Assembly (NCBI RefSeq): GCF_039614715.1
Contig: NZ_CP154857.1
Location: 3,596,001 to 3,660,000, forward strand
DNA from: Microbacterium sp. AZCO
Lineage (GTDB): Bacteria > Actinomycetota > Actinomycetes > Actinomycetales > Microbacteriaceae
Direction of reading: 5' to 3'
Length of the DNA stretch: 64,000 nt
Made by a program: the position numbers and the translations under genes. Shown one piece after another: positions 1 through 64,000 of this stretch. Each line of letters begins with the position of its first letter. Position 1 is the stretch's first letter. Below the pieces are notes generated by a model that worked only from the letters and a program-made list of their open reading frames with translations, was not told where the DNA came from and ran no database searches.

Positions 1-405
1 CGCCTGTTCGACCGCTGCGCCTTCGACGTTCATCATGACGTCGGTCGAGCCCATGCCGAGCCCCATGAGGGCCAGCCCCACGGCCGTCACGGCGAACGAC
101 GTCGTCGTCTGGGCGCCGAGGCCTACCGCCAGGATGCCGACCGCGAAGATCGAGAGGCTCACGAGGAGACCGCGCCGCGCGCCCCATCGGGCGAGGATGA
201 CGTTGGCGAGCGAGAGGCCGAGGATCGACGCGGCTCCCGATGCGAACAGCAGGAGCCCGACTTCGAAGTCGTTGATGCCGAGGTTGGCCTTGACCGCGGG
301 AACCCGCGACGCCCACGTCGCGAAGCCGAGACCTGTCGCGAAGAAGATCGCGAAGATCGCGGTGCGCCAGGCGACGATCTGCCGGCGGGAGAGCGCGGTA
401 TCCAT
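1..405 (-). CDS. MFS transporter, N-terminal part (cut by window edge)
   Basis: Only the first about 135 residues are in the window; the gene runs off the left edge. The translation starts MDTALSRRQIVAW and has hydrophobic helices separated by short basic loops, including an LARWGARRG loop between the second and third helices, typical of the major facilitator superfamily (YbjJ-like group). A polytopic inner-membrane permease is therefore likely; the substrate is unknown. The ATG at 405 is chosen because a TACCAT hexamer lies exactly 6 nt upstream (leaderless start). It diverges from a LacI-family gene and probably shares its operator, so sugar-type control is inferred. Confidence 0.8.
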   Translation of the reverse strand, partial: MDTALSRRQIVAWRTAIFAIFFATGLGFATWASRVPAVKANLGINDFEVGLLLFASGAASILGLSLANVILARWGARRGLLVSLSIFAVGILAVGLGAQTTTSFAVTAVGLALMGLGMGSTDVMMNVEGAAVEQA

Positions 406-411
406 CCGACC

Positions 412-417
412 ATGGTA
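412..417 (-). promoter_or_regulatory. -10 hexamer of the MFS gene (leaderless)
   Basis: TACCAT on the minus strand, 6 nt before the ATG at 405. This places the start codon at or next to +1. Confidence 0.5.
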
Positions 418-418
418 C

Positions 419-430
419 CGAATCGATTCG
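419..430. promoter_or_regulatory. Palindromic LacI-type operator in the MFS/LacI divergent region
   Basis: CGAATCGATTCG is a perfect 12-bp palindrome with a central CpG, the form typical of LacI-family operators. It directly abuts the -10 of the leftward MFS gene and lies about 40 bp upstream of the rightward lacI start, so one site could repress both genes. Confidence 0.55.
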
Positions 431-451
431 ATGCCGGGGAACCGGGCAGAG

Positions 452-457
452 TACGAT
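452..457 (+). promoter_or_regulatory. -10 hexamer of the first lacI-type gene (leaderless)
   Basis: TACGAT, 7 nt before the ATG at 465; no Shine-Dalgarno sequence fits in the gap. Confidence 0.45.
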
Positions 458-464
458 CATCGGG

Positions 465-1508
465 ATGAGCACGAGACGCGCCACGATCGCAGACGTCGCC
501 CGCGAGGCCGGCGTCTCGCCGTCGACGGCCTCCGTCGTCTTCAGCGGCAAGACGCCCGTCTCCGAGGCGACGCACCGCCGCGTGCTCGACGCCGCGAAGT
601 CGCTGGGCTACACCGGTCCCGATCCCCGCGCCGCCTCGCTGCGCCGCGGCCGGTCGGGAATCGTCGCCGTCGTCTTCGAGGAGCACCTCGGCCGCGCCTT
701 CCAGGACCCCGTGAAGATCCTCATGATGGACGGGCTCACCGACAGCGTCGCCGGCATGGGGGCGGGCCTGCTGATGCTCCGCGACCAGGACCCGGAGTCC
801 AACGCCCCGTCGCTGACGACGGCTCCCGTCGACGCCGCCGTGCTGGTCGGATGCAGCGGGATGCTGCGCGAGTCGCTCGACGTCGTACGGGCACGCGGCA
901 TCCCGGTCGTCGTCATCGAGGGTGATGCGGGCAGCGAGGTTCCGCGCATCGGCCTGGACAACCGCGAGGCGCAGCGCCAGATGGCGAGCCACGTGCGCGG
1001 ACTCGGGCATGATCGCGTCGCCCTCGTGACGCTGCCCGTCCGCACGGGGTGGGAGCGCGGCTGGATCGACGACGAGTCCCGCGTCTCGGTCGACGTCACG
1101 CGCGACCGCCTGCTCGGTGCGCGCGACGTGTTCCCGGATGCGCCGGCCTTCGCCGCGGCGGGCAGCTTCATCGACGAGGGGCTCGCGGCCGGTCGCGTGC
1201 TGTTCGCCGACCCCGCCGAACGGCCGACGGCCGTGCTCGCGCAGAGCGATCTGCTCGCCGCCGGCGTCATCCGGGCAGCGGAGGAGGCGGGCCTCCGCGT
1301 GCCCGAGGACGTGAGCGTGACGGGGTTCGACGGGATCGTCGTCGACGGACTCGCGCCCTACGAGCTCACGACGATGTGGCAGCCGTCGACCGACAAGGGG
1401 CGCGCCGCGGGGGAGGCCATCGTCGCGATGCTGCAGGGCGGGGAGGCGGCATCCATCGCCTTCACCTGCACATTCCGTGAGGGGAATACCACCGCTCCGC
1501 CCGCCTGA
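465..1508 (+). CDS. LacI family transcriptional regulator
   Basis: 347 residues. The N-terminus (ATIADVAREAGVSPSTASVVFSG) is the LacI helix-turn-helix, followed by the hinge, and residues from about 60 form a periplasmic-binding-protein-like effector domain ending with the VPEDVSVTGFDG signature. It is a cytoplasmic repressor responding to a small, probably sugar-like, ligand. It diverges from an MFS transporter over a 59-bp region containing a perfect CpG-centred palindrome, so autoregulation and control of that transporter are inferred. The ligand cannot be named. Confidence 0.92.
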   Translation: MSTRRATIADVAREAGVSPSTASVVFSGKTPVSEATHRRVLDAAKSLGYTGPDPRAASLRRGRSGIVAVVFEEHLGRAFQDPVKILMMDGLTDSVAGMGAGLLMLRDQDPESNAPSLTTAPVDAAVLVGCSGMLRESLDVVRARGIPVVVIEGDAGSEVPRIGLDNREAQRQMASHVRGLGHDRVALVTLPVRTGWERGWIDDESRVSVDVTRDRLLGARDVFPDAPAFAAAGSFIDEGLAAGRVLFADPAERPTAVLAQSDLLAAGVIRAAEEAGLRVPEDVSVTGFDGIVVDGLAPYELTTMWQPSTDKGRAAGEAIVAMLQGGEAASIAFTCTFREGNTTAPPA

Positions 1509-1544
1509 TCCGGGTGGATCCGGGGCTGTCCGCCGCGCCGCCGG

Positions 1545-1550
1545 TAGACT
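1545..1550 (+). promoter_or_regulatory. Candidate -10 of the mrp operon
   Basis: TAGACT lies 54 bp upstream of the mrpA ATG, within the 96-bp gap after lacI. This gives a leader of about 48 nt that carries a GAGGAGG ribosome-binding site. No good -35 is visible. Confidence 0.35.
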
Positions 1551-1604
1551 GTCAGGACACCCGGACGCCCGTGCCCTTGGCCGCGACCCCTGAGGAGGCC
1601 GCGT

Positions 1605-4559
1605 ATGCTCCTGCTCCTCGGCGCGTTCGCGGTGGCGCCGCTCCTGCTGCCGTGGCTCGTCGCGAGGATCGGGGCGCGTGCCTTCCTGGTCGCCGCCGTC
1701 CTGCCCGCGATCGCCTTCGTCCAGGCCGCCCTGGAGACCCGGAACGTGCTCGACGGGGAGATCCCGTTCGAGACCTACGACTGGATCCCGGCGCTCGGCA
1801 TCCAGCTGTCCATGCGGATGGACACCCTCGGCTGGCTCCTCGCGCTCATCGTGACCGGCGTCGGCGCGCTCGTCATGCTCTACTGCCGCTGGTACTTCCG
1901 AGACAAGGCGGACGCCAAGGGCGCCGAGGGTCTCGGTCAGTTCTCCGCCGTGCTCCTCGCCTTCGCGGGCGCGATGTACGGGCTGGTCCTGACCGACGAC
2001 ATCGTCGTGCTCGTGATGTTCTGGGAGGTCACGAGCGTCCTCTCGTACCTGCTCATCGGGTACTACCACCGCCGCGGCGCGAGCCGACGGGCGGCACTGC
2101 AGGCGCTGCTCGTCACGACGCTGGGCGGCCTCGTCATGCTCATCGGCGTCGTGCTGATCGTCGTCGAGGCCGGCACGTCGAGCCTGTCGACGATCCTCGC
2201 GGAAGCCCCCACAGGACCCGTCGTCGACGCGGCGCTCGTGCTGCTGCTCGTCGGAGCCCTGAGCAAGTCGGCGATCTTCCCGTTCCACTTCTGGCTGCCG
2301 GGCGCCATGGCCGCGCCGACCCCCGTGAGCGCCTACCTGCACGCCGCCGCGATGGTGAAGGCGGGCATCTACCTCATCGCCCGCCTCGCCCCGGTCTTCG
2401 CGATCGCGCCGCCCTGGCGGCCCCTCGTCGTGGCCCTCGGCGTCTTCACGATGCTGCTCGGCGGCTGGCAGGCGCTGCGCGAGACCGACCTGAAGCGCAT
2501 CCTCGCCTTCGGCACGGTCAGTCAGCTCGGCCTGCTGACCGTCGTGCTCGGCTACGGGACGAGGGATGCCGCTCTCGCCGGTCTCGCGCTGCTGCTCGGT
2601 CACGCCCTGTTCAAGTCGAGCCTGTTCCTGGTCGTGGGCGTCATCGACCGGCAGCTCTCGACGCGCGACATCCGCGAGCTCAGCGGCCTGGCCCGGCAGG
2701 CGCCCGTCATGGCGACGTTCGCGACGATCGCCGTCGCGTCGATGATCGGCATCATCCCGACGATCGGGTTCGTCGCGAAGGAGGGTGCGCTCACTGCGCT
2801 CCTCGAGGAGGCGCTCGGCGGAGCGCCGTGGGGCATCGTCGCCTTCGTGGGCGTCGTGCTCGGCTCGGTGCTGACGGCGGCGTACGGCATCCGGTTCCTG
2901 TGGGGCGCGTTCTGGACCAAGAAGGACTCCACGGGTGAGTCCATGCCCGCGACGGAATGGCCCGATCCGCCGCTCGGCTTCCTCGCCGCCCCCGTCGTGC
3001 TGTCGGGGCTCACCGTCGTCGCGGGGGTGGCGGCGCCGCTGGTCGATCTCGTCTTCACGCCGTACGCCGACACCGCGCCGGAGTCGACGCCGGGTGTTCC
3101 GCCGCCCGCCTATCCGTACCACCTGGCCCTCTGGCACGGCCTCGATCCCGCGCTGTGGATCTCGCTCGGGACGATACTCGTGGGCGCCGTCGTGTTCGCC
3201 CTGACGCGGCACACGGCACCGGCGCGCGTCATCCGGTTCACGGCCGGCGACATCTACAACGCGAGCCTGCGCGGCATCGCCCGCCTCTCGGTCGTGACGA
3301 CGAGTCTCACGCAGCGCGGCTCGCTGCCCGTTTACGTCGGCACGATCTTCATCGTCTTCGTCGCGGCGGAGGGCACGGTGCTGCTCGCGGGCAGCGACTG
3401 GCGCGTCGCGTACGACGCCTACCAGACGCCGGCTCAGCTGCTCGTCGCGCCCGTCATGATCGTCGCCGGCATCATCGCGACCCGGGCGCGCAAGCGCTAC
3501 ACGGGCGTCGTGCTCGTGTCCGTCACAGGCCTCGGGATGGTCGTGCTCTTCGCCACGAGTGGCGCTCCCGACCTCGCGCTCACGCAGATCCTCGTCGAGA
3601 CGGTGACGCTCGTCGCCTTCGCGCTCGTTCTGCGGCGCATCCCGTCTCGCCTCGGCGAGCACAACGCCTCCGTCGCGCCGGTGGCCCGTGCCGTGATCGC
3701 CGTCGCCGTCGGCCTCACGATGGCCGTCGTCGCCCTCGTCGCGACCGGTGCGCGGGTCGCGACGCCCATCTCGGCCGAGTGGGCCGATCTCGCCTACACG
3801 CTCGGCCACGGCAAGAACGTCGTCAACGTCGCGCTCGTCGATCTGCGCGGGTGGGACACGATGGGCGAGCTCTCGGTGCTGATCGTCGCGGCGACCGGGG
3901 TGGCATCCCTCGTCTTCGTCACGCACCGAGCCGACACGCTCTCGTCGCTCACGGAGCCGCTTCCCCGCGTCTCATCGCGCACGCGCCGGCCGCTGGTCGA
4001 GACGGAGGACGGCGGCGTCACCCCCCAGACGGCCGACCTCAGCCATCGTCCTCGGGCCTGGCTCGTGGGCGGGCAGCGGGTGAAGCCAGAGAACCGCTCG
4101 ATCATCCTCGAGGTGATCGTGCGGATCCTCTTCCACACGATCATCATCGTCTCCCTCTACGTGCTCCTCGCCGGGCACAACCTCCCCGGCGGCGGCTTCG
4201 CGGGCGGGCTCATCGCGGGCATGGCCCTCGTCATGCGGTACGTCGCGGGCGGGCGCTACGAGCTGGGTGCCGCGGCGCCGACCGATGCGGGTCGGCTGCT
4301 GGGCGTCGGCATGGCGATCGCCGTCTCGTGCGCCATCGTGCCGCTCGTCTTCAACGCGCCGCCGCTCAAGAGCGCCTACCTCGAGGCGCACCTCGACTGG
4401 ATCGGCGACATCGAGTTCGTCACCCCGACCCTCTTCGACATCGGCGTCTACCTCGTGGTCATCGGGCTCGTGCTCGACGTGCTGCGCAGCCTCGGCGCGG
4501 AGGTCGACCGTCAGGCGATCGAGCTGCGCGAAGCGCGGACGGGGGCCGGCTCGCGATGA
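1605..4559 (+). CDS. mrpA: Mrp Na+/H+ antiporter subunit A with fused MrpB domain
   Basis: 984 residues, polytopic membrane protein. The first about 500 residues are the NuoL-like proton-conducting core: the FWEVTS glutamate near residue 141 and the LSKSAIFPFHFWLP lysine helix near residue 220 are the conserved proton-path residues. The C-terminal about 160 residues (from about 825) match MrpB (LLAGHNLPGGGFAGGLIAG), so subunits A and B are fused and no separate mrpB follows. Mrp complexes exchange cytoplasmic Na+ for external H+ and support alkali and salt tolerance. The ATG at 1605 has a GAGGAGG site. The gene overlaps mrpC by 4 nt (ATGA), consistent with translational coupling of the whole operon. 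Confidence 0.95.
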   Translation: MLLLLGAFAVAPLLLPWLVARIGARAFLVAAVLPAIAFVQAALETRNVLDGEIPFETYDWIPALGIQLSMRMDTLGWLLALIVTGVGALVMLYCRWYFRDKADAKGAEGLGQFSAVLLAFAGAMYGLVLTDDIVVLVMFWEVTSVLSYLLIGYYHRRGASRRAALQALLVTTLGGLVMLIGVVLIVVEAGTSSLSTILAEAPTGPVVDAALVLLLVGALSKSAIFPFHFWLPGAMAAPTPVSAYLHAAAMVKAGIYLIARLAPVFAIAPPWRPLVVALGVFTMLLGGWQALRETDLKRILAFGTVSQLGLLTVVLGYGTRDAALAGLALLLGHALFKSSLFLVVGVIDRQLSTRDIRELSGLARQAPVMATFATIAVASMIGIIPTIGFVAKEGALTALLEEALGGAPWGIVAFVGVVLGSVLTAAYGIRFLWGAFWTKKDSTGESMPATEWPDPPLGFLAAPVVLSGLTVVAGVAAPLVDLVFTPYADTAPESTPGVPPPAYPYHLALWHGLDPALWISLGTILVGAVVFALTRHTAPARVIRFTAGDIYNASLRGIARLSVVTTSLTQRGSLPVYVGTIFIVFVAAEGTVLLAGSDWRVAYDAYQTPAQLLVAPVMIVAGIIATRARKRYTGVVLVSVTGLGMVVLFATSGAPDLALTQILVETVTLVAFALVLRRIPSRLGEHNASVAPVARAVIAVAVGLTMAVVALVATGARVATPISAEWADLAYTLGHGKNVVNVALVDLRGWDTMGELSVLIVAATGVASLVFVTHRADTLSSLTEPLPRVSSRTRRPLVETEDGGVTPQTADLSHRPRAWLVGGQRVKPENRSIILEVIVRILFHTIIIVSLYVLLAGHNLPGGGFAGGLIAGMALVMRYVAGGRYELGAAAPTDAGRLLGVGMAIAVSCAIVPLVFNAPPLKSAYLEAHLDWIGDIEFVTPTLFDIGVYLVVIGLVLDVLRSLGAEVDRQAIELREARTGAGSR

Positions 4560-5089
4560 ACGTGTCCCTCATCCTCATCGTCATCATGGGCGTGCTCTTC
4601 GCGTGCGGCGTCTACGCGATGCTCGAGCGCAGCCTCACGCGTGTGCTGATCGGCTTCCTCCTCCTCGGCAATGCGGCGAACCTCCTGCTCCTCGTCGTCA
4701 TGGGGCAGCCCGGTCTCGCACCGTTCTACGGCGCCGAGGGTGAAACATCCGACCCCCTGCCTCAGGCCCTCACCCTGACGGCGATCGTCATCACGTTCGC
4801 GGTGTCGGCGTTCCTGCTCGCGCTCATCTACCGCTCCTGGCAGCTCGGGCAGGCCGACACCGTGACCGACGACGAAGCCGACATCGCCGTGCGCCGTCGC
4901 GGCGCTGCGACCGAGGAGACGATGGACGACGAGGCCGAGTTCGACACCGACGACGCGACGACGGACTTCGTGGGCGTGGACACCGCCCCGATCACGGTGC
5001 TCGGCAGCCGCGACGTGCCGGGCCTCGTCGACGACGCGCCGGCCGATCGGCCCATTCGCCGTCCCCGCGACGGGGGTGACGACTCGTGA
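4556..5089 (+). CDS. mrpC: Mrp Na+/H+ antiporter subunit C (NuoK-like)
   Basis: 177 residues. Three hydrophobic helices in the first about 100 residues (MNVSLILIVIMGVLFACGVY; GFLLLGNAANLLLLVV; ALTLTAIVITFAVSAFLLAL) match the NuoK/MrpC fold, a small subunit packed between MrpA and MrpD. MrpC is usually about 110-125 residues. This one has a hydrophilic, strongly acidic tail of about 70 residues (TVTDDEADIAV...DDEAEFDTDDATTDF) that probably lies in the cytoplasm and has no assigned role. It starts inside the mrpA stop and overlaps mrpD by 4 nt (GTGA). Confidence 0.93.
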   Translation: MNVSLILIVIMGVLFACGVYAMLERSLTRVLIGFLLLGNAANLLLLVVMGQPGLAPFYGAEGETSDPLPQALTLTAIVITFAVSAFLLALIYRSWQLGQADTVTDDEADIAVRRRGAATEETMDDEAEFDTDDATTDFVGVDTAPITVLGSRDVPGLVDDAPADRPIRRPRDGGDDS

Positions 5090-6642
5090 GCGCCCTCGTC
5101 CCCCTGCTCGTGACGCTGCCGCTGCTCGGCGCGGCGATCGCGCTGATCGCGGGCCGGCATCGCAGGACGCAGGTCGTCGTGTCGATCGTGACGCTGACCC
5201 TCGTGCTCATCATCGCGGCGGTGCTGCTGTGGGCGGTGGATGCCGGCGGGCAGCCGATCGCGGTCTCGATCGGCGGCTGGCCCATCCCGTTCGGCATCGT
5301 GCTGTACGTCGACCGGCTCGCCGCGCTCCTCGTCGTCGTCTCGAGCATCGTGCTGCTCGCCGTCCTCCTCTTCTCGGTCGGGCAGGGCGCCGCGGACGGC
5401 GACGACGACACGCCGGTCTCGATCTTCCACCCCTCGTACCTGATCCTCGCGGCGGGCATCTTCAACGCCTTCATCGCGGGCGACCTCTTCAACCTCTACG
5501 TGGGCTTCGAGATCCTGCTCGTGGCGTCGTACGTGCTCATCACGCTCGGCTCGACCGAGTCGCGCATCCGCACGGGCGTCGTCTACATCGTCGTGTCGCT
5601 CGTGTCGTCGATCCTCTTCCTCGCCGCGATCGCGATGATCTACGGCGCCCTCGGCACCGTCAACATGGTGCAGATCTCCGAGCGCATGACGGAGCTGCCG
5701 CAGGACACGCAGCTCGTCCTGCACCTCATGCTGCTGCTCGCCTTCAGCATCAAGGCCGCCGTCTTCCCGCTCTCCTTCTGGCTGCCCGACTCGTATCCGA
5801 CGGCACCCGCCCCCGTCACCGCCGTATTCGCCGGCCTGCTGACGAAGGTCGGCGTGTACGCCCTCATCCGCACCGAGACGCAGCTGTTCTCCGACAGCAA
5901 CGTCAACACGCTGCTCATGATCGTGGCGCTCGCGACGATGATCGTCGGCGTACTCGGCGCCGTGGCGCAGGCGGAGCTCAAGCGCATCCTGTCGTTCACG
6001 CTCGTGAGCCACATCGGGTACATGGTCTTCGGACTCGCGATCGCGACGCCCGCGGCGATCGGCGCGACGATCTACTACATGGTCCACCACATCGTGGTGC
6101 AGACGACGCTGTTCCTCGCGGTGGGACTCGTGGAGCGCCGGGCCGGCAGCACGTCGATCCTGCGCGTGAAGGGGCTCATGCGGGCGGCGCCGGTCATCGC
6201 GGTGCTGTACTTCATCCCCGCCGTCAACCTCGGCGGCCTGCCGCCCTTCTCCGGCTTCATCGGCAAGTACGCCCTCTTCGACGCGGCGGCGGAGGTCGGC
6301 ACGCCGATCATGATGGTGCTCATCGTCGGCGGCATCGTGACGAGCCTCCTCACGCTCTACGCCCTCATGCGGGCGTGGAACCTGTCGTTCTGGCGCGAGG
6401 AGGAGGACTCGGCCGAGACCGAGTCGCGCATCTCGTACCTCGGCGACGCCCCGGCCGCCGCCGTGCAGACCGAGCGCCGCGCCATTCCGCGCATCATGAC
6501 CGCGGCGACGACCGGCATGGTCGCGGTCACCGTGGCCCTCACCGTCTTCGCGGGCCCGCTCTACGACGTGTGCGAGCGCATCGGCGCATCGCTCCTCGAG
6601 CCCGTGAGCCTCACGCAGCTGCAAGAGGAGGCGGGCCAATGA
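5086..6642 (+). CDS. mrpD: Mrp Na+/H+ antiporter subunit D
   Basis: 518 residues, GTG start overlapping mrpC. NuoM/NuoN-type antiporter subunit with about 14 helices. The YVGFEILLVASYVL glutamate near residue 142 and the SIKAAVFPLSFWLPDSYP lysine helix near residue 221 are the conserved ion-path residues. MrpD is the second proton/cation-translocating subunit and works in the membrane complex with MrpA. The C-terminal region near residues 435-460 is a soluble acidic segment. It overlaps mrpE by 4 nt. Confidence 0.95.
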   Translation: MSALVPLLVTLPLLGAAIALIAGRHRRTQVVVSIVTLTLVLIIAAVLLWAVDAGGQPIAVSIGGWPIPFGIVLYVDRLAALLVVVSSIVLLAVLLFSVGQGAADGDDDTPVSIFHPSYLILAAGIFNAFIAGDLFNLYVGFEILLVASYVLITLGSTESRIRTGVVYIVVSLVSSILFLAAIAMIYGALGTVNMVQISERMTELPQDTQLVLHLMLLLAFSIKAAVFPLSFWLPDSYPTAPAPVTAVFAGLLTKVGVYALIRTETQLFSDSNVNTLLMIVALATMIVGVLGAVAQAELKRILSFTLVSHIGYMVFGLAIATPAAIGATIYYMVHHIVVQTTLFLAVGLVERRAGSTSILRVKGLMRAAPVIAVLYFIPAVNLGGLPPFSGFIGKYALFDAAAEVGTPIMMVLIVGGIVTSLLTLYALMRAWNLSFWREEEDSAETESRISYLGDAPAAAVQTERRAIPRIMTAATTGMVAVTVALTVFAGPLYDVCERIGASLLEPVSLTQLQEEAGQ

Positions 6643-7211
6643 GCCCGGATTCCGGCAAGCGGCCCGTCTTCACGCAGCTGTGGCGTCAGCTGCCGTTCTT
6701 CGTGTGGCTCGTCGCCCTGTGGATGCTGCTGTGGGGCCAGTTCACGATCGTCGCGTTCGTGACGGGCGTCGTCGCGGCGGTGGTCGTGACGCGCATCTTC
6801 CGGCTTCCGCCGGTCGAGCTCTCGGGCCGGGTCAACCTGTGGTGGGGCCTCGTCTTCGTGCTCGAGTTCCTCGTGGCGCTCGTGCGCGGCTCGCTCACAG
6901 TGGCGTGGCAGGTCGTCGATCCCCGGCGGCTTCCCGGCACGGCGATCATCGCGGTGCCGCTGCGGATCGACGACGACCTCATCATGACGCATACGGCGGT
7001 CACGGCATCCCTCATCCCCGGCTCCCTCATCGTGGACGCCGACCGCGACCGCCGCATCCTGTACCTGCACGTCATCGGGGTGCGCAACGCCGCCGATGTC
7101 GAGAAGCAGCGCGCGAGCGTGCTGCACTGGGAGGAGCGCATCGTCCGCGCCGTCGGGTCTCGTGCACAGGTCAAGAGGATCGTGGATGCCGTGGCCGGGG
7201 GTGTCTCGTGA
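6639..7211 (+). CDS. mrpE: Mrp Na+/H+ antiporter subunit E
   Basis: 190 residues. Two N-terminal hydrophobic segments (FFVWLVALWMLLWGQ; IVAFVTGVVAAVVVTRIF), a third near residue 75, then a soluble alpha/beta domain with the TASLIPGSLIVD segment characteristic of MrpE (PF01899). It is a structural subunit of the antiporter. The ATG overlaps the mrpD stop; the next gene starts in a GTGA overlap. Confidence 0.92.
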   Translation: MSPDSGKRPVFTQLWRQLPFFVWLVALWMLLWGQFTIVAFVTGVVAAVVVTRIFRLPPVELSGRVNLWWGLVFVLEFLVALVRGSLTVAWQVVDPRRLPGTAIIAVPLRIDDDLIMTHTAVTASLIPGSLIVDADRDRRILYLHVIGVRNAADVEKQRASVLHWEERIVRAVGSRAQVKRIVDAVAGGVS

Positions 7212-7480
7212 ACATCCTCCTCATCGCCATCTGCGTCGTGTTCGCGGCATCGGCGCTCGTCGCGCTCTATCGCATCGTGGTGGGACCGTCGATCCTCGAC
7301 CGCGCCGTCGCCTCCGACGTGCTGCTGACCCTCGTCATGTGCGCCCTCGGCGCCGAGATGGCCATCAATCACCACACGCGGACGCTGCCCGTGCTTCTCA
7401 TCATCGCCGCGATCGGCGTCTTCGGGTCGATCTCGATCGCCCGCTGGGTGGCCCGAAGGGACGGTGACGGCAATGGGTGA
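7208..7480 (+). CDS. mrpF: Mrp Na+/H+ antiporter subunit F
   Basis: 90 residues, GTG start. Three transmembrane helices with the VVGPSILDRAVASDVL signature of MrpF/PhaF, then a short basic end (ARWVARRDGDGNG). Small membrane subunit near MrpA/MrpG in the complex. The spacing (GTGA overlap upstream, overlap of a few bases with mrpG) keeps it in the single mrp transcript. Confidence 0.92.
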   Translation: MNILLIAICVVFAASALVALYRIVVGPSILDRAVASDVLLTLVMCALGAEMAINHHTRTLPVLLIIAAIGVFGSISIARWVARRDGDGNG

Positions 7481-7868
7481 TCTCGATGCGCTCGCCGGCT
7501 CGCTGCTCGATCCCCGCGGCATCCTGGACTGGATCTCCCTCGTGCTGATCCTGATCGGGGCGCTGCTGTGCCTCACCGCGGCGATCGGCCTCGTGCGCTT
7601 CCGCGACGTGCCGAGCCGCCTGCACGCCGCGACCAAGCCGCAGGTGCTCGGACTGATCCTCATCTGCCTCGCGATCGCGCTGTCGCTGCGGTCGTGGCCC
7701 GTCGTCGCCTTCCTCGTGCCCATCGTGCTCATCCAGCTCGCGACGGCGCCGCTCTCGGCGCACATGGTGGGGCGCCAGGCGTACCGCAACGGCACGATCG
7801 ACCGCGCCTCGCTGCTCGTCGACGAGCTCGCCGAGTCGAGCGAGACCCCGCCCGCCGCCGGCGGCTGA
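7473..7868 (+). CDS. mrpG: Mrp Na+/H+ antiporter subunit G
   Basis: 131 residues from the ATG at 7473; an in-frame GTG at 7464 would add three residues. The GAAGGGA at 7455-7461 is 11 nt from the ATG but only 2 nt from the GTG, so the ATG is preferred. Three helices and the GLVRFRDVPSRLHAATKPQ motif identify PhaG/MnhG. Last gene of the antiporter operon; a 22-bp direct repeat covers its stop codon. Confidence 0.92.
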   Translation: MGDLDALAGSLLDPRGILDWISLVLILIGALLCLTAAIGLVRFRDVPSRLHAATKPQVLGLILICLAIALSLRSWPVVAFLVPIVLIQLATAPLSAHMVGRQAYRNGTIDRASLLVDELAESSETPPAAGG

Positions 7869-7932
7869 CGCGCGGCATCCCGAGCGCCCGCCGCCCTGCG
7901 CCTGCGGCCCGCCGGCGGCTGACGCGCGGCAT
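7857..7932. repeat. 22-bp direct repeat across the mrpG stop codon
   Basis: The bases at 7857-7878 recur identically at 7911-7932 (period 54 bp), both beginning GCCGGCGGCTGACGCG. The first copy holds the last mrpG codons and its TGA; the second lies in the noncoding gap. This looks like a local duplication of the gene end. Confidence 0.7.
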
Positions 7933-7956
7933 TCCGAACGACCGCGGCACTTTCCT

Positions 7957-8008
7957 GCGACCGCTGCGCCGGCCTGCACCCGCGCTCGCAGGTAACAGCA
8001 GCGGTCGC
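7957..8008. terminator. Possible convergent terminator between mrpG and the acylase gene
   Basis: GCGACCGCTG (7957-7966) pairs with CAGCGGTCGC (7999-8008), a perfect 10-bp stem with a 32-nt loop and no T tract. It sits between two convergent genes. Confidence 0.3.
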
Positions 8009-8022
8009 GTGCGCGGGTCGGC

Positions 8023-10644
8023 TCAGGATGCCGGGACGAGCGTCAGCGTGTCGGTCGTCGCCGCCGTCACGGCCTCGGGCGAGAAGACCCAGGGGGTCTG
8101 CTCGATCCGCTGCCACGTCTCGGTCTGGTCCGTGTAGTTCGGGTGGAAGGCGTGGCCGCTCTCGCCGGTGAGGTGGTTCCAGCGCGAGTCGTCGAAGTCG
8201 GACAGGTCGACGATCATGCGCATCGACGGAACCGTGATCGTCTCGAAGCCCTCGCCGAGGGTCCAGCCGGTGGCATCCACCATCGAGCTGCCCCCGCTCA
8301 CCGGGTAGGGGCCGCGGTTGAAGAGCCACTCGATCGGCGCGATGCCCGACTTTCCGAACGACCCGTTCGTGAGCGTCAGCGCGTGCAGGTCGCCCCAGTT
8401 CCAGCGGTCGGGGTCGTCGCCCTGCATCTTCACGAGCCTCTTATAGGCGCCCTCCGCCGTGCGCTCGAGCATGTCCTCCTGGTCCGAGACGTCGAGGCCC
8501 GGGTTCACCCACCACGGGGACGACGGGTCGTCGAGCAGCCGGTCGACCACGAGCGTCATGCGGCTCTGGTTGGACAGGGGCGCGGGATGCTCCCGCCCGC
8601 GCACGAAGATGTTGCGCACGAGCTCGTCCCACAGCACGTTCGCGTAGGCCGCCGCCGCCGACTCGGCGTCGTTGTCGGCATCCCACGTGCGAAGCAGTGC
8701 GAGCGCGGCATCCACGTCGTCGTCCCCCGTGCGCACGGAGTCGTACACGGCGGAGAGCCGCATGCCCATGCCGAAGCGGTCGTCGGCCTGGATGTCCCGC
8801 ATGTCGTCGGCGGTGACGGGCCCCTTCGAGACAGCGCGCTGCAGCAGCTCGGTGATGCGTGCGGCGCGCCAGCCGTAGTCCCAGTCCCGCGTCAGGAAGT
8901 AGGGGTAGTCGGGCCCGACGATCGCGTTGTTGGCGGTGACGATGTAGCCCTCAGCCGGGTTGTACGCGACGGGCAGCTCGTCGAAGGGGATCCACCCCTT
9001 CCAGTCGTACGCGGAGTCCCAGCCGGGCTGGGGCATGGATCCGTCGCCTGCGCCGCGGATGGGCAGCCGACCCGGCGCCTGGTAGCCGATGTTGCCGGCG
9101 GTGTCGGCGTAGATGAGGTTCTGCGCGGGCACGTCGAACAGCGCGGCCGCCGCGCGGAAGCCGTCGAAGTCCTTCGCGGTGTCGAGCGCGAAGATGGCGG
9201 ATGCCGTCGTGCCGGGCTGCAGGGCGGTCCACTGCAGTGCGACGGCGTACTCGCCAGAATCGGGCGCCCCGACGGGCGGTGACGTCGTGCCGTCGGTGCC
9301 CTGGTACGGGTCGGCGGCGATGGCGTCGAAGTCGGGCGTGAGCCCCGAGACGATCGGACCGTGCACCGTCGACCGGATCTCGAGGTCGACCGCCTTGCCG
9401 CCCGCGACCTCGATCTTCTCGTGACGGGTCTCGAGCGGCACGAGTGCGCCGTCGCGCCAGTACCGGTCGCCCTCGACCTTCTCGAGGTAGAGGTCGGTGA
9501 CGTCGGTCGTGAGGTTGGTGAAGCCCCACGCGATGTCGGCGTTGTGGCCGATGATGACGCCCGGCATCCCGGAGAAGCCGAAGCCCGACACGTCGAAGGG
9601 GCACGACTCGGAGACCTTCTCACAGCGCAGTCCGATCTGGTGCCAGACGCTGGGCATCGCGGCACCGAGGTGCGGGTCGTTGGCGAGGAGCGGCATCCCG
9701 GACTCCGTCAGATCGCCGGAGACGACCCAGGAGTTCGAGCCGATCCCCTCGGCCGCCCCGCCCACGAGCGTCGACACGGCAGCGACGACCCCCTGCACCG
9801 TCGACCACTCGATGGACGCGGACTCGGCGGAGGCCGGCGCCGCTTCGGCCGGCCCCACGCCTGTCGTGAGCGCGGCCGGGGCCGCCATCGGCGTGATGGT
9901 CGGGACGATGACGGGATTGCGGTCGTACGGGTAGCCGGGGTACAGCTCCGTGAGCTGCTCGGCCGTGAAGTCGGGCGCCATGAGCGCACGCTCGGTCTCG
10001 TCGTCGATGTTCTCGCGGAGGTCCCAGGCCATCGCCTTGAGCCACGCGACCGAGTCTGCCGGCGTCCACGGCTCGATCTCGTAGCCCGGATTCTGCAGCC
10101 CGAGGACGGCGTACTCGAGCGACGCGTCGGCGCCGGAATGGTCGGCGAGGTAGGCGTTCACGCCGTCGGCGTACGCGTCGTAGTACCCGCGCGTCGTGTC
10201 GTCGAGCGCGTCCACCTCCTGCTCCGCGATGTCGTGCCAGCCGAGGGTGCGCAGGAACCTGTCCGTCGCGAGCTGCGACTTACCGAACAGCTCCGACAGC
10301 CGCCCCGCCGTGACGTGCCGGCGGAAGTCCATCTCCCAGAAACGGTCCTGAGCGTGCACATACCCCTGCGCGAAGAGGAGGTCGTGGCTGTCGGACGCCG
10401 TGATGACCGGGATGCCGAGTCGGTCGCGCTGGACCGTGACCTCGTCGTCGAGCCCGGCGAGGCGGAGCTCGCCGGACAGCTGCGGGAACGACCGCTGGAT
10501 CGTCCAGACGCCGTATCCGGCCCCGAGCGCTCCCGTCAGAAGCACGAGCGCGACGAGGCCGAAGGCGATGATGCCGATCGTGCGCCCGACCGAGCGCGTG
10601 CGGGGGGCCTGGACCGGCACAGGGCCGGAGACGGGCTTCGACAT
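8023..10644 (-). CDS. Penicillin acylase family (Ntn-hydrolase) protein
   Basis: 873 residues from the ATG at 10644 (MSKPVSG), which has a GAGGAAG site; an ORF extending to 10737 is less likely. One transmembrane helix near residues 22-42 anchors the enzyme outside the membrane. The GIGSNSWVVSG motif gives the N-terminal nucleophile Ser303 that becomes free after autocatalytic cleavage into alpha and beta chains. NDPHLG and GHNADIAWGFTN are further family motifs. Members hydrolyse penicillins, acyl-homoserine lactones or other amides; the natural substrate here cannot be told. Monocistronic, convergent with the mrp operon. Confidence 0.9.
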   Translation of the reverse strand: MSKPVSGPVPVQAPRTRSVGRTIGIIAFGLVALVLLTGALGAGYGVWTIQRSFPQLSGELRLAGLDDEVTVQRDRLGIPVITASDSHDLLFAQGYVHAQDRFWEMDFRRHVTAGRLSELFGKSQLATDRFLRTLGWHDIAEQEVDALDDTTRGYYDAYADGVNAYLADHSGADASLEYAVLGLQNPGYEIEPWTPADSVAWLKAMAWDLRENIDDETERALMAPDFTAEQLTELYPGYPYDRNPVIVPTITPMAAPAALTTGVGPAEAAPASAESASIEWSTVQGVVAAVSTLVGGAAEGIGSNSWVVSGDLTESGMPLLANDPHLGAAMPSVWHQIGLRCEKVSESCPFDVSGFGFSGMPGVIIGHNADIAWGFTNLTTDVTDLYLEKVEGDRYWRDGALVPLETRHEKIEVAGGKAVDLEIRSTVHGPIVSGLTPDFDAIAADPYQGTDGTTSPPVGAPDSGEYAVALQWTALQPGTTASAIFALDTAKDFDGFRAAAALFDVPAQNLIYADTAGNIGYQAPGRLPIRGAGDGSMPQPGWDSAYDWKGWIPFDELPVAYNPAEGYIVTANNAIVGPDYPYFLTRDWDYGWRAARITELLQRAVSKGPVTADDMRDIQADDRFGMGMRLSAVYDSVRTGDDDVDAALALLRTWDADNDAESAAAAYANVLWDELVRNIFVRGREHPAPLSNQSRMTLVVDRLLDDPSSPWWVNPGLDVSDQEDMLERTAEGAYKRLVKMQGDDPDRWNWGDLHALTLTNGSFGKSGIAPIEWLFNRGPYPVSGGSSMVDATGWTLGEGFETITVPSMRMIVDLSDFDDSRWNHLTGESGHAFHPNYTDQTETWQRIEQTPWVFSPEAVTAATTDTLTLVPAS

Positions 10645-10818
10645 CGAAGACACTTCCTCACGAACGACGTGGGACTCCGGCTCAGGTCGAGCGATCCCCA
10701 GTCCCACGCGTCGGGTCGCGTGGGCATCGTCTCGCATCGTAACCCGGGACGGCTCAGGATGCCTCGACGCGGAGGTGTTCGCGCTGCGTCGGTCCGTTTT
10801 GCGCTCGGCCCGGCGGGC

Positions 10819-12672
10819 TCAGCCGATGAGGCTGGGCTGCAGGTCGCGCAGCGTGCGGAAGTGCGTCATGCGGGTCACGCCGACGGCGGCGAGGACCAGG
10901 CCGCCCAGCATCCAGCTGAGAAGCGCGAGGACGTCGGTGCCCACCCGGGCGAGGTCTCCGCCGTACATGAGCTGACGCATGGCGTCGACGACGAAGCCCA
11001 TCGGCAGCACCTGGTGGAGCGACCCCAGCGGAGCCGGCAGGGTCTGCCACGGGAACGTCCCGCCCGCCGTGACGAGCTGCACGACCATGAGCACGAGGCC
11101 GAGGAACTGTCCGACCGATCCGAGCCACACATTGAGCGCGAGGATGACCGCCGCGTAGGTGAACGAAGCCAGCACCATGACGCCGAGCGTGCCGAGCGGA
11201 TTGGCGAACCCGAAGCCGAGGGCGAATGCGAGGATGCCGAACAGCGCCGTCATCTGCAGGCCGCCGAGCAGGGCCGGGGTGAGCCAGCCGGCCGCCGTCA
11301 CGCGCAGGGGCGAGTGCAGCGCCGTCACGGCCCGGCGCGAGATGGGCTTGACGATGAGGAAGAGGGCGTAGATGCCGATCCACCCGGCGAGGGCGGCGAA
11401 GAACGGGGCGAGGCCCGCGCCGTAATCGGCGGCGGAGGCGAGCTTGCCGGACTCCACGGCGACGGGATCGGAGATCGCCTTCGCCTGTGCGTCGCGCAGC
11501 GCGGCGCTGGAGTCGGGGATCGCCGCGACGCCGGCGTCGAGGCCGTCGCGCAGCTGCGCCGTGCCGTCGGCGAGCGTGCCGAGGCCGCCGGCCAGAATGG
11601 ATGCGCCGCCGCTGAGCTGGGACGCACCGCTCGCCGCCGCGTCGGCGCCGGAGGCGACCTGCGCCGCCCCCGCGGAGACCTGGGCCGCGCCCGCGGCGAG
11701 GGCGTCGACCTTGCCGACAGCGGTCTGCACCGTCGTGTTGCCCTGGCGGAGGTCGTCGGCGACGGGGTCGAGCTTGGCGAGCACGGCGTCGATCTGCGTC
11801 TGGTCGAGGCCCTGCTCCGCGAGGGTCGTCGCGATGTCGGCGCGGGCCCGGGGGAGCGCATCGGTCGCGGTCTGCACGGCGGCGCCGGCGCGATCCGCGT
11901 AGCCGGCGATCGTCGCGGTGCCCGCGGCGACCTGCTCTGCGCCGCCGGCGACGCGGTGAGCCCCGTCGGCGAGGGTCGCGGTGCCATCGGCGAGCTGAGC
12001 AGAGCCGGACGCGAGCTGCTGCGCGCCGTCGGACGCCTGCTGGGCGCCGTCGGCGAGTTGTGCGGCGCCGTCGGCCGCCTCCACGAGCTGCACGCGGATG
12101 TCGGAGATCCCGGTCAGGAGGCGGCCCGCGGCCTCCTTGGCGACGAGCTCCGCGACGGATGATCGGATCTTCTCCACCGCCTGCGCGCCGATCGTCGAGG
12201 CGAGGTAGTTATTGGCGTCGTTCGTCTCGAGCTCGATCGTCGCCTGTCGCGGTTCATCGCCGGCGACGGACGCGAGAGCGTCGGAGAAATCGGCCGGGAT
12301 CACGACAGTGAAGTCGACGCTGCCCTCCTCGAGCGCCCGCGCCGCCTGGGCCGACGTCATGGCCTTCCAGTCGAACGCGCCGCCGTCGAGCAGCTCGTCG
12401 GCGATGCGCTCGCCGTAGTTCTGATCAGTGGATGCCTCGGTGACGGCACCGGCGGAATCGACGGTGGCCTCGGCGCCGGCCGTTGCCCCGGCATCCTCGT
12501 TGATGAGCGCGACCGGGATCTCGCTGAATCGGCCGTACGGGTCCTGGTTGGCCCAGAGGTACAGCCCGCCGTAGAGCACGGGCACGAGGAGCAGCGCGAC
12601 GAGCGCGATGATCGACATGCGCGTCGCGGTGAGGCGGCGGAGCTCCGCCGCGATCATGGCGGGGATCTTCAC
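10819..12672 (-). CDS. YhgE/Pip family ABC-2-type membrane protein
   Basis: 617 residues. The GTG at 12672 overlaps the upstream stop (GTGA); the product starts MKIPAMIAAELRRL. A first helix (residues about 18-38) is followed by a large extracytoplasmic domain. This domain contains many glycine/alanine repeats of the form LADGA-QL-DGA (about residues 190-400), typical of YhgE/Pip proteins. The last about 190 residues hold about six helices of the ABC-2 permease type. Homologues include phage-infection protein Pip and type-VII-secretion-linked YueB-like proteins. Placement with a TetR regulator and an ABC-ATPase-like protein suggests an efflux or export system. Confidence 0.85.
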   Translation of the reverse strand: MKIPAMIAAELRRLTATRMSIIALVALLLVPVLYGGLYLWANQDPYGRFSEIPVALINEDAGATAGAEATVDSAGAVTEASTDQNYGERIADELLDGGAFDWKAMTSAQAARALEEGSVDFTVVIPADFSDALASVAGDEPRQATIELETNDANNYLASTIGAQAVEKIRSSVAELVAKEAAGRLLTGISDIRVQLVEAADGAAQLADGAQQASDGAQQLASGSAQLADGTATLADGAHRVAGGAEQVAAGTATIAGYADRAGAAVQTATDALPRARADIATTLAEQGLDQTQIDAVLAKLDPVADDLRQGNTTVQTAVGKVDALAAGAAQVSAGAAQVASGADAAASGASQLSGGASILAGGLGTLADGTAQLRDGLDAGVAAIPDSSAALRDAQAKAISDPVAVESGKLASAADYGAGLAPFFAALAGWIGIYALFLIVKPISRRAVTALHSPLRVTAAGWLTPALLGGLQMTALFGILAFALGFGFANPLGTLGVMVLASFTYAAVILALNVWLGSVGQFLGLVLMVVQLVTAGGTFPWQTLPAPLGSLHQVLPMGFVVDAMRQLMYGGDLARVGTDVLALLSWMLGGLVLAAVGVTRMTHFRTLRDLQPSLIG

Positions 12673-13337
12673 GGCCGCACCGCCTTCGTGAGCGCACGGC
12701 CGGCGCGGGTGCGCAGCCGGCTCGGCCGGGGCCGCGCGCGGTGCGGAGTCGGGGCCGTGAGGACGGCGGCCGACGCCTCGCCCGCGACGACGAGCACGGC
12801 GTACCCGCGTTCCGCGAACTCCTGCGCGAGCGTCCACCACTCCCGCGGATCGCCGCCGTGGCGGTCGGGCGACACGAGCACGAGCCCCTCGACACCATGG
12901 CGCAGTGTCGCCAGTTCGAGCAGCAGTCGCAGCCGCCGGGCGGCCAGGACGTCGGCGATGGGGGTGCGCGCGAGATCGCGAGCGCCCGCCTCCTGGAGCC
13001 AGCGCGACACCGCGACCGGGTCGGAGCGGCGGCCCGCGAACATGAGCTCCTCGGCGACGATGCCCGCGACAGTGACGTTCGGGGCAGGGTCGGAGACGTC
13101 GGGGGCGTCGACGAGGGCGATCCGGCGGCGGAGGGCCGCGGCATCCCGCTTCCCGTCGATCAGGACGGAACCCGTGTCGGGACGCATCCGGCCCGACGCG
13201 ATGAGCCCGAGGATAGTGGGGCGCTGCTCGGTCTCGGCGAGGGCGAGCCTCGCGGTTCCTGAGGCGAACTCCACCGACGTCTCGGGCAGCGAGATGCCGT
13301 TGCGTCCCTTCGACACCTCGGTGAGGGCGATCCGCAT
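12669..13337 (-). CDS. Degenerate ABC-ATPase-like protein
   Basis: 222 residues, starting MRIALTEVSKG at 13337 in a TGATG overlap with the tetR stop. The layout is that of an ABC ATPase: RPDTGSVLIDG after the normal Walker A position and RRIALVDAP for the Q-loop region. However, the P-loop is replaced by ALAETEQRPTILGLI (no GKS/T), the signature region reads VLAARRLRLLLELATL instead of LSGGQ, and Walker B reads LVLVSPD without the DE pair. ATP hydrolysis is therefore doubtful. It lies between tetR and the YhgE/Pip gene and is coupled to both, so a regulatory or scaffold role for that permease is inferred. Confidence 0.7.
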   Translation of the reverse strand: MRIALTEVSKGRNGISLPETSVEFASGTARLALAETEQRPTILGLIASGRMRPDTGSVLIDGKRDAAALRRRIALVDAPDVSDPAPNVTVAGIVAEELMFAGRRSDPVAVSRWLQEAGARDLARTPIADVLAARRLRLLLELATLRHGVEGLVLVSPDRHGGDPREWWTLAQEFAERGYAVLVVAGEASAAVLTAPTPHRARPRPSRLRTRAGRALTKAVRP

Positions 13338-13966
13338 CACGCCTCGTCCTCCACGAGCGACGGGTGACGCTCGAGGAGCGTCACGGACTCGGTCCACGAC
13401 AGGCCGGCGATGCTCAGCACCGCGCGGACGGCGAGCGAGCGGGCCTCGGGGGACGAGGCATCCATCCGCGTGATGACCGCTCGCGCGGCCTCCTCGACGA
13501 GCCGCGCGAGGGTCGGGGCGGCGACGTCGGTGCGGAGCGTGCCGTCGTCCTGGCCCGCGCGCACGATCTCGGCGAGCCGTCGCCGCACGGGCGCGAGTGC
13601 GTCGGCGGTGTCGTGCACGTGCGCTTCGTCGAGGGCGATGGATGCCGCGACCTGCACGTGCGCCGCCTCGCGCCAGAGCAGCGAGGCGAGGCGGGCGAGC
13701 GCGACGCGGGCGTCGGCGTCGTCGATCGTGAGGGCGATGGCGTTGAAGCGCTGGGCGCCGATGGAGATGACGGCTCGCACGAGGGCGTCGCGGTCGTCGA
13801 AGTGGCCGTAGAGGGCGCGGCGCGAGAGGCCGGCCGAGCGCGCGATGGCGTCGATCGACGCGTGCGGGTCGCGGGCGATGAGATCGGTCGCGGCCGAGAT
13901 GATGTCGGCGCGGTTCTCGAGCGCGTCGCGTCGTGGGCGTCGCGGAGTGGAGGTGGGTGTGCTCAC
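13337..13966 (-). CDS. TetR/AcrR family transcriptional regulator
   Basis: 209 residues, GTG start at 13966, chosen because TACCAT lies 7 nt upstream. The N-terminal helix-turn-helix is seen in IISAATDLIARDPHASIDAIARSAGLSRRALYGHFDDRDALVRAV. The helical C-terminal part is the ligand-binding domain; its ligand is unknown. It is first in an operon with the ABC-like and YhgE/Pip genes and is preceded by a perfect 26-bp palindrome, so it most likely represses its own operon until an inducer binds. Confidence 0.92.
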   Translation of the reverse strand: MSTPTSTPRRPRRDALENRADIISAATDLIARDPHASIDAIARSAGLSRRALYGHFDDRDALVRAVISIGAQRFNAIALTIDDADARVALARLASLLWREAAHVQVAASIALDEAHVHDTADALAPVRRRLAEIVRAGQDDGTLRTDVAAPTLARLVEEAARAVITRMDASSPEARSLAVRAVLSIAGLSWTESVTLLERHPSLVEDEA

Positions 13967-13973
13967 TCACCTC

Positions 13974-13979
13974 ATGGTA
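13974..13979 (-). promoter_or_regulatory. -10 hexamer of the tetR operon (leaderless)
   Basis: TACCAT on the minus strand, 7 nt before the GTG at 13966. Confidence 0.5.
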
Positions 13980-13980
13980 A

Positions 13981-14006
13981 TAACTTGCACACTGATGTGC
14001 AAGTTA
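13981..14006. promoter_or_regulatory. TetR operator, perfect palindrome
   Basis: TAACTTGCACA, spacer CTGA, then TGTGCAAGTTA: 11-bp perfect arms. It starts 1 bp upstream of the tetR -10 hexamer and covers the -35 region, the expected place for an autorepressor. It also lies directly behind the argG stop codon. Confidence 0.75.
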
Positions 14007-14014
14007 GTGCATCG

Positions 14015-15550
<1,536 letters not shown>

Positions 15551-16282
15551 TCAGATGACGATCGCCCCGCTCGCCGGCGTGTGCCGCCGGGTGGCCCGCT
15601 TCTCGCGGAACCGGTCGATCGCGATGATCATCGCGCCGATGGCGAGGAAGCCCGCTGTCATGACCGCGATGTACAGCAGCGGCGAACGGTATCCGCCCGC
15701 GATGTGCGGGTCGAGGAACGGGTAGGGGTACCACCACGGCGTGGTCCCGTCCGGGTTGGCGACGCGCTCGCCGCGGACCATCGTGTACGTGACCCACGCG
15801 ACGGGGTAGCCGACCAGAACGCCGAGTGCCCACCACGGCAGTCCGCGACGGCGCGGTGCCAGCAGCAGGTCGAGCAGGAAGTAGATCGGCATGACGACGT
15901 GCAGCGTCTCGGCCGCGTACTTGTCGAGCAGCGCGATGCCGGCGGAGTCGCCCAGCGCGATGGCCGACGGCAGTCCGCGCAGCAGCAGGTTGTACACGAG
16001 GCCCAGCAGGAAGATCGGGCCGGAGACCGCCGCCAGCGCGAGGACGATCGTCTGCGGCTCAGGCGTCGTGCCGGGGTGCCGCAGCGACCAGGCCGCGGCG
16101 GCGAGGAGCGCCGCGATGCTCAAGAGCGTCGAGACGATCGTGAAGAGGCTGAAGTAGTTCGCGAGCACGTCGCCGAGGACCTCGGACTGCCGTGCTGCTC
16201 TGTCGACATTGACGATGAAACCGGCGACGACCCCCGAGAAGGCTGTCACCGCCGCAGCGATGCGGAACCATGACCAATACAT
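15551..16282 (-). CDS. Pr6Pr family membrane protein (copy 1)
   Basis: 243 residues from the ATG at 16282 (MYWSWFRIAAAV), which has a GGAAAGG site 8 nt away. About six hydrophobic segments and the motifs NYFSLFTIVSTLLS, LHVVMPIYFLLDLLLAPRR and [11 protein letters not shown] match the Pr6Pr (FAR-17a/AIG1-like) group of actinobacterial membrane proteins. No biochemical role is established for the bacterial members; the plant and animal AIG1/ADTRP relatives hydrolyse fatty-acid esters of hydroxy fatty acids, which is only a hint. It is a tandem paralogue of the next gene. Confidence 0.8.
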   Translation of the reverse strand: MYWSWFRIAAAVTAFSGVVAGFIVNVDRAARQSEVLGDVLANYFSLFTIVSTLLSIAALLAAAAWSLRHPGTTPEPQTIVLALAAVSGPIFLLGLVYNLLLRGLPSAIALGDSAGIALLDKYAAETLHVVMPIYFLLDLLLAPRRRGLPWWALGVLVGYPVAWVTYTMVRGERVANPDGTTPWWYPYPFLDPHIAGGYRSPLLYIAVMTAGFLAIGAMIIAIDRFREKRATRRHTPASGAIVI

Positions 16283-16470
16283 TTCGACGACCTTTCCGAT
16301 GATGACTTGTGTGGATGTGTCGTCCCCCATGAGCACAGGTGTAGCGAGGGCGATACCTCGGAACCGGAATCTCGGTAGCCCGGATGCCATAACGGAAGAG
16401 GTGTCACCGCTTGCTTTTGTAGGCGAGAAACAACGCGTCCCCCAAATAGTGGACACTGTCGACAAACGCC
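16283..16470. other. Less GC-rich spacer between the two Pr6Pr genes
   Basis: This 188-bp gap is visibly richer in A/T than its surroundings (for example around 16405-16460). It probably holds the promoter for copy 1, but I see no clear -10/-35 pair, no palindrome and no supported ORF. Confidence 0.4.
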
Positions 16471-17184
16471 TCACCGATTGGTGGTAAGCGGCTTCCCGCG
16501 GCGGCGTCCGACCCAGACGACGAGGGTCGCGAAGAGGCTGATCGCGATCGCGATCCCCGCGACGTACAGGGCGACGGTGCCGTATCCGTCGTCGAAGTTG
16601 TTGGGGTCGAGGAACGGGTACGGGTACCAGAACGGCGCCCCCGTCGTCGGGTTCGTCGTGAGCGGGCCGCGCACGAGCGTGTAGACGACCCAGACGATCG
16701 GGAAGATCAGCACCTCGGCGATCGATCGCCACGGGAGCGCGCGGCGGCGCGGGGCGAGGAAGAGGTCGGCGGCGAGGAAGATCGGTCCGACGACGTGGAG
16801 CACCTCGTTCGACCACGGCACCGTCGTGCCCTGCGGGAGCGCGATGCCGCGCAGCAGCGTGTTGTAGACGACGCCCGTCACGAGCATGTTCGTCGTGGCG
16901 CATGCGAGCACGGTCGCGAGGGCGCGGGGCTCGGGGGCGGCGACGCGGCGGCCCCGCGACCAGAACCAGACCGCGGCCCACGCCAGCACGACGACCGACA
17001 CCACGTTGGACAGGATCGTGAAGAAGCTGAAGAAGTTGACGATCGTCGTCGCCACGTCGCGCCCGGCGTCGATGGCCCCGCCGATCGTGCGGACGGCCTG
17101 CGCCACGATCGCGGCCAGGATGAGGAGGGATGCCGCGGCCCGCATGAGCGCCCAGGTCCGAGCCCAGGCCGGGGTGCGCGTCAT
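16471..17184 (-). CDS. Pr6Pr family membrane protein (copy 2)
   Basis: 237 residues. It has the same plan as its downstream neighbour: [42 protein letters not shown] and [18 protein letters not shown], with about six helices and a basic C-terminus. The duplicated segments align in order, so the pair arose by tandem duplication and has diverged substantially. The ATG at 17184 follows TAGGGT by exactly 6 nt, so translation is probably leaderless. Function unknown; divergent from purA. Confidence 0.8.
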
Positions 17185-17190
17185 GCGCTC

Positions 17191-17196
17191 ACCCTA
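17191..17196 (-). promoter_or_regulatory. -10 hexamer of Pr6Pr copy 2 (leaderless)
   Basis: TAGGGT on the minus strand, 6 nt before the ATG at 17184. Confidence 0.45.
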
Positions 17197-17221
17197 GCGG
17201 CGGCCCCGGACGCCCGCTGGA

Positions 17222-17227
17222 TAGGAT
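17222..17227 (+). promoter_or_regulatory. Candidate -10 of purA
   Basis: TAGGAT, 37 nt before the purA ATG. It gives a short leader with a GGGGGAG ribosome site. Confidence 0.35.
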
Positions 17228-17264
17228 GGGGTGTAACCGTCCGCTACGAACGGGGGAGCCCCCA

Positions 17265-18551
17265 ATGCCTGGCATCGTGATCGTCGGAGTCCAGTGGGGT
17301 GACGAGGGCAAGGGCAAGGCCACCGACCTGCTCGGCGAGCGCACCGACTGGGTCGTCAAGTTCAACGGCGGCAACAACGCGGGGCACACCGTCGTCATCG
17401 GCGACGAGAAGTACGCCCTGCACCTGCTGCCGTCCGGCATCCTGTCGCCCGGCGTCAACCCCGTCATCGGCAACGGCGTCGTCGTCGACCTCGAGGTGCT
17501 CTTCAACGAGCTCGAGGCGCTGCACGCGCGCGGGCTCGACACGTCGCGCCTGCGCATCAGCGCCAACGCGCACATCATCACGCAGTACCACCGCACCCTC
17601 GACAAGGTCACCGAGCGCTTCCTCGGCAAGCGCATGATCGGCACCACCGGTCGCGGCATCGGCCCCGCGTACGCCGACAAGATCAACCGCGTCGGCATCC
17701 GCGTGCAGGACCTCTTCGACGAGAACATCCTGCGCCAGAAGGTCGAGGGCGCCCTCGACCAGAAGAACCACCTGCTCGTGAAGGTGTTCAACCGCCGCTC
17801 GATCACGTGCGACGAGATCGTCGACGACCTGCTGTCGTACACCGAGCGCCTCCGCCCGATGGTCGCCGACACGTCGCTCCTCCTCAATGACGCGCTCGAC
17901 GCCGGCGAGGTCGTCGTGTTCGAGGGCGGCCAGGCCACGATGCTCGACGTCGACCACGGCACCTACCCCTTCGTGACGTCGTCGTCGGCGACGGCCGGCG
18001 GCGCCGCGACCGGCTCCGGCGTCGGACCCAACCGCCTCGACCGGATCGTCGGCATCGTCAAGGCCTACACGACGCGCGTCGGATCCGGTCCGTTCCCCAC
18101 CGAGCTCTTCGACGACGACGGCGACTACCTGCGCTCGCGCGGGTTCGAGTTCGGCACGACCACCGGCCGCCCGCGCCGTGTGGGCTGGTACGACGCCCCC
18201 ATCACCCGCTACGCGACGCGCATCAACGGCATCACCGACCTCGTGCTGACCAAGCTCGACATCCTGTCGGGCCTCGCGCAGATCCCGGTCTGCGTCGCGT
18301 ACGACGTCGACGGCGTGCGCTTCGACGAAGTGCCGGTCAACCAGTCCGACTTCCACCACGCGAAGCCGATCCTGGAGTACTTCCCCGGGTGGAAGCAGGA
18401 CATCTCGACGGCCCGCACGTTCGACGATCTGCCTCCCGAAGCGCAGGACTACGTGCTCGCGCTCGAGAAGATGAGCGGCACGCGCATCTCGGTCATCGGC
18501 GTGGGTCCCGCGCGCGACGCCGTCATCGTGCGCCACGACCTCGTCGACTGA
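17265..18551 (+). CDS. purA: Adenylosuccinate synthetase
   Basis: 428 residues. It forms adenylosuccinate from IMP and aspartate with GTP, the first committed step from IMP to AMP. The N-terminal [14 protein letters not shown] loop binds GTP and [14 protein letters not shown] follows, and [10 protein letters not shown] and the C-terminal TKLDILSGL are family signatures. The ATG at 17265 is chosen over an upstream GTG at 17226 because the family starts at PGIVIVG and a GGGGGAG site lies 6-8 nt away. With purL and apt, this window carries three purine nucleotide genes, none of them in one operon. Confidence 0.97.
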
Positions 18552-18559
18552 CCCCGTGC

Positions 18560-18585
18560 GACCCCTCGACGCGCTCAGGGACCGG
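18560..18585 (+). repeat. Dispersed 26-bp repeat, copy 1
   Basis: It begins GACCCCTCGACGCGCTCAGG and ends GACCGG. It differs from the copy at 45693-45718 by three bases. It lies in the noncoding gap between purA and the lactonase gene. Confidence 0.7.
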
Positions 18586-18614
18586 CACGGCCATCGGCCG
18601 GAGGGGTCCGGGCG

Positions 18615-19802
18615 ATGAGATTCCTGCTGGGCGGCTACACGCCCGAGATGGACGGCGCCGCGACGGGCATCGGCGTGCTCCTCGCGGGTGCGGCCGACGA
18701 CGCGCTCGCCGGCGGCCCCCTCGGATTCGCGGGTGACGCCGTCTCCACGGCGGGCTCCCCCTCCTGGCTTGCGCTCCACCCGACGCTCGACGTCGTCTAT
18801 GCGGCTCTCGAGGGCGCTCGCGCCGTGCAGGCGTTCCGCCGCACGGGCGAGGCGTCCTACACGCCGCTCGGTCCGCCCGTCGAGGCGGGCGAGTTCGTCT
18901 GCCACATCGCGGTGTCCCCCGATGGAGGCTGGCTCGTCGCGAGCTGCTGGGGCGACGGACGTGTCGTCCGGATGGCGCTGGATGCCTCGGGCCGGCCCTC
19001 GTCGCCGGTGATCGCGCCCGCGGCCACCGATCCGTACGGACCCGGCACCTCCGCTCCCGTCGCGGGCGACCTCGACCTCGACCTCGCCGCCGCGGCCCGC
19101 GCCCTGCGGGAAGCGGCGGGCGAGGAGTACGCGCACCTCGTGCCCGACCACGATCGGGACGAGCCCGCAGGCGACGCCGAGGAGGAGGCATCCCGCCCCG
19201 CCCACGCGCATCAGGCGGTCTTCCTGCCCGGTGGACTCGTCGCCACGACCGACATGGGCCTCGACCTCGTCCGCTTCTGGCGCCCCCGCGCGTCGGGGCT
19301 CGCCCCCGTGCAGAACGTCGTGCTGCCGAAGGGCTCGGGTCCGCGCCACACGGTCCGCCACCCGAGCGGCCATCTCTACGTCGTCACGGAGCTGTCGCAC
19401 GAGGTGTTCGCGCTCGCGCTCGATCCTTCGACGGGCTCGGGCGCATCGTGGCGCATCGTCGGGGGCACGGGACTCGGAGCCGGCATCCTTCCCGACGACA
19501 CCGCGGCCGAGCTCGCACCGTCGCGCGACGGGGAGTTCCTCTACGCGGGCGTGCGCGGCAGCGACACGATCGCCGTCGTCCGCGTGCGCGGCGAGGGGGA
19601 GACCCTCGAGCCCGTCGCGCTGGTCGAGGCGGGCGTCCATTGGCCCCGCCACCACGTCGTCGTCCGCGACACCCTGCTCGTCGCGGGACAGCGCTCCGAC
19701 GAGGTCGCCTCGCTCGGGATCGACCTGCGCACAGGCGTCCCCGGACGCGTGCGGCACCGGACGGCGACGCCCTCGCCGACGTGCCTGCTTCCCGTTCGCT
19801 GA
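18615..19802 (+). CDS. Lactonase family beta-propeller protein
   Basis: 395 residues. The opening FLLGGYT, HPTLDVVYAALEG, SPDGGWLVASCWGDGRV and GSGPRHTVRHPSG segments are blades of the seven-bladed propeller of YbhE/Pgl-type 6-phosphogluconolactonases. It is a cytoplasmic enzyme expected to open a sugar lactone; the exact substrate is not proven. Between blades, residues about 150-200 form an acidic, histidine-containing insertion (EYAHLVPDHDRDEPAGDAEEE). The LDPSTGSG stretch near residue 272 is encoded by a copy of the dispersed repeat. Downstream of purA but not overlapping it. Confidence 0.82.
   Translation: MRFLLGGYTPEMDGAATGIGVLLAGAADDALAGGPLGFAGDAVSTAGSPSWLALHPTLDVVYAALEGARAVQAFRRTGEASYTPLGPPVEAGEFVCHIAVSPDGGWLVASCWGDGRVVRMALDASGRPSSPVIAPAATDPYGPGTSAPVAGDLDLDLAAAARALREAAGEEYAHLVPDHDRDEPAGDAEEEASRPAHAHQAVFLPGGLVATTDMGLDLVRFWRPRASGLAPVQNVVLPKGSGPRHTVRHPSGHLYVVTELSHEVFALALDPSTGSGASWRIVGGTGLGAGILPDDTAAELAPSRDGEFLYAGVRGSDTIAVVRVRGEGETLEPVALVEAGVHWPRHHVVVRDTLLVAGQRSDEVASLGIDLRTGVPGRVRHRTATPSPTCLLPVR
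19422..19444 (+). repeat. Dispersed repeat, copy 2 (inside the lactonase gene)
   Basis: GATCCTTCGACGGGCTCGGG resembles the copies at 18560 and 45693 and is translated as DPSTGSG. Confidence 0.5.
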
Positions 19803-19887
19803 GGCGCCCTCGCGAAGCATCGCCCGTGACGGGTGAGCAGCGGCGACCCCGGGCCGCCCAGGGGTGTGAAGCCCCCGAGGGCGGGGC

Positions 19888-19893
19888 TAGCTT
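19888..19893 (+). promoter_or_regulatory. Candidate -10 for the DUF6325/SHOCT genes
   Basis: TAGCTT lies 85 bp before the DUF6325 ATG. A small inverted repeat (AGCCCC/GGGGCT, 19870-19888) just upstream could instead terminate the lactonase transcript. Weak evidence. Confidence 0.25.
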
Positions 19894-19977
19894 GAGATCG
19901 TCGCTGGGGGGATGACCCGCCGAGCACGGCGGACGACGCTCCCGAAGCTTCGACCCGTGACTTCAGAAGGGAAGACA

Positions 19978-20469
19978 ATGGTTGATTTCCGCTACGGACC
20001 CGTCGAGCTGTTCCTGCTCGGCCTCGAAGACGAGCGGCCTGATCCGCAGCTGCTCGCCGAACTCGCCCAGCTCGTCGACGGCGGGGTGCTGCGCGTCCTC
20101 GACTTCGTGGTGATCTCGAAGTCCGAGTCCGGCGACGTCTCGATCGTCGAGATCGAGGACGACTCCGATGACTACGCCGCCCTCGACCTCGTGCTGAGCG
20201 GCATCACCGGCGAAGAGGACATCGCCCAGCTCGCCGAGCTCGTGCCCGCCGGCGGCTCGGCCGCCATCGTGGCGCTCGAGCTGCTCTACGCGCGCCGCCT
20301 CGCCGGGGCGCTCGCCGCGAGCGGCGGCGTCGTGCTGACGTCGGAGCGGATCCCCGCGCCCGTCGTCAACGCCCTGGTCGACATCGTCGAGGAGGTCGCC
20401 GCGGAGGAGATCCTCGAGGAGGCCGCCGACGAGCTGGCCGCAGAAGACGAACTGGCAGAAGAGAAGTAA
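19978..20469 (+). CDS. DUF6325 family protein
   Basis: 163 residues, acidic and soluble. It starts MVDFRYGPVELFLLGLE at 19978 with a GAAGGGAAG site. The family (DUF6325, DUF1269-like) is recognised by VELFLLG and by the LVDGGVLRVLDFVVI segment. A helical region follows (AALELLYARRLAGALAASGG) and the tail is very acidic (VEEVAAEEILEEAADELAAEDELAEE). The biochemical role is unknown. It sits 13 bp before a SHOCT protein gene, a pairing I believe is common in actinobacteria and often linked to envelope or stress proteins; that link is inference. Confidence 0.8.
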   Translation: MVDFRYGPVELFLLGLEDERPDPQLLAELAQLVDGGVLRVLDFVVISKSESGDVSIVEIEDDSDDYAALDLVLSGITGEEDIAQLAELVPAGGSAAIVALELLYARRLAGALAASGGVVLTSERIPAPVVNALVDIVEEVAAEEILEEAADELAAEDELAEEK

Positions 20470-20482
20470 GGAGACCACCAAC

Positions 20483-20854
20483 ATGATGCGCAGAGTCGGA
20501 CGCCCGGGTCTCGTGGGCCTCGCCGCACGCACCGCCGTCGTCGCAGGAACCGCGACCGCCGTCAACAACGGCATGAACAACCGTCAGCAGCGCAAGGCGC
20601 AGGACGAGTACGAGCAGCAGCAGTACGCCGCCGCTCAGCAGCAGGCCGCCATCAACGCGGCGGCCCAGCAGGCCGTCGCGCAGCAGTACGCGGCCCAGCA
20701 GCCCGTCGCCCCCGCCGCTCCGGCGCCGGCCGCGCCCGCCGCAGCCGGTGGCGAAGACATCGTCGTGTCCCTGCAGAAGCTGGCTGCGCTCCGGGATGCC
20801 GGTGCGCTGAGCGACGCGGAGTTCGAGGCCGCGAAGGCCCGCCTGCTCGGCTGA
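20483..20854 (+). CDS. SHOCT domain protein
   Basis: 123 residues. A short hydrophobic N-terminal segment (GLVGLAARTAVVAGTATAV) is followed by a Gln/Ala-rich linker with many QQ and AAQQQ runs (residues about 33-85). A C-terminal SHOCT motif (SLQKLAALRDAGALSDAEFEAAKARLLG) follows, a short domain found at the ends of many oligomeric proteins. It has an AAGGAG site and is the second gene of a likely two-gene unit with DUF6325. Function unknown. Confidence 0.8.
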   Translation: MMRRVGRPGLVGLAARTAVVAGTATAVNNGMNNRQQRKAQDEYEQQQYAAAQQQAAINAAAQQAVAQQYAAQQPVAPAAPAPAAPAAAGGEDIVVSLQKLAALRDAGALSDAEFEAAKARLLG

Positions 20855-20862
20855 AACCACTG

Positions 20863-20915
20863 GGCGCGGCATCCCGGATCATCTGAAACGGGTGATCCAG
20901 AGATGCCGCGCCTTC
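20863..20915 (+). terminator. Rho-independent-type hairpin after the SHOCT gene
   Basis: GGCGCGGCATC (20863-20873) pairs with GATGCCGCGCC (20902-20912). An inner GGATCA/TGATCC stem makes a two-tier hairpin, followed by TTCG. Confidence 0.6.
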
Positions 20916-20982
20916 GTCACCGGGAAGACTGGATCCTGGAGCGCACTGACGCACCTTGTTGTTCTCATTGGAAGGAAATGAA

Positions 20983-21381
20983 ATGTTCGATGGCAGCTTC
21001 TGGAGCGTCGTCCTCTGGTTCTTCTGGATCTTCGCCTTCGTCGCCTACCTGTTCGTGCTCATCACGATCTTCAGCGACCTGTTCCGCGACCACAAGCTGA
21101 GCGGCTGGTGGAAGGCCGTCTGGGTGATCTTCCTGATCTTCCTGCCCTTCCTCACGGCGCTGATCTACCTCATCGCGCGCGGCGCGGGCATGCAGGAGCG
21201 CGCCCTCGCCGAGGCGAAGAAGCAGCAGGAGGCCACGGCCGCCTACATCCAGTCGGTCGCAGCCACGAGCGGTGGCGGCGCCAGCGCGGCTGACGAGATC
21301 GCGAAGGCCGCCGACCTCCTCAAGGCCGGCACCATCACGCAGGCCGAGTACGACCAGCTGAAGGCTCGCGCCCTCGCCTGA
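20983..21381 (+). CDS. PLDc_N-like membrane protein with SHOCT tail
   Basis: 132 residues. Two helices (SVVLWFFWIFAFVAYLFVLI and AVWVIFLIFLPFLTALIYLI) flank a DLFRDHKLSGWWKAVW loop, the arrangement of the phospholipase-D N-terminal (PLDc_N) membrane domain without any phospholipase domain. A short coiled segment (ERALAEAKKQQEATAAYIQ) leads to a C-terminal SHOCT motif (EIAKAADLLKAGTITQAEYDQLKARAL). The ATG at 20983 has a GGAAGGA site; a strong terminator follows. The C-terminus resembles that of the preceding SHOCT protein, so the two may interact. This is inferred. Confidence 0.82.
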   Translation: MFDGSFWSVVLWFFWIFAFVAYLFVLITIFSDLFRDHKLSGWWKAVWVIFLIFLPFLTALIYLIARGAGMQERALAEAKKQQEATAAYIQSVAATSGGGASAADEIAKAADLLKAGTITQAEYDQLKARALA

Positions 21382-21403
21382 TCGCACCCGCGACACACAC
21401 GAC

Positions 21404-21438
21404 GAAAGCACCCGGCGGAACCGCCGGGTGCTTTCGCG
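21404..21438 (+). terminator. Strong Rho-independent terminator
   Basis: A perfect 15-bp stem (GAAAGCACCCGGCGG / CCGCCGGGTGCTTTC) with an AA loop, then CGCGTTT. Bidirectional by sequence. Confidence 0.9.
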
Positions 21439-21520
21439 TTTCGGATGAGGGATCCGCTAAGTTCGCATACGGGATTGTGACGGTTCAGGTCGGCGTCGAT
21501 CCTTGCGTTCACCGCGGAGG

Positions 21521-21526
21521 TAGAGT
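21521..21526 (+). promoter_or_regulatory. Candidate -10 of the LuxR-type regulator unit
   Basis: TAGAGT, 9 nt before the ATG of the leader ORF at 21536. Confidence 0.35.
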
Positions 21527-21535
21527 AAGCGCGCG

Positions 21536-21643
21536 ATGAGCGCAGCTCACCCGAGCGGGTGGACTTCTTGCAACATCTCGCCGACCCGGACGCTCGCCCC
21601 GTCCGGTGCCGAAGCGGACGTGGGCGTGAGGAGGACTCGATGA
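21536..21643 (+). CDS. 35-residue leader ORF coupled to the LuxR-type gene
   Basis: It begins MSAAHPSGWTSCN, is 35 codons long, and ends in a TGA that overlaps the regulator ATG (ATGA at 21640-21643). The near-leaderless position after TAGAGT suggests it is translated first and that its termination feeds ribosomes to the regulator. The peptide is hydrophilic and has no recognised domain. It may be only a coupling device, or the mRNA may really start here with no peptide role. Confidence 0.4.
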   Translation: MSAAHPSGWTSCNISPTRTLAPSGAEADVGVRRTR

Positions 21644-24174
21644 CTCTGCCATCGAGCGCGCTCTCCACCCCTGCGTGGACGCGCCACCACCCGCCGGCCC
21701 GGCAGCCGTCGACGCTCGAGCGCGCGGGCCTCGTCCGGTTGCTCGACGACCTCGTGGCGGAGCATCCCGTCACTCTCGTCACCGCACCCAGCGGATTCGG
21801 CAAGACGACGCTCGTGAGCGCGTGGGCGGAGCGCAGCGCACAGGTGGTCGCATGGCTCGCCCTCGACCCGCTCGAGGAGGGCGCGGTCGACGAGGCGATC
21901 ATCGCGGCGCTGGAGTCGGTGATCCCGCAGGATCGCAGCACCGGCTTCGGCCTCGGCCCCGACGCTCCACCCGATCCGCGCCGGCGCCTCGACGACGCGC
22001 TGGCCGGACTCGTCGACATCGTCGTGCTCGTCGTCGACGACGCCCAGCGGGCGCAGCGCAGCCTGGAGTCGGGCCTGCTCGGCAGTCTGCTCGCCCGCAC
22101 CCCCGCGTTCCTCCGCGTCGTCCTCGTCGGCACGACGGCGCTCGAGCTGCGCATGCCGCGCTTCATCCTGAGCAACCCCGACGCCGTCATCGGAGCCGAG
22201 ACGCTCGCCTTCGACGCGCGCGAGGTGCACGATCTCGCCGTCGAGATGGCGAGCACCGCCGACGCCGCGGCGGTCCACGCCGACACCGCCGGCTGGCCCA
22301 TCGCCGTGCGCCTCGCCCTCCTGAGCGGCTCCGCGCCGCGCGCCGTCTCGGCTCGTGGCGGCGGGCTGATGCGCGAGTACGTGCGCGACGTCATCCTCTC
22401 GGCCCTCGACCCCGACCTCGCGCGCTTCGTCGTGGAGGCCACGGTGTGCGGGTCGCTCACGGCGCGGCTCGCCGCCGAACTCACCGGCCGGCAGGATGCC
22501 GCGCGCCTGCTCGAGCAGTGCCGGCGCCTCGGCCTCTTCCTCGACAGGCACGACGGATCGGGCGGCGTCGAGTACCGCTGGCACGCCCTGTTCGCGCGGC
22601 ACTGCCGCGAGCTGCTCGCCGAAGAGGATCCCGATCGCCTCGCCGAGATGCACCGCCGCGCAGCGGCGCTCCTCGCGGCCGCGCGCCCGCTCGACGCCGT
22701 CGCGCACCACCTCGAGGTGGGTGAGGCGGAGGAGGCGGCATCCGTCATCCTCGAGTCGTGGGTGCGGCTCGTCGTCGGGAACTCGGCGGCCTCGGTCGAC
22801 CGCGCCTGCCTCTCGCTGCCGGCGGGCATCGCCGACCGGCCGGCGCTGCAGCTCGTGAGGGCGTGCGCCCGTGACGCGCTGGGCGAGCAGAAAGCGGCCC
22901 GCGAGCTGTTCGAGCGCGCCCAGACCGCCGCGGCGGGAGACCTCGCCGTCGAGCGGACGCTCGAGCTCGCGACGCTCTTCTTCGCCGACGACCGTCCTCG
23001 CATCACCGCGGCCGTCGCGGCCGTGCGCGCGCGACTGACGACGTGGACGCCGGCGCCGAGCGAGCGCGCCGCCATCACCTTCCTCCTCGGGTGGACCGAG
23101 CTGCGCCAGCGCGCGCACCCCGAGCAGCTGATCGAGACGCTCGAGGCCGCCGTCCGCGAAGCCGAGGCCGTCGGCGACCGCGGCCTCGCACGCCGGTCGC
23201 GCGAGTGCCTCGCGTACGCCCTCGCCTGGGCCGGCGAATTCCGCCAGGCCTGGCCGCTCCTCACCGAGCTCGCCGCCGAGGAGCCGGACGAGTCGTCGTG
23301 GGTCGCCTACATCGGCGGCAGCGGCGGGGTCGCGGCGGGAAGCGTCGCCTACTGGACGTACGATCTCGCCCGGGCCGAGCAGGAGTTCCGTCGCGTCATC
23401 GCCTTCGGCGGGGCGGGGCGGACGTTCTCCGATCTCGCCCGCGTGCTGCTGGCGTGCACCGCGGCGGCGACGCGGGATCCGCGACACTGCCGGCGGGCCG
23501 CGCTCGAGCTGCAGTTCCTCCCGCGCGCCGAGTCGCAGGGCATCGTCTGGCCCAGGATGCGGCAGATGTCGGTCGCACTGCTCGAGGAGGCCGTGGGACA
23601 CCGCGATCGCGCCCTGCAGATCGCCCGCGCACTCGCGGACGAGCCGGCGATGCCCCTCATGTCGGTGCTCGTCGCGGGCATCCTCCGCCGCGCGGGGGCC
23701 TACACCGAGGCGCTCCAGGTGCTGCGCCGGCTGCAGCCCTACGCCGCCGTGTCGTACGTGCGGGTGGCCACGCTCGCGACGCGCGCCCTCGCGCACTGGA
23801 CCTCGGGACAGCCGGATGCCGCCCACGAACTCTGCGAAGAGGCGCTCATGGTCGCCGAGCCCGACCTCGTGCGCCTGCCCTTCAGCGAGGCCGACCCCGA
23901 GCTGCGCGAGCTGCTGAGCGCCCACATGGCGTGGGGGACCAGGCACGAGGAGTTCCTGCTCTCGTGCCTGCGCCCGGGAGCGGCCGGTTCGGCGCTGGGC
24001 ACGCTCTCCGAGCGCGAGCGCGACGTGTTCGAGCAGCTGCGGACGACCCTCACCACGATCGAGATCGCCGACCGCCTGGGCGTCTCGGTCAACACGGTCA
24101 AGACGCACCAGCGCGCCATCTACCGCAAGCTCGGCGTCACGTCACGGCGAGAGGCGCTGCGCCAGTACACCTGA
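21640..24174 (+). CDS. LuxR family (MalT-like STAND) transcriptional regulator
   Basis: 844 residues. A Walker A loop (TAPSGFGKTTL, K55) and Walker B (DIVVLVVDDAQ) form the N-terminal NTPase. The middle part is a long helical, TPR-like sensor region. The last about 60 residues are a LuxR helix-turn-helix (LSERERDVFEQL...IEIADRLGVSVNTVKTHQRAIYRKLGV). Such MalT/LAL-type proteins are ATP-dependent activators responding to a small ligand. The ATG at 21640 has GAGGAGG and overlaps the stop of a leader ORF. Its 3-prime end faces the AI-2E-family gene only 5 bp away; target genes unknown. Confidence 0.9.
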   Translation: MTLPSSALSTPAWTRHHPPARQPSTLERAGLVRLLDDLVAEHPVTLVTAPSGFGKTTLVSAWAERSAQVVAWLALDPLEEGAVDEAIIAALESVIPQDRSTGFGLGPDAPPDPRRRLDDALAGLVDIVVLVVDDAQRAQRSLESGLLGSLLARTPAFLRVVLVGTTALELRMPRFILSNPDAVIGAETLAFDAREVHDLAVEMASTADAAAVHADTAGWPIAVRLALLSGSAPRAVSARGGGLMREYVRDVILSALDPDLARFVVEATVCGSLTARLAAELTGRQDAARLLEQCRRLGLFLDRHDGSGGVEYRWHALFARHCRELLAEEDPDRLAEMHRRAAALLAAARPLDAVAHHLEVGEAEEAASVILESWVRLVVGNSAASVDRACLSLPAGIADRPALQLVRACARDALGEQKAARELFERAQTAAAGDLAVERTLELATLFFADDRPRITAAVAAVRARLTTWTPAPSERAAITFLLGWTELRQRAHPEQLIETLEAAVREAEAVGDRGLARRSRECLAYALAWAGEFRQAWPLLTELAAEEPDESSWVAYIGGSGGVAAGSVAYWTYDLARAEQEFRRVIAFGGAGRTFSDLARVLLACTAAATRDPRHCRRAALELQFLPRAESQGIVWPRMRQMSVALLEEAVGHRDRALQIARALADEPAMPLMSVLVAGILRRAGAYTEALQVLRRLQPYAAVSYVRVATLATRALAHWTSGQPDAAHELCEEALMVAEPDLVRLPFSEADPELRELLSAHMAWGTRHEEFLLSCLRPGAAGSALGTLSERERDVFEQLRTTLTTIEIADRLGVSVNTVKTHQRAIYRKLGVTSRREALRQYT

Positions 24175-24179
24175 GCGGA

Positions 24180-25370
24180 TCAGCGCGCCGTCCTGACCTT
24201 CGCATCCTGCCTGGGGATGAAGATCTGCTTGATGATCAGCAGGATCGACGCCGTGACGGGGATCGCCACGAGGGCGCCGAGCAGTCCGAACAGGGTGCCG
24301 CCGACGAGCGCGCCGATGACAACGAGCGCGCCCGGCACCGACACCGTCTTGTTCATGACGCGGGGCGTCAGGAGGTACGCCTCGATCTGGATGTAGATGA
24401 GGTAGACGATGCCGAAGATGAGCGCGGCCGTGGGGTTCGAGAAGAGGGCGAGCACCGTGGCGAAGATCAGATAGCAGACCGAGCCGATCAGCGGGATCAG
24501 GGTGATGAGGAACGCCGCCACGGCCATGAGGAACGGGAACGGCAGCCCGAGCGCGAGGTGCAGGATGAGGCCGACGATCGAGTTGAAGAAGGCCAGGATC
24601 ACCATGCCGGTGAGGTAGCCGCCGATCGAGTCGGTGATCTGGTTGGTGAGGCTCGTCACCGTGGGGCGGCTGTGCGCGGGGGTCAGCTGGGCGAAGGCGA
24701 CCTTCATGGCGGGAAGCCCGGCGAGGAAGTACAGGCTCAGCACGAGGATGATGAGGCCGCCCGAGATCGCGAGGCCGATGCCCACGCCGAGCTTCACGAC
24801 GCCTCCGCCGAGGCTGGCGAGATTCGACGGGTTGGAGAAGTAGGTCTGGATCTGATCCAGGATCTGGCCCGTCTGGGTGCCGAACGTCGACTGCATCCAC
24901 TTCGCGAACGACGAGGCCTCGGCGTCGCTGATGATCGTGGGCAGGTTCTTGACCAGAAGACCGATCTGGGTGAACAGCGCGGGGATGAGGAACCACAGCG
25001 CCGTCAGCAGCAGGATGCCGAAGATGCCGTACACGATGACGATGCCCCACGTGCGGGGGATCCGGTGACGCTCGAGCCGCTTCACGATGGGATCGAGAGC
25101 GAGGGCGAAGAACAGCGCCATGATGATGTAGAAGACGATCGTCGTGAGGTTGATGAACGCCACGCCGAGCCCGAAGGCGACGAGACCGCCGATCGTCAGG
25201 ACGAGCCCCGTGGCGAACGGCCGGCCGAGATTCGCCCAGATCTGCGGCTGGGGACTGTCCTCGATCACAGCCGGGATGAGCTCGTTCTCGACGACGGTGG
25301 CAGGGGCGGCATCCGTGCCCGCCGCAGCATCGGCGGAGAGCGGGCGAGCACTCTCGATGGCATCGGTCAT
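24180..25370 (-). CDS. AI-2E family transporter (putative permease)
   Basis: 396 residues with about eight helices and the family blocks LTPAHSRPTV, SIGGYLTGMVILAFFNS and LIPLIGSVCYLI. The PF01594 family includes the E. coli AI-2 exporter TqsA, but also Na+/H+ antiporters and proteins of unknown substrate, so the name does not prove quorum-signal export. The N-terminal about 55 residues are hydrophilic and Ala-rich. The ATG at 25370 is preferred over a GTG at 25376 because TAGAGT lies exactly 6 nt upstream. Convergent with the LuxR gene. Confidence 0.88.
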   Translation of the reverse strand: MTDAIESARPLSADAAAGTDAAPATVVENELIPAVIEDSPQPQIWANLGRPFATGLVLTIGGLVAFGLGVAFINLTTIVFYIIMALFFALALDPIVKRLERHRIPRTWGIVIVYGIFGILLLTALWFLIPALFTQIGLLVKNLPTIISDAEASSFAKWMQSTFGTQTGQILDQIQTYFSNPSNLASLGGGVVKLGVGIGLAISGGLIILVLSLYFLAGLPAMKVAFAQLTPAHSRPTVTSLTNQITDSIGGYLTGMVILAFFNSIVGLILHLALGLPFPFLMAVAAFLITLIPLIGSVCYLIFATVLALFSNPTAALIFGIVYLIYIQIEAYLLTPRVMNKTVSVPGALVVIGALVGGTLFGLLGALVAIPVTASILLIIKQIFIPRQDAKVRTAR

Positions 25371-25376
25371 GCGCAC

Positions 25377-25382
25377 ACTCTA
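25377..25382 (-). promoter_or_regulatory. -10 hexamer of the AI-2E-family gene (leaderless)
   Basis: TAGAGT on the minus strand, 6 nt before the ATG at 25370. Confidence 0.5.
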
Positions 25383-25400
25383 GGCCTGGCGGCGTCGCGA

Positions 25401-25406
25401 TAGGGT
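25401..25406 (+). promoter_or_regulatory. Candidate -10 of the chorismate mutase operon
   Basis: TAGGGT, 22 nt before the ATG at 25429. It leaves a short leader carrying GAGGAGG. Confidence 0.4.
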
Positions 25407-25428
25407 CGAGGCACGAGGAGGATCATCC

Positions 25429-25725
25429 ATGACAGGCGAGGACCCGACGCAGACTCTTCTGCGCCTGCGAGGCAGCATCGACAACATCGACGCGGCCCTC
25501 GTCTTCATGCTGGCCGAGCGCTTCAAGGCGACCAAGCGGGTGGGCGAGCTCAAGGCCGAGCACGGGATGCCGCCCTCCGACCCCGCCCGTGAGGAGCAGC
25601 AGCTCGCGCGCCTGCGCACCCTGGCGCTCGACGCCGAGCTCGATCCCGAGTTCGCCGAGAAGTGGTTCAACTTCGTCGTGGCCGAGGTGATCCGCCACCA
25701 CACCGAGGCGGCCGACGGGCGCTAG
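25429..25725 (+). CDS. Chorismate mutase (AroQ type)
   Basis: 98 residues, an all-helical monofunctional AroQ domain. The RLRGSIDNIDAALVFMLAERF segment, the KRVGELKAEHGMP lysine and arginine region and the C-terminal VVAEVIRHH helix match the family. It converts chorismate to prephenate for phenylalanine and tyrosine synthesis in the cytoplasm; there is no signal peptide. It is first in an apparent operon with a patatin and a PlsC-like gene, which gives no metabolic clue. Start supported by GAGGAGG. Confidence 0.92.
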   Translation: MTGEDPTQTLLRLRGSIDNIDAALVFMLAERFKATKRVGELKAEHGMPPSDPAREEQQLARLRTLALDAELDPEFAEKWFNFVVAEVIRHHTEAADGR

Positions 25726-25734
25726 GAGACCGGC

Positions 25735-26595
25735 GTGAGCGGGACGACGGCGTTCGTGCTCGGCGGTGGAGGCGTGCGCGGCGCCGTCGAGATCGGCATG
25801 ATCCGGGCGCTCTTCGAGGCTGGCATCCATCCCGACCTCATCGTGGGCACCTCCATCGGCGCGATCAACGGGGCTCTCGTCGCCAAAGACCCGACGCTCG
25901 GCGTGCTCGACACCCTCCTCGACGCGTGGGCGTCACCCGAGGCGAACGCCGTCTACGGCGACTCGCTCGTCATGCAGCTCTCGCGGCTCGTCAAGACGAA
26001 GACGCACCTCAATTCGCCGCGGCCGCTCGAGGAGCTTCTCGAGCGCAGTCTCGGCGCGGATGCGACGTTCGAGAGCCTGGCCGTGCCGCTGCAGGTCGTG
26101 GCGGCGAGCATCGAGCGCGCCGCCGAGCACGTCTTCGACTCCGGACCGCTCATCCCCGCCATCCTCGCCTCGGCCGCGGTGCCCGGCCTGTTCCCCCCGG
26201 CCCGCATCGACGACGAGCACTTCATCGACGGCGGCATCGTCAACTCGATCCCCATCGAGCAGGCGGTGACGGCCCGCGTGCAGCGCATCTTCGTGCTGCA
26301 GGTCGGTCGCGTCGAGACCCCGCTGGTCGCACCGAGCTCGGCGGTCGAGACGGCCCGGGTCGCGTTCGAGATCGCCCGCCGTCACCGCTTCGCCCGAGAC
26401 ATCGCGACGCTCCCGGAGGGGGTCGACCTCTTCGTCCTGCCCAGCGGGGGCGGCATGGACGGCGACGACTCGATCCGCTCGTACCGACGCCTCGACACCG
26501 TCAGGCAGCGCATCGATCGGGCGTACGAGGCGAGCCGCGACTTCCTGTTCGAGCGCGGCATCCCTCCCCTCTCCGCGAAGGCGGCCGAGGAGTGA
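25735..26595 (+). CDS. Patatin-like phospholipase
   Basis: 286 residues, GTG start 9 bp after the mutase gene. FVLGGGGVRG is the oxyanion-hole loop, GTSIG contains the nucleophile Ser40 and IDGGI the partner Asp165, so the Ser-Asp dyad of patatin lipid acyl hydrolases is intact. No signal peptide is seen, so action at the inner face of the membrane is likely. Its stop overlaps the start of a PlsC-like acyltransferase (GTGA), suggesting that deacylation and reacylation of lipids are linked. Confidence 0.9.
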   Translation: MSGTTAFVLGGGGVRGAVEIGMIRALFEAGIHPDLIVGTSIGAINGALVAKDPTLGVLDTLLDAWASPEANAVYGDSLVMQLSRLVKTKTHLNSPRPLEELLERSLGADATFESLAVPLQVVAASIERAAEHVFDSGPLIPAILASAAVPGLFPPARIDDEHFIDGGIVNSIPIEQAVTARVQRIFVLQVGRVETPLVAPSSAVETARVAFEIARRHRFARDIATLPEGVDLFVLPSGGGMDGDDSIRSYRRLDTVRQRIDRAYEASRDFLFERGIPPLSAKAAEE

Positions 26596-27671
26596 GGCTT
26601 CCGCCGAAGTGGGTGCGGCGGGTCGTGATCGCGCCGCTCGTGATCGTGATCGCGCTGCTGCTCGTGCTGACGATCCCGCTGTGGCTGCTCGGCGCGCTGG
26701 GTCTCACTTCCCTTGTGCCTGGACGGTTCCGGCTGCCGCGCGTCCTGTGGCTGATCTCGGTCTACGTCATCTGGGATGCGTCGCTCCTCGTCGTCATGTT
26801 CGGGATGTGGATCGCCTCCGGCTTCGGCTGGAAGATCGACACCCCCGCCTTCCGCCGCGCCCACTACCGCGTCGGGGCGCGCGGGCTCGAGATCCTGTTC
26901 GAGGTCTTCGGCTCGGTGCTTCGGCTCGACATGGTGACGGCGGCGGGCGACGACGAGGATCGGGATGCCGCGCGCGCGGCCTTCGACGCGCTCTTCGAGC
27001 GGGGCACGCCTCTCGTCGTGGCGAGCCGCCACGCCGGCCCCGGCGATTCGTTCATCATCGTGCACACGCTCCTCAACGAGGTCGACCGCATGCCGCGCAT
27101 CGTGCTGAAGTACACGATGCAGTGGGATCCCGCGATCGACGTGCTGCTCAACCGCATCCCGACCCGCTTCATCGTGCCGTCGGGCTTCGGCGGCAAGACC
27201 ACGGGCGGCGGCCACTCCGTGGAGGACAGCCTCCGCGACCTCGCGACGGGCCTCGGTCCCGACGACGCCTTCGTGATCTTCCCCGAGGGCGGCAACATGA
27301 CCTCGACCAGGCGCCGCAGCCGCATCGACCGCCTTCGCGCGGCCGGGCGCACGACGCTCGCCGACCGGGCCGAGTCGATGCTGCACGTCATGCCGCCGCA
27401 GCCCGGCGGGATGTACGCGGCGCTCGACGCATCCCCCGACGCCGACGTCGTCTTCATCGGCCACACGGGCCTCGACCGGCTCATCACGATGGGCGACATC
27501 TGGCGCGACCTGCCGATGGACAAGCGCATCACGATGCACGCCTGGCGCGTGCCCCGCGCCGAGATCCCGGCCGACCGCGACGCGCAGGCCGAGTGGCTCT
27601 TCGGCTGGTTCGAGCGGATCGACGGGTGGATCGCCGAGCGGTCGGCGATCGACGAGGCCGGCACGCGATAA
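26592..27671 (+). CDS. 1-acylglycerol-3-phosphate acyltransferase-like membrane protein
   Basis: 359 residues, GTG start overlapping the patatin stop. Two or three N-terminal helices (VVIAPLVIVIALLLVLTIPL; VLWLISVYVIWDASLLVVMF) precede the acyltransferase domain. SRHAGPGDSF supplies the HX4D catalytic pair (His147, Asp152) and FPEGGN near residue 230 the glycerol-phosphate-binding motif. Both the extended N-terminus and the R for N change before the catalytic His are unlike classical PlsC, so the acyl acceptor may differ. Third gene of the chorismate mutase-patatin unit. Confidence 0.85.
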   Translation: MRLPPKWVRRVVIAPLVIVIALLLVLTIPLWLLGALGLTSLVPGRFRLPRVLWLISVYVIWDASLLVVMFGMWIASGFGWKIDTPAFRRAHYRVGARGLEILFEVFGSVLRLDMVTAAGDDEDRDAARAAFDALFERGTPLVVASRHAGPGDSFIIVHTLLNEVDRMPRIVLKYTMQWDPAIDVLLNRIPTRFIVPSGFGGKTTGGGHSVEDSLRDLATGLGPDDAFVIFPEGGNMTSTRRRSRIDRLRAAGRTTLADRAESMLHVMPPQPGGMYAALDASPDADVVFIGHTGLDRLITMGDIWRDLPMDKRITMHAWRVPRAEIPADRDAQAEWLFGWFERIDGWIAERSAIDEAGTR

Positions 27672-27723
27672 TGCGGACAACCGCGTGGCGTCATGCGCCA
27701 CGGCCTATCGGCATGCCACGGAA

Positions 27724-27737
27724 ATAATGCGCATTAT
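27724..27737. promoter_or_regulatory. LacI-type operator overlapping a promoter
   Basis: ATAATGCGCATTAT, a perfect 14-bp palindrome with a central CpG. It overlaps the candidate -10 (TATCAT, 27735-27740) in front of the second LacI gene, so the product probably represses its own operon. Confidence 0.65.
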
Positions 27738-27740
27738 CAT
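27735..27740 (+). promoter_or_regulatory. Candidate -10 of the LacI/FAD/ABC operon
   Basis: TATCAT, inside the right arm and edge of the palindromic operator; the leader to the GTG at 27810 is about 60 nt. Confidence 0.4.
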
Positions 27741-27809
27741 CTTGGCAACCTGACCAGCTGCCCGCAGACTCTCATCGACACGACGATGTGTCGATCGAGG
27801 AGGATCCGG

Positions 27810-28880
27810 GTGCTGCACCATCGCGTCACACAGGCCGACGTGGCCGCTCTGGCTCGCGTGAGCCAGGCGACGGTCTCGCTCGTGCTCAACGACAGCATCC
27901 CCGTCGGCGTGCGCATCAGCGATGAGACCAAGCAGCGCGTGCTCGACGCCATCCGCATCACGGGCTACATGGCCAACCCGATGGCCCAGCGCCTTGCGGG
28001 CGGTCGCAACCAGATCCTCGGCGTCTTCACGTACGAGGCGACCTTCCCCGGCCGCGGACGCGACTTCTACGGCCCGTTCCTCAACGGCATCGAGCAGGCG
28101 GCCGAGGGGCTGGGCGTCGACATTTTGCTCTTCACCAGCGCCCGTGTCGTCGAGGGTCGACGCCGGCTCACGCGAGAGGGCTGGCACCGGCTGGGTGTGG
28201 CGGATGGATGCCTCCTCCTCGGCCAGCAGGAGGATCAGAGCGAGCTGCAGCACCTGCTCGACACGAACTACCCCTTCGTCTTCGTCGGCCGCCGGCGCAG
28301 CGAGGGGATGCGCCTGCCGTATGTCGGCGCCGACTACGTCTCGGCCACGGCGCGTCAGGTCGAGCGGCTCGTCGTCCGCGGTCACGAGCGCATCGCCTAT
28401 GTGGGCCCGCAGGGACCCGACCAGCCGAGCATCGACCGCGTCGAGGGCTACCGCTCGGCCGTCGAGGCGCACGGCCTGCCCGCGCGGTTCGTCTCCGTCG
28501 ACGACGTCGTAGAGACGGCGCGCGAGATCGTCGAGCGCCGCATCACCGCCGTCCTCGTGGCACCGGAGCTGCATCCCGAGGAGCTCGCCGACGAGCTCGC
28601 GCTGCGCGGCGTCGAGGTGCCGCGCGACCTGTCGATGCTCGTGCTCGGGCAGGCGCACCACGGCAGGCCGGGCGGGCACGCGTGGTCGGGCTTCGTCATC
28701 CCGCGGGAGGAGATGGGCGCCCGGGCCCTCGTGCTCCTCTCCCGCCTCGTCGAGGCGAGCCGCCCGCGCCAGGGATCCGCACCGCGTGAGAGCGTGCCGC
28801 CCGACGACCTGCATCATCTGCTGGACTGCCCCGACATCGAGGGGCAGACGCTCGCGGCGCCGCCGGCGGTGACCCCGTGA
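27810..28880 (+). CDS. LacI family transcriptional regulator of the FAD/ABC operon
   Basis: 356 residues from the GTG at 27810, which has GAGGAGG 6 nt away; in-frame upstream starts (27693, 27786) lack this and would add non-homologous residues. VTQADVAALARVSQATVSLVLN is the LacI helix-turn-helix; the effector domain begins QILGVFTYEATFPG. The C-terminal part departs from the common VPEDVSVVGFDD form (VPRDLSMLVLGQAHHG), so the ligand site may be unusual. Its stop overlaps the FAD oxidoreductase start (GTGA); an operator upstream implies autoregulation of the whole five-gene unit. Confidence 0.9.
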   Translation: MLHHRVTQADVAALARVSQATVSLVLNDSIPVGVRISDETKQRVLDAIRITGYMANPMAQRLAGGRNQILGVFTYEATFPGRGRDFYGPFLNGIEQAAEGLGVDILLFTSARVVEGRRRLTREGWHRLGVADGCLLLGQQEDQSELQHLLDTNYPFVFVGRRRSEGMRLPYVGADYVSATARQVERLVVRGHERIAYVGPQGPDQPSIDRVEGYRSAVEAHGLPARFVSVDDVVETAREIVERRITAVLVAPELHPEELADELALRGVEVPRDLSMLVLGQAHHGRPGGHAWSGFVIPREEMGARALVLLSRLVEASRPRQGSAPRESVPPDDLHHLLDCPDIEGQTLAAPPAVTP

Positions 28881-30499
28881 GCGCGGCGGAGCTGACGTGC
28901 GACGTGCTCGTCGTCGGCGGCGGTCTGGGCGGCGTCGCCGCGGCGCTCGCCGCAGCGGATCGCGGGGCGTCGGTCGTGCTGACCGAGGAGCACCCCTGGC
29001 TGGGCGGGCAGCTCACGTCGCAGGCCGTGCCTCCGGACGAGCACCCCTGGGTCGAGCGGTTCGGCACCACGGCGCGGTACCGGGCGCTGCGCGACGGCAT
29101 CCGGGATGTGTACCGCCGGCGATACCCGCTCACGGATGCCGCGCGCCGGCGCGACGATCTGAATCCCGGCGCGGGGTGGGTGTCGAAGCTGTGCCACGAG
29201 CCGCGCGTCGCGGTCGGCGTGATCGAGGAGATGCTCGCGCCCTTCCGCTCGTCCGGACGGCTGCGGATCCTCCGGCGCGTCCGGCCCATCGCCGCGACGG
29301 CCGAGGGCGAACGCGTGACGTCGGTGACGCTCGGATCGGTCGTCGGCGACGACGACACCGTCGTGACGGCGGCGTTCGTGCTCGACGCCACCGAGACGGG
29401 CGAGGTCCTGCCGCTCGCCGGGGTCGAGTACGTCACGGGGTTCGAGTCGCAGCGCGAGACCGGCGAGCCGAGCGCACCCGCCGACGCGCAGCCCGGCAAC
29501 GTCCAGGCCCTCAGCGTGTGCTTCGTCCTCGAGCATGTCGACGGCGACCACACGATCGACCCGCCGGAGCGCTACGGCTTCTGGCGCGACTACGCCCCCG
29601 AGGCGTGGCAGGGGGCGCGGCTCGTGTCGTGGCAGGCGCCGAACCCCCGCACCCTCGAGCTGGAGAGCCGGAGCTTCACGCCCAACCCCGGCGACGATCC
29701 GCTGCTCGTCGACGCCGACCAGTCCAAGAGCGCCGGCGACGGCGACCTCTGGGTGTTCCGGCGCATCCTCGCGCGAGACCTCTTCGCACCCGGCGCCTAT
29801 GCGAGCGACCTGTGCCTCGTGAACTGGCCGACCATCGACTACTTCCTCCAGCCCGTGCTCGACGCCGATCGCGAGACCGAGGAGGCGGCGTACGCCGACG
29901 CGCGGCAGCTCAGCCTGTCGATGCTCTACTGGATGCAGACCGAGGCGCCCCGGGCCGACGGCGGCACGGGCTTCCCCGGCCTCCGCCTGCGCCCCGACGT
30001 CATGGGCACGAGCGACGGGCTCGCGCAGGCCCCGTACCACCGCGAGTCGCGGCGCATCCGCGCCCTCACCACCGTCACCGAGAACGACGTCTCATACGCC
30101 GTCCGCGGCGAGCGAGGCGCGACGCGCTACGACGACAGCGTCGGTGTGGGCATGTACCGCATCGACCTGCACCCCTCGACGGGCGGCGACACGTACATCG
30201 ACGTCGCCTCCACCCCGTTCGAGATCCCGCTCGGCGCCCTCATCCCGCGCCGGGTCACCAATCTCCTCGCCGCCGGCAAGGACATCGGCACCACCCACAT
30301 CACGAACGGCTGCTACCGCCTGCACCCCGTCGAGTGGAACGTCGGCGAGGCCGCAGGCCACCTCGCCGCGCACTGCCTCGCCACCGGGCGCTCGCCGCAC
30401 GCCGTGCAAGCCGCTCAGGACCTCCTCGAGGACTTCCAGCGCGAGCTCGTCTCCACCGGATTCGAGCTGCGCTGGCCCGCCGAGGCGCACCCCTACTGA
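28877..30499 (+). CDS. FAD-dependent oxidoreductase (FAD_oxidored family)
   Basis: 540 residues, GTG start. The N-terminal DVLVVGGGLGGVAAALAAADRGASVVLTEE is a Rossmann FAD-binding fold, followed by WLGGQLTSQAVPPDE. The C-terminal part closes the site (LLAAGKDIGTTHITNGCYRLHPVEWNVGEAAG). This family (PF12831) is found in carbohydrate-use operons, where members oxidise sugars or derivatives; substrate unknown. No signal peptide, so cytoplasmic. It lies between a LacI regulator and a sugar ABC transporter, so it probably acts on the imported compound. Confidence 0.87.
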   Translation: MSAAELTCDVLVVGGGLGGVAAALAAADRGASVVLTEEHPWLGGQLTSQAVPPDEHPWVERFGTTARYRALRDGIRDVYRRRYPLTDAARRRDDLNPGAGWVSKLCHEPRVAVGVIEEMLAPFRSSGRLRILRRVRPIAATAEGERVTSVTLGSVVGDDDTVVTAAFVLDATETGEVLPLAGVEYVTGFESQRETGEPSAPADAQPGNVQALSVCFVLEHVDGDHTIDPPERYGFWRDYAPEAWQGARLVSWQAPNPRTLELESRSFTPNPGDDPLLVDADQSKSAGDGDLWVFRRILARDLFAPGAYASDLCLVNWPTIDYFLQPVLDADRETEEAAYADARQLSLSMLYWMQTEAPRADGGTGFPGLRLRPDVMGTSDGLAQAPYHRESRRIRALTTVTENDVSYAVRGERGATRYDDSVGVGMYRIDLHPSTGGDTYIDVASTPFEIPLGALIPRRVTNLLAAGKDIGTTHITNGCYRLHPVEWNVGEAAGHLAAHCLATGRSPHAVQAAQDLLEDFQRELVSTGFELRWPAEAHPY

Positions 30500-30534
30500 C
30501 ACGGCATCCCTTGCGATCACAGGAAGGAAAGATC

Positions 30535-31839
30535 ATGCACCACTCCCTCTCGCGACACCGTCGCACAGCACTCGTCGGCATCGCCGCCGTCGCAGCTCTC
30601 CTGCTGGCCGGATGCTCCGGCGGCGCACAGCCCTCCCAGTCGGAGTCGACCGGACCCGTCGACCTCCGCATGACGGTCTGGACCGCCGACGAGACGCAGC
30701 TCGGCGTGTTCCAGAAGATCGCCGACGCGTACGTCGCCGACAACCCCGACAAGGTCTCGAGCGTGACGTTCGAGACGATCCCCTTCGCCGACTACACGAC
30801 CACCCTGACGACGCAGCTCGCCGGCGACAACCCGCCCGACCTGGCCTGGATCCTCGAGAGCTACGCGCCGCAGTTCGTCGCGAGCGGCGCCCTCGTCGAC
30901 GTCAAGCCGACCCTCGAGGGCACCGACGGCTACGAATACGACGACCTGCTCGACAGCTCGCTCGCGCTCTGGCAGAAGGACGACGGCCTCTACGCCTACC
31001 CGTTCTCCAACAGCCCCTTCGGCGTCTTCGTCAACACCGACCAGATCGCCGCGGCGGGTCAGCCGAATCCCGCCGACCTCGTCGCCGAGGGGAAGTGGAC
31101 GTACGACGCGGCCCGTGACATCGCGGCCGCCGCGGCGAAGGCATCCGGCAAGCAGGGCCTCGTCGTACGGGACTTCGACTACAAGGTCTGGGAGAATCTC
31201 GCCACGATCTGGGGAGGATGGGATGCCGAGCCCTGGAGCGAGGACGGGAAGACGTGCGAGTTCACCAAGAAGCCGATGGTGGATGCCATGACCTGGATCC
31301 ACGACGCGATCTTCGATGACGCGGCGATGCCGGGACCGGGGACGACGGCCGACTTCTTCGCCGGCGAGTCGGCCATGACGATCACGCAGATCAGCCGCGC
31401 CTCCGCGCTCGACGGGTCGTTCGGATGGGACCTCGTGCCGCTGCCGTCGGGTCCGGAGGGTCAGCAGAACGTCATCGGGCAGGCCGGGATCGGCGTCTTC
31501 GCCGCGGGCGAGCACCCGCAGGCGGCAGCCGACTTCCTCGCGTACTTCACGAACCCCGAGAACGCCGAGACGCTGGCCGCCTACTTCCCGCCGCCGCGTG
31601 AGTCGCTGCTCAACGCCGAGACGCTCGCCGCCGCGAACCCGAAGCTCAGCGAGGACCAGCTGCAGGCGGTGGTCGTCGACGGGATCCAGGATGCCGAGAC
31701 CAAGCCCTCGCACGTCGAGTTCGCGCGGCTCGAAGACACCGTCCGCGCTTCGCTCGACGCCCTGTGGGTGCCCGACGCCGACGTCAAGGCCGTGCTCGCG
31801 TCGACCTGCGACGCCATCGAGCCGCTCCTGGCGGGCTGA
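30535..31839 (+). CDS. Sugar ABC transporter substrate-binding lipoprotein
   Basis: 434 residues. Signal peptide with lipobox (AALLLAGCSGG) places it on the outer face of the membrane as a lipoprotein. The rest is a family-1 extracellular solute-binding protein (DLRMTVWTADETQ, LVDVKPTLEG, FGVFVNTDQIAAAG). AGGAAGGAAA precedes the ATG. It captures an unknown sugar or oligosaccharide for the two permeases that follow 2 bp and then 11 bp of overlap downstream. No ATPase gene is present; as in other actinobacteria a shared MsiK-type ATPase may serve. Confidence 0.92.
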   Translation: MHHSLSRHRRTALVGIAAVAALLLAGCSGGAQPSQSESTGPVDLRMTVWTADETQLGVFQKIADAYVADNPDKVSSVTFETIPFADYTTTLTTQLAGDNPPDLAWILESYAPQFVASGALVDVKPTLEGTDGYEYDDLLDSSLALWQKDDGLYAYPFSNSPFGVFVNTDQIAAAGQPNPADLVAEGKWTYDAARDIAAAAAKASGKQGLVVRDFDYKVWENLATIWGGWDAEPWSEDGKTCEFTKKPMVDAMTWIHDAIFDDAAMPGPGTTADFFAGESAMTITQISRASALDGSFGWDLVPLPSGPEGQQNVIGQAGIGVFAAGEHPQAAADFLAYFTNPENAETLAAYFPPPRESLLNAETLAAANPKLSEDQLQAVVVDGIQDAETKPSHVEFARLEDTVRASLDALWVPDADVKAVLASTCDAIEPLLAG

Positions 31840-31841
31840 CG

Positions 31842-32777
31842 ATGGCGCAGACGGCCGCGATCGGCACCGGCGTGGGCCGGCGGACCTCTCCCCGCCGGCT
31901 CACCGCCGCGCACCGCGACTGGATCGCGGGGTACGCCATGACGGCGCCCGTCGTGCTGGGCGCGATCGTCTTCGTCGTGCTGCCGCTCGGGGCCGTCTTC
32001 TGGTACTCCCTGCATGACTGGAATGTGCTCGCGAACTCGTTCGTCTTGGCGGGGCTCGACAACTACGAGCGGATGGTCGCGGACCCCGGCCTGCGCTCGT
32101 CTCTGCTCGCGAGCCTGTGGTTCTCCGTCGGGCTCGTCGTGCTCAACATCTCGCTCGCGCTCGCCCTCGCGGTGCTCCTCAACCAGAAGCTCCCGGGCAC
32201 GACCGCCTTCCGCACGATCTTCTTCTCTCCCGTCGTCGTCTCGCTGGTCGCCTGGACGATCGTGTGGGGCTTCCTGCTGCAGGACGACGGCGGCATCAAC
32301 GGGTTCCTGCGACTGCTCGGGATCGACGGCCCCAACTGGCTGCGCACGGGCCCGACCGCGATGCTCGCCGTCATCGTCGTGCAGGTCTTCAAGAACGTCG
32401 GGCTCAACATGATCCTGTTCCTCGCGGCGCTGCAGGGCGTGCCGGAAGACCTCTACGAAGCCGCGCGACTCGACGGCGCCGGTGCGTGGCGGCGCTTCCG
32501 CTCCATCACGGTGCCGCTCATCAGCCCGACGCTGCTGCTCGTCTCGATCCTCACGATCGTCGGCTCGCTCGAGGTGTTCGCGCAGATCGCCGTGCTGACC
32601 GGCGGGGGTCCGGGCAGCTCGACGACGGTGCTCGTGTACTACCTGTTCCAGCAGGCGTTCCGCTTCAACGACTTCGGGTACGCGAGTGCGATCGCCGTGC
32701 TGCTCTTCGGCATCGTGCTCGCCCTGACCCTGCTCCAGTGGCAGACCCGGAAGCGGTGGGTGTTCCATGAGAACTGA
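31842..32777 (+). CDS. Sugar ABC transporter permease (MalF/UgpA type)
   Basis: 311 residues, six helices. The cytoplasmic EAA loop reads EAARLDGAGAWRRFRSITVPLI, the docking site for the ATPase. ATG 2 bp after the binding-protein stop. It forms a heterodimer with the following permease. Confidence 0.92.
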   Translation: MAQTAAIGTGVGRRTSPRRLTAAHRDWIAGYAMTAPVVLGAIVFVVLPLGAVFWYSLHDWNVLANSFVLAGLDNYERMVADPGLRSSLLASLWFSVGLVVLNISLALALAVLLNQKLPGTTAFRTIFFSPVVVSLVAWTIVWGFLLQDDGGINGFLRLLGIDGPNWLRTGPTAMLAVIVVQVFKNVGLNMILFLAALQGVPEDLYEAARLDGAGAWRRFRSITVPLISPTLLLVSILTIVGSLEVFAQIAVLTGGGPGSSTTVLVYYLFQQAFRFNDFGYASAIAVLLFGIVLALTLLQWQTRKRWVFHEN

Positions 32778-33687
32778 GCTCCTCGACAGGACGGCCGACG
32801 TGGACGCCACCCTTGCCGTGCCGGCCGCTCCCGACACGCCGTCGCCCGAGCGCCGCCGGCGCCGCCGCGGTCGCGCGCTGATCATCGCCGTGCTGGCCGT
32901 GCTCAGCGTCCCGTTCGTCTTCCCGACCTGGTGGATGGCGACCTCGAGCCTCAAGCCGATGAGCGAGATCCTCAGCTCGGTGCCGACGCTGTGGCCGCAG
33001 TCGCCGACCTTCGGCGCCTACGTCGACGTCTTCCGGCTGCAGCCGTTCGCACAGCAGTACTGGAACAGCCTGTACATCGCGGTGCTCGTGACGGTCGGGA
33101 CGATCCTCTTCTCCTCGATCGCGGGCTACGCCTTCGCCCGCATCCGCTTCCCCGGCGTGAATCTGCTCTTCCTGCTCGTGCTGACGGGTCTGCTCGTGCC
33201 GAGCGAGGTCACGATCGTCCCGCTCTTCCGCGCCGTCAGCGCGCTCGGGCTCATCGACACGCACTGGCCGCTCATCATCGTGCCGATCTTCGGCGCCCCC
33301 AGCGTGCTCGCGACGTTCATCATGCGGCAGTTCTTCCTCGCGCTGCCGGTGGAGCTCGAAGAGGCCGGCCGCATCGACGGTCTCGGGCGGTGGGGCATCT
33401 TCTGGCGCATCGCCTTCCCCCTCGCGCGTCCGGCGGTCGCGGCCGTCGCGATCTTCACGTTCCTCAAGTCGTGGAACCTGTACCTCGAGCCGATCGTGTA
33501 CCTGTCGAGCAAGAACATGTTCACGCTGCCCCAGGCGCTCACTCAGTACGTGGATGCCTACGGCGGGCCGATGTGGAACGTGCAGCTCGCCGCGACCACC
33601 CTCACCGTCGTGCCGGTGCTCGTGGTCTTCCTGCTCGCGCAGCGGCACTTCGTCGAGGGGCTCGCGCACACGGGGCTCAAGGGCTGA
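32767..33687 (+). CDS. Sugar ABC transporter permease (MalG/UgpE type)
   Basis: 306 residues overlapping the previous gene by 11 bp. A basic N-terminus ([10 protein letters not shown]) precedes six helices; the EAA loop is EEAGRIDGLGRWGIFWRIAFPL. Last gene of the LacI/FAD/ABC operon; a convergent gene begins 17 bp further, with no ATPase gene between. Confidence 0.92.
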   Translation: MRTELLDRTADVDATLAVPAAPDTPSPERRRRRRGRALIIAVLAVLSVPFVFPTWWMATSSLKPMSEILSSVPTLWPQSPTFGAYVDVFRLQPFAQQYWNSLYIAVLVTVGTILFSSIAGYAFARIRFPGVNLLFLLVLTGLLVPSEVTIVPLFRAVSALGLIDTHWPLIIVPIFGAPSVLATFIMRQFFLALPVELEEAGRIDGLGRWGIFWRIAFPLARPAVAAVAIFTFLKSWNLYLEPIVYLSSKNMFTLPQALTQYVDAYGGPMWNVQLAATTLTVVPVLVVFLLAQRHFVEGLAHTGLKG

Positions 33688-33703
33688 GCACCGTCTCCCA
33701 CGC

Positions 33704-34624
33704 TCAGGGGCGGGGCTTGGGTCGGGTGATGCGACCGGGGGCGGTGTCGGCACCGCGGGCGGGGACGGGCCAGGTGCCGTGCGGCGCGCTCGCGCCGGCG
33801 GACGGAGTGGGGGATGCCGGGGGCGCGGCGTCGAGCCGGACCGGTTCGGCCACCGGTAGGGCCTCAGCCGGGGTCGCGCCCGTCGGGCCGGCGGTGAGCT
33901 CGTGCCCGACCTGCTTCTCGAGCACGACGATCGCATCGTCGGAGAGCGAGATGAGCCCGTCGAGCTCTTCGCGCACGCGCTTGTAGGCGAGCTGGCGCTC
34001 GGCGGGTGTCGCCGCCTGGTCGATCGCGACGGTCAGCAGCTGCTTGGCGGTGTCGAGGCGCTTGCGCTCGACGTCGGTGAAGCCGGAGTCCTTGATGCGG
34101 CGGGCGTCGCGCTCGGCGACGTCGAACGCGACCTCGTAGTCGGTCACGGCGTTGCGGTACTCGGAGAGCTGCTCCTTCGAGAGGCGCGCCTTGGCGTTCA
34201 GCGGCCGCAGCCCGTCGGCGACCTTCTTCGCCCGCAGGAACGCGGCGGTGAGCGGCTGCCTCCCGTCGCTCATGGCCGGGTAGGCGATGAGCTTCGCGAC
34301 GTCGAGCTCGTACTCCAGCCAGCGCGCCGTCACGGCGTCGTGCGCCGCGAACAGGCGCTCGAGCTGGCTCGGCGCGGCCGCGACGTCGGTGGCCGGGGCC
34401 ACACCGGGTGCGCCCGCCGCCTGCGGGATGGGACCCGTCACCGGGCGTCCCCGCGCGGCCGCCTGTGCCGCCTTCAGCTCGGCCTTCGCGTGCAGCACCT
34501 CGAGGCGCCGCCTGTGCCGCCGACGCGCGCCACGCTCCCAGGCGCTCCCTATGGAGGCCAGCACGCCGAACAGCGGGAAGACCAGCCACCAGAAGCCCCC
34601 GATGAATTCGAAGACCGGCTGCAC
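33704..34624 (-). CDS. Unknown membrane-anchored protein, paralogue A
   Basis: 306 residues, GTG start 6 nt after a TAGCAT hexamer. One N-terminal helix (FIGGFWWLVFPLFGVLASIG), then a basic stretch (RRRHRRRLEVLH) and an Ala/Lys-rich helical, probably coiled-coil region. The core (residues about 95-180: HDAVTARWLEYELDVAKLIAYP, MSDGR, YRNAVTDYEVAFDVAERDA) is shared with the next gene upstream, as is a WPVPARG tail. I recognise no named domain. Function unknown; possible envelope or cell-surface-stress protein is speculation. Confidence 0.7.
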   Translation of the reverse strand: MQPVFEFIGGFWWLVFPLFGVLASIGSAWERGARRRHRRRLEVLHAKAELKAAQAAARGRPVTGPIPQAAGAPGVAPATDVAAAPSQLERLFAAHDAVTARWLEYELDVAKLIAYPAMSDGRQPLTAAFLRAKKVADGLRPLNAKARLSKEQLSEYRNAVTDYEVAFDVAERDARRIKDSGFTDVERKRLDTAKQLLTVAIDQAATPAERQLAYKRVREELDGLISLSDDAIVVLEKQVGHELTAGPTGATPAEALPVAEPVRLDAAPPASPTPSAGASAPHGTWPVPARGADTAPGRITRPKPRP

Positions 34625-34630
34625 TCTGTC

Positions 34631-34636
34631 ATGCTA
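34631..34636 (-). promoter_or_regulatory. -10 hexamer of paralogue A (leaderless)
   Basis: TAGCAT on the minus strand, 6 nt before the GTG at 34624. Confidence 0.5.
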
Positions 34637-34677
34637 ATCGCGTCGTCAGTCCGTGTACCTGACGGTTTCCTCGGGGA

Positions 34678-35601
34678 TCAGGATGCCGGGCGCTGGGTGC
34701 CCCGCGACGGGACGGGCCACACGGGCTCGTGGTGTGCAGCCGGGGGTGGCGTCGGCGCCTTCTCCGGGCGCGGGGGCGCGGCATCCTGAACCCGGGCAGC
34801 CACCCACGTGGCGTTCTCGGTCGCCCACGCGATGGCCGCCGACGATCGCTCGAGGAACTGCTGAGCCGCCGCCGTCCACGCCGCCGCGGCGGGCTCGGGC
34901 TTCGGCTCGGGCGGCGCCATGCCGGACGCGCGGGCCTCGGCCCACGCGGCACGCTCGGCCGCCTCGAAGGCGTGCCCGAGACGGTCGACCGCGTTGCGGT
35001 ACGCGACGTACTGCACGGGAGTGATGCGGGCGCGCGACGACGCCGGCCGCAGGTCCTGGGCCTCGGCGCGCGCGGTGAGATAGGCGGCGGTGGTCGGCAC
35101 GCGGCCGTCGCTCATGAGCGGGAAGGCGATGAGGCGCGCGGGGTCGGTCTCGTACGCGAGCCATCGCGTCGTGATGGTGTCGTGCACTCCCATCACCTGC
35201 GCGAGCGGGTGGTACTGCGGGTCGCTCGCCGCCGCGAGGCCCGCCCGGGCGGAGCTCACGCGCATGCGCCGCACGCGGACGTTCGCGATCGCGGCGCGCA
35301 GGTCGCGCTGGGCCGACTGCAGGCCACGGCGCGCGGCGGCGACATCGGCGGGAGTGGCACGGGATGCCGCCCGCTCCGCCTGCACGCGGGTGAGCTCGGC
35401 GCGCGCGAGGCGCAGGCTGCTGCGCGTGGACCACTCGTGCGCGCGCGCGTCATGCAGCTCCAGCCGCGCCGCGTCGTACTCCAGCCGTCGCGCGTCGACC
35501 GTTCGCTGATGCCTCAGACCGAGCATGGAAAACACCCCCGCACCGACCGCGATCGGCGCGACCCACCACAACTCTGCGATCGACGCCCACAGCGGATCCA
35601 C
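34678..35601 (-). CDS. Unknown membrane-anchored protein, paralogue B
   Basis: 307 residues, GTG start, again 6 nt after TAGCAT. N-terminal helix (IAELWWVAPIAVGAGVFSMLG), a long Ala/Arg-rich helical region (residues about 40-120, likely coiled coil), then the core shared with paralogue A: VHDTITTRWLAYETDPARLIAFP, MSDGRVPTTAAYL, YRNAVDRLGHAFEAAERAA, and the tail WPVPSRG. Tandem duplication with divergence outside the core is evident. No recognised domain and no catalytic motif visible. Confidence 0.7.
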   Translation of the reverse strand: MDPLWASIAELWWVAPIAVGAGVFSMLGLRHQRTVDARRLEYDAARLELHDARAHEWSTRSSLRLARAELTRVQAERAASRATPADVAAARRGLQSAQRDLRAAIANVRVRRMRVSSARAGLAAASDPQYHPLAQVMGVHDTITTRWLAYETDPARLIAFPLMSDGRVPTTAAYLTARAEAQDLRPASSRARITPVQYVAYRNAVDRLGHAFEAAERAAWAEARASGMAPPEPKPEPAAAAWTAAAQQFLERSSAAIAWATENATWVAARVQDAAPPRPEKAPTPPPAAHHEPVWPVPSRGTQRPAS

Positions 35602-35607
35602 TCGGCC

Positions 35608-35613
35608 ATGCTA
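35608..35613 (-). promoter_or_regulatory. -10 hexamer of paralogue B (leaderless)
   Basis: TAGCAT on the minus strand, 6 nt before the GTG at 35601; identical hexamer and spacing to paralogue A. Confidence 0.5.
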
Positions 35614-35642
35614 ACCCTGCGGACGCGCTCGCGGGCTGGGGA

Positions 35643-35777
35643 TCAGCCGAACAGCAGGGCGAGGACCGTGGCGCCGCCGCCGACGAGGATGAGGCTGATG
35701 ATGACGACCCACGCCGTGACCTTCACGCGGCGCTGCCGCGCATCCTGGAACCCGGCGTACTCTTCCTCGTCGACCAT
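35643..35777 (-). CDS. 44-residue single-helix membrane protein
   Basis: Reads MVDEEEYAGFQDARQRRVKV followed by one hydrophobic helix (TAWVVIISLILVGGGATVLALL) and FG. It has acidic and then basic residues before the helix, so the N-terminus is probably cytoplasmic. The ATG follows TAAACT by exactly 6 nt, and that hexamer includes the purL stop codon. Short, but the codon use, charge pattern and promoter support a real gene. Function unknown. Confidence 0.6.
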   Translation of the reverse strand: MVDEEEYAGFQDARQRRVKVTAWVVIISLILVGGGATVLALLFG

Positions 35778-35783
35778 GGGCAC

Positions 35784-35789
35784 AGTTTA
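35784..35789 (-). promoter_or_regulatory. -10 hexamer of the 44-aa gene, overlapping the purL stop
   Basis: TAAACT on the minus strand, 6 nt before the ATG at 35777; its first three bases are the purL TAA. Confidence 0.4.
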
Positions 35790-38147
35790 GGCCGAGGGTC
35801 CGCGGGTGCCGGCAGGCTCGGCGACCGTCGCGCCGAAGACGGCGGGAAGCGTCGCGCTCGAGAGCCCGCGCAGCTCGGCGACGGGCACCGTGAAGAGGTC
35901 CTGCACCTCGAGCGCCGCCTCGCCGTCGGCCGCGACGTCGGTCACGCCGATGCGCAGCACCGGGTAGCCGCGGCCCTCGCACAGCCCGCGGAACTTCACG
36001 TCGTCCTCGCGCGGGACGCTGACGATGACGCGGCCCGTCGACTCCGAGAAGAGGGCGGTCGCGGCATCCACTCCGTCGCGCTCCATGAGCTCCGTGAGCC
36101 ACACACGCGCGCCGACGCCGAAGCGCAGGACGCCTTCGGCGAGAGCCTGCGCGAGGCCACCCGACGACAGGTCGTGCGCGCTCGACACGAGCGACTGGAG
36201 CGAGGCCGCGTGCAGCAGCTCGGCGAGCCGCTTCTCGTTCCCGAGGTCGACCGCCGGCGGACGACCGCCGAGGTGTCCGTGGACCGTCCCGGCCCACGCC
36301 GAGCCGCTCAGCTCGGTGGCGGTGACACCGAGGAGGTAGATGTTCTCGCCCTCGTCCTGCCAGCCCGAGGGGATGCGGCGCGCGACGTCGTCGATGATGC
36401 CGAGCACGCCGACGACCGGCGTCGGGAAGATCGGCACGTCGCCCGTCTGGTTGTAGAAGCTCACGTTGCCGCCCGTGACGGGGATGCCGAGTTCGAGGCA
36501 TCCATCCGACAGCCCGTCGACGGCCTGGGAGAACTGCCACATGACCTCGGGGTTCTCCGGGGAGCCGAAGTTGAGGCAGTCGGTGACGGCGGTGGGGATC
36601 GCACCCGTCACGGCGACGTTGCGGTACGCCTCGGCGAGCGCCAGCTTCGCGCCCTGGTACGGGTCGAGCTGGCAGAAGCGGCCGTTGCAGTCCGTCGCGA
36701 TCGCGAAGCCGAGGCCGGAGTTCTCGTCGACGCGCACCATGCCGGCGTCGTCGGGGAACGACAGGGCCGTGTTGCCCATGACGTAGCGGTCGTACTGGTT
36801 GGTCACCCAGTCGACGTCCGCCAGGTTGGGGCTCGCGACGAGCTGCGTGAACTGGTCGCGCAGCGTGTCGGGGTCGTTCGAGCGCGGCAGCGCCGAGGCC
36901 GAGTCGTCGTGCAGGGCGTCGATCCAGGTCGGGTAAGCGACCGGGCGCTCGTAGACCGGGCCGTCGACCGCGACGGTCGAGGGGTCTACGTCGACGATCT
37001 GCTCGCCGTGCCAGAAGATCTGGAGGCGGCCGTCACCCGTGACCTCGCCGAGGACGCTCGTCTCGACGTCCCACTTGCCGACGACCGCGAGGAAGGCATC
37101 CAGCTTCTCGGGCGCGACGATGGCCATCATGCGCTCCTGGCTCTCGCTCATGAGGATCTCCTCGGGCGTGAGCGAGGGGTCGCGCAGCAGCACCTTCTCG
37201 AGGTCGACGCGCATGCCCGAGCCGCCGTTGGCGGCGAGCTCCGACGTCGCGCACGAGATACCGGCGGCGCCGAGGTCCTGGATCGCCTCGACGAGCTCGC
37301 CGCCGTACAGCTCGAGGCAGCACTCGATGAGCACCTTCTCGGCGAACGGGTCGCCGACCTGCACGGCGGGGCGCTTCGTGGGGCCGCCCTCCGAGAAGGT
37401 GTCGGAGGCGAGGATGGATGCTCCGCCGATGCCGTCGCCGCCCGTGCGGGCTCCGAACAGCACCACCTTGTTGCCGGCGCCGGTGGCGTTGGCGAGCTTG
37501 AGGTCCTCGTGGCGCAGCACGCCGACCGCGAGCGCGTTGACGAGTGGGTTGCCCTGGTAGACGGCGTCGAAGACCGTCTCACCGCCGATGTTCGGAAGGC
37601 CGAGGCAGTTGCCGTAGAACGAGATGCCGCTGACGACGCCGTGGACGACGCGCGCCGTGTCGGGGTCGTCGATGGCGCCGAAGCGCAGCTGGTCCATGAC
37701 CGCGACGGGACGCGCGCCCATCGAGATGATGTCGCGCACGATGCCGCCGACGCCGGTCGCGGCCCCCTGGAACGGCTCGATGTAGCTCGGGTGGTTGTGC
37801 GACTCGACCTTGAAGGTGACGGCCCAGCCCTCCCCGATGTCGACGACGCCGGCGTTCTGGCCCATGCCGACCATGAGCCGTTCCTTCATCTCGTCGGAGA
37901 CCTTCTCGCCGAACTTGCGGAGGTAGATCTTCGACGACTTGTAGGAGCAGTGCTCCGACCACATCACCGAGTACATCGCCAGCTCGCCGCTCGTCGGCCG
38001 CCGGCCGAGGATGCTCTTGATCTGCTCGTACTCGTCGGGCTTGAGACCCAGCGCCGCGAAGGGCTGCTCCTTCTCGGGAGTCGCCTCCGCGTTCTCTACG
38101 GTGTCGGCGGCAGGGCGCGCGGGCGAGGACGAAGTGGGGGTGGTCAT
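35787..38147 (-). CDS. purL: Phosphoribosylformylglycinamidine synthase subunit PurL
   Basis: 786 residues, the small-type PurL that works with separate PurQ and PurS, which are not in the window. It makes FGAM from FGAR with ATP and ammonia, step 4 of purine synthesis. [33 protein letters not shown] and [20 protein letters not shown] are family signatures, including the catalytic His and the ATP-binding region. The C-terminal half repeats the AIR-synthase-like fold ([21 protein letters not shown]). Transcribed away from arsR; a TAGACT hexamer lies about 40 nt upstream. Confidence 0.97.
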
Positions 38148-38186
38148 GCGGCTGAGCTCCAGGAATCGCGGGCGCCGGACCGTCCC

Positions 38187-38192
38187 AGTCTA
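38187..38192 (-). promoter_or_regulatory. Candidate -10 of purL
   Basis: TAGACT on the minus strand, 39 nt before the purL ATG; GGAG in the leader can serve as ribosome site. Confidence 0.35.
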
Positions 38193-38224
38193 ATCGGGGT
38201 CTTGACGCCTCCCATCGGCAGCGA

Positions 38225-38230
38225 TAACGT
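38225..38230 (+). promoter_or_regulatory. -10 hexamer of the arsR-type gene (leaderless)
   Basis: TAACGT, 8 nt before the ATG at 38239. Confidence 0.45.
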
Positions 38231-38248
38231 ACAACCAAATGGTTGTAC
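38229..38248. promoter_or_regulatory. ArsR operator that contains the gene start codon
   Basis: GTACAACCA AA TGGTTGTAC, perfect 9-bp arms. The ATG at 38239-38241 is inside the palindrome, so repressor binding would block both the transcription start and the first codons. The ACAACC-GGTTGT core is the form expected for ArsR/SdpR-type repressors. Confidence 0.75.
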
Positions 38249-38628
38249 ATACGGAGCTCGAAGACGATGAGATCGACCGGATCTTCCACGCGCTCGCCGC
38301 GGCGACGCGTCGCGACATCCTGCGTCGCACGATCGAGCGCGAGCAGTCGGTCTCGGCACTCGCGGGCGACTACGACATGTCGTTCGCGGCCGTGCAGAAG
38401 CACGTCGCAGTGCTCGAGGCCGCCGGTCTCGTCGTCAAGCGGGCCGAAGGGCGCGAGCGCCTCGTCCGGGCGGATCCTGCCGTGATCGCCCGAGCCCGCA
38501 CCCTGCTCGACCGCTTCGAGGCGATGTGGCGCGCCCGCGTCGACCGCCTCGACGCGCTGCTCGCCGAGGATCCCCTCGACGAGGCATCCACCGAGACACC
38601 CACCGAAGAATCGACCGAAGGAGAGTGA
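38239..38628 (+). CDS. ArsR/SmtB-like winged-helix regulator
   Basis: 129 residues. The winged helix-turn-helix reads IFHALAAATRRDILRRTIEREQSVSALAGDYDMSFAAVQKHVAVLEAAGLVVKRAEGRERLV. No cysteine cluster for metal binding is present, so it belongs to the non-metal (SdpR-like) group usually paired with SRPBCC/AHSA1 proteins. The start codon lies in the operator and only 8 nt after the -10, so the mRNA is leaderless. It is separated by 1 bp from its SRPBCC partner. Confidence 0.9.
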   Translation: MVVHTELEDDEIDRIFHALAAATRRDILRRTIEREQSVSALAGDYDMSFAAVQKHVAVLEAAGLVVKRAEGRERLVRADPAVIARARTLLDRFEAMWRARVDRLDALLAEDPLDEASTETPTEESTEGE

Positions 38629-38629
38629 C

Positions 38630-39613
38630 ATGCCTGTCACCGACGTCACGACCGACCCCGAAGCGCTCACCATGACGCTCACCGCCGAGTTCCCGGCATC
38701 CGTCGATCGCCTCTGGAAGGCGTTCACCGATCCCGCGCAGCTCGAGCGGTTCTGGGGCCCTCCCGGCTGGCCCGCGACGTTCCCGCGCTTCGACTTCGAG
38801 GTCGGCGGCCGTGCGGACTACTACATGACCAGCCCCAAGGGCGAGAAGGCCGGCGGAGCGTGGGAGTTCCTCGAGATCGACGAGCCGCGCGGGTTCACCG
38901 TGCTCGATTCGTTCGTCGACGCCGAGGGCAGGCCTGCCGAGGGGATGCCGACGATGCGCGTCGTGTTCGCGTTCGAGCCGACCGAGACGGGGTCGAAGCT
39001 CGTCAACACGTCGTACTTCACGTCGGCCGAGGCGCTCGAGCAGGTCGTCGCGATGGGCGGCGTCGAGGGCTCCACGATGGCGTTCAATCAGCTCGACCGC
39101 GTGCTGCAGAGCCTCCGCGAGTATGCGCAGGGCAAGGGCACGCGGACCGAGATCCTCGACGACACGCACGTGCGCATCACCCGCCTCGTCGAGGGTCCGC
39201 TCGACCTCGTGTGGCGCGCGCACCAGGAGCCCGAGCTCCTGCAGCAGTGGCTCCTCGGCCCGGACGGATGGCGGATGTCGGTGTGCGAGGTCGACCCGAG
39301 CGTCGGCGGGAAGTACCGCTACGCGTGGGAGCCGCTCGAGGGCACCGAGGGCCAGTCCTTCGGCTTCGACGGCGAGACGCTCCTCTCCGAGGCGCCGCGC
39401 CGGGCGGTGACGACCGAGCACATGACGGGCACCGACTTCCCCTCGACGCTCAACGACTTGAACCTCGAGGAGGAGGACGGCGCGACCCTCATCACGCTCC
39501 TCATCGAGTACCCCGACAAGGACACGCGCGACATGGTGCTCGCGACCGGCATGACCGACGGCATGGAGGCGAGCTACGGGCGTCTCGAGGGGGTTCTCGA
39601 GCGCGTCGGCTGA
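38630..39613 (+). CDS. SRPBCC family protein with two AHSA1-like domains
   Basis: 327 residues, ATG preceded by GAAGGAGAG. Two START-like domains in tandem: the first at residues about 12-155 (FPASVDRLWKAFTDPAQLERFWGPPG), the second at about 165-325 (LVEGPLDLVWRAHQEPELLQQWLLGPDGW). Such domains bind hydrophobic ligands. With an ArsR-type repressor as operon partner the pair probably senses or handles a hydrophobic small molecule; the ligand is unknown. Two fused domains are roughly twice the usual size. Confidence 0.9.
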   Translation: MPVTDVTTDPEALTMTLTAEFPASVDRLWKAFTDPAQLERFWGPPGWPATFPRFDFEVGGRADYYMTSPKGEKAGGAWEFLEIDEPRGFTVLDSFVDAEGRPAEGMPTMRVVFAFEPTETGSKLVNTSYFTSAEALEQVVAMGGVEGSTMAFNQLDRVLQSLREYAQGKGTRTEILDDTHVRITRLVEGPLDLVWRAHQEPELLQQWLLGPDGWRMSVCEVDPSVGGKYRYAWEPLEGTEGQSFGFDGETLLSEAPRRAVTTEHMTGTDFPSTLNDLNLEEEDGATLITLLIEYPDKDTRDMVLATGMTDGMEASYGRLEGVLERVG

Positions 39614-39626
39614 CATCCCGCCGCGG

Positions 39627-39655
39627 GGGCCCGGTCCTGGCGGGCCGGGCCCTTA
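39627..39655 (+). terminator. Hairpin between the SRPBCC gene and terC
   Basis: GGGCCCGG (39627-39634) pairs with CCGGGCCC (39645-39652), followed by TTA, directly before the terC -10. Confidence 0.5.
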
Positions 39656-39659
39656 GCAT
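39654..39659 (+). promoter_or_regulatory. -10 hexamer of terC (leaderless)
   Basis: TAGCAT, 6 nt before the GTG at 39666. Confidence 0.5.
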
Positions 39660-39665
39660 GGCGGT

Positions 39666-40568
39666 GTGGACTTCTCCCTCGCCCTGACTCCCGAGAACAT
39701 CGCCGTCTTCCTGACGCTGTTCGTGCTGGAGCTCGTGCTCGGCATCGACAACGTCATCTTCATCTCCGTGCTCGCCTCGAAGCTGCCCAAGGAGCTGCAG
39801 GCCAGGGCGCGGAACCTCGGACTGACGCTCGCGATGATCATCCGCGTCATCCTGGTGTTCTTCGCCGGGTGGATCATCACGCTCACCGAGCCGGTGATCA
39901 CGCTCTTCGGCATCGACTTCTCGTGGAAGGACATCATCCTCATCGCGGGTGGTCTCTTCCTCGTCTACAAGGCCGTCACCGAGATCCACCACAAGCTCGA
40001 GGGGATCGAGGAGGGCGATCACGCTTCCGACGACGCCAAGCCCGTGACCTTCCTCTCGGTCATCCTGCAGATCCTGCTGCTCGACATCGTCTTCTCGCTG
40101 GACTCCGTCATCACGGCCGTCGGAATGACCTCGAACATGGCGATCATCGTGTCGGTCGTCATCCTGTCGTTCGGCATCATGCTCTTCGCGTCGCGGTTCA
40201 TCTTCGCGTTCGTCAACAAGCACCCCACGGTGAAGATGCTCGCGCTGTCGTTTCTCATGCTCATCGGCGCCTTCCTCATCGCCGAGGGCTTCCACATCCA
40301 CGTCGAGAAGGCCGTGATCTACGGGTCGATGGCGTTCGCCGTGCTCGTCGAGGTGCTCAACCTCGCGGTCGCGCGCAACAAGGCGCGTCGCGAGAACAAG
40401 AAGCGCGCGACCGTGCAGCTGCTGCCGTCGTACCCGCAGATCGACGAGTCGGTCGCCGTCGGCGCCGCCCTCTCCAAGGCGCCCGGCTCGGGCGCGGTGG
40501 GCCTCTCGGCCAAGCCCGTCGAAGGCGAGGTCGACCCCGACTCCGAGGGCCGCGCCGGCCTCGGCTGA
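39666..40568 (+). CDS. TerC family integral membrane protein
   Basis: 300 residues, GTG start. About seven to eight helices; the paired motifs LELVLGIDNVIF (residues about 22-33) and LLDIVFSLDSVITAVG (about 140) carry acidic residues placed within the membrane, the hallmark of TerC/Alx proteins. Members export metals such as Mn2+ and aid metallation of exported proteins; tellurite resistance is not implied by this gene alone. The C-terminal about 55 residues are hydrophilic. No yybP-ykoY Mn riboswitch is possible here because the mRNA appears leaderless. Confidence 0.9.
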   Translation: MDFSLALTPENIAVFLTLFVLELVLGIDNVIFISVLASKLPKELQARARNLGLTLAMIIRVILVFFAGWIITLTEPVITLFGIDFSWKDIILIAGGLFLVYKAVTEIHHKLEGIEEGDHASDDAKPVTFLSVILQILLLDIVFSLDSVITAVGMTSNMAIIVSVVILSFGIMLFASRFIFAFVNKHPTVKMLALSFLMLIGAFLIAEGFHIHVEKAVIYGSMAFAVLVEVLNLAVARNKARRENKKRATVQLLPSYPQIDESVAVGAALSKAPGSGAVGLSAKPVEGEVDPDSEGRAGLG

Positions 40569-40569
40569 G

Positions 40570-40594
40570 CCCCGTCCGGAGCTCGCGGACGGGG
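40570..40594. terminator. Bidirectional hairpin between terC and kdpE
   Basis: CCCCGTCCG (40570-40578) pairs with CGGACGGGG (40586-40594) with a 7-nt loop between two convergent genes; no T tract. Confidence 0.55.
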
Positions 40595-40615
40595 GTGCGG
40601 TCGTGCCCGGCGCCG

Positions 40616-41293
40616 TCAGGGGTCGAGGACGAGGCGGTAGCCCATGCCCGACTCGGTCAGGAGGTGGGCGGGCCGGGCCGGATCGGCCTCGAGCTTCTTG
40701 CGCAGCTGCGACATGTAGAGCCGGAGGTACCCCGTGTCGCTCACCTGATCGGTGCCCCAGATGTCCTTGAGGAGCGTCTGCCGCGTCACGAGAGCGCCGG
40801 GGTTGCGGGCGAGGAACTCGAGCATGCGCCACTCGGTCGGAGTCAGGTGGACGCGAGCGCCGGCACGCGTGACGGACTTCGTCGAGAGGTCGATCGCGAT
40901 GTCGCCGAACGATACGAGCGGCTCGCCGCCGGTCGCGCCCGCTCGTCGTGAGAGCGCCCGCAGACGGGCGAGGAGCTCGTCGATCTGGAACGGCTTCGTG
41001 ACATAGTCGTCCGCTCCCGCGTCGAGGGCTTCGACCTTGTCGGCCGACCCCGTGCGTCCCGACACGACGATGATGGGCACCGCGGTCCAGCCGCGCAGCG
41101 CCTCGATGACCGCGACGCCGTCGAGGCGCGGCATCCCGAGATCCAGCAGCACGATATCGGGATGCGTCTGTGCCGCCAGCGCGATCGCGGCGGCGCCGTC
41201 GGGCGCGGCGACGACGTCGTAGCCGTGGGCCGCGAGGGTTATGCGCAAGGCACGGACGAGCTGCGGGTCGTCGTCGGCGACGAGGACCTTCAC
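40616..41293 (-). CDS. kdpE: Response regulator KdpE
   Basis: 225 residues. Receiver domain with the acidic pocket VADDDP and phosphoacceptor Asp51 (IVLLDLGMP), Lys in VTKPFQ, then an OmpR/PhoB winged helix from about residue 125 (VHLTPTEWRMLEFLARNPG...GYRL). It activates kdpFABC when K+ is limiting. Its ATG overlaps the kdpD stop by 4 nt. It lies directly beside the kdp structural genes. Confidence 0.94.
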   Translation of the reverse strand: MKVLVADDDPQLVRALRITLAAHGYDVVAAPDGAAAIALAAQTHPDIVLLDLGMPRLDGVAVIEALRGWTAVPIIVVSGRTGSADKVEALDAGADDYVTKPFQIDELLARLRALSRRAGATGGEPLVSFGDIAIDLSTKSVTRAGARVHLTPTEWRMLEFLARNPGALVTRQTLLKDIWGTDQVSDTGYLRLYMSQLRKKLEADPARPAHLLTESGMGYRLVLDP

Positions 41294-43881
41294 GAGCGGG
41301 GCCTCCGTTCGGCGGCGGGGTCCGGGGCGGGTTCCGAGACGGGTTCCGAGACGGGATCCGAGGCCTGCCCCGCGGCGGGTCCCGAGGCGGGGTCCGCGAC
41401 GGGCAGCTCGATGACCATGGTCAAGCCTCCGCCCGGGGTGTCCTCGGGGGTGAGCGTACCGCCCATTCCCTCCGTGAAGCCCTTCGAGAGCGCGAGGCCC
41501 AGCCCGAGGCCGGCCGTGTTGTCGGTGTCGCCGAGGCGCTGGAACGGCGCGAAGATCTCGGGCTGGCGCTCGGCCGCGACACCGGGCCCGTGATCGACGA
41601 CGCGCAGCTGTGCGACCCCGCCGAGCCGGCTCGTGGCGATCCGCACGCGCGAGGCGTCGGGCGAGTGCCGGTCGGCGTTCGCGAGCACGTTCACGAGCAC
41701 GCGCTGGAGCAGCACGCCGTCGGCACGGACCGGCGGAAGCTCGGGGTCGAGGGCGAGCTCGACGCGGTCGGGTCCGAGGCCGAGCTCGTCGATCGCCATC
41801 AGGACCGCACCCACCGTGTCGACGGGTGCGAGCGAGACCGCGAGGACGCCGGCCTGCACGCGGCTGACGTCGAGCAGATCGGTGACGAGCGTCGACAGCG
41901 TCGCAAGGCTCTCGTCGGCCGTCGCGAGCAGCTCGGCCCGGTCATCGGCCGAGAGTCCGGAGCCCGCCGCCCGAAGACCGCCGACGGCGGCGACTGCGGC
42001 GGCGAGCGGACGCCGGAGGTCGTGGCTCACGGCGGAGAGCAGCGCGCTGCGCACCTGGTCGGTCTCGGCGAGGGCGTCGACCTCTCGCGCGGCCAGAGTG
42101 AGGTCGCCGTGCTCGAGGGCCGCCTCGAGCTGGGCGACGATGACGTCGAGAAGGCGTCGCTCCGACGCATCCAGCTCCCCGCCGTGAAGCTCGAGCGTCG
42201 CACGAGGAGCGGCAGGATCGCCCACCGTGAGCCGGATGTGCCGGGCGTCGGGCACGGGCTCGCCGTCCGTGGCGAGCACCGTGCCGTCGGCGGCGACGAG
42301 GCGCACCCCCGTCATTCGGAAGGCCTCCCGGGTGCGGCTCACGAGCGCCGGGACGGCGCTCTCGCCGCTGAGCACGCTGCCCGCGACGGTCGCGAGCAGC
42401 TCGGACTCGGAGGCGGCGCGCTGCGCCACGCGGGTGCGTCGGGCGGCCTGGTCGACGATCCAGCTGACGAGGATCGCGATGACGACGTAGAGCACGAGCG
42501 ACAGGGCGTGCTCGGGGTCGGCGATCGTCACGGTGAACAGCGGATCGACGAAGAGGAAGTCGAGGGTGAGGCCGGAGAGGACCGCGGCGAAGAGCGCCGG
42601 CCAGATGCCGCCGATGAGCGCCACGATCACGACGAGCAGCTGGTAGGCGAGCACATCCGCGGTGATCGACGCGTCGCCCGAGAAGGCGTAGAGGAACCAG
42701 GAGAGGAGGGGACCGAACACGAGGGCGACGACGAAGCCCAGCACGCGCCGCCTGACGCTGAGCGCGCCGCCCGTCACGCGCGGCAGGCGCGCGCGCCCGC
42801 CGGCTGCCGCGTGGGTGACGATGTGCACGTCGATGTCGCCCGATTCCCGCACGACGGTCGCGCCGATGCCCGGCCCCGACAGCGCGGCGGCGAGGCGACC
42901 CCGCCGGCTGACTCCGATCACGAGCTGCGTCGCATTGACCGACCGCGCGAAGTCGACGAGTGCACGCGGCACGTCCTCGCCGACGACCTGGTGATAGGTG
43001 CCGCCGAGCGACTCGACGAGTGTGCGCTGCTCGGCGAGGGCTCCCGGAGTCGCCGACCGGAGTCCATCCTGGCTCGACACGTGCAGCGCGAGGAGCTCGC
43101 CCCCCGCCGACCGCGCCGCGATCCGCGCGCCGCGGCGGATGAGCGTCTCGCCCTCGGGGCCTCCCGTCAGAGCCACGACGACCCGCTCCCGGGCCTGCCA
43201 GGTGCCATGGATGCCGTGCTCGGCGCGGTAGAGCTTCAGCGCACTGTCGACCTCGTCGGCGAGCCACAGGAGGGCCAGCTCGCGGAGGGCCGTGAGGTTG
43301 CCGAGGCGGAAGTAGTTCGACAGGGCCGCGTCGATGCGCTCGGCGGGGTAGACGAAGCCGGCCGAGAGCCGGTCGCGGAGCGACTGAGGGGCGAGGTCGA
43401 CGACCTCGACCTGATCGGCGCCTCGCACGACGGCATCCGGAACCGTCTCGCGCTGCGCGATGCCCGTGATCTGCTCGACCACGTCGTTGAGCGACTCGAT
43501 GTGCTGCACGTTGACCGTCGTGATGACGTCGATGCCGTCGTCGAGCAGCTCCTGGACGTCCTGCCAGCGCTTGGCGTTGCGCGAGCCGGGGGCATTCGTG
43601 TGGGCGAGCTCGTCGACGAGCGCGATCGCGGGATGCCGCTCCTTGACCGCGTCGACGTCGAGCTCGTCGAGCTCGACGTCTCGATGGCGCAGGGTGCGCC
43701 GCGGCACGACCGGCAGCCCGTCGAGGAGCGCGGCGGTCGCGGCGCGGCCGTGCGTCTCGACGATGCCGACGACGACGTCGCGGCCGTCGGCGAGCAGGCG
43801 GCGCCCCTCCTCGAGCATCTCGTACGTCTTCCCGACGCCGGGAGCGGCGCCGAGCAGCACCCGGAGCCTGCCGCGCTTCAT
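41290..43881 (-). CDS. kdpD: Sensor histidine kinase KdpD
   Basis: 863 residues. It has the N-terminal KdpD/Usp ATP-binding region with GAAPGVGKTYEML Walker loop, VDELAHTNAPGSR and DVITTVNVQHIESLND, then a universal-stress-like segment. Four helices (residues about 375-485) follow, then a GAF-like part and the kinase core with His620 in SAVSHDLRRPLAA. It phosphorylates KdpE in response to K+ limitation. The C-terminal 30 residues are low complexity (SDPVSEPVSEP), encoded by 12-bp tandem repeats absent from usual KdpD. ATG 6 nt after TAGGGT, so kdpDE has its own leaderless promoter separate from kdpFABC. Confidence 0.95.
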   Translation of the reverse strand: MKRGRLRVLLGAAPGVGKTYEMLEEGRRLLADGRDVVVGIVETHGRAATAALLDGLPVVPRRTLRHRDVELDELDVDAVKERHPAIALVDELAHTNAPGSRNAKRWQDVQELLDDGIDVITTVNVQHIESLNDVVEQITGIAQRETVPDAVVRGADQVEVVDLAPQSLRDRLSAGFVYPAERIDAALSNYFRLGNLTALRELALLWLADEVDSALKLYRAEHGIHGTWQARERVVVALTGGPEGETLIRRGARIAARSAGGELLALHVSSQDGLRSATPGALAEQRTLVESLGGTYHQVVGEDVPRALVDFARSVNATQLVIGVSRRGRLAAALSGPGIGATVVRESGDIDVHIVTHAAAGGRARLPRVTGGALSVRRRVLGFVVALVFGPLLSWFLYAFSGDASITADVLAYQLLVVIVALIGGIWPALFAAVLSGLTLDFLFVDPLFTVTIADPEHALSLVLYVVIAILVSWIVDQAARRTRVAQRAASESELLATVAGSVLSGESAVPALVSRTREAFRMTGVRLVAADGTVLATDGEPVPDARHIRLTVGDPAAPRATLELHGGELDASERRLLDVIVAQLEAALEHGDLTLAAREVDALAETDQVRSALLSAVSHDLRRPLAAAVAAVGGLRAAGSGLSADDRAELLATADESLATLSTLVTDLLDVSRVQAGVLAVSLAPVDTVGAVLMAIDELGLGPDRVELALDPELPPVRADGVLLQRVLVNVLANADRHSPDASRVRIATSRLGGVAQLRVVDHGPGVAAERQPEIFAPFQRLGDTDNTAGLGLGLALSKGFTEGMGGTLTPEDTPGGGLTMVIELPVADPASGPAAGQASDPVSEPVSEPAPDPAAERRPRS
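41316..41401. repeat. Short GC-rich tandem repeats encoding the KdpD tail
   Basis: Repeated units like CGGGTTCCGAGA (about 12 bp), some perfect, encode the Ser/Glu/Asp-Pro C-terminus of KdpD. The composition is like the repeats in kdpB (45289-45362). Confidence 0.6.
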
Positions 43882-43887
43882 GCCCTC

Positions 43888-43893
43888 ACCCTA
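43888..43893 (-). promoter_or_regulatory. -10 hexamer of kdpDE (leaderless)
   Basis: TAGGGT on the minus strand, 6 nt before the kdpD ATG, in the 33-bp gap after kdpC. Confidence 0.5.
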
Positions 43894-43914
43894 GGCCTGC
43901 GTCCTCGGCCCGGC

Positions 43915-44526
43915 TCACCGAGCGAGCGCGTCGAGCGCGAGATTGAGCTCGAGCACGTTGACGCGGGGCTCGCCCAGATAGCCGAGGTCGCGCTGCTGGA
44001 TGTGCTGCTCGACGAGTGCGCGCACCTCCGCCTCCGCGATGCCGCGGACCTCGGCGACGCGCGGCACCTGCAGGAGCGCGTAGGCGGGGCTGATGTGAGG
44101 GTCGAGGCCCGACCCCGACGCGGTGACGGCGTCGGCGGGGATGTTGTCGACGGCGACACCGTCGAGCTTCGAGATCGCGGCCTGGCGCTCCGTGATGGCC
44201 GAGATGAGGTCTTGGTTCTCGGGACCCTGGTTGGAGCCGCTCGAGGCCCCGCCGTCGTACCCGTCTCCGGCGGCCGAGGGTCGCGACTGGAAGTACTCGG
44301 GGAGGGGCGCACCCTCAGCGTCGGTGAACGACTGCCCGATGAGGGTGCTGCCGACCACCTGGCCGCGGGAGTCGGTGACGGTCGAGCCGTTCGCCTGCCA
44401 CGGGAGGACGAGCTGGCCGATGCCGGTGATGAGCAGCGTGTAGCCGACGCCGAGCACGAGGGTGAGGACGAGCATCGTGCGGACGGCGACGCCGGTGGTG
44501 CGCAGTGTGGTTCGTGCGGTGGACAT
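43915..44526 (-). CDS. kdpC: K+-transporting ATPase subunit KdpC
   Basis: 203 residues. One N-terminal helix (MLVLTLVLGVGYTLLITGI), then the periplasmic-side domain with GSTLIGQSF, FQSRPSAAGDGYDGGASSGSNQGP and ASGSGLDPHISPAYA, all conserved in KdpC. It raises the K+ affinity of the complex and stabilises KdpA-KdpB. 22 bp after kdpB. Confidence 0.95.
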   Translation of the reverse strand: MSTARTTLRTTGVAVRTMLVLTLVLGVGYTLLITGIGQLVLPWQANGSTVTDSRGQVVGSTLIGQSFTDAEGAPLPEYFQSRPSAAGDGYDGGASSGSNQGPENQDLISAITERQAAISKLDGVAVDNIPADAVTASGSGLDPHISPAYALLQVPRVAEVRGIAEAEVRALVEQHIQQRDLGYLGEPRVNVLELNLALDALAR

Positions 44527-44548
44527 GTGCGGGTCTCCTTGGCCGGGC

Positions 44549-46801
44549 TCAGAAGCCGGGGATGAGGCTGACGACGAGGTCGATCAGCTTGATGCCGATG
44601 AACGGGGCGATGATGCCGCCGAGCCCGTAGACGAGCAGATTGCGGCTGAGGATCTGCGAAGCGGATGCCGCGCGGTAGGCGACGCCGCGAAGGGCGAGCG
44701 GGATGAGCACCACGATGATGATCGCGTTGAAGATGATCGCGCTCGTGACGGCCGACGCCGGCGACGACAGCTGCATCACATTGAGCGCCTGCAGGCCGGG
44801 GAAGACCCCCATGAACATCGCCGGGATGATGGCGAAGTACTTCGCGATGTCGTTGGCGAGCGAGAACGTCGTGAGCGCACCGCGGGTGATGAGCAGCTGC
44901 TTGCCGATGCGCACGATGTCGATGAGCTTCGTCGGATCGCTGTCGAGGTCGACCATGTTGCCGGCCTCTTTCGCGGCCGAGGTGCCGGTGTTCATGGCAA
45001 CCCCGACATCGGCCTGCGCGAGGGCGGGGGCGTCGTTCGTGCCGTCTCCCGTCATCGCGACGAGGCTGCCGCCCTGCTGCTCACGCCGGATCAGCGCGAG
45101 CTTGTCCTCGGGCGTCGCCTCGGCGAGGTAGTCGTCGACTCCCGCCTCCTTCGCGATCGCCGCCGCGGTGAGGGGGTTGTCGCCCGTGATCATGACCGTG
45201 CGGATGCCCATGGCGCGCAGCTCGGCGAACCGGTCGCGCAGGCCGTCCTTGACGATGTCCTTGAGGTGGATGACCCCGTACACGGTCCCCGCGCCGGTCC
45301 CGGTCGCCGACCCGGCCCCGGTCCCTGACCCCGCCGCCGAGCCGGTCGCGGGGCTGAGCCCCGCCACGACGAGCGGCGTGCCGCCCGACTGCGCGATCGC
45401 ATCGGTCTCGCGCATGACCGCCGTGCGCATCTCGTCCGAGACGGGCGATCCGGAGGCTTCGAGCCACGCGAGCACCGCCGACCCGGCGCCCTTGCGGATC
45501 TGCGTCCCGTCGACGAGGTCGAGACCGCTCATGCGGGTCTGGGCGGTGAAGGGGACGACGACCGCGTCGGCAGGCGGCGACACGTGGATGCCGCGCACCG
45601 CCGCCAGCTCGACGACCGAGACGCCCTCGGGGGTCGGGTCGGCGAGCGATGACAGCGCCGCCGCGCGGGCAAGGCGATCGTGGGCGACGTTCGACCCCTC
45701 GACAGGCTCGGGGACCGGGTCGGCGTCTGCGATGGGGACGAAGTCGTCGGCCCGGCGGTTGCCGTACGTGATCGTGCCGGTCTTGTCGAGGAGGAGGGTG
45801 GTGACGTCGCCGGCGGCCTCGACCGCACGGCCCGACATCGCCAGCACGTTGCGCTGCACCAGCCGGTCCATGCCCGCGATGCCGATCGCCGACAGGAGCG
45901 CGCCGATCGTCGTGGGGATGAGGCACACCAGGAGGGCGACGAGCACGGCGATGCTCACCGGTGAGGCGGCGTACGACGCGATCGGGTTGAGGGTCAGCAC
46001 CACGATCACGAAGACGATCGAGAGGCTCGCGAGCAGGATGCCGAGGGCGATCTCGTTGGGTGTCTTCTGGCGGCTCGCCCCTTCGACGAGCGCGATCATG
46101 CGGTCGACGAAGGTCTCGCCGGGCTTGGACGTGATGCGCACGACGATCCGGTCGGAGAGCACGCGGGTGCCGCCCGTGACGGCGCTGCGGTCCCCGCCCG
46201 ACTCGCGCACGACCGGCGCGGACTCGCCCGTGATGGCGGATTCGTCCACCGTCGCGATGCCGCTCACGATGTCGCCGTCGCCGGGGATGAGCTCGCCGGC
46301 CGAGACGATCACGACGTCGCCGAGAGACAGCTCGGACGAGGCGACCTCGATCGACTCGGCGCGCTGCGCCGCGGCATCCCCCTTCTCGTCGTACGCCGTC
46401 ACGCGATGGGCCATCGTCGAGGTGCGGGTCTTGCGCAGCGACTGCGCCTGCGCCTTGCCGCGGCCCTCGGCGACCGATTCGGCGAGGTTGGCGAAGAGCA
46501 CCGTGAGCCAGAGCCAGATCGCGATGCCCCACGTGAACCCGGCCGGCACGGCGGTGCCGCCGCTGTCCTCCGCGGGCAGGAAGGGCTCGGCGATCGCGAG
46601 CGCGGTCGTGAGCGCGGCGCCCACCCACACGAGGAACATGACGGGGTTGCGCCACAGGGCGGCGGGGTTGAGCTTGCGGACGGCCCCGGGGAGCGCCTGC
46701 ACGAGCTGCGACCAGCTGAAGGCGCGCGTGCCGCGCGGCTGCTCGGGGGTGATCGAGCCCGCGACCGGACCGGTCGTCGAGGCGATTGCGGTGGTGGACA
46801 T
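44549..46801 (-). CDS. kdpB: K+-transporting ATPase ATP-binding subunit KdpB
   Basis: 750 residues, P-type ATPase. DKTGTIT gives the phosphorylated Asp339; ITGES lies in the actuator domain, and [18 protein letters not shown] is the hinge. About seven helices. It is longer than the usual about 680-700 residues because of two inserts. One (residues about 362-370, PVPEPVEG) is encoded by a dispersed 26-bp repeat. The other (about 480-504, Ala/Gly/Ser/Thr-rich) is encoded by short GC-rich repeats. Both sit in the nucleotide-binding domain. It powers K+ uptake through KdpA. Confidence 0.96.
45289..45362. repeat. Low-complexity GC-rich repeat inside kdpB
   Basis: Degenerate repeats of a GGTCCCGG/GACCCCG type encode an Ala/Gly/Ser/Thr-rich segment in the KdpB nucleotide-binding domain, where homologues have a short loop. 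Confidence 0.55.
45693..45718 (+). repeat. Dispersed 26-bp repeat, copy 3 (inside kdpB)
   Basis: It begins GACCCCTCGACAGGCTCGGG and ends GACCGG, three differences from the copy at 18560-18585. On the coding (minus) strand it reads PVPEPVEGS, a foreign-looking stretch in KdpB. Confidence 0.75.
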
Positions 46802-46804
46802 GAG

Positions 46805-48502
46805 TCAGACGAGCCCTTCCGCCAGGGGACCCAGCGTGAGAACGGGGAAGTAGGTGAGTGCCGTGATGACGACCGCGATCACGGCGAGGAGGCCGACGAA
46901 CTGCGGACGGTAGGTGGGGAGGGTGCCGGCGGTGGACGGGATGCGGTCCTGGGCGGCGAGCGATCCCGCGAGCGCGAGCACGAGGACGATCGGGATGAAG
47001 CGTCCGAGCAGCATCGCGACGCCGAGGGCGGTGTTCAGCCAGGGCGTGTTCGCGGTGAGTCCCGCGAAGGCCGAGCCGTTGTTGTTCGCGGCCGACGTGA
47101 ACGCGTAGAGCACCTCGCTCATGCCGTGGACGCCCGGGTTCCAGATCGAGACGTTCTCGACGTCCTCACGGATGCCGGGCAGTGCGAAGCTGAGGGCCGT
47201 GCCGACGAGCACGAGGATCGGGGTCACGAGGATGTAGAGGCTCGCGAGCTTGATCTCGGTCGGTCCGATCTTCTTGCCCAGGTACTCGGGCGTGCGGCCG
47301 ACGAGCAGACCGCCGACGAACACCGCGATGACGGCGAGCACCAGCATCCCGTACAGTCCCGAGCCGACGCCGCCCGGAGCGACCTCGCCGAGCATCATGT
47401 TGACCATCGGGATCATGCCGCCGAGCGCCGTGTACGAGTCGTGCATCGAGTTGACGGCGCCCGTGGACGTCAGGGTCGTCGCACCGGCGAAGAACGTCGA
47501 GCCCAGGATGCCGAAGCGCTGCTCCTTGCCCTCCATGGCGGAGCCGGCGAGCTGCGGCGCGGTGCCGAGACCGAGCGATTCGAGCCAGCTCACCGCCGCG
47601 ATCGACACGATGGCGAGTGAGGCCATGACGGCGAGGATCGCGTAGCCCTGCCGGTCGTCGCCCACCATGCGGCCGAAGGCGCGCGGCATCGCGAAGGGAA
47701 TGGCGAGGAGGAGCAGGATCTCGAGGACGTTCGTCCACGGCGCCGGGTTCTCGAACGGGTGCGCGGAGTTGGCGTTGAAGAAGCCGCCGCCGTTCGTGCC
47801 CAGCTCCTTGATCGCCTCCTGGCTCGCGACGGGTCCGCCGGGGAGCACCTGCGTGCCGCCGGTGAGGGTGTGCACCTCGGTGAAGCCGTTGACGTTCTGC
47901 ACGACGCCCGCGGTCAGGAGGGCGATCGCCGCGATGATCGACAGCGGAAGCAGGATGCGGGTGAGCCCGCGCACGAGGTCGACCCAGAAGTTGCCGATCG
48001 TCGATGAGCCGCGGCGCGCGAAGCCGCGGACCAGGGCGATCGCGACCGCGATGCCGACCGCGGCCGACACGAAGTTCTGCACCGCGAGCCCCGCCAGCTG
48101 CACGGTGTAGCCCATCGTCAGCTCGGGCGAGTAGGACTGCCAGTTCGTGTTCGTCACGAACGACACGGCGGTGTTGAAGGCGAGCCCTTCCGGCACGGGC
48201 GGGAGCCCCAGCGAGTACGGGAGCACCGCCTGCAGGCGCTGCAGCGCGTAGACGAACAGCACGCCCGTCGCCGAAAAGACGAGCACGCCGCGCAGGTACG
48301 CCTGCCAGGTCTGCTCGGATGCCGGGTCGACGCCCATGAGCCGGTACACGCCGCGCTCGACGCGCCAGTCCTTGGCCGCGGTGTACGTGCGGGCGATCCA
48401 GTCGCCGAGGGGCCGGTAGAGCAGCGCGAGGATCAGGAAGACCGTCGCGATCTGCAGGATGCCGGTCCAGAGCTCAGCGGTCGCCGCGCCTGTCGAGCCC
48501 AT
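46805..48502 (-). CDS. kdpA: K+-transporting ATPase K+-binding subunit KdpA
   Basis: 565 residues, ten helices. Four selectivity-filter loops are visible: [39 protein letters not shown] and [13 protein letters not shown]. It is the channel-like subunit, related to Trk/Ktr channels, that passes K+ into the KdpB pump. The ATG at 48502 overlaps the kdpF stop by one base (TGATG), and 3 bp separate it from kdpB. Confidence 0.96.
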
Positions 48503-48591
48503 CAGAACTTCTCCGGCTTCACGAGGGCGACGACCAGGTAGACGACGGCGGCGAGGCCGAGCGCCGCGGCGAGGAGCGAGAAGACGATCAC
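48502..48591 (-). CDS. kdpF: K+-transporting ATPase subunit KdpF
   Basis: 29 residues from the GTG at 48591: a single helix ([23 protein letters not shown]) and the conserved VKPEKF end of KdpF. It is the small lipid-like subunit that stabilises the KdpABC complex. The stop overlaps the kdpA start and its own start overlaps the stop of a second tiny ORF (GTGA). Confidence 0.85.
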
Positions 48592-48671
48592 AGTCGCTCG
48601 ATCCCTCGCGCGACGAGTGCGACGAGCGCGAACAGCGCGATCGTCGCGACGACGTAGATGACATCCAGCAC
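48588..48671 (-). CDS. 27-residue membrane peptide coupled to kdpF
   Basis: GTG at 48671 with GAGGAG 6 nt upstream. It reads [20 protein letters not shown] followed by ARGIERL. A single helix with a short basic end, similar in size and form to KdpF, and joined to it by a GTGA overlap. It is first in the kdp operon. It is not annotated in standard Kdp schemes; it may be a second KdpF-like subunit or a leader. Confidence 0.6.
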
Positions 48672-48741
48672 GGAGGACTCCTCGAGGACGGGTGCGGTCT
48701 TGGCATCCCGATGCAACACCGCGGGGGATGCCGCATCCGCC

Positions 48742-48794
48742 GTCCTCACGGATTCCATACGCTCCGCGCGCCGGCTCTTACAGAGTCCTCACGG
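48742..48794. promoter_or_regulatory. Direct repeats upstream of the kdp operon
   Basis: GTCCTCACGG occurs at 48742-48751 and again at 48785-48794 (43 bp apart), 70-125 bp before the first kdp ORF. A possible activator (KdpE) site; weak because the known E. coli KdpE box is AT-rich. Confidence 0.25.
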
Positions 48795-48866
48795 CGCGCC
48801 GGACACCCCTCCCGAGCGACTCGTCACGCGCGAGGCAGCGGGCGAAGGGGTGTGCGCGAAGGAGGG

Positions 48867-50605
<1,739 letters not shown>

Positions 50606-50608
50606 TCA

Positions 50609-50614
50609 AGGCTA
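50609..50614 (-). promoter_or_regulatory. -10 hexamer of sufS-sufU (leaderless)
   Basis: TAGCCT on the minus strand, 6 nt before the GTG at 50602. Confidence 0.45.
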
Positions 50615-50653
50615 CGCGGCGGCGCGGCGACCGGCTCGGCGGGTCTTGGTCAC

Positions 50654-50678
50654 GGGATGCCTCGCACCGAGGCATCCC
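50654..50678 (-). terminator. Hairpin after the KimA-like gene
   Basis: GGGATGCCTCG (50654-50664) and CGAGGCATCCC (50668-50678), an 11-bp perfect stem with a 3-nt loop directly behind the stop of the KimA-like gene; no T tract. Confidence 0.6.
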
Positions 50679-50684
50679 GGATCG

Positions 50685-52766
50685 TCACGGCCCTTCGAGG
50701 CTCGATCGCTGCGCCGTCGGGATGTTCTCGTTGGCCGGGTCGAACGGGCGTCCCGCGCGCTCCTGACCCGGCAGCGGACGCGAGCGGCGGCCGTAGATCA
50801 GCTCCGACGAGTCGAGGAGCCAGGGCACGAGGGTGATCGTGACGCCGTGGATGAGCATGAGCTGCTGCGCGATGCGGCTGGCCCGGCGGTTGTGCAGCAG
50901 GGTCTCCCACCAGTGGCCGACGATGTACTGCGGCAGGTACACGGTGATGACGGACGACCCGTGCTTCTCGCGGTACCGCTTGATGAACTCCGCGACGGGC
51001 CCCGCGTACGTGCGGAACGGCGACTCGATGATCGTGAGGGGGATCGGCATGCGATGCGCCTCCCACTCCTTCTGGATCGACTCCGCTTCCTCCTTCGTCA
51101 CGGCGACGTGGATCGCGATGGTCTTGTCGTGGCGGGCGGCCAGCGCGTAGTCGATCGCCTTCGCGACGGGCTTCTGCAGGCGGTTGACGAGGATGAGCGC
51201 GACATCGCCGGCTGCGCCGAAGTGCACGTCGTCGGTCATCGCGATCTCGTGCTCGACGTCGCGGTAGTAGCGGTGCACGCCGACCATGAGCGTCGCGAGG
51301 ATCGGGATGGCGATGAAGACGAGATACGCGCCGTGCGTGAACTTCGTGATCGTGACGATGACGAGCACCGTCACCGTCATGACGGCGCCGATCGAGTTGA
51401 TGGTGAGGCTTCGGATGGCTCCGCGCCGCTCGGCACCGGCCTTGGGGTCCCGGCGGCCCTCGGCGCGCGTGGTCTCGCGCAGCAGCCGGCGCCAGTGGCG
51501 GATCATGCCGATCTGACCGAGCGAGAACGAGACGAAGACGCCGATGATGTAGAGCTGGATCAGCGAGGTGACGTTCGCCTGGTACACCGTGATCACGGCG
51601 ATCGCCACGATGCCGAGGATGATCATGCCGTTCGAGAAGACGAGACGGTCGCCGCGAGTGTTGAGGGCCTTGGGTGCGTATCCGTCGCGCGCGAGCACCG
51701 CTCCGAGCAGCGGGAAGCCGTTGAAGGCCGTGTTGGCGGCGAGGAGGAGGACGGCGGCCGTGGCGGCCTGGATCACGAAGAACGGGATCGAGTTCAGGCC
51801 GAAGGTTCCCGCCGCGACCTGGGCGATGAGGCTGGGCTGCACCTGGTTCTCGCAGTCGAAGCCGATGAGATCGCACGGGTTCTCGGCGTAGTGGACGCCC
51901 GAGATGAGAGCGAGCGCCGTGAGGCCCGTGAACAGCACGATCGCGATGCCGCCCACCAGGGCGAGCGTCGAGCGGGCGTTCCGGACCTTCGGCATGCGGA
52001 ACGCGGGCACGCCGTTGGCGACTGCCTCGACGCCCGTCAGCGCCGAACAGCCGCTCGAGAAGGCCCGCAGCACGAGCAGGATGACCGCGGCCTGCGTGAG
52101 GTCCTCGGTCTGCACGGCGTAGTCGGCGCTGGATGCCACGGGCGGATCGCCGAGCGCAGTGCGCACGAGGCCGACGACGATCATGACGGCGACCGAGCCG
52201 ATGAAGACGTAGGTCGGGATGGCGAAGAACAGCGACGCCTCCCGCACTCCGCGGAGGTTGATGACGATGATGAGGATGACGAACCCCACCGCGAGTTCCA
52301 CGCGCCCCGGGTTGAGGAACGGAAGTGCCGAGATGAGGTTGTCGACACCCGACGAGACCGACACCGCGACCGTCAGGACGTAATCGACGAGGAGCGCCGA
52401 CGCCACGACGACACCGGGGATCTCACCCAGGTTCTTGCGCGCGACTTCGTAGTCCCCACCGCCCGACGGATACGCCCGGATGAGCTGGCGGTAGCTCAGC
52501 ACGACGACGACGAGCACGAGCACGACGGCGGCGGCGACCAGCGGCGAGAAGGCGAGGAACGCCAGTCCACCCGTCATCAGGATGAGCAGCATCTCCTGCG
52601 GCGCATACGCCACGGACGACAGCGCGTCGGAGGCGAAGATGGGCAGCGCCATCCGCTTGGGAAGCAGGTGCTCGTCTGCGGCCTCCGACGACAGGGGGTC
52701 GCCGATGAGGATGCGTTTGGCGATCGGCGATTCAGCGGGGCCGGGATCGCGTCCGTCGGTTGTCAC
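50685..52766 (-). CDS. APC family permease, KimA-like K+ importer
   Basis: 693 residues from the GTG at 52766; a GTG at 52778 would add four. About 12 helices followed by a soluble domain of about 190 residues. Strong resemblance to Bacillus KimA as I recall it: FASDALSSVAYAPQEML, LLVDYVLTVAVSVSSG, LRAFSSGCSALTGVEAVANGVPAF, ANTAFNGFPLL and GDRLVFSNGMIILG are shared. KimA imports K+ with H+ and is inhibited by c-di-AMP through its soluble domain. Annotation simply as amino-acid permease is therefore probably wrong. TAGTGT 8 nt upstream suggests a leaderless start. Confidence 0.8.
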   Translation of the reverse strand: MTTDGRDPGPAESPIAKRILIGDPLSSEAADEHLLPKRMALPIFASDALSSVAYAPQEMLLILMTGGLAFLAFSPLVAAAVVLVLVVVVLSYRQLIRAYPSGGGDYEVARKNLGEIPGVVVASALLVDYVLTVAVSVSSGVDNLISALPFLNPGRVELAVGFVILIIVINLRGVREASLFFAIPTYVFIGSVAVMIVVGLVRTALGDPPVASSADYAVQTEDLTQAAVILLVLRAFSSGCSALTGVEAVANGVPAFRMPKVRNARSTLALVGGIAIVLFTGLTALALISGVHYAENPCDLIGFDCENQVQPSLIAQVAAGTFGLNSIPFFVIQAATAAVLLLAANTAFNGFPLLGAVLARDGYAPKALNTRGDRLVFSNGMIILGIVAIAVITVYQANVTSLIQLYIIGVFVSFSLGQIGMIRHWRRLLRETTRAEGRRDPKAGAERRGAIRSLTINSIGAVMTVTVLVIVTITKFTHGAYLVFIAIPILATLMVGVHRYYRDVEHEIAMTDDVHFGAAGDVALILVNRLQKPVAKAIDYALAARHDKTIAIHVAVTKEEAESIQKEWEAHRMPIPLTIIESPFRTYAGPVAEFIKRYREKHGSSVITVYLPQYIVGHWWETLLHNRRASRIAQQLMLIHGVTITLVPWLLDSSELIYGRRSRPLPGQERAGRPFDPANENIPTAQRSSLEGP

Positions 52767-52774
52767 GGCGGGCG

Positions 52775-52780
52775 ACACTA
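52775..52780 (-). promoter_or_regulatory. -10 hexamer of the KimA-like gene (leaderless)
   Basis: TAGTGT on the minus strand, 8 nt before the GTG at 52766; it overlaps the alternative GTG at 52778. Confidence 0.4.
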
Positions 52781-52844
52781 CGCTTGTCCGCGCTCGGATG
52801 CAACGCGACGAGCCAGCGCGTCACCCGATCGACGCGAACGGGCC

Positions 52845-54068
52845 TCAGCCCACCGGGCCGAGGAACTCGCGGGCGGCGACCCGGAGTGCCTCCACACCGC
52901 GTTCGATCGTCGGATGCAGCACCGGCGCGAAGAAGGGCGAGTGGTTCGTCGGCACGTCGCGCTCGAGCGTGCCACCCGCCAGCGCGGCCGCGAACACCTG
53001 CGGATCGACGCCGCCCCAGAACCAGAACACCAGCGGCACGCCGGCCTCGCGGGCGAACCACGAGACGTCCTCGCTGCCCGTGAACATGCCCGGGTCGACG
53101 ACCGTGCCCTCGCCGAACGCCGCATCGAAGGCCGCCGTCACGCGAGCCGTCGCGTCGTCGTCGTTGATGGTCGGCGGGAGCGTGTGGTCGACGGCGATGA
53201 CGGGCTGCTCCTCGGCACCGGATGCCGCGGCCTCCGCGCGGATCACGCGCTCGACCTTCGCCATGATGCGACCGCGCGCCTCGTCGTCGGGATAGCGGAG
53301 GCTCAGCTCGAGCTTCGCCTCGGCCGGGATGATGTTGTTCTTGAGGCCCGCGTGGATCGAGCCGACGGTGACGACGGCGACGTCGCGCGGGTCGACCTCG
53401 CGCGACACGATCGTCTGCAGGCGCATGACCGTCGCCGCGGCCATCACGACCGGGTCGATCGTCGAGTGCGGGCGCGAGCCGTGGCCGCCGCGCCCGAGAA
53501 GCGTCACGGTGAGCCCGTCGGAGGCCGCCATCTGGGTGCCCGGGCGCACGCCGATCGTACCTGCGGGCAGCGGCGTGAGGTGCTGGCCGAGCACGATGTC
53601 GGGCTTCGGGAAGCGGTCGAGCACGCCGTCGGCGATCATCGCCTGCGAGCCCGCCCCGTACTCCTCGGCGGGCTGGAACACCGCGACGACGGTGCCGGAC
53701 CATTCGTCCCTCGTCGCCAGCAGCCGCTCGAGCGCGCCGAGCAGCGCCGTGACGTGCATGTCATGGCCGCACGCGTGCATGACGGGCACGTCCTGCCCCG
53801 CGGGATCGACGCCGCGCGCGGTCGAGGCGTACTCGAGGCCCGTCCGCTCCTCGACGGGAAGGGCATCCATGTCGGCGCGGAGCCACACCACCGGTCCCGG
53901 GCCGTTCGCGATCGAGGTCACGACGCCGGTCTTGCCGATGCCCTCCTCGAACTCGAGGCCGAGCTCGGCGAGCGTCCGCGTGATGACCCCCGCTGTGCGG
54001 GTCTCCTGGAACGAGAGCTCGGGGTGCCGGTGCAGGTCGATGTAGAGCGCCTCGAGGTCGATCGTCAT
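52845..54068 (-). CDS. M20 family amidohydrolase (N-acyl-amino-acid / hippurate hydrolase type)
   Basis: 407 residues. The metal-binding block VMHACGHDMHVTALLGA with its Cys and His residues, WLRADMDALPVEERTGLEYAS, FQPAEEYGAGSQAMI and the dimerisation-domain GRGGHGSRPHSTIDP are all present, defining the metallo-aminoacylase subfamily. No signal peptide is seen. It cleaves amide-linked acyl groups from amino acids or similar compounds; substrate unknown. The ATG at 54068 follows TAGGCT by 7 nt. Monocistronic. Confidence 0.9.
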   Translation of the reverse strand: MTIDLEALYIDLHRHPELSFQETRTAGVITRTLAELGLEFEEGIGKTGVVTSIANGPGPVVWLRADMDALPVEERTGLEYASTARGVDPAGQDVPVMHACGHDMHVTALLGALERLLATRDEWSGTVVAVFQPAEEYGAGSQAMIADGVLDRFPKPDIVLGQHLTPLPAGTIGVRPGTQMAASDGLTVTLLGRGGHGSRPHSTIDPVVMAAATVMRLQTIVSREVDPRDVAVVTVGSIHAGLKNNIIPAEAKLELSLRYPDDEARGRIMAKVERVIRAEAAASGAEEQPVIAVDHTLPPTINDDDATARVTAAFDAAFGEGTVVDPGMFTGSEDVSWFAREAGVPLVFWFWGGVDPQVFAAALAGGTLERDVPTNHSPFFAPVLHPTIERGVEALRVAAREFLGPVG

Positions 54069-54075
54069 GCGGTCG

Positions 54076-54081
54076 AGCCTA
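54076..54081 (-). promoter_or_regulatory. -10 hexamer of the M20 gene (leaderless)
   Basis: TAGGCT on the minus strand, 7 nt before the ATG at 54068. Confidence 0.45.
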
Positions 54082-54143
54082 TCCGGGCCGCTCGGCCGCT
54101 CAGGTGCGGTCTCGTCGACGGATCGGCGCCGGTGAACCGAGCG

Positions 54144-55157
54144 TCAGGTGAGCAGGCGGGCGGTCGAGCCGCGCACGATGAGCTCGAACGGCAGGTCGGA
54201 GCGCGCCCGACGGTCGCCGGCGGGGGAATCGAGCTCGGCGAGGATCGCGTCGGCCGCCCGGCCACCCTGCGCGAGCGGGAACTGGTCCACGGTCGTCAGG
54301 CGGAAGAACTCCCCGAGCTCGTGACCGTCGATGCCCACCACCGAGATGTCCTCGGGCACCCGGTAGCCGAGCTCCCGCGCCGCGAGCAGCGCGCCGATCG
54401 CCATCTCGTCCGACGCGGCGAAGATCGCCGTCGGGCGCTCGCCGGGCCGCCCGAGCAGCTGCTTCGCGGCGCGGAACCCGCCCTCGATCGTGAAGTCGGC
54501 CGGCTCGAACAGGGCGGGGCGCGCCGGGATGCCGGCATCCACCATCGCCAGTTCGAACCCCTGCCGCCGCTGCGTCGGGATGTGGAAGTCGAGGTCGAAC
54601 TCCTGGCTCGCGCCGATGTGCGCGATCGCGCGGTGGCCGAGCGCGATGAGGTGCTCGGTCGCGAGCCGCGCGACGGTGATGTCGTCGACCGTCAGCGTCG
54701 TGAGCTTGGGGTTCGGGCCGCCGATCGCGATCGTCGGCAGGCCGAGCTCGAGCAGCAGGTCGGTCTCCTCCTCACCGAGCTCGATCGAGATCGCGATGAC
54801 GCCGTCGATGCGCTGACGTCGCAGGAAGGTCTCGAAAATCTCCCGCCGCTGCGTGCGGTCGGCGGTGAGGTTGTAGAGCGTGATGTCGTACCCGCGACGC
54901 TGCAGCGCCGTCGCGATGCCGCTCAGCACCGTCGAGAAGAACCACCGGTCGAGGAACGGCACGAGCACGCCGATGTTGCGGGTGCGGCCGGAGGCGAGGC
55001 TCGACGCCGACGCCGAGACGACGTAGCCGAGGCTCTTCGCCGCCGCTTCGACGCGTGCACGGGTCGGGTCGGAGACGTGCCCGCGCCCGCTCAGGGCGCG
55101 CGAGACGGTCGCCGTCGAGACGCCGGCCTCGCGCGCCACTTCGTCGATGCTGACCAC
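54144..55157 (-). CDS. LacI family regulator linked to alpha-glucosidase
   Basis: 337 residues, GTG start. VSIDEVAREAGVSTATVSRALSGRGHVSDPTRARVEAAAKSLGY is the LacI DNA-binding part, and NIGVLVPFLDRWFFSTVLSGI opens the effector domain. The C-terminus has VPEDISVVGIDGHELGEFF. It is encoded 33 bp behind the GH13 gene on the same strand, so enzyme and regulator form one unit under the palindrome at 56885. A malto- or isomalto-oligosaccharide inducer is inferred. Confidence 0.92.
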   Translation of the reverse strand: MVSIDEVAREAGVSTATVSRALSGRGHVSDPTRARVEAAAKSLGYVVSASASSLASGRTRNIGVLVPFLDRWFFSTVLSGIATALQRRGYDITLYNLTADRTQRREIFETFLRRQRIDGVIAISIELGEEETDLLLELGLPTIAIGGPNPKLTTLTVDDITVARLATEHLIALGHRAIAHIGASQEFDLDFHIPTQRRQGFELAMVDAGIPARPALFEPADFTIEGGFRAAKQLLGRPGERPTAIFAASDEMAIGALLAARELGYRVPEDISVVGIDGHELGEFFRLTTVDQFPLAQGGRAADAILAELDSPAGDRRARSDLPFELIVRGSTARLLT

Positions 55158-55190
55158 GTCGTCGCACCCCCCTTCAGCCGAGCGCAGACG

Positions 55191-56870
55191 TCAGTCGTCG
55201 GCGAGCCACACCGCGGTGTCGGTCGGGAGCGTCCGCGAGCCGAGCGGCCCGCTCGACGCGATCACGATACCGTCCGGAAGCGCGACAGGTGCGTCCGACG
55301 CGTTCGCCACGACGGTGACGGTGCCGTTGCGGAACGCCAGGACGCCCTCGCCGAAGCCCTCGAGCCACTCGAGCGCGCCCGACCCGAGGTGCCGCGCACG
55401 TCTGGCGGCCAGCAGTGCGCGGTAGAGCGAGAGAGTGGATGCCTCGTCCGCGCGCTGCGCGTCGCGTGCCAGCACCGCCCACTCGGCGGGCTGCGGCAGC
55501 CACGACTCGCCCGTCGGGCTGAAGCCGTAGGCGACGGCGTCGGACGTCCAGGGGATCGGCACGCGGCAGCCGTCGCGGCCGTAGCGCTCGCCGCCCGTGC
55601 GGAACCACGTCGGGTCCTGACGCGCATCGTCGTCGAGCTCGATGACCTCGGGGAGGCCGAGCTCCTCGCCCTGGTACAGGTACGCCGAGCCGGGGAGGGC
55701 GAGCATGACCGTCGTCGCGGCGCGCGCGCGACGCAGCCCGACGTCGGCGATCGGCTTGCCGGGGGAGTTCGGTCCGATGCCGTGACCCTGCGGGTTCTCC
55801 GCCGTGAGCGCGAGGCGCGACGCGTGACGGACGACGTCGTGGTTCGACAGCACCCACGTGCTGGGCGCGCCGACGGCGCCGTACGCCGCGAGGGAGGCCG
55901 AGATGACGGCGCGGAGGGCCGCGGCATCCCATCCCGTCTCGAGGTAGGCGAAGTTGAACGCCTGGTGCATCTCGTCGGGACGCACCCAGTTCGCGGTCTG
56001 CTCGGGCGTGGGCAGCCACGCCTCGGCGCAGAGCGCGCGATCGCCCTCGTACTCCTGCATGAGGAGGTGCCAGTCGCGGTACACCTCGTGCACGGTGTCC
56101 TGCCCCCAGTAGGGCACGTTCGCCTCTTCGCCGCCCATGGAGCCGGCTTCGGGGTCGGGGGTGTAGTCGGGGAGGCCCTCGGCCTTCATGAGGCCGTGCG
56201 CGACGTCGACGCGGAAGCCGTCGACCCCGCGATCGAGCCAGAAGCGCAGGATGCGGCGGAACTCCTCGCGCACCTCGTCGTTCGACCAGTCGAAGTCGGG
56301 CTGCGACGAGTCGAAGAGGTGCAGGTACCACTGGCCGAGCGTCCCGTCGGACTCGATCACGCGCGTCCACGCCGGTCCGCCGAAGACCGACTCCCAGTTG
56401 TTCGGAGGCACGTCGCCGTCGAGGCCCTTGCCGTCGCGGAACATGTAGCGCGCCCGCTCGCGGCTGCCGGGCCCGGCAGCAAGCGCCTGCTGGAACCAGA
56501 CGTGCTGGTCGGACGAGTGGTTGGGGACGAGGTCGACGATGATGCGGATGCCGCGCGCGTGCGCCGCGGCGAGCATGTCGTCGAAGTCGGCGAGCGTGCC
56601 GAACAGCGGGTCGACGTCGCAGTAGTCCGAGACGTCGTAGCCGGCGTCCTTCTGCGGGGAGCGCTGGAAGGGGCTCAGCCACAGGGCGTCGACGCCGAGA
56701 TCCCTGAGATCGTCGAGGCGCGACGTGACGCCGGGCAGGTCGCCGATGCCGTCGCCCGAGCTGTCGGAGAAGGACCGGGGATAGATCTGGTAGATCACGG
56801 CCGTGCGCCACCATTCGGCGCCGGGGGTGCTCGTGCGCGCGTCGGCGAGGTCGAGTTCGGGCGAAGTCAT
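55191..56870 (-). CDS. GH13 alpha-glucosidase (oligo-1,6-glucosidase type)
   Basis: 559 residues, (beta/alpha)8 amylase-family enzyme. Conserved regions: IIVDLVPNHSSDQH, GFRVDVAHG with nucleophile Asp222, CAEAWLP with acid/base Glu283, and VLSNHDVVRH with the third Asp. The VIYQIYPRSFSDSSGDGIGDLPG start and QGEELGLPE are typical of alpha-glucosidases acting on small alpha-glucosides. No signal peptide, so it acts on imported sugars. The ATG at 56870 is 7 nt after TATCCT, next to a LacI-type operator. Confidence 0.93.
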   Translation of the reverse strand: MTSPELDLADARTSTPGAEWWRTAVIYQIYPRSFSDSSGDGIGDLPGVTSRLDDLRDLGVDALWLSPFQRSPQKDAGYDVSDYCDVDPLFGTLADFDDMLAAAHARGIRIIVDLVPNHSSDQHVWFQQALAAGPGSRERARYMFRDGKGLDGDVPPNNWESVFGGPAWTRVIESDGTLGQWYLHLFDSSQPDFDWSNDEVREEFRRILRFWLDRGVDGFRVDVAHGLMKAEGLPDYTPDPEAGSMGGEEANVPYWGQDTVHEVYRDWHLLMQEYEGDRALCAEAWLPTPEQTANWVRPDEMHQAFNFAYLETGWDAAALRAVISASLAAYGAVGAPSTWVLSNHDVVRHASRLALTAENPQGHGIGPNSPGKPIADVGLRRARAATTVMLALPGSAYLYQGEELGLPEVIELDDDARQDPTWFRTGGERYGRDGCRVPIPWTSDAVAYGFSPTGESWLPQPAEWAVLARDAQRADEASTLSLYRALLAARRARHLGSGALEWLEGFGEGVLAFRNGTVTVVANASDAPVALPDGIVIASSGPLGSRTLPTDTAVWLADD

Positions 56871-56877
56871 GCGTCAC

Positions 56878-56883
56878 AGGATA
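56878..56883 (-). promoter_or_regulatory. -10 hexamer of the alpha-glucosidase gene (leaderless)
   Basis: TATCCT on the minus strand, 7 nt before the ATG at 56870. Confidence 0.45.
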
Positions 56884-56884
56884 A

Positions 56885-56898
56885 TGCAAGCGCTTACA
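56885..56898. promoter_or_regulatory. LacI-type operator of the alpha-glucosidase operon
   Basis: TGCAAGCGCTTACA: an 8-bp AAGCGCTT palindrome with central CpG, nearly symmetric over 14 bp. It touches the -10 of the GH13 gene and resembles LacI/CcpA-type sites for maltose regulators. Confidence 0.65.
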
Positions 56899-56931
56899 TT
56901 CGCCACTCGAAGTCTCACAGAGCGGTGCGAG

Positions 56932-56937
56932 TAGCGT
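56932..56937 (+). promoter_or_regulatory. -10 hexamer of apt (leaderless)
   Basis: TAGCGT, 6 nt before the GTG at 56944. Confidence 0.45.
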
Positions 56938-56943
56938 GGTGCG

Positions 56944-57465
56944 GTGACCATCTCCCCCGAGCTCGCGCACGCAGAATCGCTCATCCGGACGATCCCCGAC
57001 TACCCCGAGCCCGGAGTCCTCTTCCGCGACATCACGCCCCTCCTGGCGAACGCGGCCGCCCTCCGCAGCTGCATCGACGCGATCGTCGAACCCTTCGCGG
57101 GGCAGTTCGACGTGGTCGCCGGCATCGAGGCGCGGGGCTTCATCCTCGCCGGCGCAGTGGCGATCGACGCGGGCGTCGGGCTGATCCCGATCCGCAAGGC
57201 GGGCAAGCTGCCCCGGCCCGCGGCATCCGTCTCCTACGCCCTCGAGTACGGCACCGCGACGATCGAGGCGCACGACGACATCACCGAGGGGATGCGGGTG
57301 CTGCTCGTCGACGACGTGCTCGCGACCGGCGGCACCCTCCAGGCGGCGCACGAGCTCGTTGCGACGCTCGGCGGCGTCGTCGTCGGGACGTCGGTGCTCA
57401 TGGAGCTGGACGCCCTCGGCGGCCGCGAGATCGTCGGGGACGTGCACACCCTCTTCCACGCCTGA
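56944..57465 (+). CDS. apt: Adenine phosphoribosyltransferase
   Basis: 173 residues, GTG start. PGVLFRDITPLL, GIEARGFILAG and the PRPP loop VLLVDDVLATGGTLQAA define Apt, which salvages adenine to AMP with PRPP. Leaderless start inferred from TAGCGT 6 nt upstream. Divergent from the GH13 gene over 73 bp. Confidence 0.95.
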   Translation: MTISPELAHAESLIRTIPDYPEPGVLFRDITPLLANAAALRSCIDAIVEPFAGQFDVVAGIEARGFILAGAVAIDAGVGLIPIRKAGKLPRPAASVSYALEYGTATIEAHDDITEGMRVLLVDDVLATGGTLQAAHELVATLGGVVVGTSVLMELDALGGREIVGDVHTLFHA

Positions 57466-57520
57466 TCACCCTCGTCATCGGCGCTTGGGAGCGCCGGCGC
57501 CGGCGTCGGAGGGCGCGCTG

Positions 57521-57551
57521 ACCGGCGAACGCCGTGTTGCCCGCCGGTTTC
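57521..57551 (+). terminator. Terminator after apt
   Basis: ACCGGCG (57521-57527) pairs with CGCCGGT (57542-57548), followed by TTCG; loop 14 nt. Confidence 0.4.
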
Positions 57552-57775
57552 GCGGGATGAATTCGCGGTGACGAGTGCCGCCCGACTCTGGATCTGATGC
57601 ACCGCCGTCTTCTAGCCTCGGCGGACACGATGGGTCCGTGATGACCCGCCCGAGCGGCAAAGCGCGCGGACGGGGCGTCTCCCGGAAGAGTGGGAACGCG
57701 CATCCGACGACCTGCGAAGCCCGGGCGCGATACCGAGGGCAGTGCGCGGCGCCCCTCGCTCAGACGGCGGCGGAG

Positions 57776-57797
57776 GCCCGGGATGCCGATCCCGGGC
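57776..57797 (-). terminator. Terminator after the uricase gene
   Basis: GCCCGGGAT and ATCCCGGGC, 9-bp perfect stem with a 4-nt loop, 30 bp behind the uricase stop; no T tract. Confidence 0.5.
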
Positions 57798-57827
57798 ACC
57801 GCCGGCGTCGACCCCTCGAGCGTCGGG

Positions 57828-58739
57828 TCAGACGAAGGTCGGCAGGTCGAGCCAGGCGCCGGGAGCGGCATCCACTCCGTCCCGGACGACCGTGCCCTCG
57901 ATGAGGCCGTAGGGGCGATCGGCGGCATAGAACACCTCGTTGGGGTTCTCCAGGCCGAAGGGCGACAGGTCGTAGGCGAAGTGGTGCTTGTTCGGCATCG
58001 CGAACCGCACCTCCGCGATCTCGGGCCGCGCCTCGATCGCGGCGGCGCCCATCGCGAAGAGCGTCTGCTGCAGAGCGAGGGAGTGCACCGACGCGAACGT
58101 CGAGAGCAGCGCGGCGACCACGTCGGCGTAGAGCGCGTTGAAGTCGATGCCGGCCTCGACGGCCTCCGGGAGGAAGCGCCACCGGCCCGTCACCGAGGTC
58201 GCCATGATGCGGTCGTCGGTCTCGGGGAGCGTCGTGTAGCGGTCGCGGGGGAATCCGGCGAAGCCGCTCCCCGTCGACTTGAGCACGACGAGGTCCTTGA
58301 CCCCGCCGGTCACGTGGGTCTCGCCGTCGACGACCTGGACGGCGGCGAGCCGCGTGCCCGCACCCGAGCGTACGAACGAGTGGTCGTGAGGCTGCCCGTC
58401 GACCAGGATGCGGGACCACTCGTACTGCTCGGCCTGCCAGAGGCCGCCCTCGATCCAGTCGAACTCGCGGGTGAAGTGACGCGAGAGAGTCAGCAGGAAC
58501 TCCTCGGGAGAGGGGATGCCGTGCTCCTTCGCGAACGCGAACACCGTGTTCTTCTGCGTGTCGGTGGCCACGATCCTGCTGTTGTCGCCGGTGAGGAACG
58601 ACTCCGCCAGTGCCGCGCCCCGCAGCTGCGACGTGACGCTCAGGTCGACGATCTCGTGGCGGGGCGTGTCGCGCACGATCCGCACGACGCGGTTCTCCGC
58701 CTTGCCGTATTTGTTTGCGCCGAGGCTGACCGCCACCAT
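57828..58739 (-). CDS. pucL: Urate oxidase (factor-independent urate hydroxylase)
   Basis: 303 residues, two T-fold domains in tandem (VSLGANKYGKAENRVVRIVRD; VKDLVVLKSTGSGFAGFPRD). The family signature near residue 170-200 (DRYTTLPETDDRIMATSV) and NKHHFAYDLSPFGLENPNEVF near the end are present. It oxidises urate with O2 to 5-hydroxyisourate, cytoplasmic. Last gene of the uraD-uraH-pucL unit, 2 bp after uraH, with a GGGAG site. Confidence 0.95.
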   Translation of the reverse strand: MVAVSLGANKYGKAENRVVRIVRDTPRHEIVDLSVTSQLRGAALAESFLTGDNSRIVATDTQKNTVFAFAKEHGIPSPEEFLLTLSRHFTREFDWIEGGLWQAEQYEWSRILVDGQPHDHSFVRSGAGTRLAAVQVVDGETHVTGGVKDLVVLKSTGSGFAGFPRDRYTTLPETDDRIMATSVTGRWRFLPEAVEAGIDFNALYADVVAALLSTFASVHSLALQQTLFAMGAAAIEARPEIAEVRFAMPNKHHFAYDLSPFGLENPNEVFYAADRPYGLIEGTVVRDGVDAAPGAWLDLPTFV

Positions 58740-58741
58740 GA

Positions 58742-59107
58742 CTAGCTCCCTCTGTAGGTCGAATACGCGAACGGGCTGAGGAGCAGGGGCACGTGGCAGT
58801 GCCGGATCTCGCCGTCGTCCGCGGGTTCGACGATGAATGTCACGGTGACGTAGGGATAGAAGGTGTCGACCTGCCGGGCCGCGAAGTACTCGCCGGTCAG
58901 GAAGGTGAGGGTGTAGCTGCCGGGCGGGAGGCGTTCCGGGCCGAGGGAGAGGCGGCCGTCCTCGTCGGTGGCGCCGTGGGCGACGACGGCCCCCGTGGTC
59001 TCGGCCAGCACGGTGTCGCCCGAGGCCTGTGCCAGCACGACTCCCACGCCGCTCGCGGGGTCGCCTGTGGCGGCGTCGAGGACGTGCGTCGTCACGTGGC
59101 TCGTCAT
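58742..59107 (-). CDS. uraH: 5-hydroxyisourate hydrolase (transthyretin-like)
   Basis: 121 residues. The N-terminal HVLDAATGDPA and the C-terminal signature YRGS (here YSTYRGS) are diagnostic of HIU hydrolase rather than transthyretin. It converts 5-hydroxyisourate to OHCU, the second step of urate breakdown. ATG overlaps the uraD stop (ATGA). Confidence 0.95.
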   Translation of the reverse strand: MTSHVTTHVLDAATGDPASGVGVVLAQASGDTVLAETTGAVVAHGATDEDGRLSLGPERLPPGSYTLTFLTGEYFAARQVDTFYPYVTVTFIVEPADDGEIRHCHVPLLLSPFAYSTYRGS

Positions 59108-59616
59108 GCGGGGGTCCCCTCGTCGGTGACGGTCGATCGCAGCCGAAGGAGGGCGATCTCGCGCAGCTGGCCGACGGCCTCCACGGCCTCCGCGTCGGCG
59201 TCGTTGCGGAGCCTGCGCGTCAGCTCGGCGAGCAGCTCGTCGGGGCTTCGTCCCGCCGCCCGGATCAGGAAGACGCGGCCGAAGCGGCGCTCGTACTCGG
59301 CGTTCCCCTCGACGATCGCCCGGCCGATGTCGGCGCCGGCGTCCGACATCGAGGCCTGTTCGCGCCGGGATGCCGCGGCTTCGGCGCCCGATCCGCCTGC
59401 CCGCTCGCCGATGCGTGGGTGCCGCGACAGGGCCGCGTCGAGGTCGTCGCGGGTCCACGAGCCGGCCGTCGTGGCGGCGACGGCGGCGAGCTCGTCGACG
59501 CTGCCGTACGGACGGCCGGCCACGACGGCATCCCGCCATTCGGGGATGGCCGCCCAGACGCCGACGACCTCGGTCGCCGTCGCGGCGTCGAGGCCGTTGA
59601 ACTCCGCGAGCTGCAT
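59104..59616 (-). CDS. uraD: 2-oxo-4-hydroxy-4-carboxy-5-ureidoimidazoline (OHCU) decarboxylase
   Basis: 170 residues from the ATG at 59616. All-helical; SRHPRIGER contains the catalytic His and the substrate-binding segment, and QASMSDAGADIGRAIVEGNAEYERRFG is conserved. It forms S-allantoin from OHCU. First gene of the leftward operon; its ATG is exactly 6 nt after TACCGT and carries no ribosome site, so translation is leaderless. Residues reading upstream to 59709 are not part of the family. Confidence 0.93.
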   Translation of the reverse strand: MQLAEFNGLDAATATEVVGVWAAIPEWRDAVVAGRPYGSVDELAAVAATTAGSWTRDDLDAALSRHPRIGERAGGSGAEAAASRREQASMSDAGADIGRAIVEGNAEYERRFGRVFLIRAAGRSPDELLAELTRRLRNDADAEAVEAVGQLREIALLRLRSTVTDEGTPA

Positions 59617-59622
59617 GGCGCC

Positions 59623-59628
59623 ACGGTA
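59623..59628 (-). promoter_or_regulatory. -10 hexamer of uraD (leaderless)
   Basis: TACCGT on the minus strand, 6 nt before the uraD ATG; identical to the allB hexamer and spacing. Confidence 0.55.
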
Positions 59629-59638
59629 GCCGCCGGTC

Positions 59639-59654
59639 GTTTCCCGTGGGTTAC
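59639..59654 (-). promoter_or_regulatory. GlnR-like box upstream of uraD
   Basis: On the minus strand GTAAC-CCACGG-GAAAC: two 5-bp half-sites 6 bp apart, matching the actinobacterial GlnR form gTnAC-n6-GaAAc. It spans -38 to -23 relative to the uraD ATG. Confidence 0.55.
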
Positions 59655-59781
59655 GGCGGCGTCGCCGTCCCGACGGGCGGAGGAGATCCGAACGGCGGAG
59701 GGGCCGCACGCGCCATCCCCCATCGCCTCACCGAATCACCTCCCCTCCTCCGGACGATGGGAGGAACCCGCGCGCGCAGGG

Positions 59782-59797
59782 GAAACACCCGGGAAAC
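59782..59797 (+). promoter_or_regulatory. GlnR-like box upstream of allB
   Basis: GAAAC-ACCCGG-GAAAC, two half-sites 6 bp apart, spanning -38 to -23 relative to the allB ATG, the same distance as the site before uraD. Confidence 0.5.
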
Positions 59798-59807
59798 GCG
59801 GCTCCGT

Positions 59808-59813
59808 TACCGT
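59808..59813 (+). promoter_or_regulatory. -10 hexamer of allB (leaderless)
   Basis: TACCGT, 6 nt before the ATG at 59820. Confidence 0.55.
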
Positions 59814-59819
59814 GTGCGC

Positions 59820-61169
59820 ATGAGCGGACCCACGACCTTCGCCGCCCGCCGCGCCTTCGTCGACGGCGCGTGGTCATCCGTGACGGTGCGCGTCGAGGGC
59901 GGGGTCATCGCGGCCATCGAACCGTACGACGGCGCAGCCGACCGGGCACTGCCGGACGACGCGGTGCTCCTTCCCGGGCTCGTCGACTCGCACGTGCACC
60001 TCGACGAGCCGGGCCGCACGGAGTGGGAGGGCTTCGCGACCGGCACGGCGGCCGCGGCCGCGGGCGGTGTCACGACCGTGCTCGACATGCCGCTCAACTC
60101 GGTGCCCGTCACGACGAGCGTCGATGCCCTCCAGGCGAAGCGGGCGGCCGCCGCCGGCAAGCTCGCCGTCGACGTCGGGTACTGGGGCGGTTCCGTGCCC
60201 GAGAACCTCGGCACGCTGCGGGCGCTCGCCGAGGCGGGCGTCGTGGGCTTCAAATGCTTCCTCGCTCCGTCGGGCATCGCGGAGTTCGGACAGCTCGACG
60301 CGTCGCAGCTCGAGGCGGCGCTCGCCGAGATCGCCGCGTTCGACGGCGTCCTGATCGTGCACGCGGAGGACCCGGACCACCTCCACGGCGAGGGCGCCCT
60401 GGGTCGCCGCTACGCCGACTTCGTGGCCTCCCGGCCTCCCGAAAGCGAGGAGGCGGCGATCCGCGGCGTGATCGAGGCGTCCCGTCGCACCGGCGCGCGA
60501 GCGCACATCGTGCACGTCTCGGACGGGACGGCGCTGGAGAGCGTGCGCGCCGCGAAGGCCGACGGAGTCCGCCTCACCGTCGAGACCTGCCCGCACTATC
60601 TGACGCTGCGGGCCGAGGACATCCCCGACGGCGCCGCCCAGTTCAAGTGCTGCCCGCCGATCCGGGATGCCGCGAACCAGGAGCTCCTCTGGGCGGGCGT
60701 GCTCGACGGCACGATCGACGCGATCGTGAGCGACCACTCCCCGTCGACGCGCGAGCTCAAACAGCGCGGCGGCGGTGACTTCGGCCTCGCCTGGGGCGGA
60801 ATCGCGGGACTCCAGACGGGACTGCCGGCGGTGTGGACCGAGGCGCGGCGGCGCGGCATCCCTCTCGAGGCGATCCTGCCCCTCTTCACGACCGGCCCCG
60901 CCCGCATCGCGGGGCTCGGCACGCGCGGCACGATCGCTGAGGGGGAGCCCGCGCACCTCGTCGTGTTCCGCCCCGACGACACGTTCCGCGTGCGGGCCCA
61001 CGGCCTCGAGTACCGCAACAAGGTCTCGCCGTGGGACGGCGCGACGCTCCACGGGGTCGTGAGCGAGACGTACGTGCACGGCGTGCTCGGCTACCGAGGA
61101 GAGGTCCTCGCGCGCGCCGGTCGCGAGGTGCTCGCCGCCCGCATCCTCGAGGCGGAGGCGGCGTCATGA
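59820..61169 (+). CDS. allB: Allantoinase
   Basis: 449 residues, amidohydrolase superfamily. Metal ligands: SHVHLDEPGRTEWEGF (His pair), GFKCFLAPSG (the carboxylated Lys), IVHAEDP and IVSDHSPSTRE (Asp). It opens the allantoin ring to allantoate. The ATG at 59820 is used because the family begins here and the -10 leaves only 6 nt; upstream in-frame residues to 59646 are low-complexity. First of at least four overlapping genes (ATGA with the next). Confidence 0.94.
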   Translation: MSGPTTFAARRAFVDGAWSSVTVRVEGGVIAAIEPYDGAADRALPDDAVLLPGLVDSHVHLDEPGRTEWEGFATGTAAAAAGGVTTVLDMPLNSVPVTTSVDALQAKRAAAAGKLAVDVGYWGGSVPENLGTLRALAEAGVVGFKCFLAPSGIAEFGQLDASQLEAALAEIAAFDGVLIVHAEDPDHLHGEGALGRRYADFVASRPPESEEAAIRGVIEASRRTGARAHIVHVSDGTALESVRAAKADGVRLTVETCPHYLTLRAEDIPDGAAQFKCCPPIRDAANQELLWAGVLDGTIDAIVSDHSPSTRELKQRGGGDFGLAWGGIAGLQTGLPAVWTEARRRGIPLEAILPLFTTGPARIAGLGTRGTIAEGEPAHLVVFRPDDTFRVRAHGLEYRNKVSPWDGATLHGVVSETYVHGVLGYRGEVLARAGREVLAARILEAEAAS

Positions 61170-62257
61170 CCGTCGGCATCCTGCAGCCCGGAACCGGAGA
61201 GCTCCCGGGCGATCACTATCTGCCCTCCCGCCCCGACACCGTGCTCTGGGGGCGACTGCCGTGCGCGCGCGACACCGCAGTCCTGACGATCTCGCCCGGG
61301 GAGACCGTGACGATCGACACCGTGAGCCACGAGGGGATCCTCGAGGACCAGGGGAAGGATCCCGTCGCATACTTCGGGTCGCACGGCGTGGGAGAGGCGT
61401 CGGTGCTTCAGGATGCCGTCGCGATCGCCGCCGAGCTTACCCGTGACCCCGCGACGGACGGACCGCACGTCGTCACGGGCCCGATCTTCATCGACGGTGC
61501 CGAGCCCGGCGACCTGCTGCAGATCACCGTCGAGCGGCTCGTGCCTCGCGTGCCGTATGGCGTGATCTCGAACCGCCACGGCAAGGGCGCGCTCGTGGGC
61601 GTGCTCCCGCGCAGCGAGGGAAGCGTGAGCGTCTTCACCCCGGTCGAGGAACGCTCCTCGGGCCTCGTCGGCAGACTGCCTGTCAGGCACGGCGGAGAGC
61701 GCGTCGTGGAGTTCCCGCTCGCACCGTTCCTCGGCACGATGGGCGTCGCCGTGGCGTCGGACGAGCGGCCCCATTCGGTGCCGCCCGGGTCGCACGGCGG
61801 CAACATCGACATCAACCTCCTCGTCGAGGGCACGGTCCTCTATCTGCCCGTCCAGGTGCCCGGGGCCCTCGCGTACGTCGGCGACCCGCACTTCGCCCAG
61901 GGCGACGGCGAGGTGGCGCTGACGGCGCTCGAGGCTTCCCTCCGGGCGACGCTGCGATTCGACGTCGTCCCTCGCGAGGAGGCGCTTCGCGAGTTCGGCG
62001 ACGTCGCCGGTCCGCTCGTCCGCACCCCCGAGTACCTGGTGCCGACGGGACTGGATCCGGATCTCGACGAGGCGATGCGCACGTGCGTGAGGGCGGCGAT
62101 CGACCTCATCTCGGCGAGATGGGGCATGGACGAGCACCTCGCCTACGCGTACCTCAGCGCGGCGACCGACTTCGACGTCTCCCAGGTCGTCGACATCGTG
62201 TGCGGCATCCACGCCCGCATCCGCGAAGCGGACTTCGAGGGGGTGCCGCGTGGCTGA
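61166..62257 (+). CDS. Acetamidase/formamidase family protein
   Basis: 363 residues. SHEGILEDQGKDPVAYFGSHGVG, TGPIFIDGAEPGDLLQITVERL and SHGGNIDINLLVEGTVLYLPV match the FmdA/AmdA family, which releases ammonia from short amides. The family has no known role in standard allantoin breakdown, but its place between allB and an amidase suggests it frees nitrogen from a ureide-derived amide. Overlaps the genes on both sides. Confidence 0.9.
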   Translation: MTVGILQPGTGELPGDHYLPSRPDTVLWGRLPCARDTAVLTISPGETVTIDTVSHEGILEDQGKDPVAYFGSHGVGEASVLQDAVAIAAELTRDPATDGPHVVTGPIFIDGAEPGDLLQITVERLVPRVPYGVISNRHGKGALVGVLPRSEGSVSVFTPVEERSSGLVGRLPVRHGGERVVEFPLAPFLGTMGVAVASDERPHSVPPGSHGGNIDINLLVEGTVLYLPVQVPGALAYVGDPHFAQGDGEVALTALEASLRATLRFDVVPREEALREFGDVAGPLVRTPEYLVPTGLDPDLDEAMRTCVRAAIDLISARWGMDEHLAYAYLSAATDFDVSQVVDIVCGIHARIREADFEGVPRG

Positions 62258-63848
62258 GATGCCGGACGACCTCTTCACGGCGTTCGAGGACTACGAACGC
62301 GCGATCCTCTCGAACGACCTCGACGCGCTCGACGCGGCCTTCGCCCCCGGACCGGACACTCTCCGGGGCGACGGCGCCGGCCTACTGGTCGGTCACGAGG
62401 CGATCAGCGCCTTCCGCGGGGTGCGCGGGGGCGTTCCGCCGCGCACCATCGAGCGGGTCGAGTACCGTCCCCTGGGAGTGGATGCTGCGCTCCTCGTGTC
62501 GGTCTCGCACTACCTGCAGGGCGGCACGGGCCTGCAGACCCAGCTGTGGGAGCGCATCGACGGGCGCTGGCTCATCACCGCCGCCCACGTGACCGCCCGG
62601 GCGCAGGCGCTCGACCGGTCGGTCTGGCGGACCGTGGGGGATCCGCTGTTCCAAGGGGCCTGGGACGGTCCGCTCGCGGGTCTCACGGTCGCCGTGAAGG
62701 ACCTCTTCGCGGTCAAGGGCTACCGGATCGGGGCGGGCAACCCCGCCTATCTCGACGAGGCGAAGGCCGAGACCCGCACGGCGCCCGCGGTCTCCGACCT
62801 GCTCCGGGGAGGGGCATCCCTCCGCGGCATCGCACGCACCGACGAGTTCGCGTTCAGCATCGCCGGCGACAACCCGCACTACGGCACGCCGCCGAACGGC
62901 GCCCTGCCCGGCGCACTCCCGGGCGGCTCGTCGAGCGGACCCGCCTCGGCCGTGGCCACCGGTCAGGCCGAGATCGGCCTCGCCAGCGACACGGCGGGCT
63001 CCATTCGCGTGCCCGCCTCGTACCAGGGGCTGTGGGGGCTGCGCACGACCCACGGCCTCGTCCCGCGGCAGGGGATGCTTCCCCTCGCACAGTCGTTCGA
63101 CACGGTCGGCTGGCTCACCCGCGACGGCGCGACGCTGCAGCGCGTCGCGGACTGGTGCCTCAGCTACGACGGCTCGTCGTCGACCGAGAGCGTGTACGGC
63201 GCGTCGGGGTCGGAGCTGCCCTGGCGCCTGCTCATCCCCGAGGAGGCGCTGGAAGCGGTCGAGCCGGAGACCCGGTCGGCCTTCGACGCGCTCCTCATCC
63301 GCCTCGCCGCGTCGGACGATCCACCCGCGCTCGCCCGGGTCTCGCTCGGTCCGCTCGACGACTACTACGAGCCGTTCCGCACCGTGCAGGGCGCGGAGGC
63401 GTGGCGGAACAACGGCGACTGGCTCGAGACGCATCCCGACGCCACCGGCTCGGCGGTCCGTGAGCGCTTCCGGGTCGCCTCCGAGGTGACGGCCGGGGCC
63501 GAGGCATCCGCCCGCTCGGCCCTCGAGCCGCTCCGCGAGCACCTGCGCGGCCTCGTCGCGAACGCCGTGCTCGTGTTCCCGACCGTGCCGGGGCCGGCGC
63601 CCATGCGCACCCATGCGGGCGACCGGATCGACGCGGTCCGTCAGGCGACGCTGCGGCTGACGACCCCCGCCGCCGTCGGCGGTCTCCCCGCGCTGTCGGC
63701 ACCGCTGCTGACGGTGCCGTCTCAGCTCGGTCCCGCACCCGTCGGCGTCTCGCTCGTCTCGCGCGGCGGCACCGACATCGCGCTCGTCCGCCTCGCCCGT
63801 CGCCTCGCTCGGCTCGTCGCCGACCCGACCCGCCCGGAGCTGACGTGA
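62250..63848 (+). CDS. AtzH-like domain fused to an amidase-signature enzyme
   Basis: 532 residues, GTG start overlapping the previous gene by 8 bp. Residues 1 to about 125 are an NTF2-like AtzH domain (FEDYERAILSNDLDALDAAFAP, RTIERVEYRPLG). The rest is an amidase with the Ser-cisSer-Lys triad: Lys150 (VAVKDLFAVKG), cis-Ser227 (GGSSSG) and Ser251 (SDTAGSIRVP). In Pseudomonas the cyanuric-acid pathway has separate AtzH and AtzE (1-carboxybiuret hydrolase); here they are one chain. It probably hydrolyses a carboxyurea-type or other ureide intermediate. Followed by the PLP aminotransferase at a GTGA overlap. Confidence 0.88.
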   Translation: MAEMPDDLFTAFEDYERAILSNDLDALDAAFAPGPDTLRGDGAGLLVGHEAISAFRGVRGGVPPRTIERVEYRPLGVDAALLVSVSHYLQGGTGLQTQLWERIDGRWLITAAHVTARAQALDRSVWRTVGDPLFQGAWDGPLAGLTVAVKDLFAVKGYRIGAGNPAYLDEAKAETRTAPAVSDLLRGGASLRGIARTDEFAFSIAGDNPHYGTPPNGALPGALPGGSSSGPASAVATGQAEIGLASDTAGSIRVPASYQGLWGLRTTHGLVPRQGMLPLAQSFDTVGWLTRDGATLQRVADWCLSYDGSSSTESVYGASGSELPWRLLIPEEALEAVEPETRSAFDALLIRLAASDDPPALARVSLGPLDDYYEPFRTVQGAEAWRNNGDWLETHPDATGSAVRERFRVASEVTAGAEASARSALEPLREHLRGLVANAVLVFPTVPGPAPMRTHAGDRIDAVRQATLRLTTPAAVGGLPALSAPLLTVPSQLGPAPVGVSLVSRGGTDIALVRLARRLARLVADPTRPELT

Positions 63849-64000
63849 TCGTCCCCGGCCCCATCGACCCGCCCGCGCGCCTGCTCATGGGGCCCGGCCC
63901 GATCTCCGCGTACCCGAGCGTGCTCCGCGCGATGTCGGCGCCCCTCGTCGGGCAGTACGACCCGTTCATGACCGCGACGATGGCCGAGACGCAGGAGCTG
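63845..64000 (+). CDS. PLP-dependent aminotransferase, PucG-like (start only)
   Basis: The first 52 residues are in the window: RLLMGPGPISAYPSVLRAMSAPLVGQYDPFM. This is the beginning of the class-V aminotransferase family that includes serine/alanine-glyoxylate and (S)-ureidoglycine-glyoxylate aminotransferases. Position after allB and the amidase favours the PucG-type ureidoglycine enzyme, which handles the final allantoin-derived intermediate. The PLP lysine is beyond the edge. GTG start overlaps the amidase stop. Confidence 0.8.
   Translation, partial: MIVPGPIDPPARLLMGPGPISAYPSVLRAMSAPLVGQYDPFMTATMAETQEL

Follow-up and report, generated by a model that had tools for sequence, protein, structure and literature searches.

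What controls the divergent urate and allantoin genes of Microbacterium sp. AZCO, and does a single nitrogen regulator act on both? The window (the whole stretch of DNA that was analyzed, 64,000 nucleotides) covers bases 3596001-3660000 of a single contig of 4.23 Mb, and carries uraD, uraH and the urate oxidase gene on its minus strand, back to back with allB, an acetamidase/formamidase-like gene and a gene for an HpxZ-amidase fusion on its plus strand. The start codons of uraD and allB are separated by 203 bp, and both sets of candidate regulatory sites are located within this gap. These back-to-back sites look like boxes of the nitrogen regulator GlnR, and the cell very probably uses purines as a source of nitrogen in times of shortage. 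The genes uraD-uraH-uricase on one side, and allB with the downstream amidase genes on the other, likely represent two operons, whose features are listed below together with those of the gap (positions in the window unless a sequence is named).

57828..58739, minus strand: urate oxidase (factor-independent urate hydroxylase), TIGR03383 above its cut-off
58742..59107, minus strand: uraH, hydroxyisourate hydrolase, TIGR02962 above its cut-off; overlaps the end of uraD
59104..59616, minus strand: uraD, OHCU decarboxylase, NCBIfam UraD_2 above its cut-off; heads the likely uraD-uraH-uricase operon
59614-59616, minus strand: ATG of uraD
59623..59628, minus strand: putative -10 element of uraD, TACCGT, 6 nt before the ATG; relatives have a TAnnnT with this spacing
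59639..59643, minus strand: predicted GlnR b half-site of uraD, GAAAC, 10 nt from the -10 element
59650..59654, minus strand: predicted GlnR a half-site of uraD, GTAAC, on the -35 region
59661..59665, minus strand: possible third half-site of uraD, GCGAC, in the 11-bp phase, weak
59782..59786, plus strand: predicted GlnR half-site of allB in the a position, GAAAC
59793..59797, plus strand: predicted GlnR b half-site of allB, GAAAC
59808..59813, plus strand: putative -10 element of allB, TACCGT, 6 nt before the ATG; relatives have a TAnnnT in this position
59820-59822, plus strand: ATG of allB
59820..61169, plus strand: allB, allantoinase, TIGR03178 above its cut-off; heads the likely operon of the plus strand
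61166..62257, plus strand: acetamidase/formamidase-like gene, second in the allB operon; NCBIfam FmdA matches weakly (66.8 bits versus a cut-off of 500)
62250..63848, plus strand: third gene, HpxZ/AtzH-like domain fused to an amidase, both NCBIfam matches below cut-off
L050, about 845-2065: aminotransferase, mostly beyond the window, below its NCBIfam cut-off
L050, about 2062-3402: allantoate amidohydrolase, mostly beyond the window, above its NCBIfam cut-off

The protein encoded at 62250-63848 scores 367 bits as an amidase (cut-off 391) and 49.9 bits as HpxZ (cut-off 135); by these weak matches, the allantoin operon would join an HpxZ/AtzH-like domain and an amidase in a single protein.

Two boxes in the gap between uraD and allB

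Read directly from the sequence, the uraD side is GTAAC-n6-GAAAC-n10-TACCGT-n6-ATG, and the allB side is GAAAC-n6-GAAAC-n10-TACCGT-n6-ATG. The first-pass annotation had pointed out that an identical TACCGT hexamer stands 6 nt upstream of both divergent start codons, and that pairs of half-sites 6 bp apart span -38 to -23 on both sides (taking the A of the ATG as +1); by coordinates, both statements are exact. Absent from it were the gap of 10 nt between half-sites and hexamer, which is the same at uraD and allB, and the candidate third half-site of uraD, GCGAC. Such a symmetry was expected to be unlikely by chance, and none of 20,000 dinucleotide shuffles of the 203 bp gives even one site of the form GNNAC-n6-GNAAC-n10-TANNNT, versus two observed; as this pattern was picked after the site had been seen, it is the other genomes that provide independent tests. 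The sites had been described as mirror images; here they form two distinct boxes, 127 bp apart. Boxes of the form gTnAC-n6-GaAAC or Gn2AC-n6-GnAAC are found in this gap, the base following GnAAC being a G at both b half-sites, where the M. smegmatis motif has an A. The classical Streptomyces two-box form (a1-b1-a2-b2) is not seen there, allB having one box and uraD at most three half-sites.

TAnnnT is a form of the -10 element, to which TACCGT conforms, and a promoter can be regarded as leaderless when this element stands 5-8 nt before the start codon, so close that a ribosome site would not fit in between. With the hexamer ending 6 nt upstream of the ATG in both genes, a leaderless promoter with TACCGT as its -10 element would be the best reading: a start 6 nt after TACCGT falls on the A of this codon, so that the two mRNAs probably lack a leader. 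The box, from -38 to -23, would then take the place of the -35 element, a position that fits activation by recruitment of the polymerase. The activator position attributed to the half-sites is retained in this sense, except that the box sits on the -35 region, and not upstream of it.

We consider it highly probable, given the sequence and its conservation, the presence of GlnR and the geometry shared with glnA and one amtB of this genome (see below), that two separate, divergent and GlnR-dependent leaderless promoters drive uraD and allB, and are activated under nitrogen limitation. Each promoter would consist of one GlnR box, made of two head-to-tail 5-bp half-sites 11 bp apart and lying over the -35 place, followed after 10 nt by a TAnnnT -10 element, with transcription predicted to start on the A of the ATG or on an adjacent base. 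When nitrogen is limiting, GlnR would bind the box and recruit RNA polymerase in place of the -35 contact, thereby switching on uraD-uraH-uricase as well as allB and the downstream amidase genes, and two further boxes located 15-21 kb away may serve an ABC transporter operon and xdhC. The proposal that one nitrogen regulator switches on the whole urate-to-allantoate pathway is supported in that GlnR is the probable regulator, but the regulon is likely wider than this pathway, given the boxes of the transporter operon and xdhC. Such promoters would provide a base-level map of the predicted nitrogen control of purine breakdown in Microbacterium, and a promoter grammar (half-site, n6, half-site, n10, TAnnnT, n6-7, ATG) with which GlnR regulons could be read from raw genomes.

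Conservation of the boxes in relatives

Is the same box present in related genomes? The 85 loci considered (80 named loci and 5 more, some of which repeat the 80) contain 49 sites with the pattern and none with the reversed pattern: 28 before allB and 10 before uraD (38 together), and 11 elsewhere. The geometry is strict, as 49 sites are obtained with 6 nt between the half-sites, one with 8, and none with 3, 4, 5, 7 or 9, and the gap to TANNNT is 10 nt in 44 sites and 11 nt in 5, all other values between 4 and 18 giving none. With at most one mismatch, the box is found upstream of allB in 28/80 loci (L058-L076, L092, L081-L083, L087, L079, L103, L105 and L108), versus 0/80 in coding controls, the 10-position core being perfect in 24 and carrying one mismatch in four. 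The box is conserved in close relatives only: it precedes allB in 22 of the 23 loci titled Microbacterium (the exception has a 54% allB), and is missing in 52 of the 80 loci, including those of Curtobacterium, Agreia, Cellulomonas (65-66% identity), Streptomyces and Pseudonocardia. Of the 20 named allB neighbors with an identity of about 70-75%, the titles give Microbacterium in 18 cases and Microbacteriaceae in 2.

Upstream of uraD, the box is perfect in 8/41 loci and has one mismatch in 3/41; the match in L103 is a contig-edge artefact and, once dropped, leaves 10/40 versus 0/40 in the controls. Nine loci keep a uraD box of the form GCCAC-n6-GTAAC-n10-TAGCnT-n7-ATG, and as more than 3 kb separate uraD from allB in eight of them (in L074, where uraD is cut by the contig end, the gene was identified by its first codons), the uraD and allB boxes appear to be conserved independently. 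The gap between the -10 element and the ATG is 6 nt in 3/20 and 7 nt in 17/20 of the close allB loci, and is longer, with a leader, in L081, L082, L083 and L087. Related genomes are non-independent samples, whose flanking sequences nonetheless differ.

Two other motifs are seen around allB. All 20 close loci (L058-L076, L092) carry TGTTG 11 nt before the a half-site of allB, a motif that is absent from the window, L010, L081-L083 and L087; its interpretation as a second allB operator was discarded, because in L061, L064 and L067 it is, by inspection, a half-site of the divergent uraD array. In Curtobacterium (L080, L085, L086, L088, L091), a GCAAC-n6-GNAAC box with an n11 gap is conserved before another gene, at a distance downstream of allB that ranges from about 40 nt to 2.7 kb.

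GlnR and further boxes within Microbacterium

The genome does encode the regulator that had been suggested for these sites, the GlnR receiver domain being found once (E 1.6e-43). The full protein matches PDB entry 8hih (E 6.7e-77), and the stretch FGGTRTVDVHVRRLRAKLG of its DNA-binding domain is identical in 8hih, 8hig and 8hml, which their depositors name OmpR-family or transcriptional regulators and which we take to be mycobacterial and Streptomyces GlnR; 4o1h, matched by the receiver domain, carries the name GlnR. The GlnR domain is present in 96/98 genus genomes, and in 90/90 of those with a completeness of at least 90% and a contamination of at most 5%. Together with the published motif, the boxes of the genome's own glnA and of one amtB and those of relatives, this encoded GlnR argues for reading the two pairs by the GlnR half-site rule, as was first proposed. 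Two findings that would have spoken against this reading, a genome lacking any GlnR-type regulator and half-sites that vary among close relatives, did not turn up.

Searching the whole genome for GNNAC-n6-GNAAC-n9..11-TANNNT gives 10 matches, versus none for the pattern read backwards. Three of these sites directly precede, at 6-7 nt from the ATG, a recognized gene of nitrogen or carbon assimilation (uraD, allB and ppc, the phosphoenolpyruvate carboxylase gene), and none of the other seven stands before a recognized nitrogen gene; downstream of three of those seven, an acyltransferase, an S8-peptidase-like ORF and a protein without known function were identified by eye. The GlnR-type box of ppc (genome 1921174-1921205, L043) lies 7 nt before the ATG and recurs with the same layout in several genus genomes; such boxes would tie carbon backfilling to nitrogen control. 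Another GlnR-type box, with an n11 gap, precedes a 186-aa ORF and ends 5 nt from its ATG (L046, genome 2635862-2635894).

Longer arrays were looked for with a phased scan (four half-sites in 11-bp phase, and a -10 element, TA or CA then nnnT, at 10 nt) in 18 sequences, some of them overlapping (the window, L050, L138, L051-L057, L039 and L001-L007). Five arrays were obtained, versus none in the same sequences reversed: they belong to uraD, glnA, one amtB, the gene of an ABC-transporter substrate-binding protein, and xdhC, allB falling under the threshold with its two half-sites only. The glnA array is GTAAC-n6-GAAAC-n6-GTCAC-n6-GCAAT-n10-TACGGT, and that of amtB is GTAAC-n6-GAAAC-n6-CCCAA-n6-GTAAC-n10-CAGAAT, with a degenerate a2. 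The box geometry is shared by one of five glutamine-synthetase-type genes and one of two ammonium-transporter genes; the phased scan gave no array for the second ammonium-transporter gene or the four other glutamine-synthetase-type genes, nor in L051 and L054-L057. Between the second ammonium transporter and a glutamine-synthetase-type gene (L051/L056, at L056 964), GTGAC-n6-GCAAC is seen, with no -10 element at 10 nt.

The other two arrays lie 15-21 kb from the uraD/allB gap. The gene of the substrate-binding protein is preceded by GTCAC, GAAAC, a degenerate a2, GAAAC, n10 and TAGCGT (genome 3670900, minus strand, L050), and xdhC by GTAGC-n6-GAAAC-n10-TACCGT-n6-ATG (GAAAC at genome 3676963, minus strand, L138). 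The transporter operon is of the nitrate/taurine ABC type and adjoins xanthine-dehydrogenase-type genes; a xanthine/uracil-type permease is encoded in the same stretch as XdhC and a protein of the xanthine-dehydrogenase type.

Across the genus, GTNAC-n6-GAAAC-n10-TANNNT occurs at 88 sites in 51 of 99 genomes, versus one site when read backwards, and this strict pattern is missing in 48/99. Thirty of these sites were inspected as loci, the downstream gene being named by eye from the first reading frame: 22 precede allB (5), uraD (2), nirB (6), ppc (6), a deaminase-like gene (1) or a spermidine-type permease gene (2). NCBIfam matches were obtained for nirB of L152, uraD of L158, the deaminase of L164, the permease of L167 and the genome's own ppc (L043), of which only uraD exceeds a curated cut-off, ppc and nirB being fragments. 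Of the remaining eight, four were picked in the wrong frame and one is an aldo-keto reductase, and the last three were seen by eye as a sirtuin-like, a peptidase-like and one further ORF; ORFs picked in a wrong frame (L146, L151, L159, L162, L046) were left out of the counts.

Rival regulators and known GlnR systems

Could these sites serve another protein, or none at all? MtrA or another regulator of the OmpR family might be the main binder, with GlnR in a minor or competing role, and would then repress in rich medium rather than activate under nitrogen limitation. MtrA is indeed encoded (L003, NF040689, 384.6 bits versus a cut-off of 300), and competes in Streptomyces with GlnR, whose boxes it is reported to bind in the available part of that literature. 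The genome contains 15 OmpR-type C-domains (PF00486), of which the family-library profile search covered GlnR and four others; for L004, L005 and L006, no model match exceeded its cut-off at the E-value asked. We nevertheless regard this alternative as improbable, as the same box is present at the genome's own glnA, at one amtB and at nirB in the genus, all classical GlnR targets, and a position replacing the -35 element fits activation. It is more improbable still that uraD and allB have ordinary constitutive promoters, whose half-sites are a lineage-specific remnant without function: most loci beyond the close allB group lack the boxes, but where they occur their spacing is kept before both genes while the flanks differ, and also when more than 3 kb separate uraD and allB.

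A local purine-sensing repressor, to which GlnR adds general nitrogen control, has a better though still small chance, and is compatible with GlnR-dependent promoters. Pathway-specific regulators of allantoin use exist elsewhere, and the TGTTG motif is kept in all 20 close loci; against this, the motif is lacking in the window and belongs to the uraD array where the two arrays meet, and the only regulators recognized by eye among the ORFs of 52-64 kb and of L050 are a LacI-type one by an amylase-type gene and a TetR one after the allantoate amidohydrolase. Promoters of the ECF-type sigma factors have the consensus GGAAAC ... CGTT, which by inspection can be drawn on the allB side and not on the uraD side, and this possibility was rejected. 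Several observations count against GlnR as well: 52/80 allB loci and 48/99 genus genomes are without the box, seven of the 10 genome sites precede no recognized nitrogen gene, MtrA could use the same site, allB has one box where the Streptomyces elements, in the text available, classically have two, and GlnR also represses according to the accessible part of PMC3662644.

To what extent does GlnR control as proposed here resemble that of other actinobacteria? PhoB-type regulators are known for class II activation, in which 11-bp direct repeats replace the -35 element about 10 nt before the -10 element; this layout resembles the uraD and allB boxes, from which the half-site and the signal differ. 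The gTnAC/GaAAC half-sites 11 bp apart and the OmpR-type GlnR are as in the GlnR regulon of Streptomyces, Mycobacterium and Amycolatopsis, with which, from the portions of the literature available, targets such as glnA, amtB and nirB and the control of divergent genes are also shared. In contrast, the single box of allB, the fixed 10-nt gap to the -10 element, the leaderless spacing, and the urate and allantoin genes as putative direct targets set the present case apart. In M. smegmatis, the GlnR ChIP motif Gn2AC-n6-GnAACA is given once for each of 53 sites in the accessible text (PMC3662644), so that two boxes are not required there. In M. tuberculosis, the available text of PMC4950008 places GlnR sites at -37 (glnA1) and -30 (glnA2), and its authors saw no pattern by which the position of a site relative to the transcription start would predict activation or repression. 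Classical Streptomyces elements have two boxes, a2-b2 alone with a poor a2 not being bound, in the text available (PMC5826061). At S. coelicolor amtB (a3-b3, a1-b1, a2-b2), a2 lies at the -35 position, may be degenerate and is dispensable, as far as the available part of the same source shows (PMC5826061). The genome's own amtB and ABC transporter boxes likewise have a degenerate a2, while uraD and allB, unlike S. coelicolor amtB, are without a clear full upstream box.

As for purines, growth of M. smegmatis on uric acid is GlnR-dependent in the accessible text of PMC4222082, and an excerpt of another study gives a loss of survival in the absence of glnR of 96.6% on uric acid and 99.0% on allantoin, the latter, a CFU result, being at odds with the phenotype array of the same paper (PMC6277429). 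The M. smegmatis ChIP targets named in the available text include a putative allantoicase and purine-type permeases, and those predicted here are uraD-uraH-uricase, allB, xdhC and the ABC transporter. The terms uric, allantoin, xanthine and purine are all absent from the S. venezuelae GlnR regulon paper. GlnR and its box are already known, as are divergent control and the GlnR-dependent use of urate; what appears new, as far as the listed literature matches show, is the predicted map of directly controlled promoters of the urate, allantoin and xanthine genes of Microbacteriaceae, together with the rule of strict spacing. Among the matches listed (titles and starts of abstracts in open-licence PubMed Central), there was no study of GlnR in Microbacterium, and neither uraD nor allB was named as a GlnR target.

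A further possibility, which we put forward tentatively and find on balance doubtful, is that in Microbacteriaceae a single GlnR box of two half-sites, 10 nt from the -10 element, makes a complete leaderless activator promoter, and that divergent purine genes have fused their boxes down to shared half-sites. If true, one GlnR assembly would switch both directions, unlike the four-protomer assembly described for GlnR. In other genomes, the mirror image is a literal one: by inspection, the uraD and allB half-sites of M. lacus (L061, 4921-4955) together form a 35-bp inverted repeat (32/35 positions), and the two arrays overlap in L064 and L067 near 4884-4945. Divergent deaminase-like and TIGR00730/LOG-type genes (L173 3668-3726, L174 3665-3723) have one central half-site in common, in the sequence GTTTC-n6-GTSAC-n6-GAAAC, with leaderless-type spacing on both sides.
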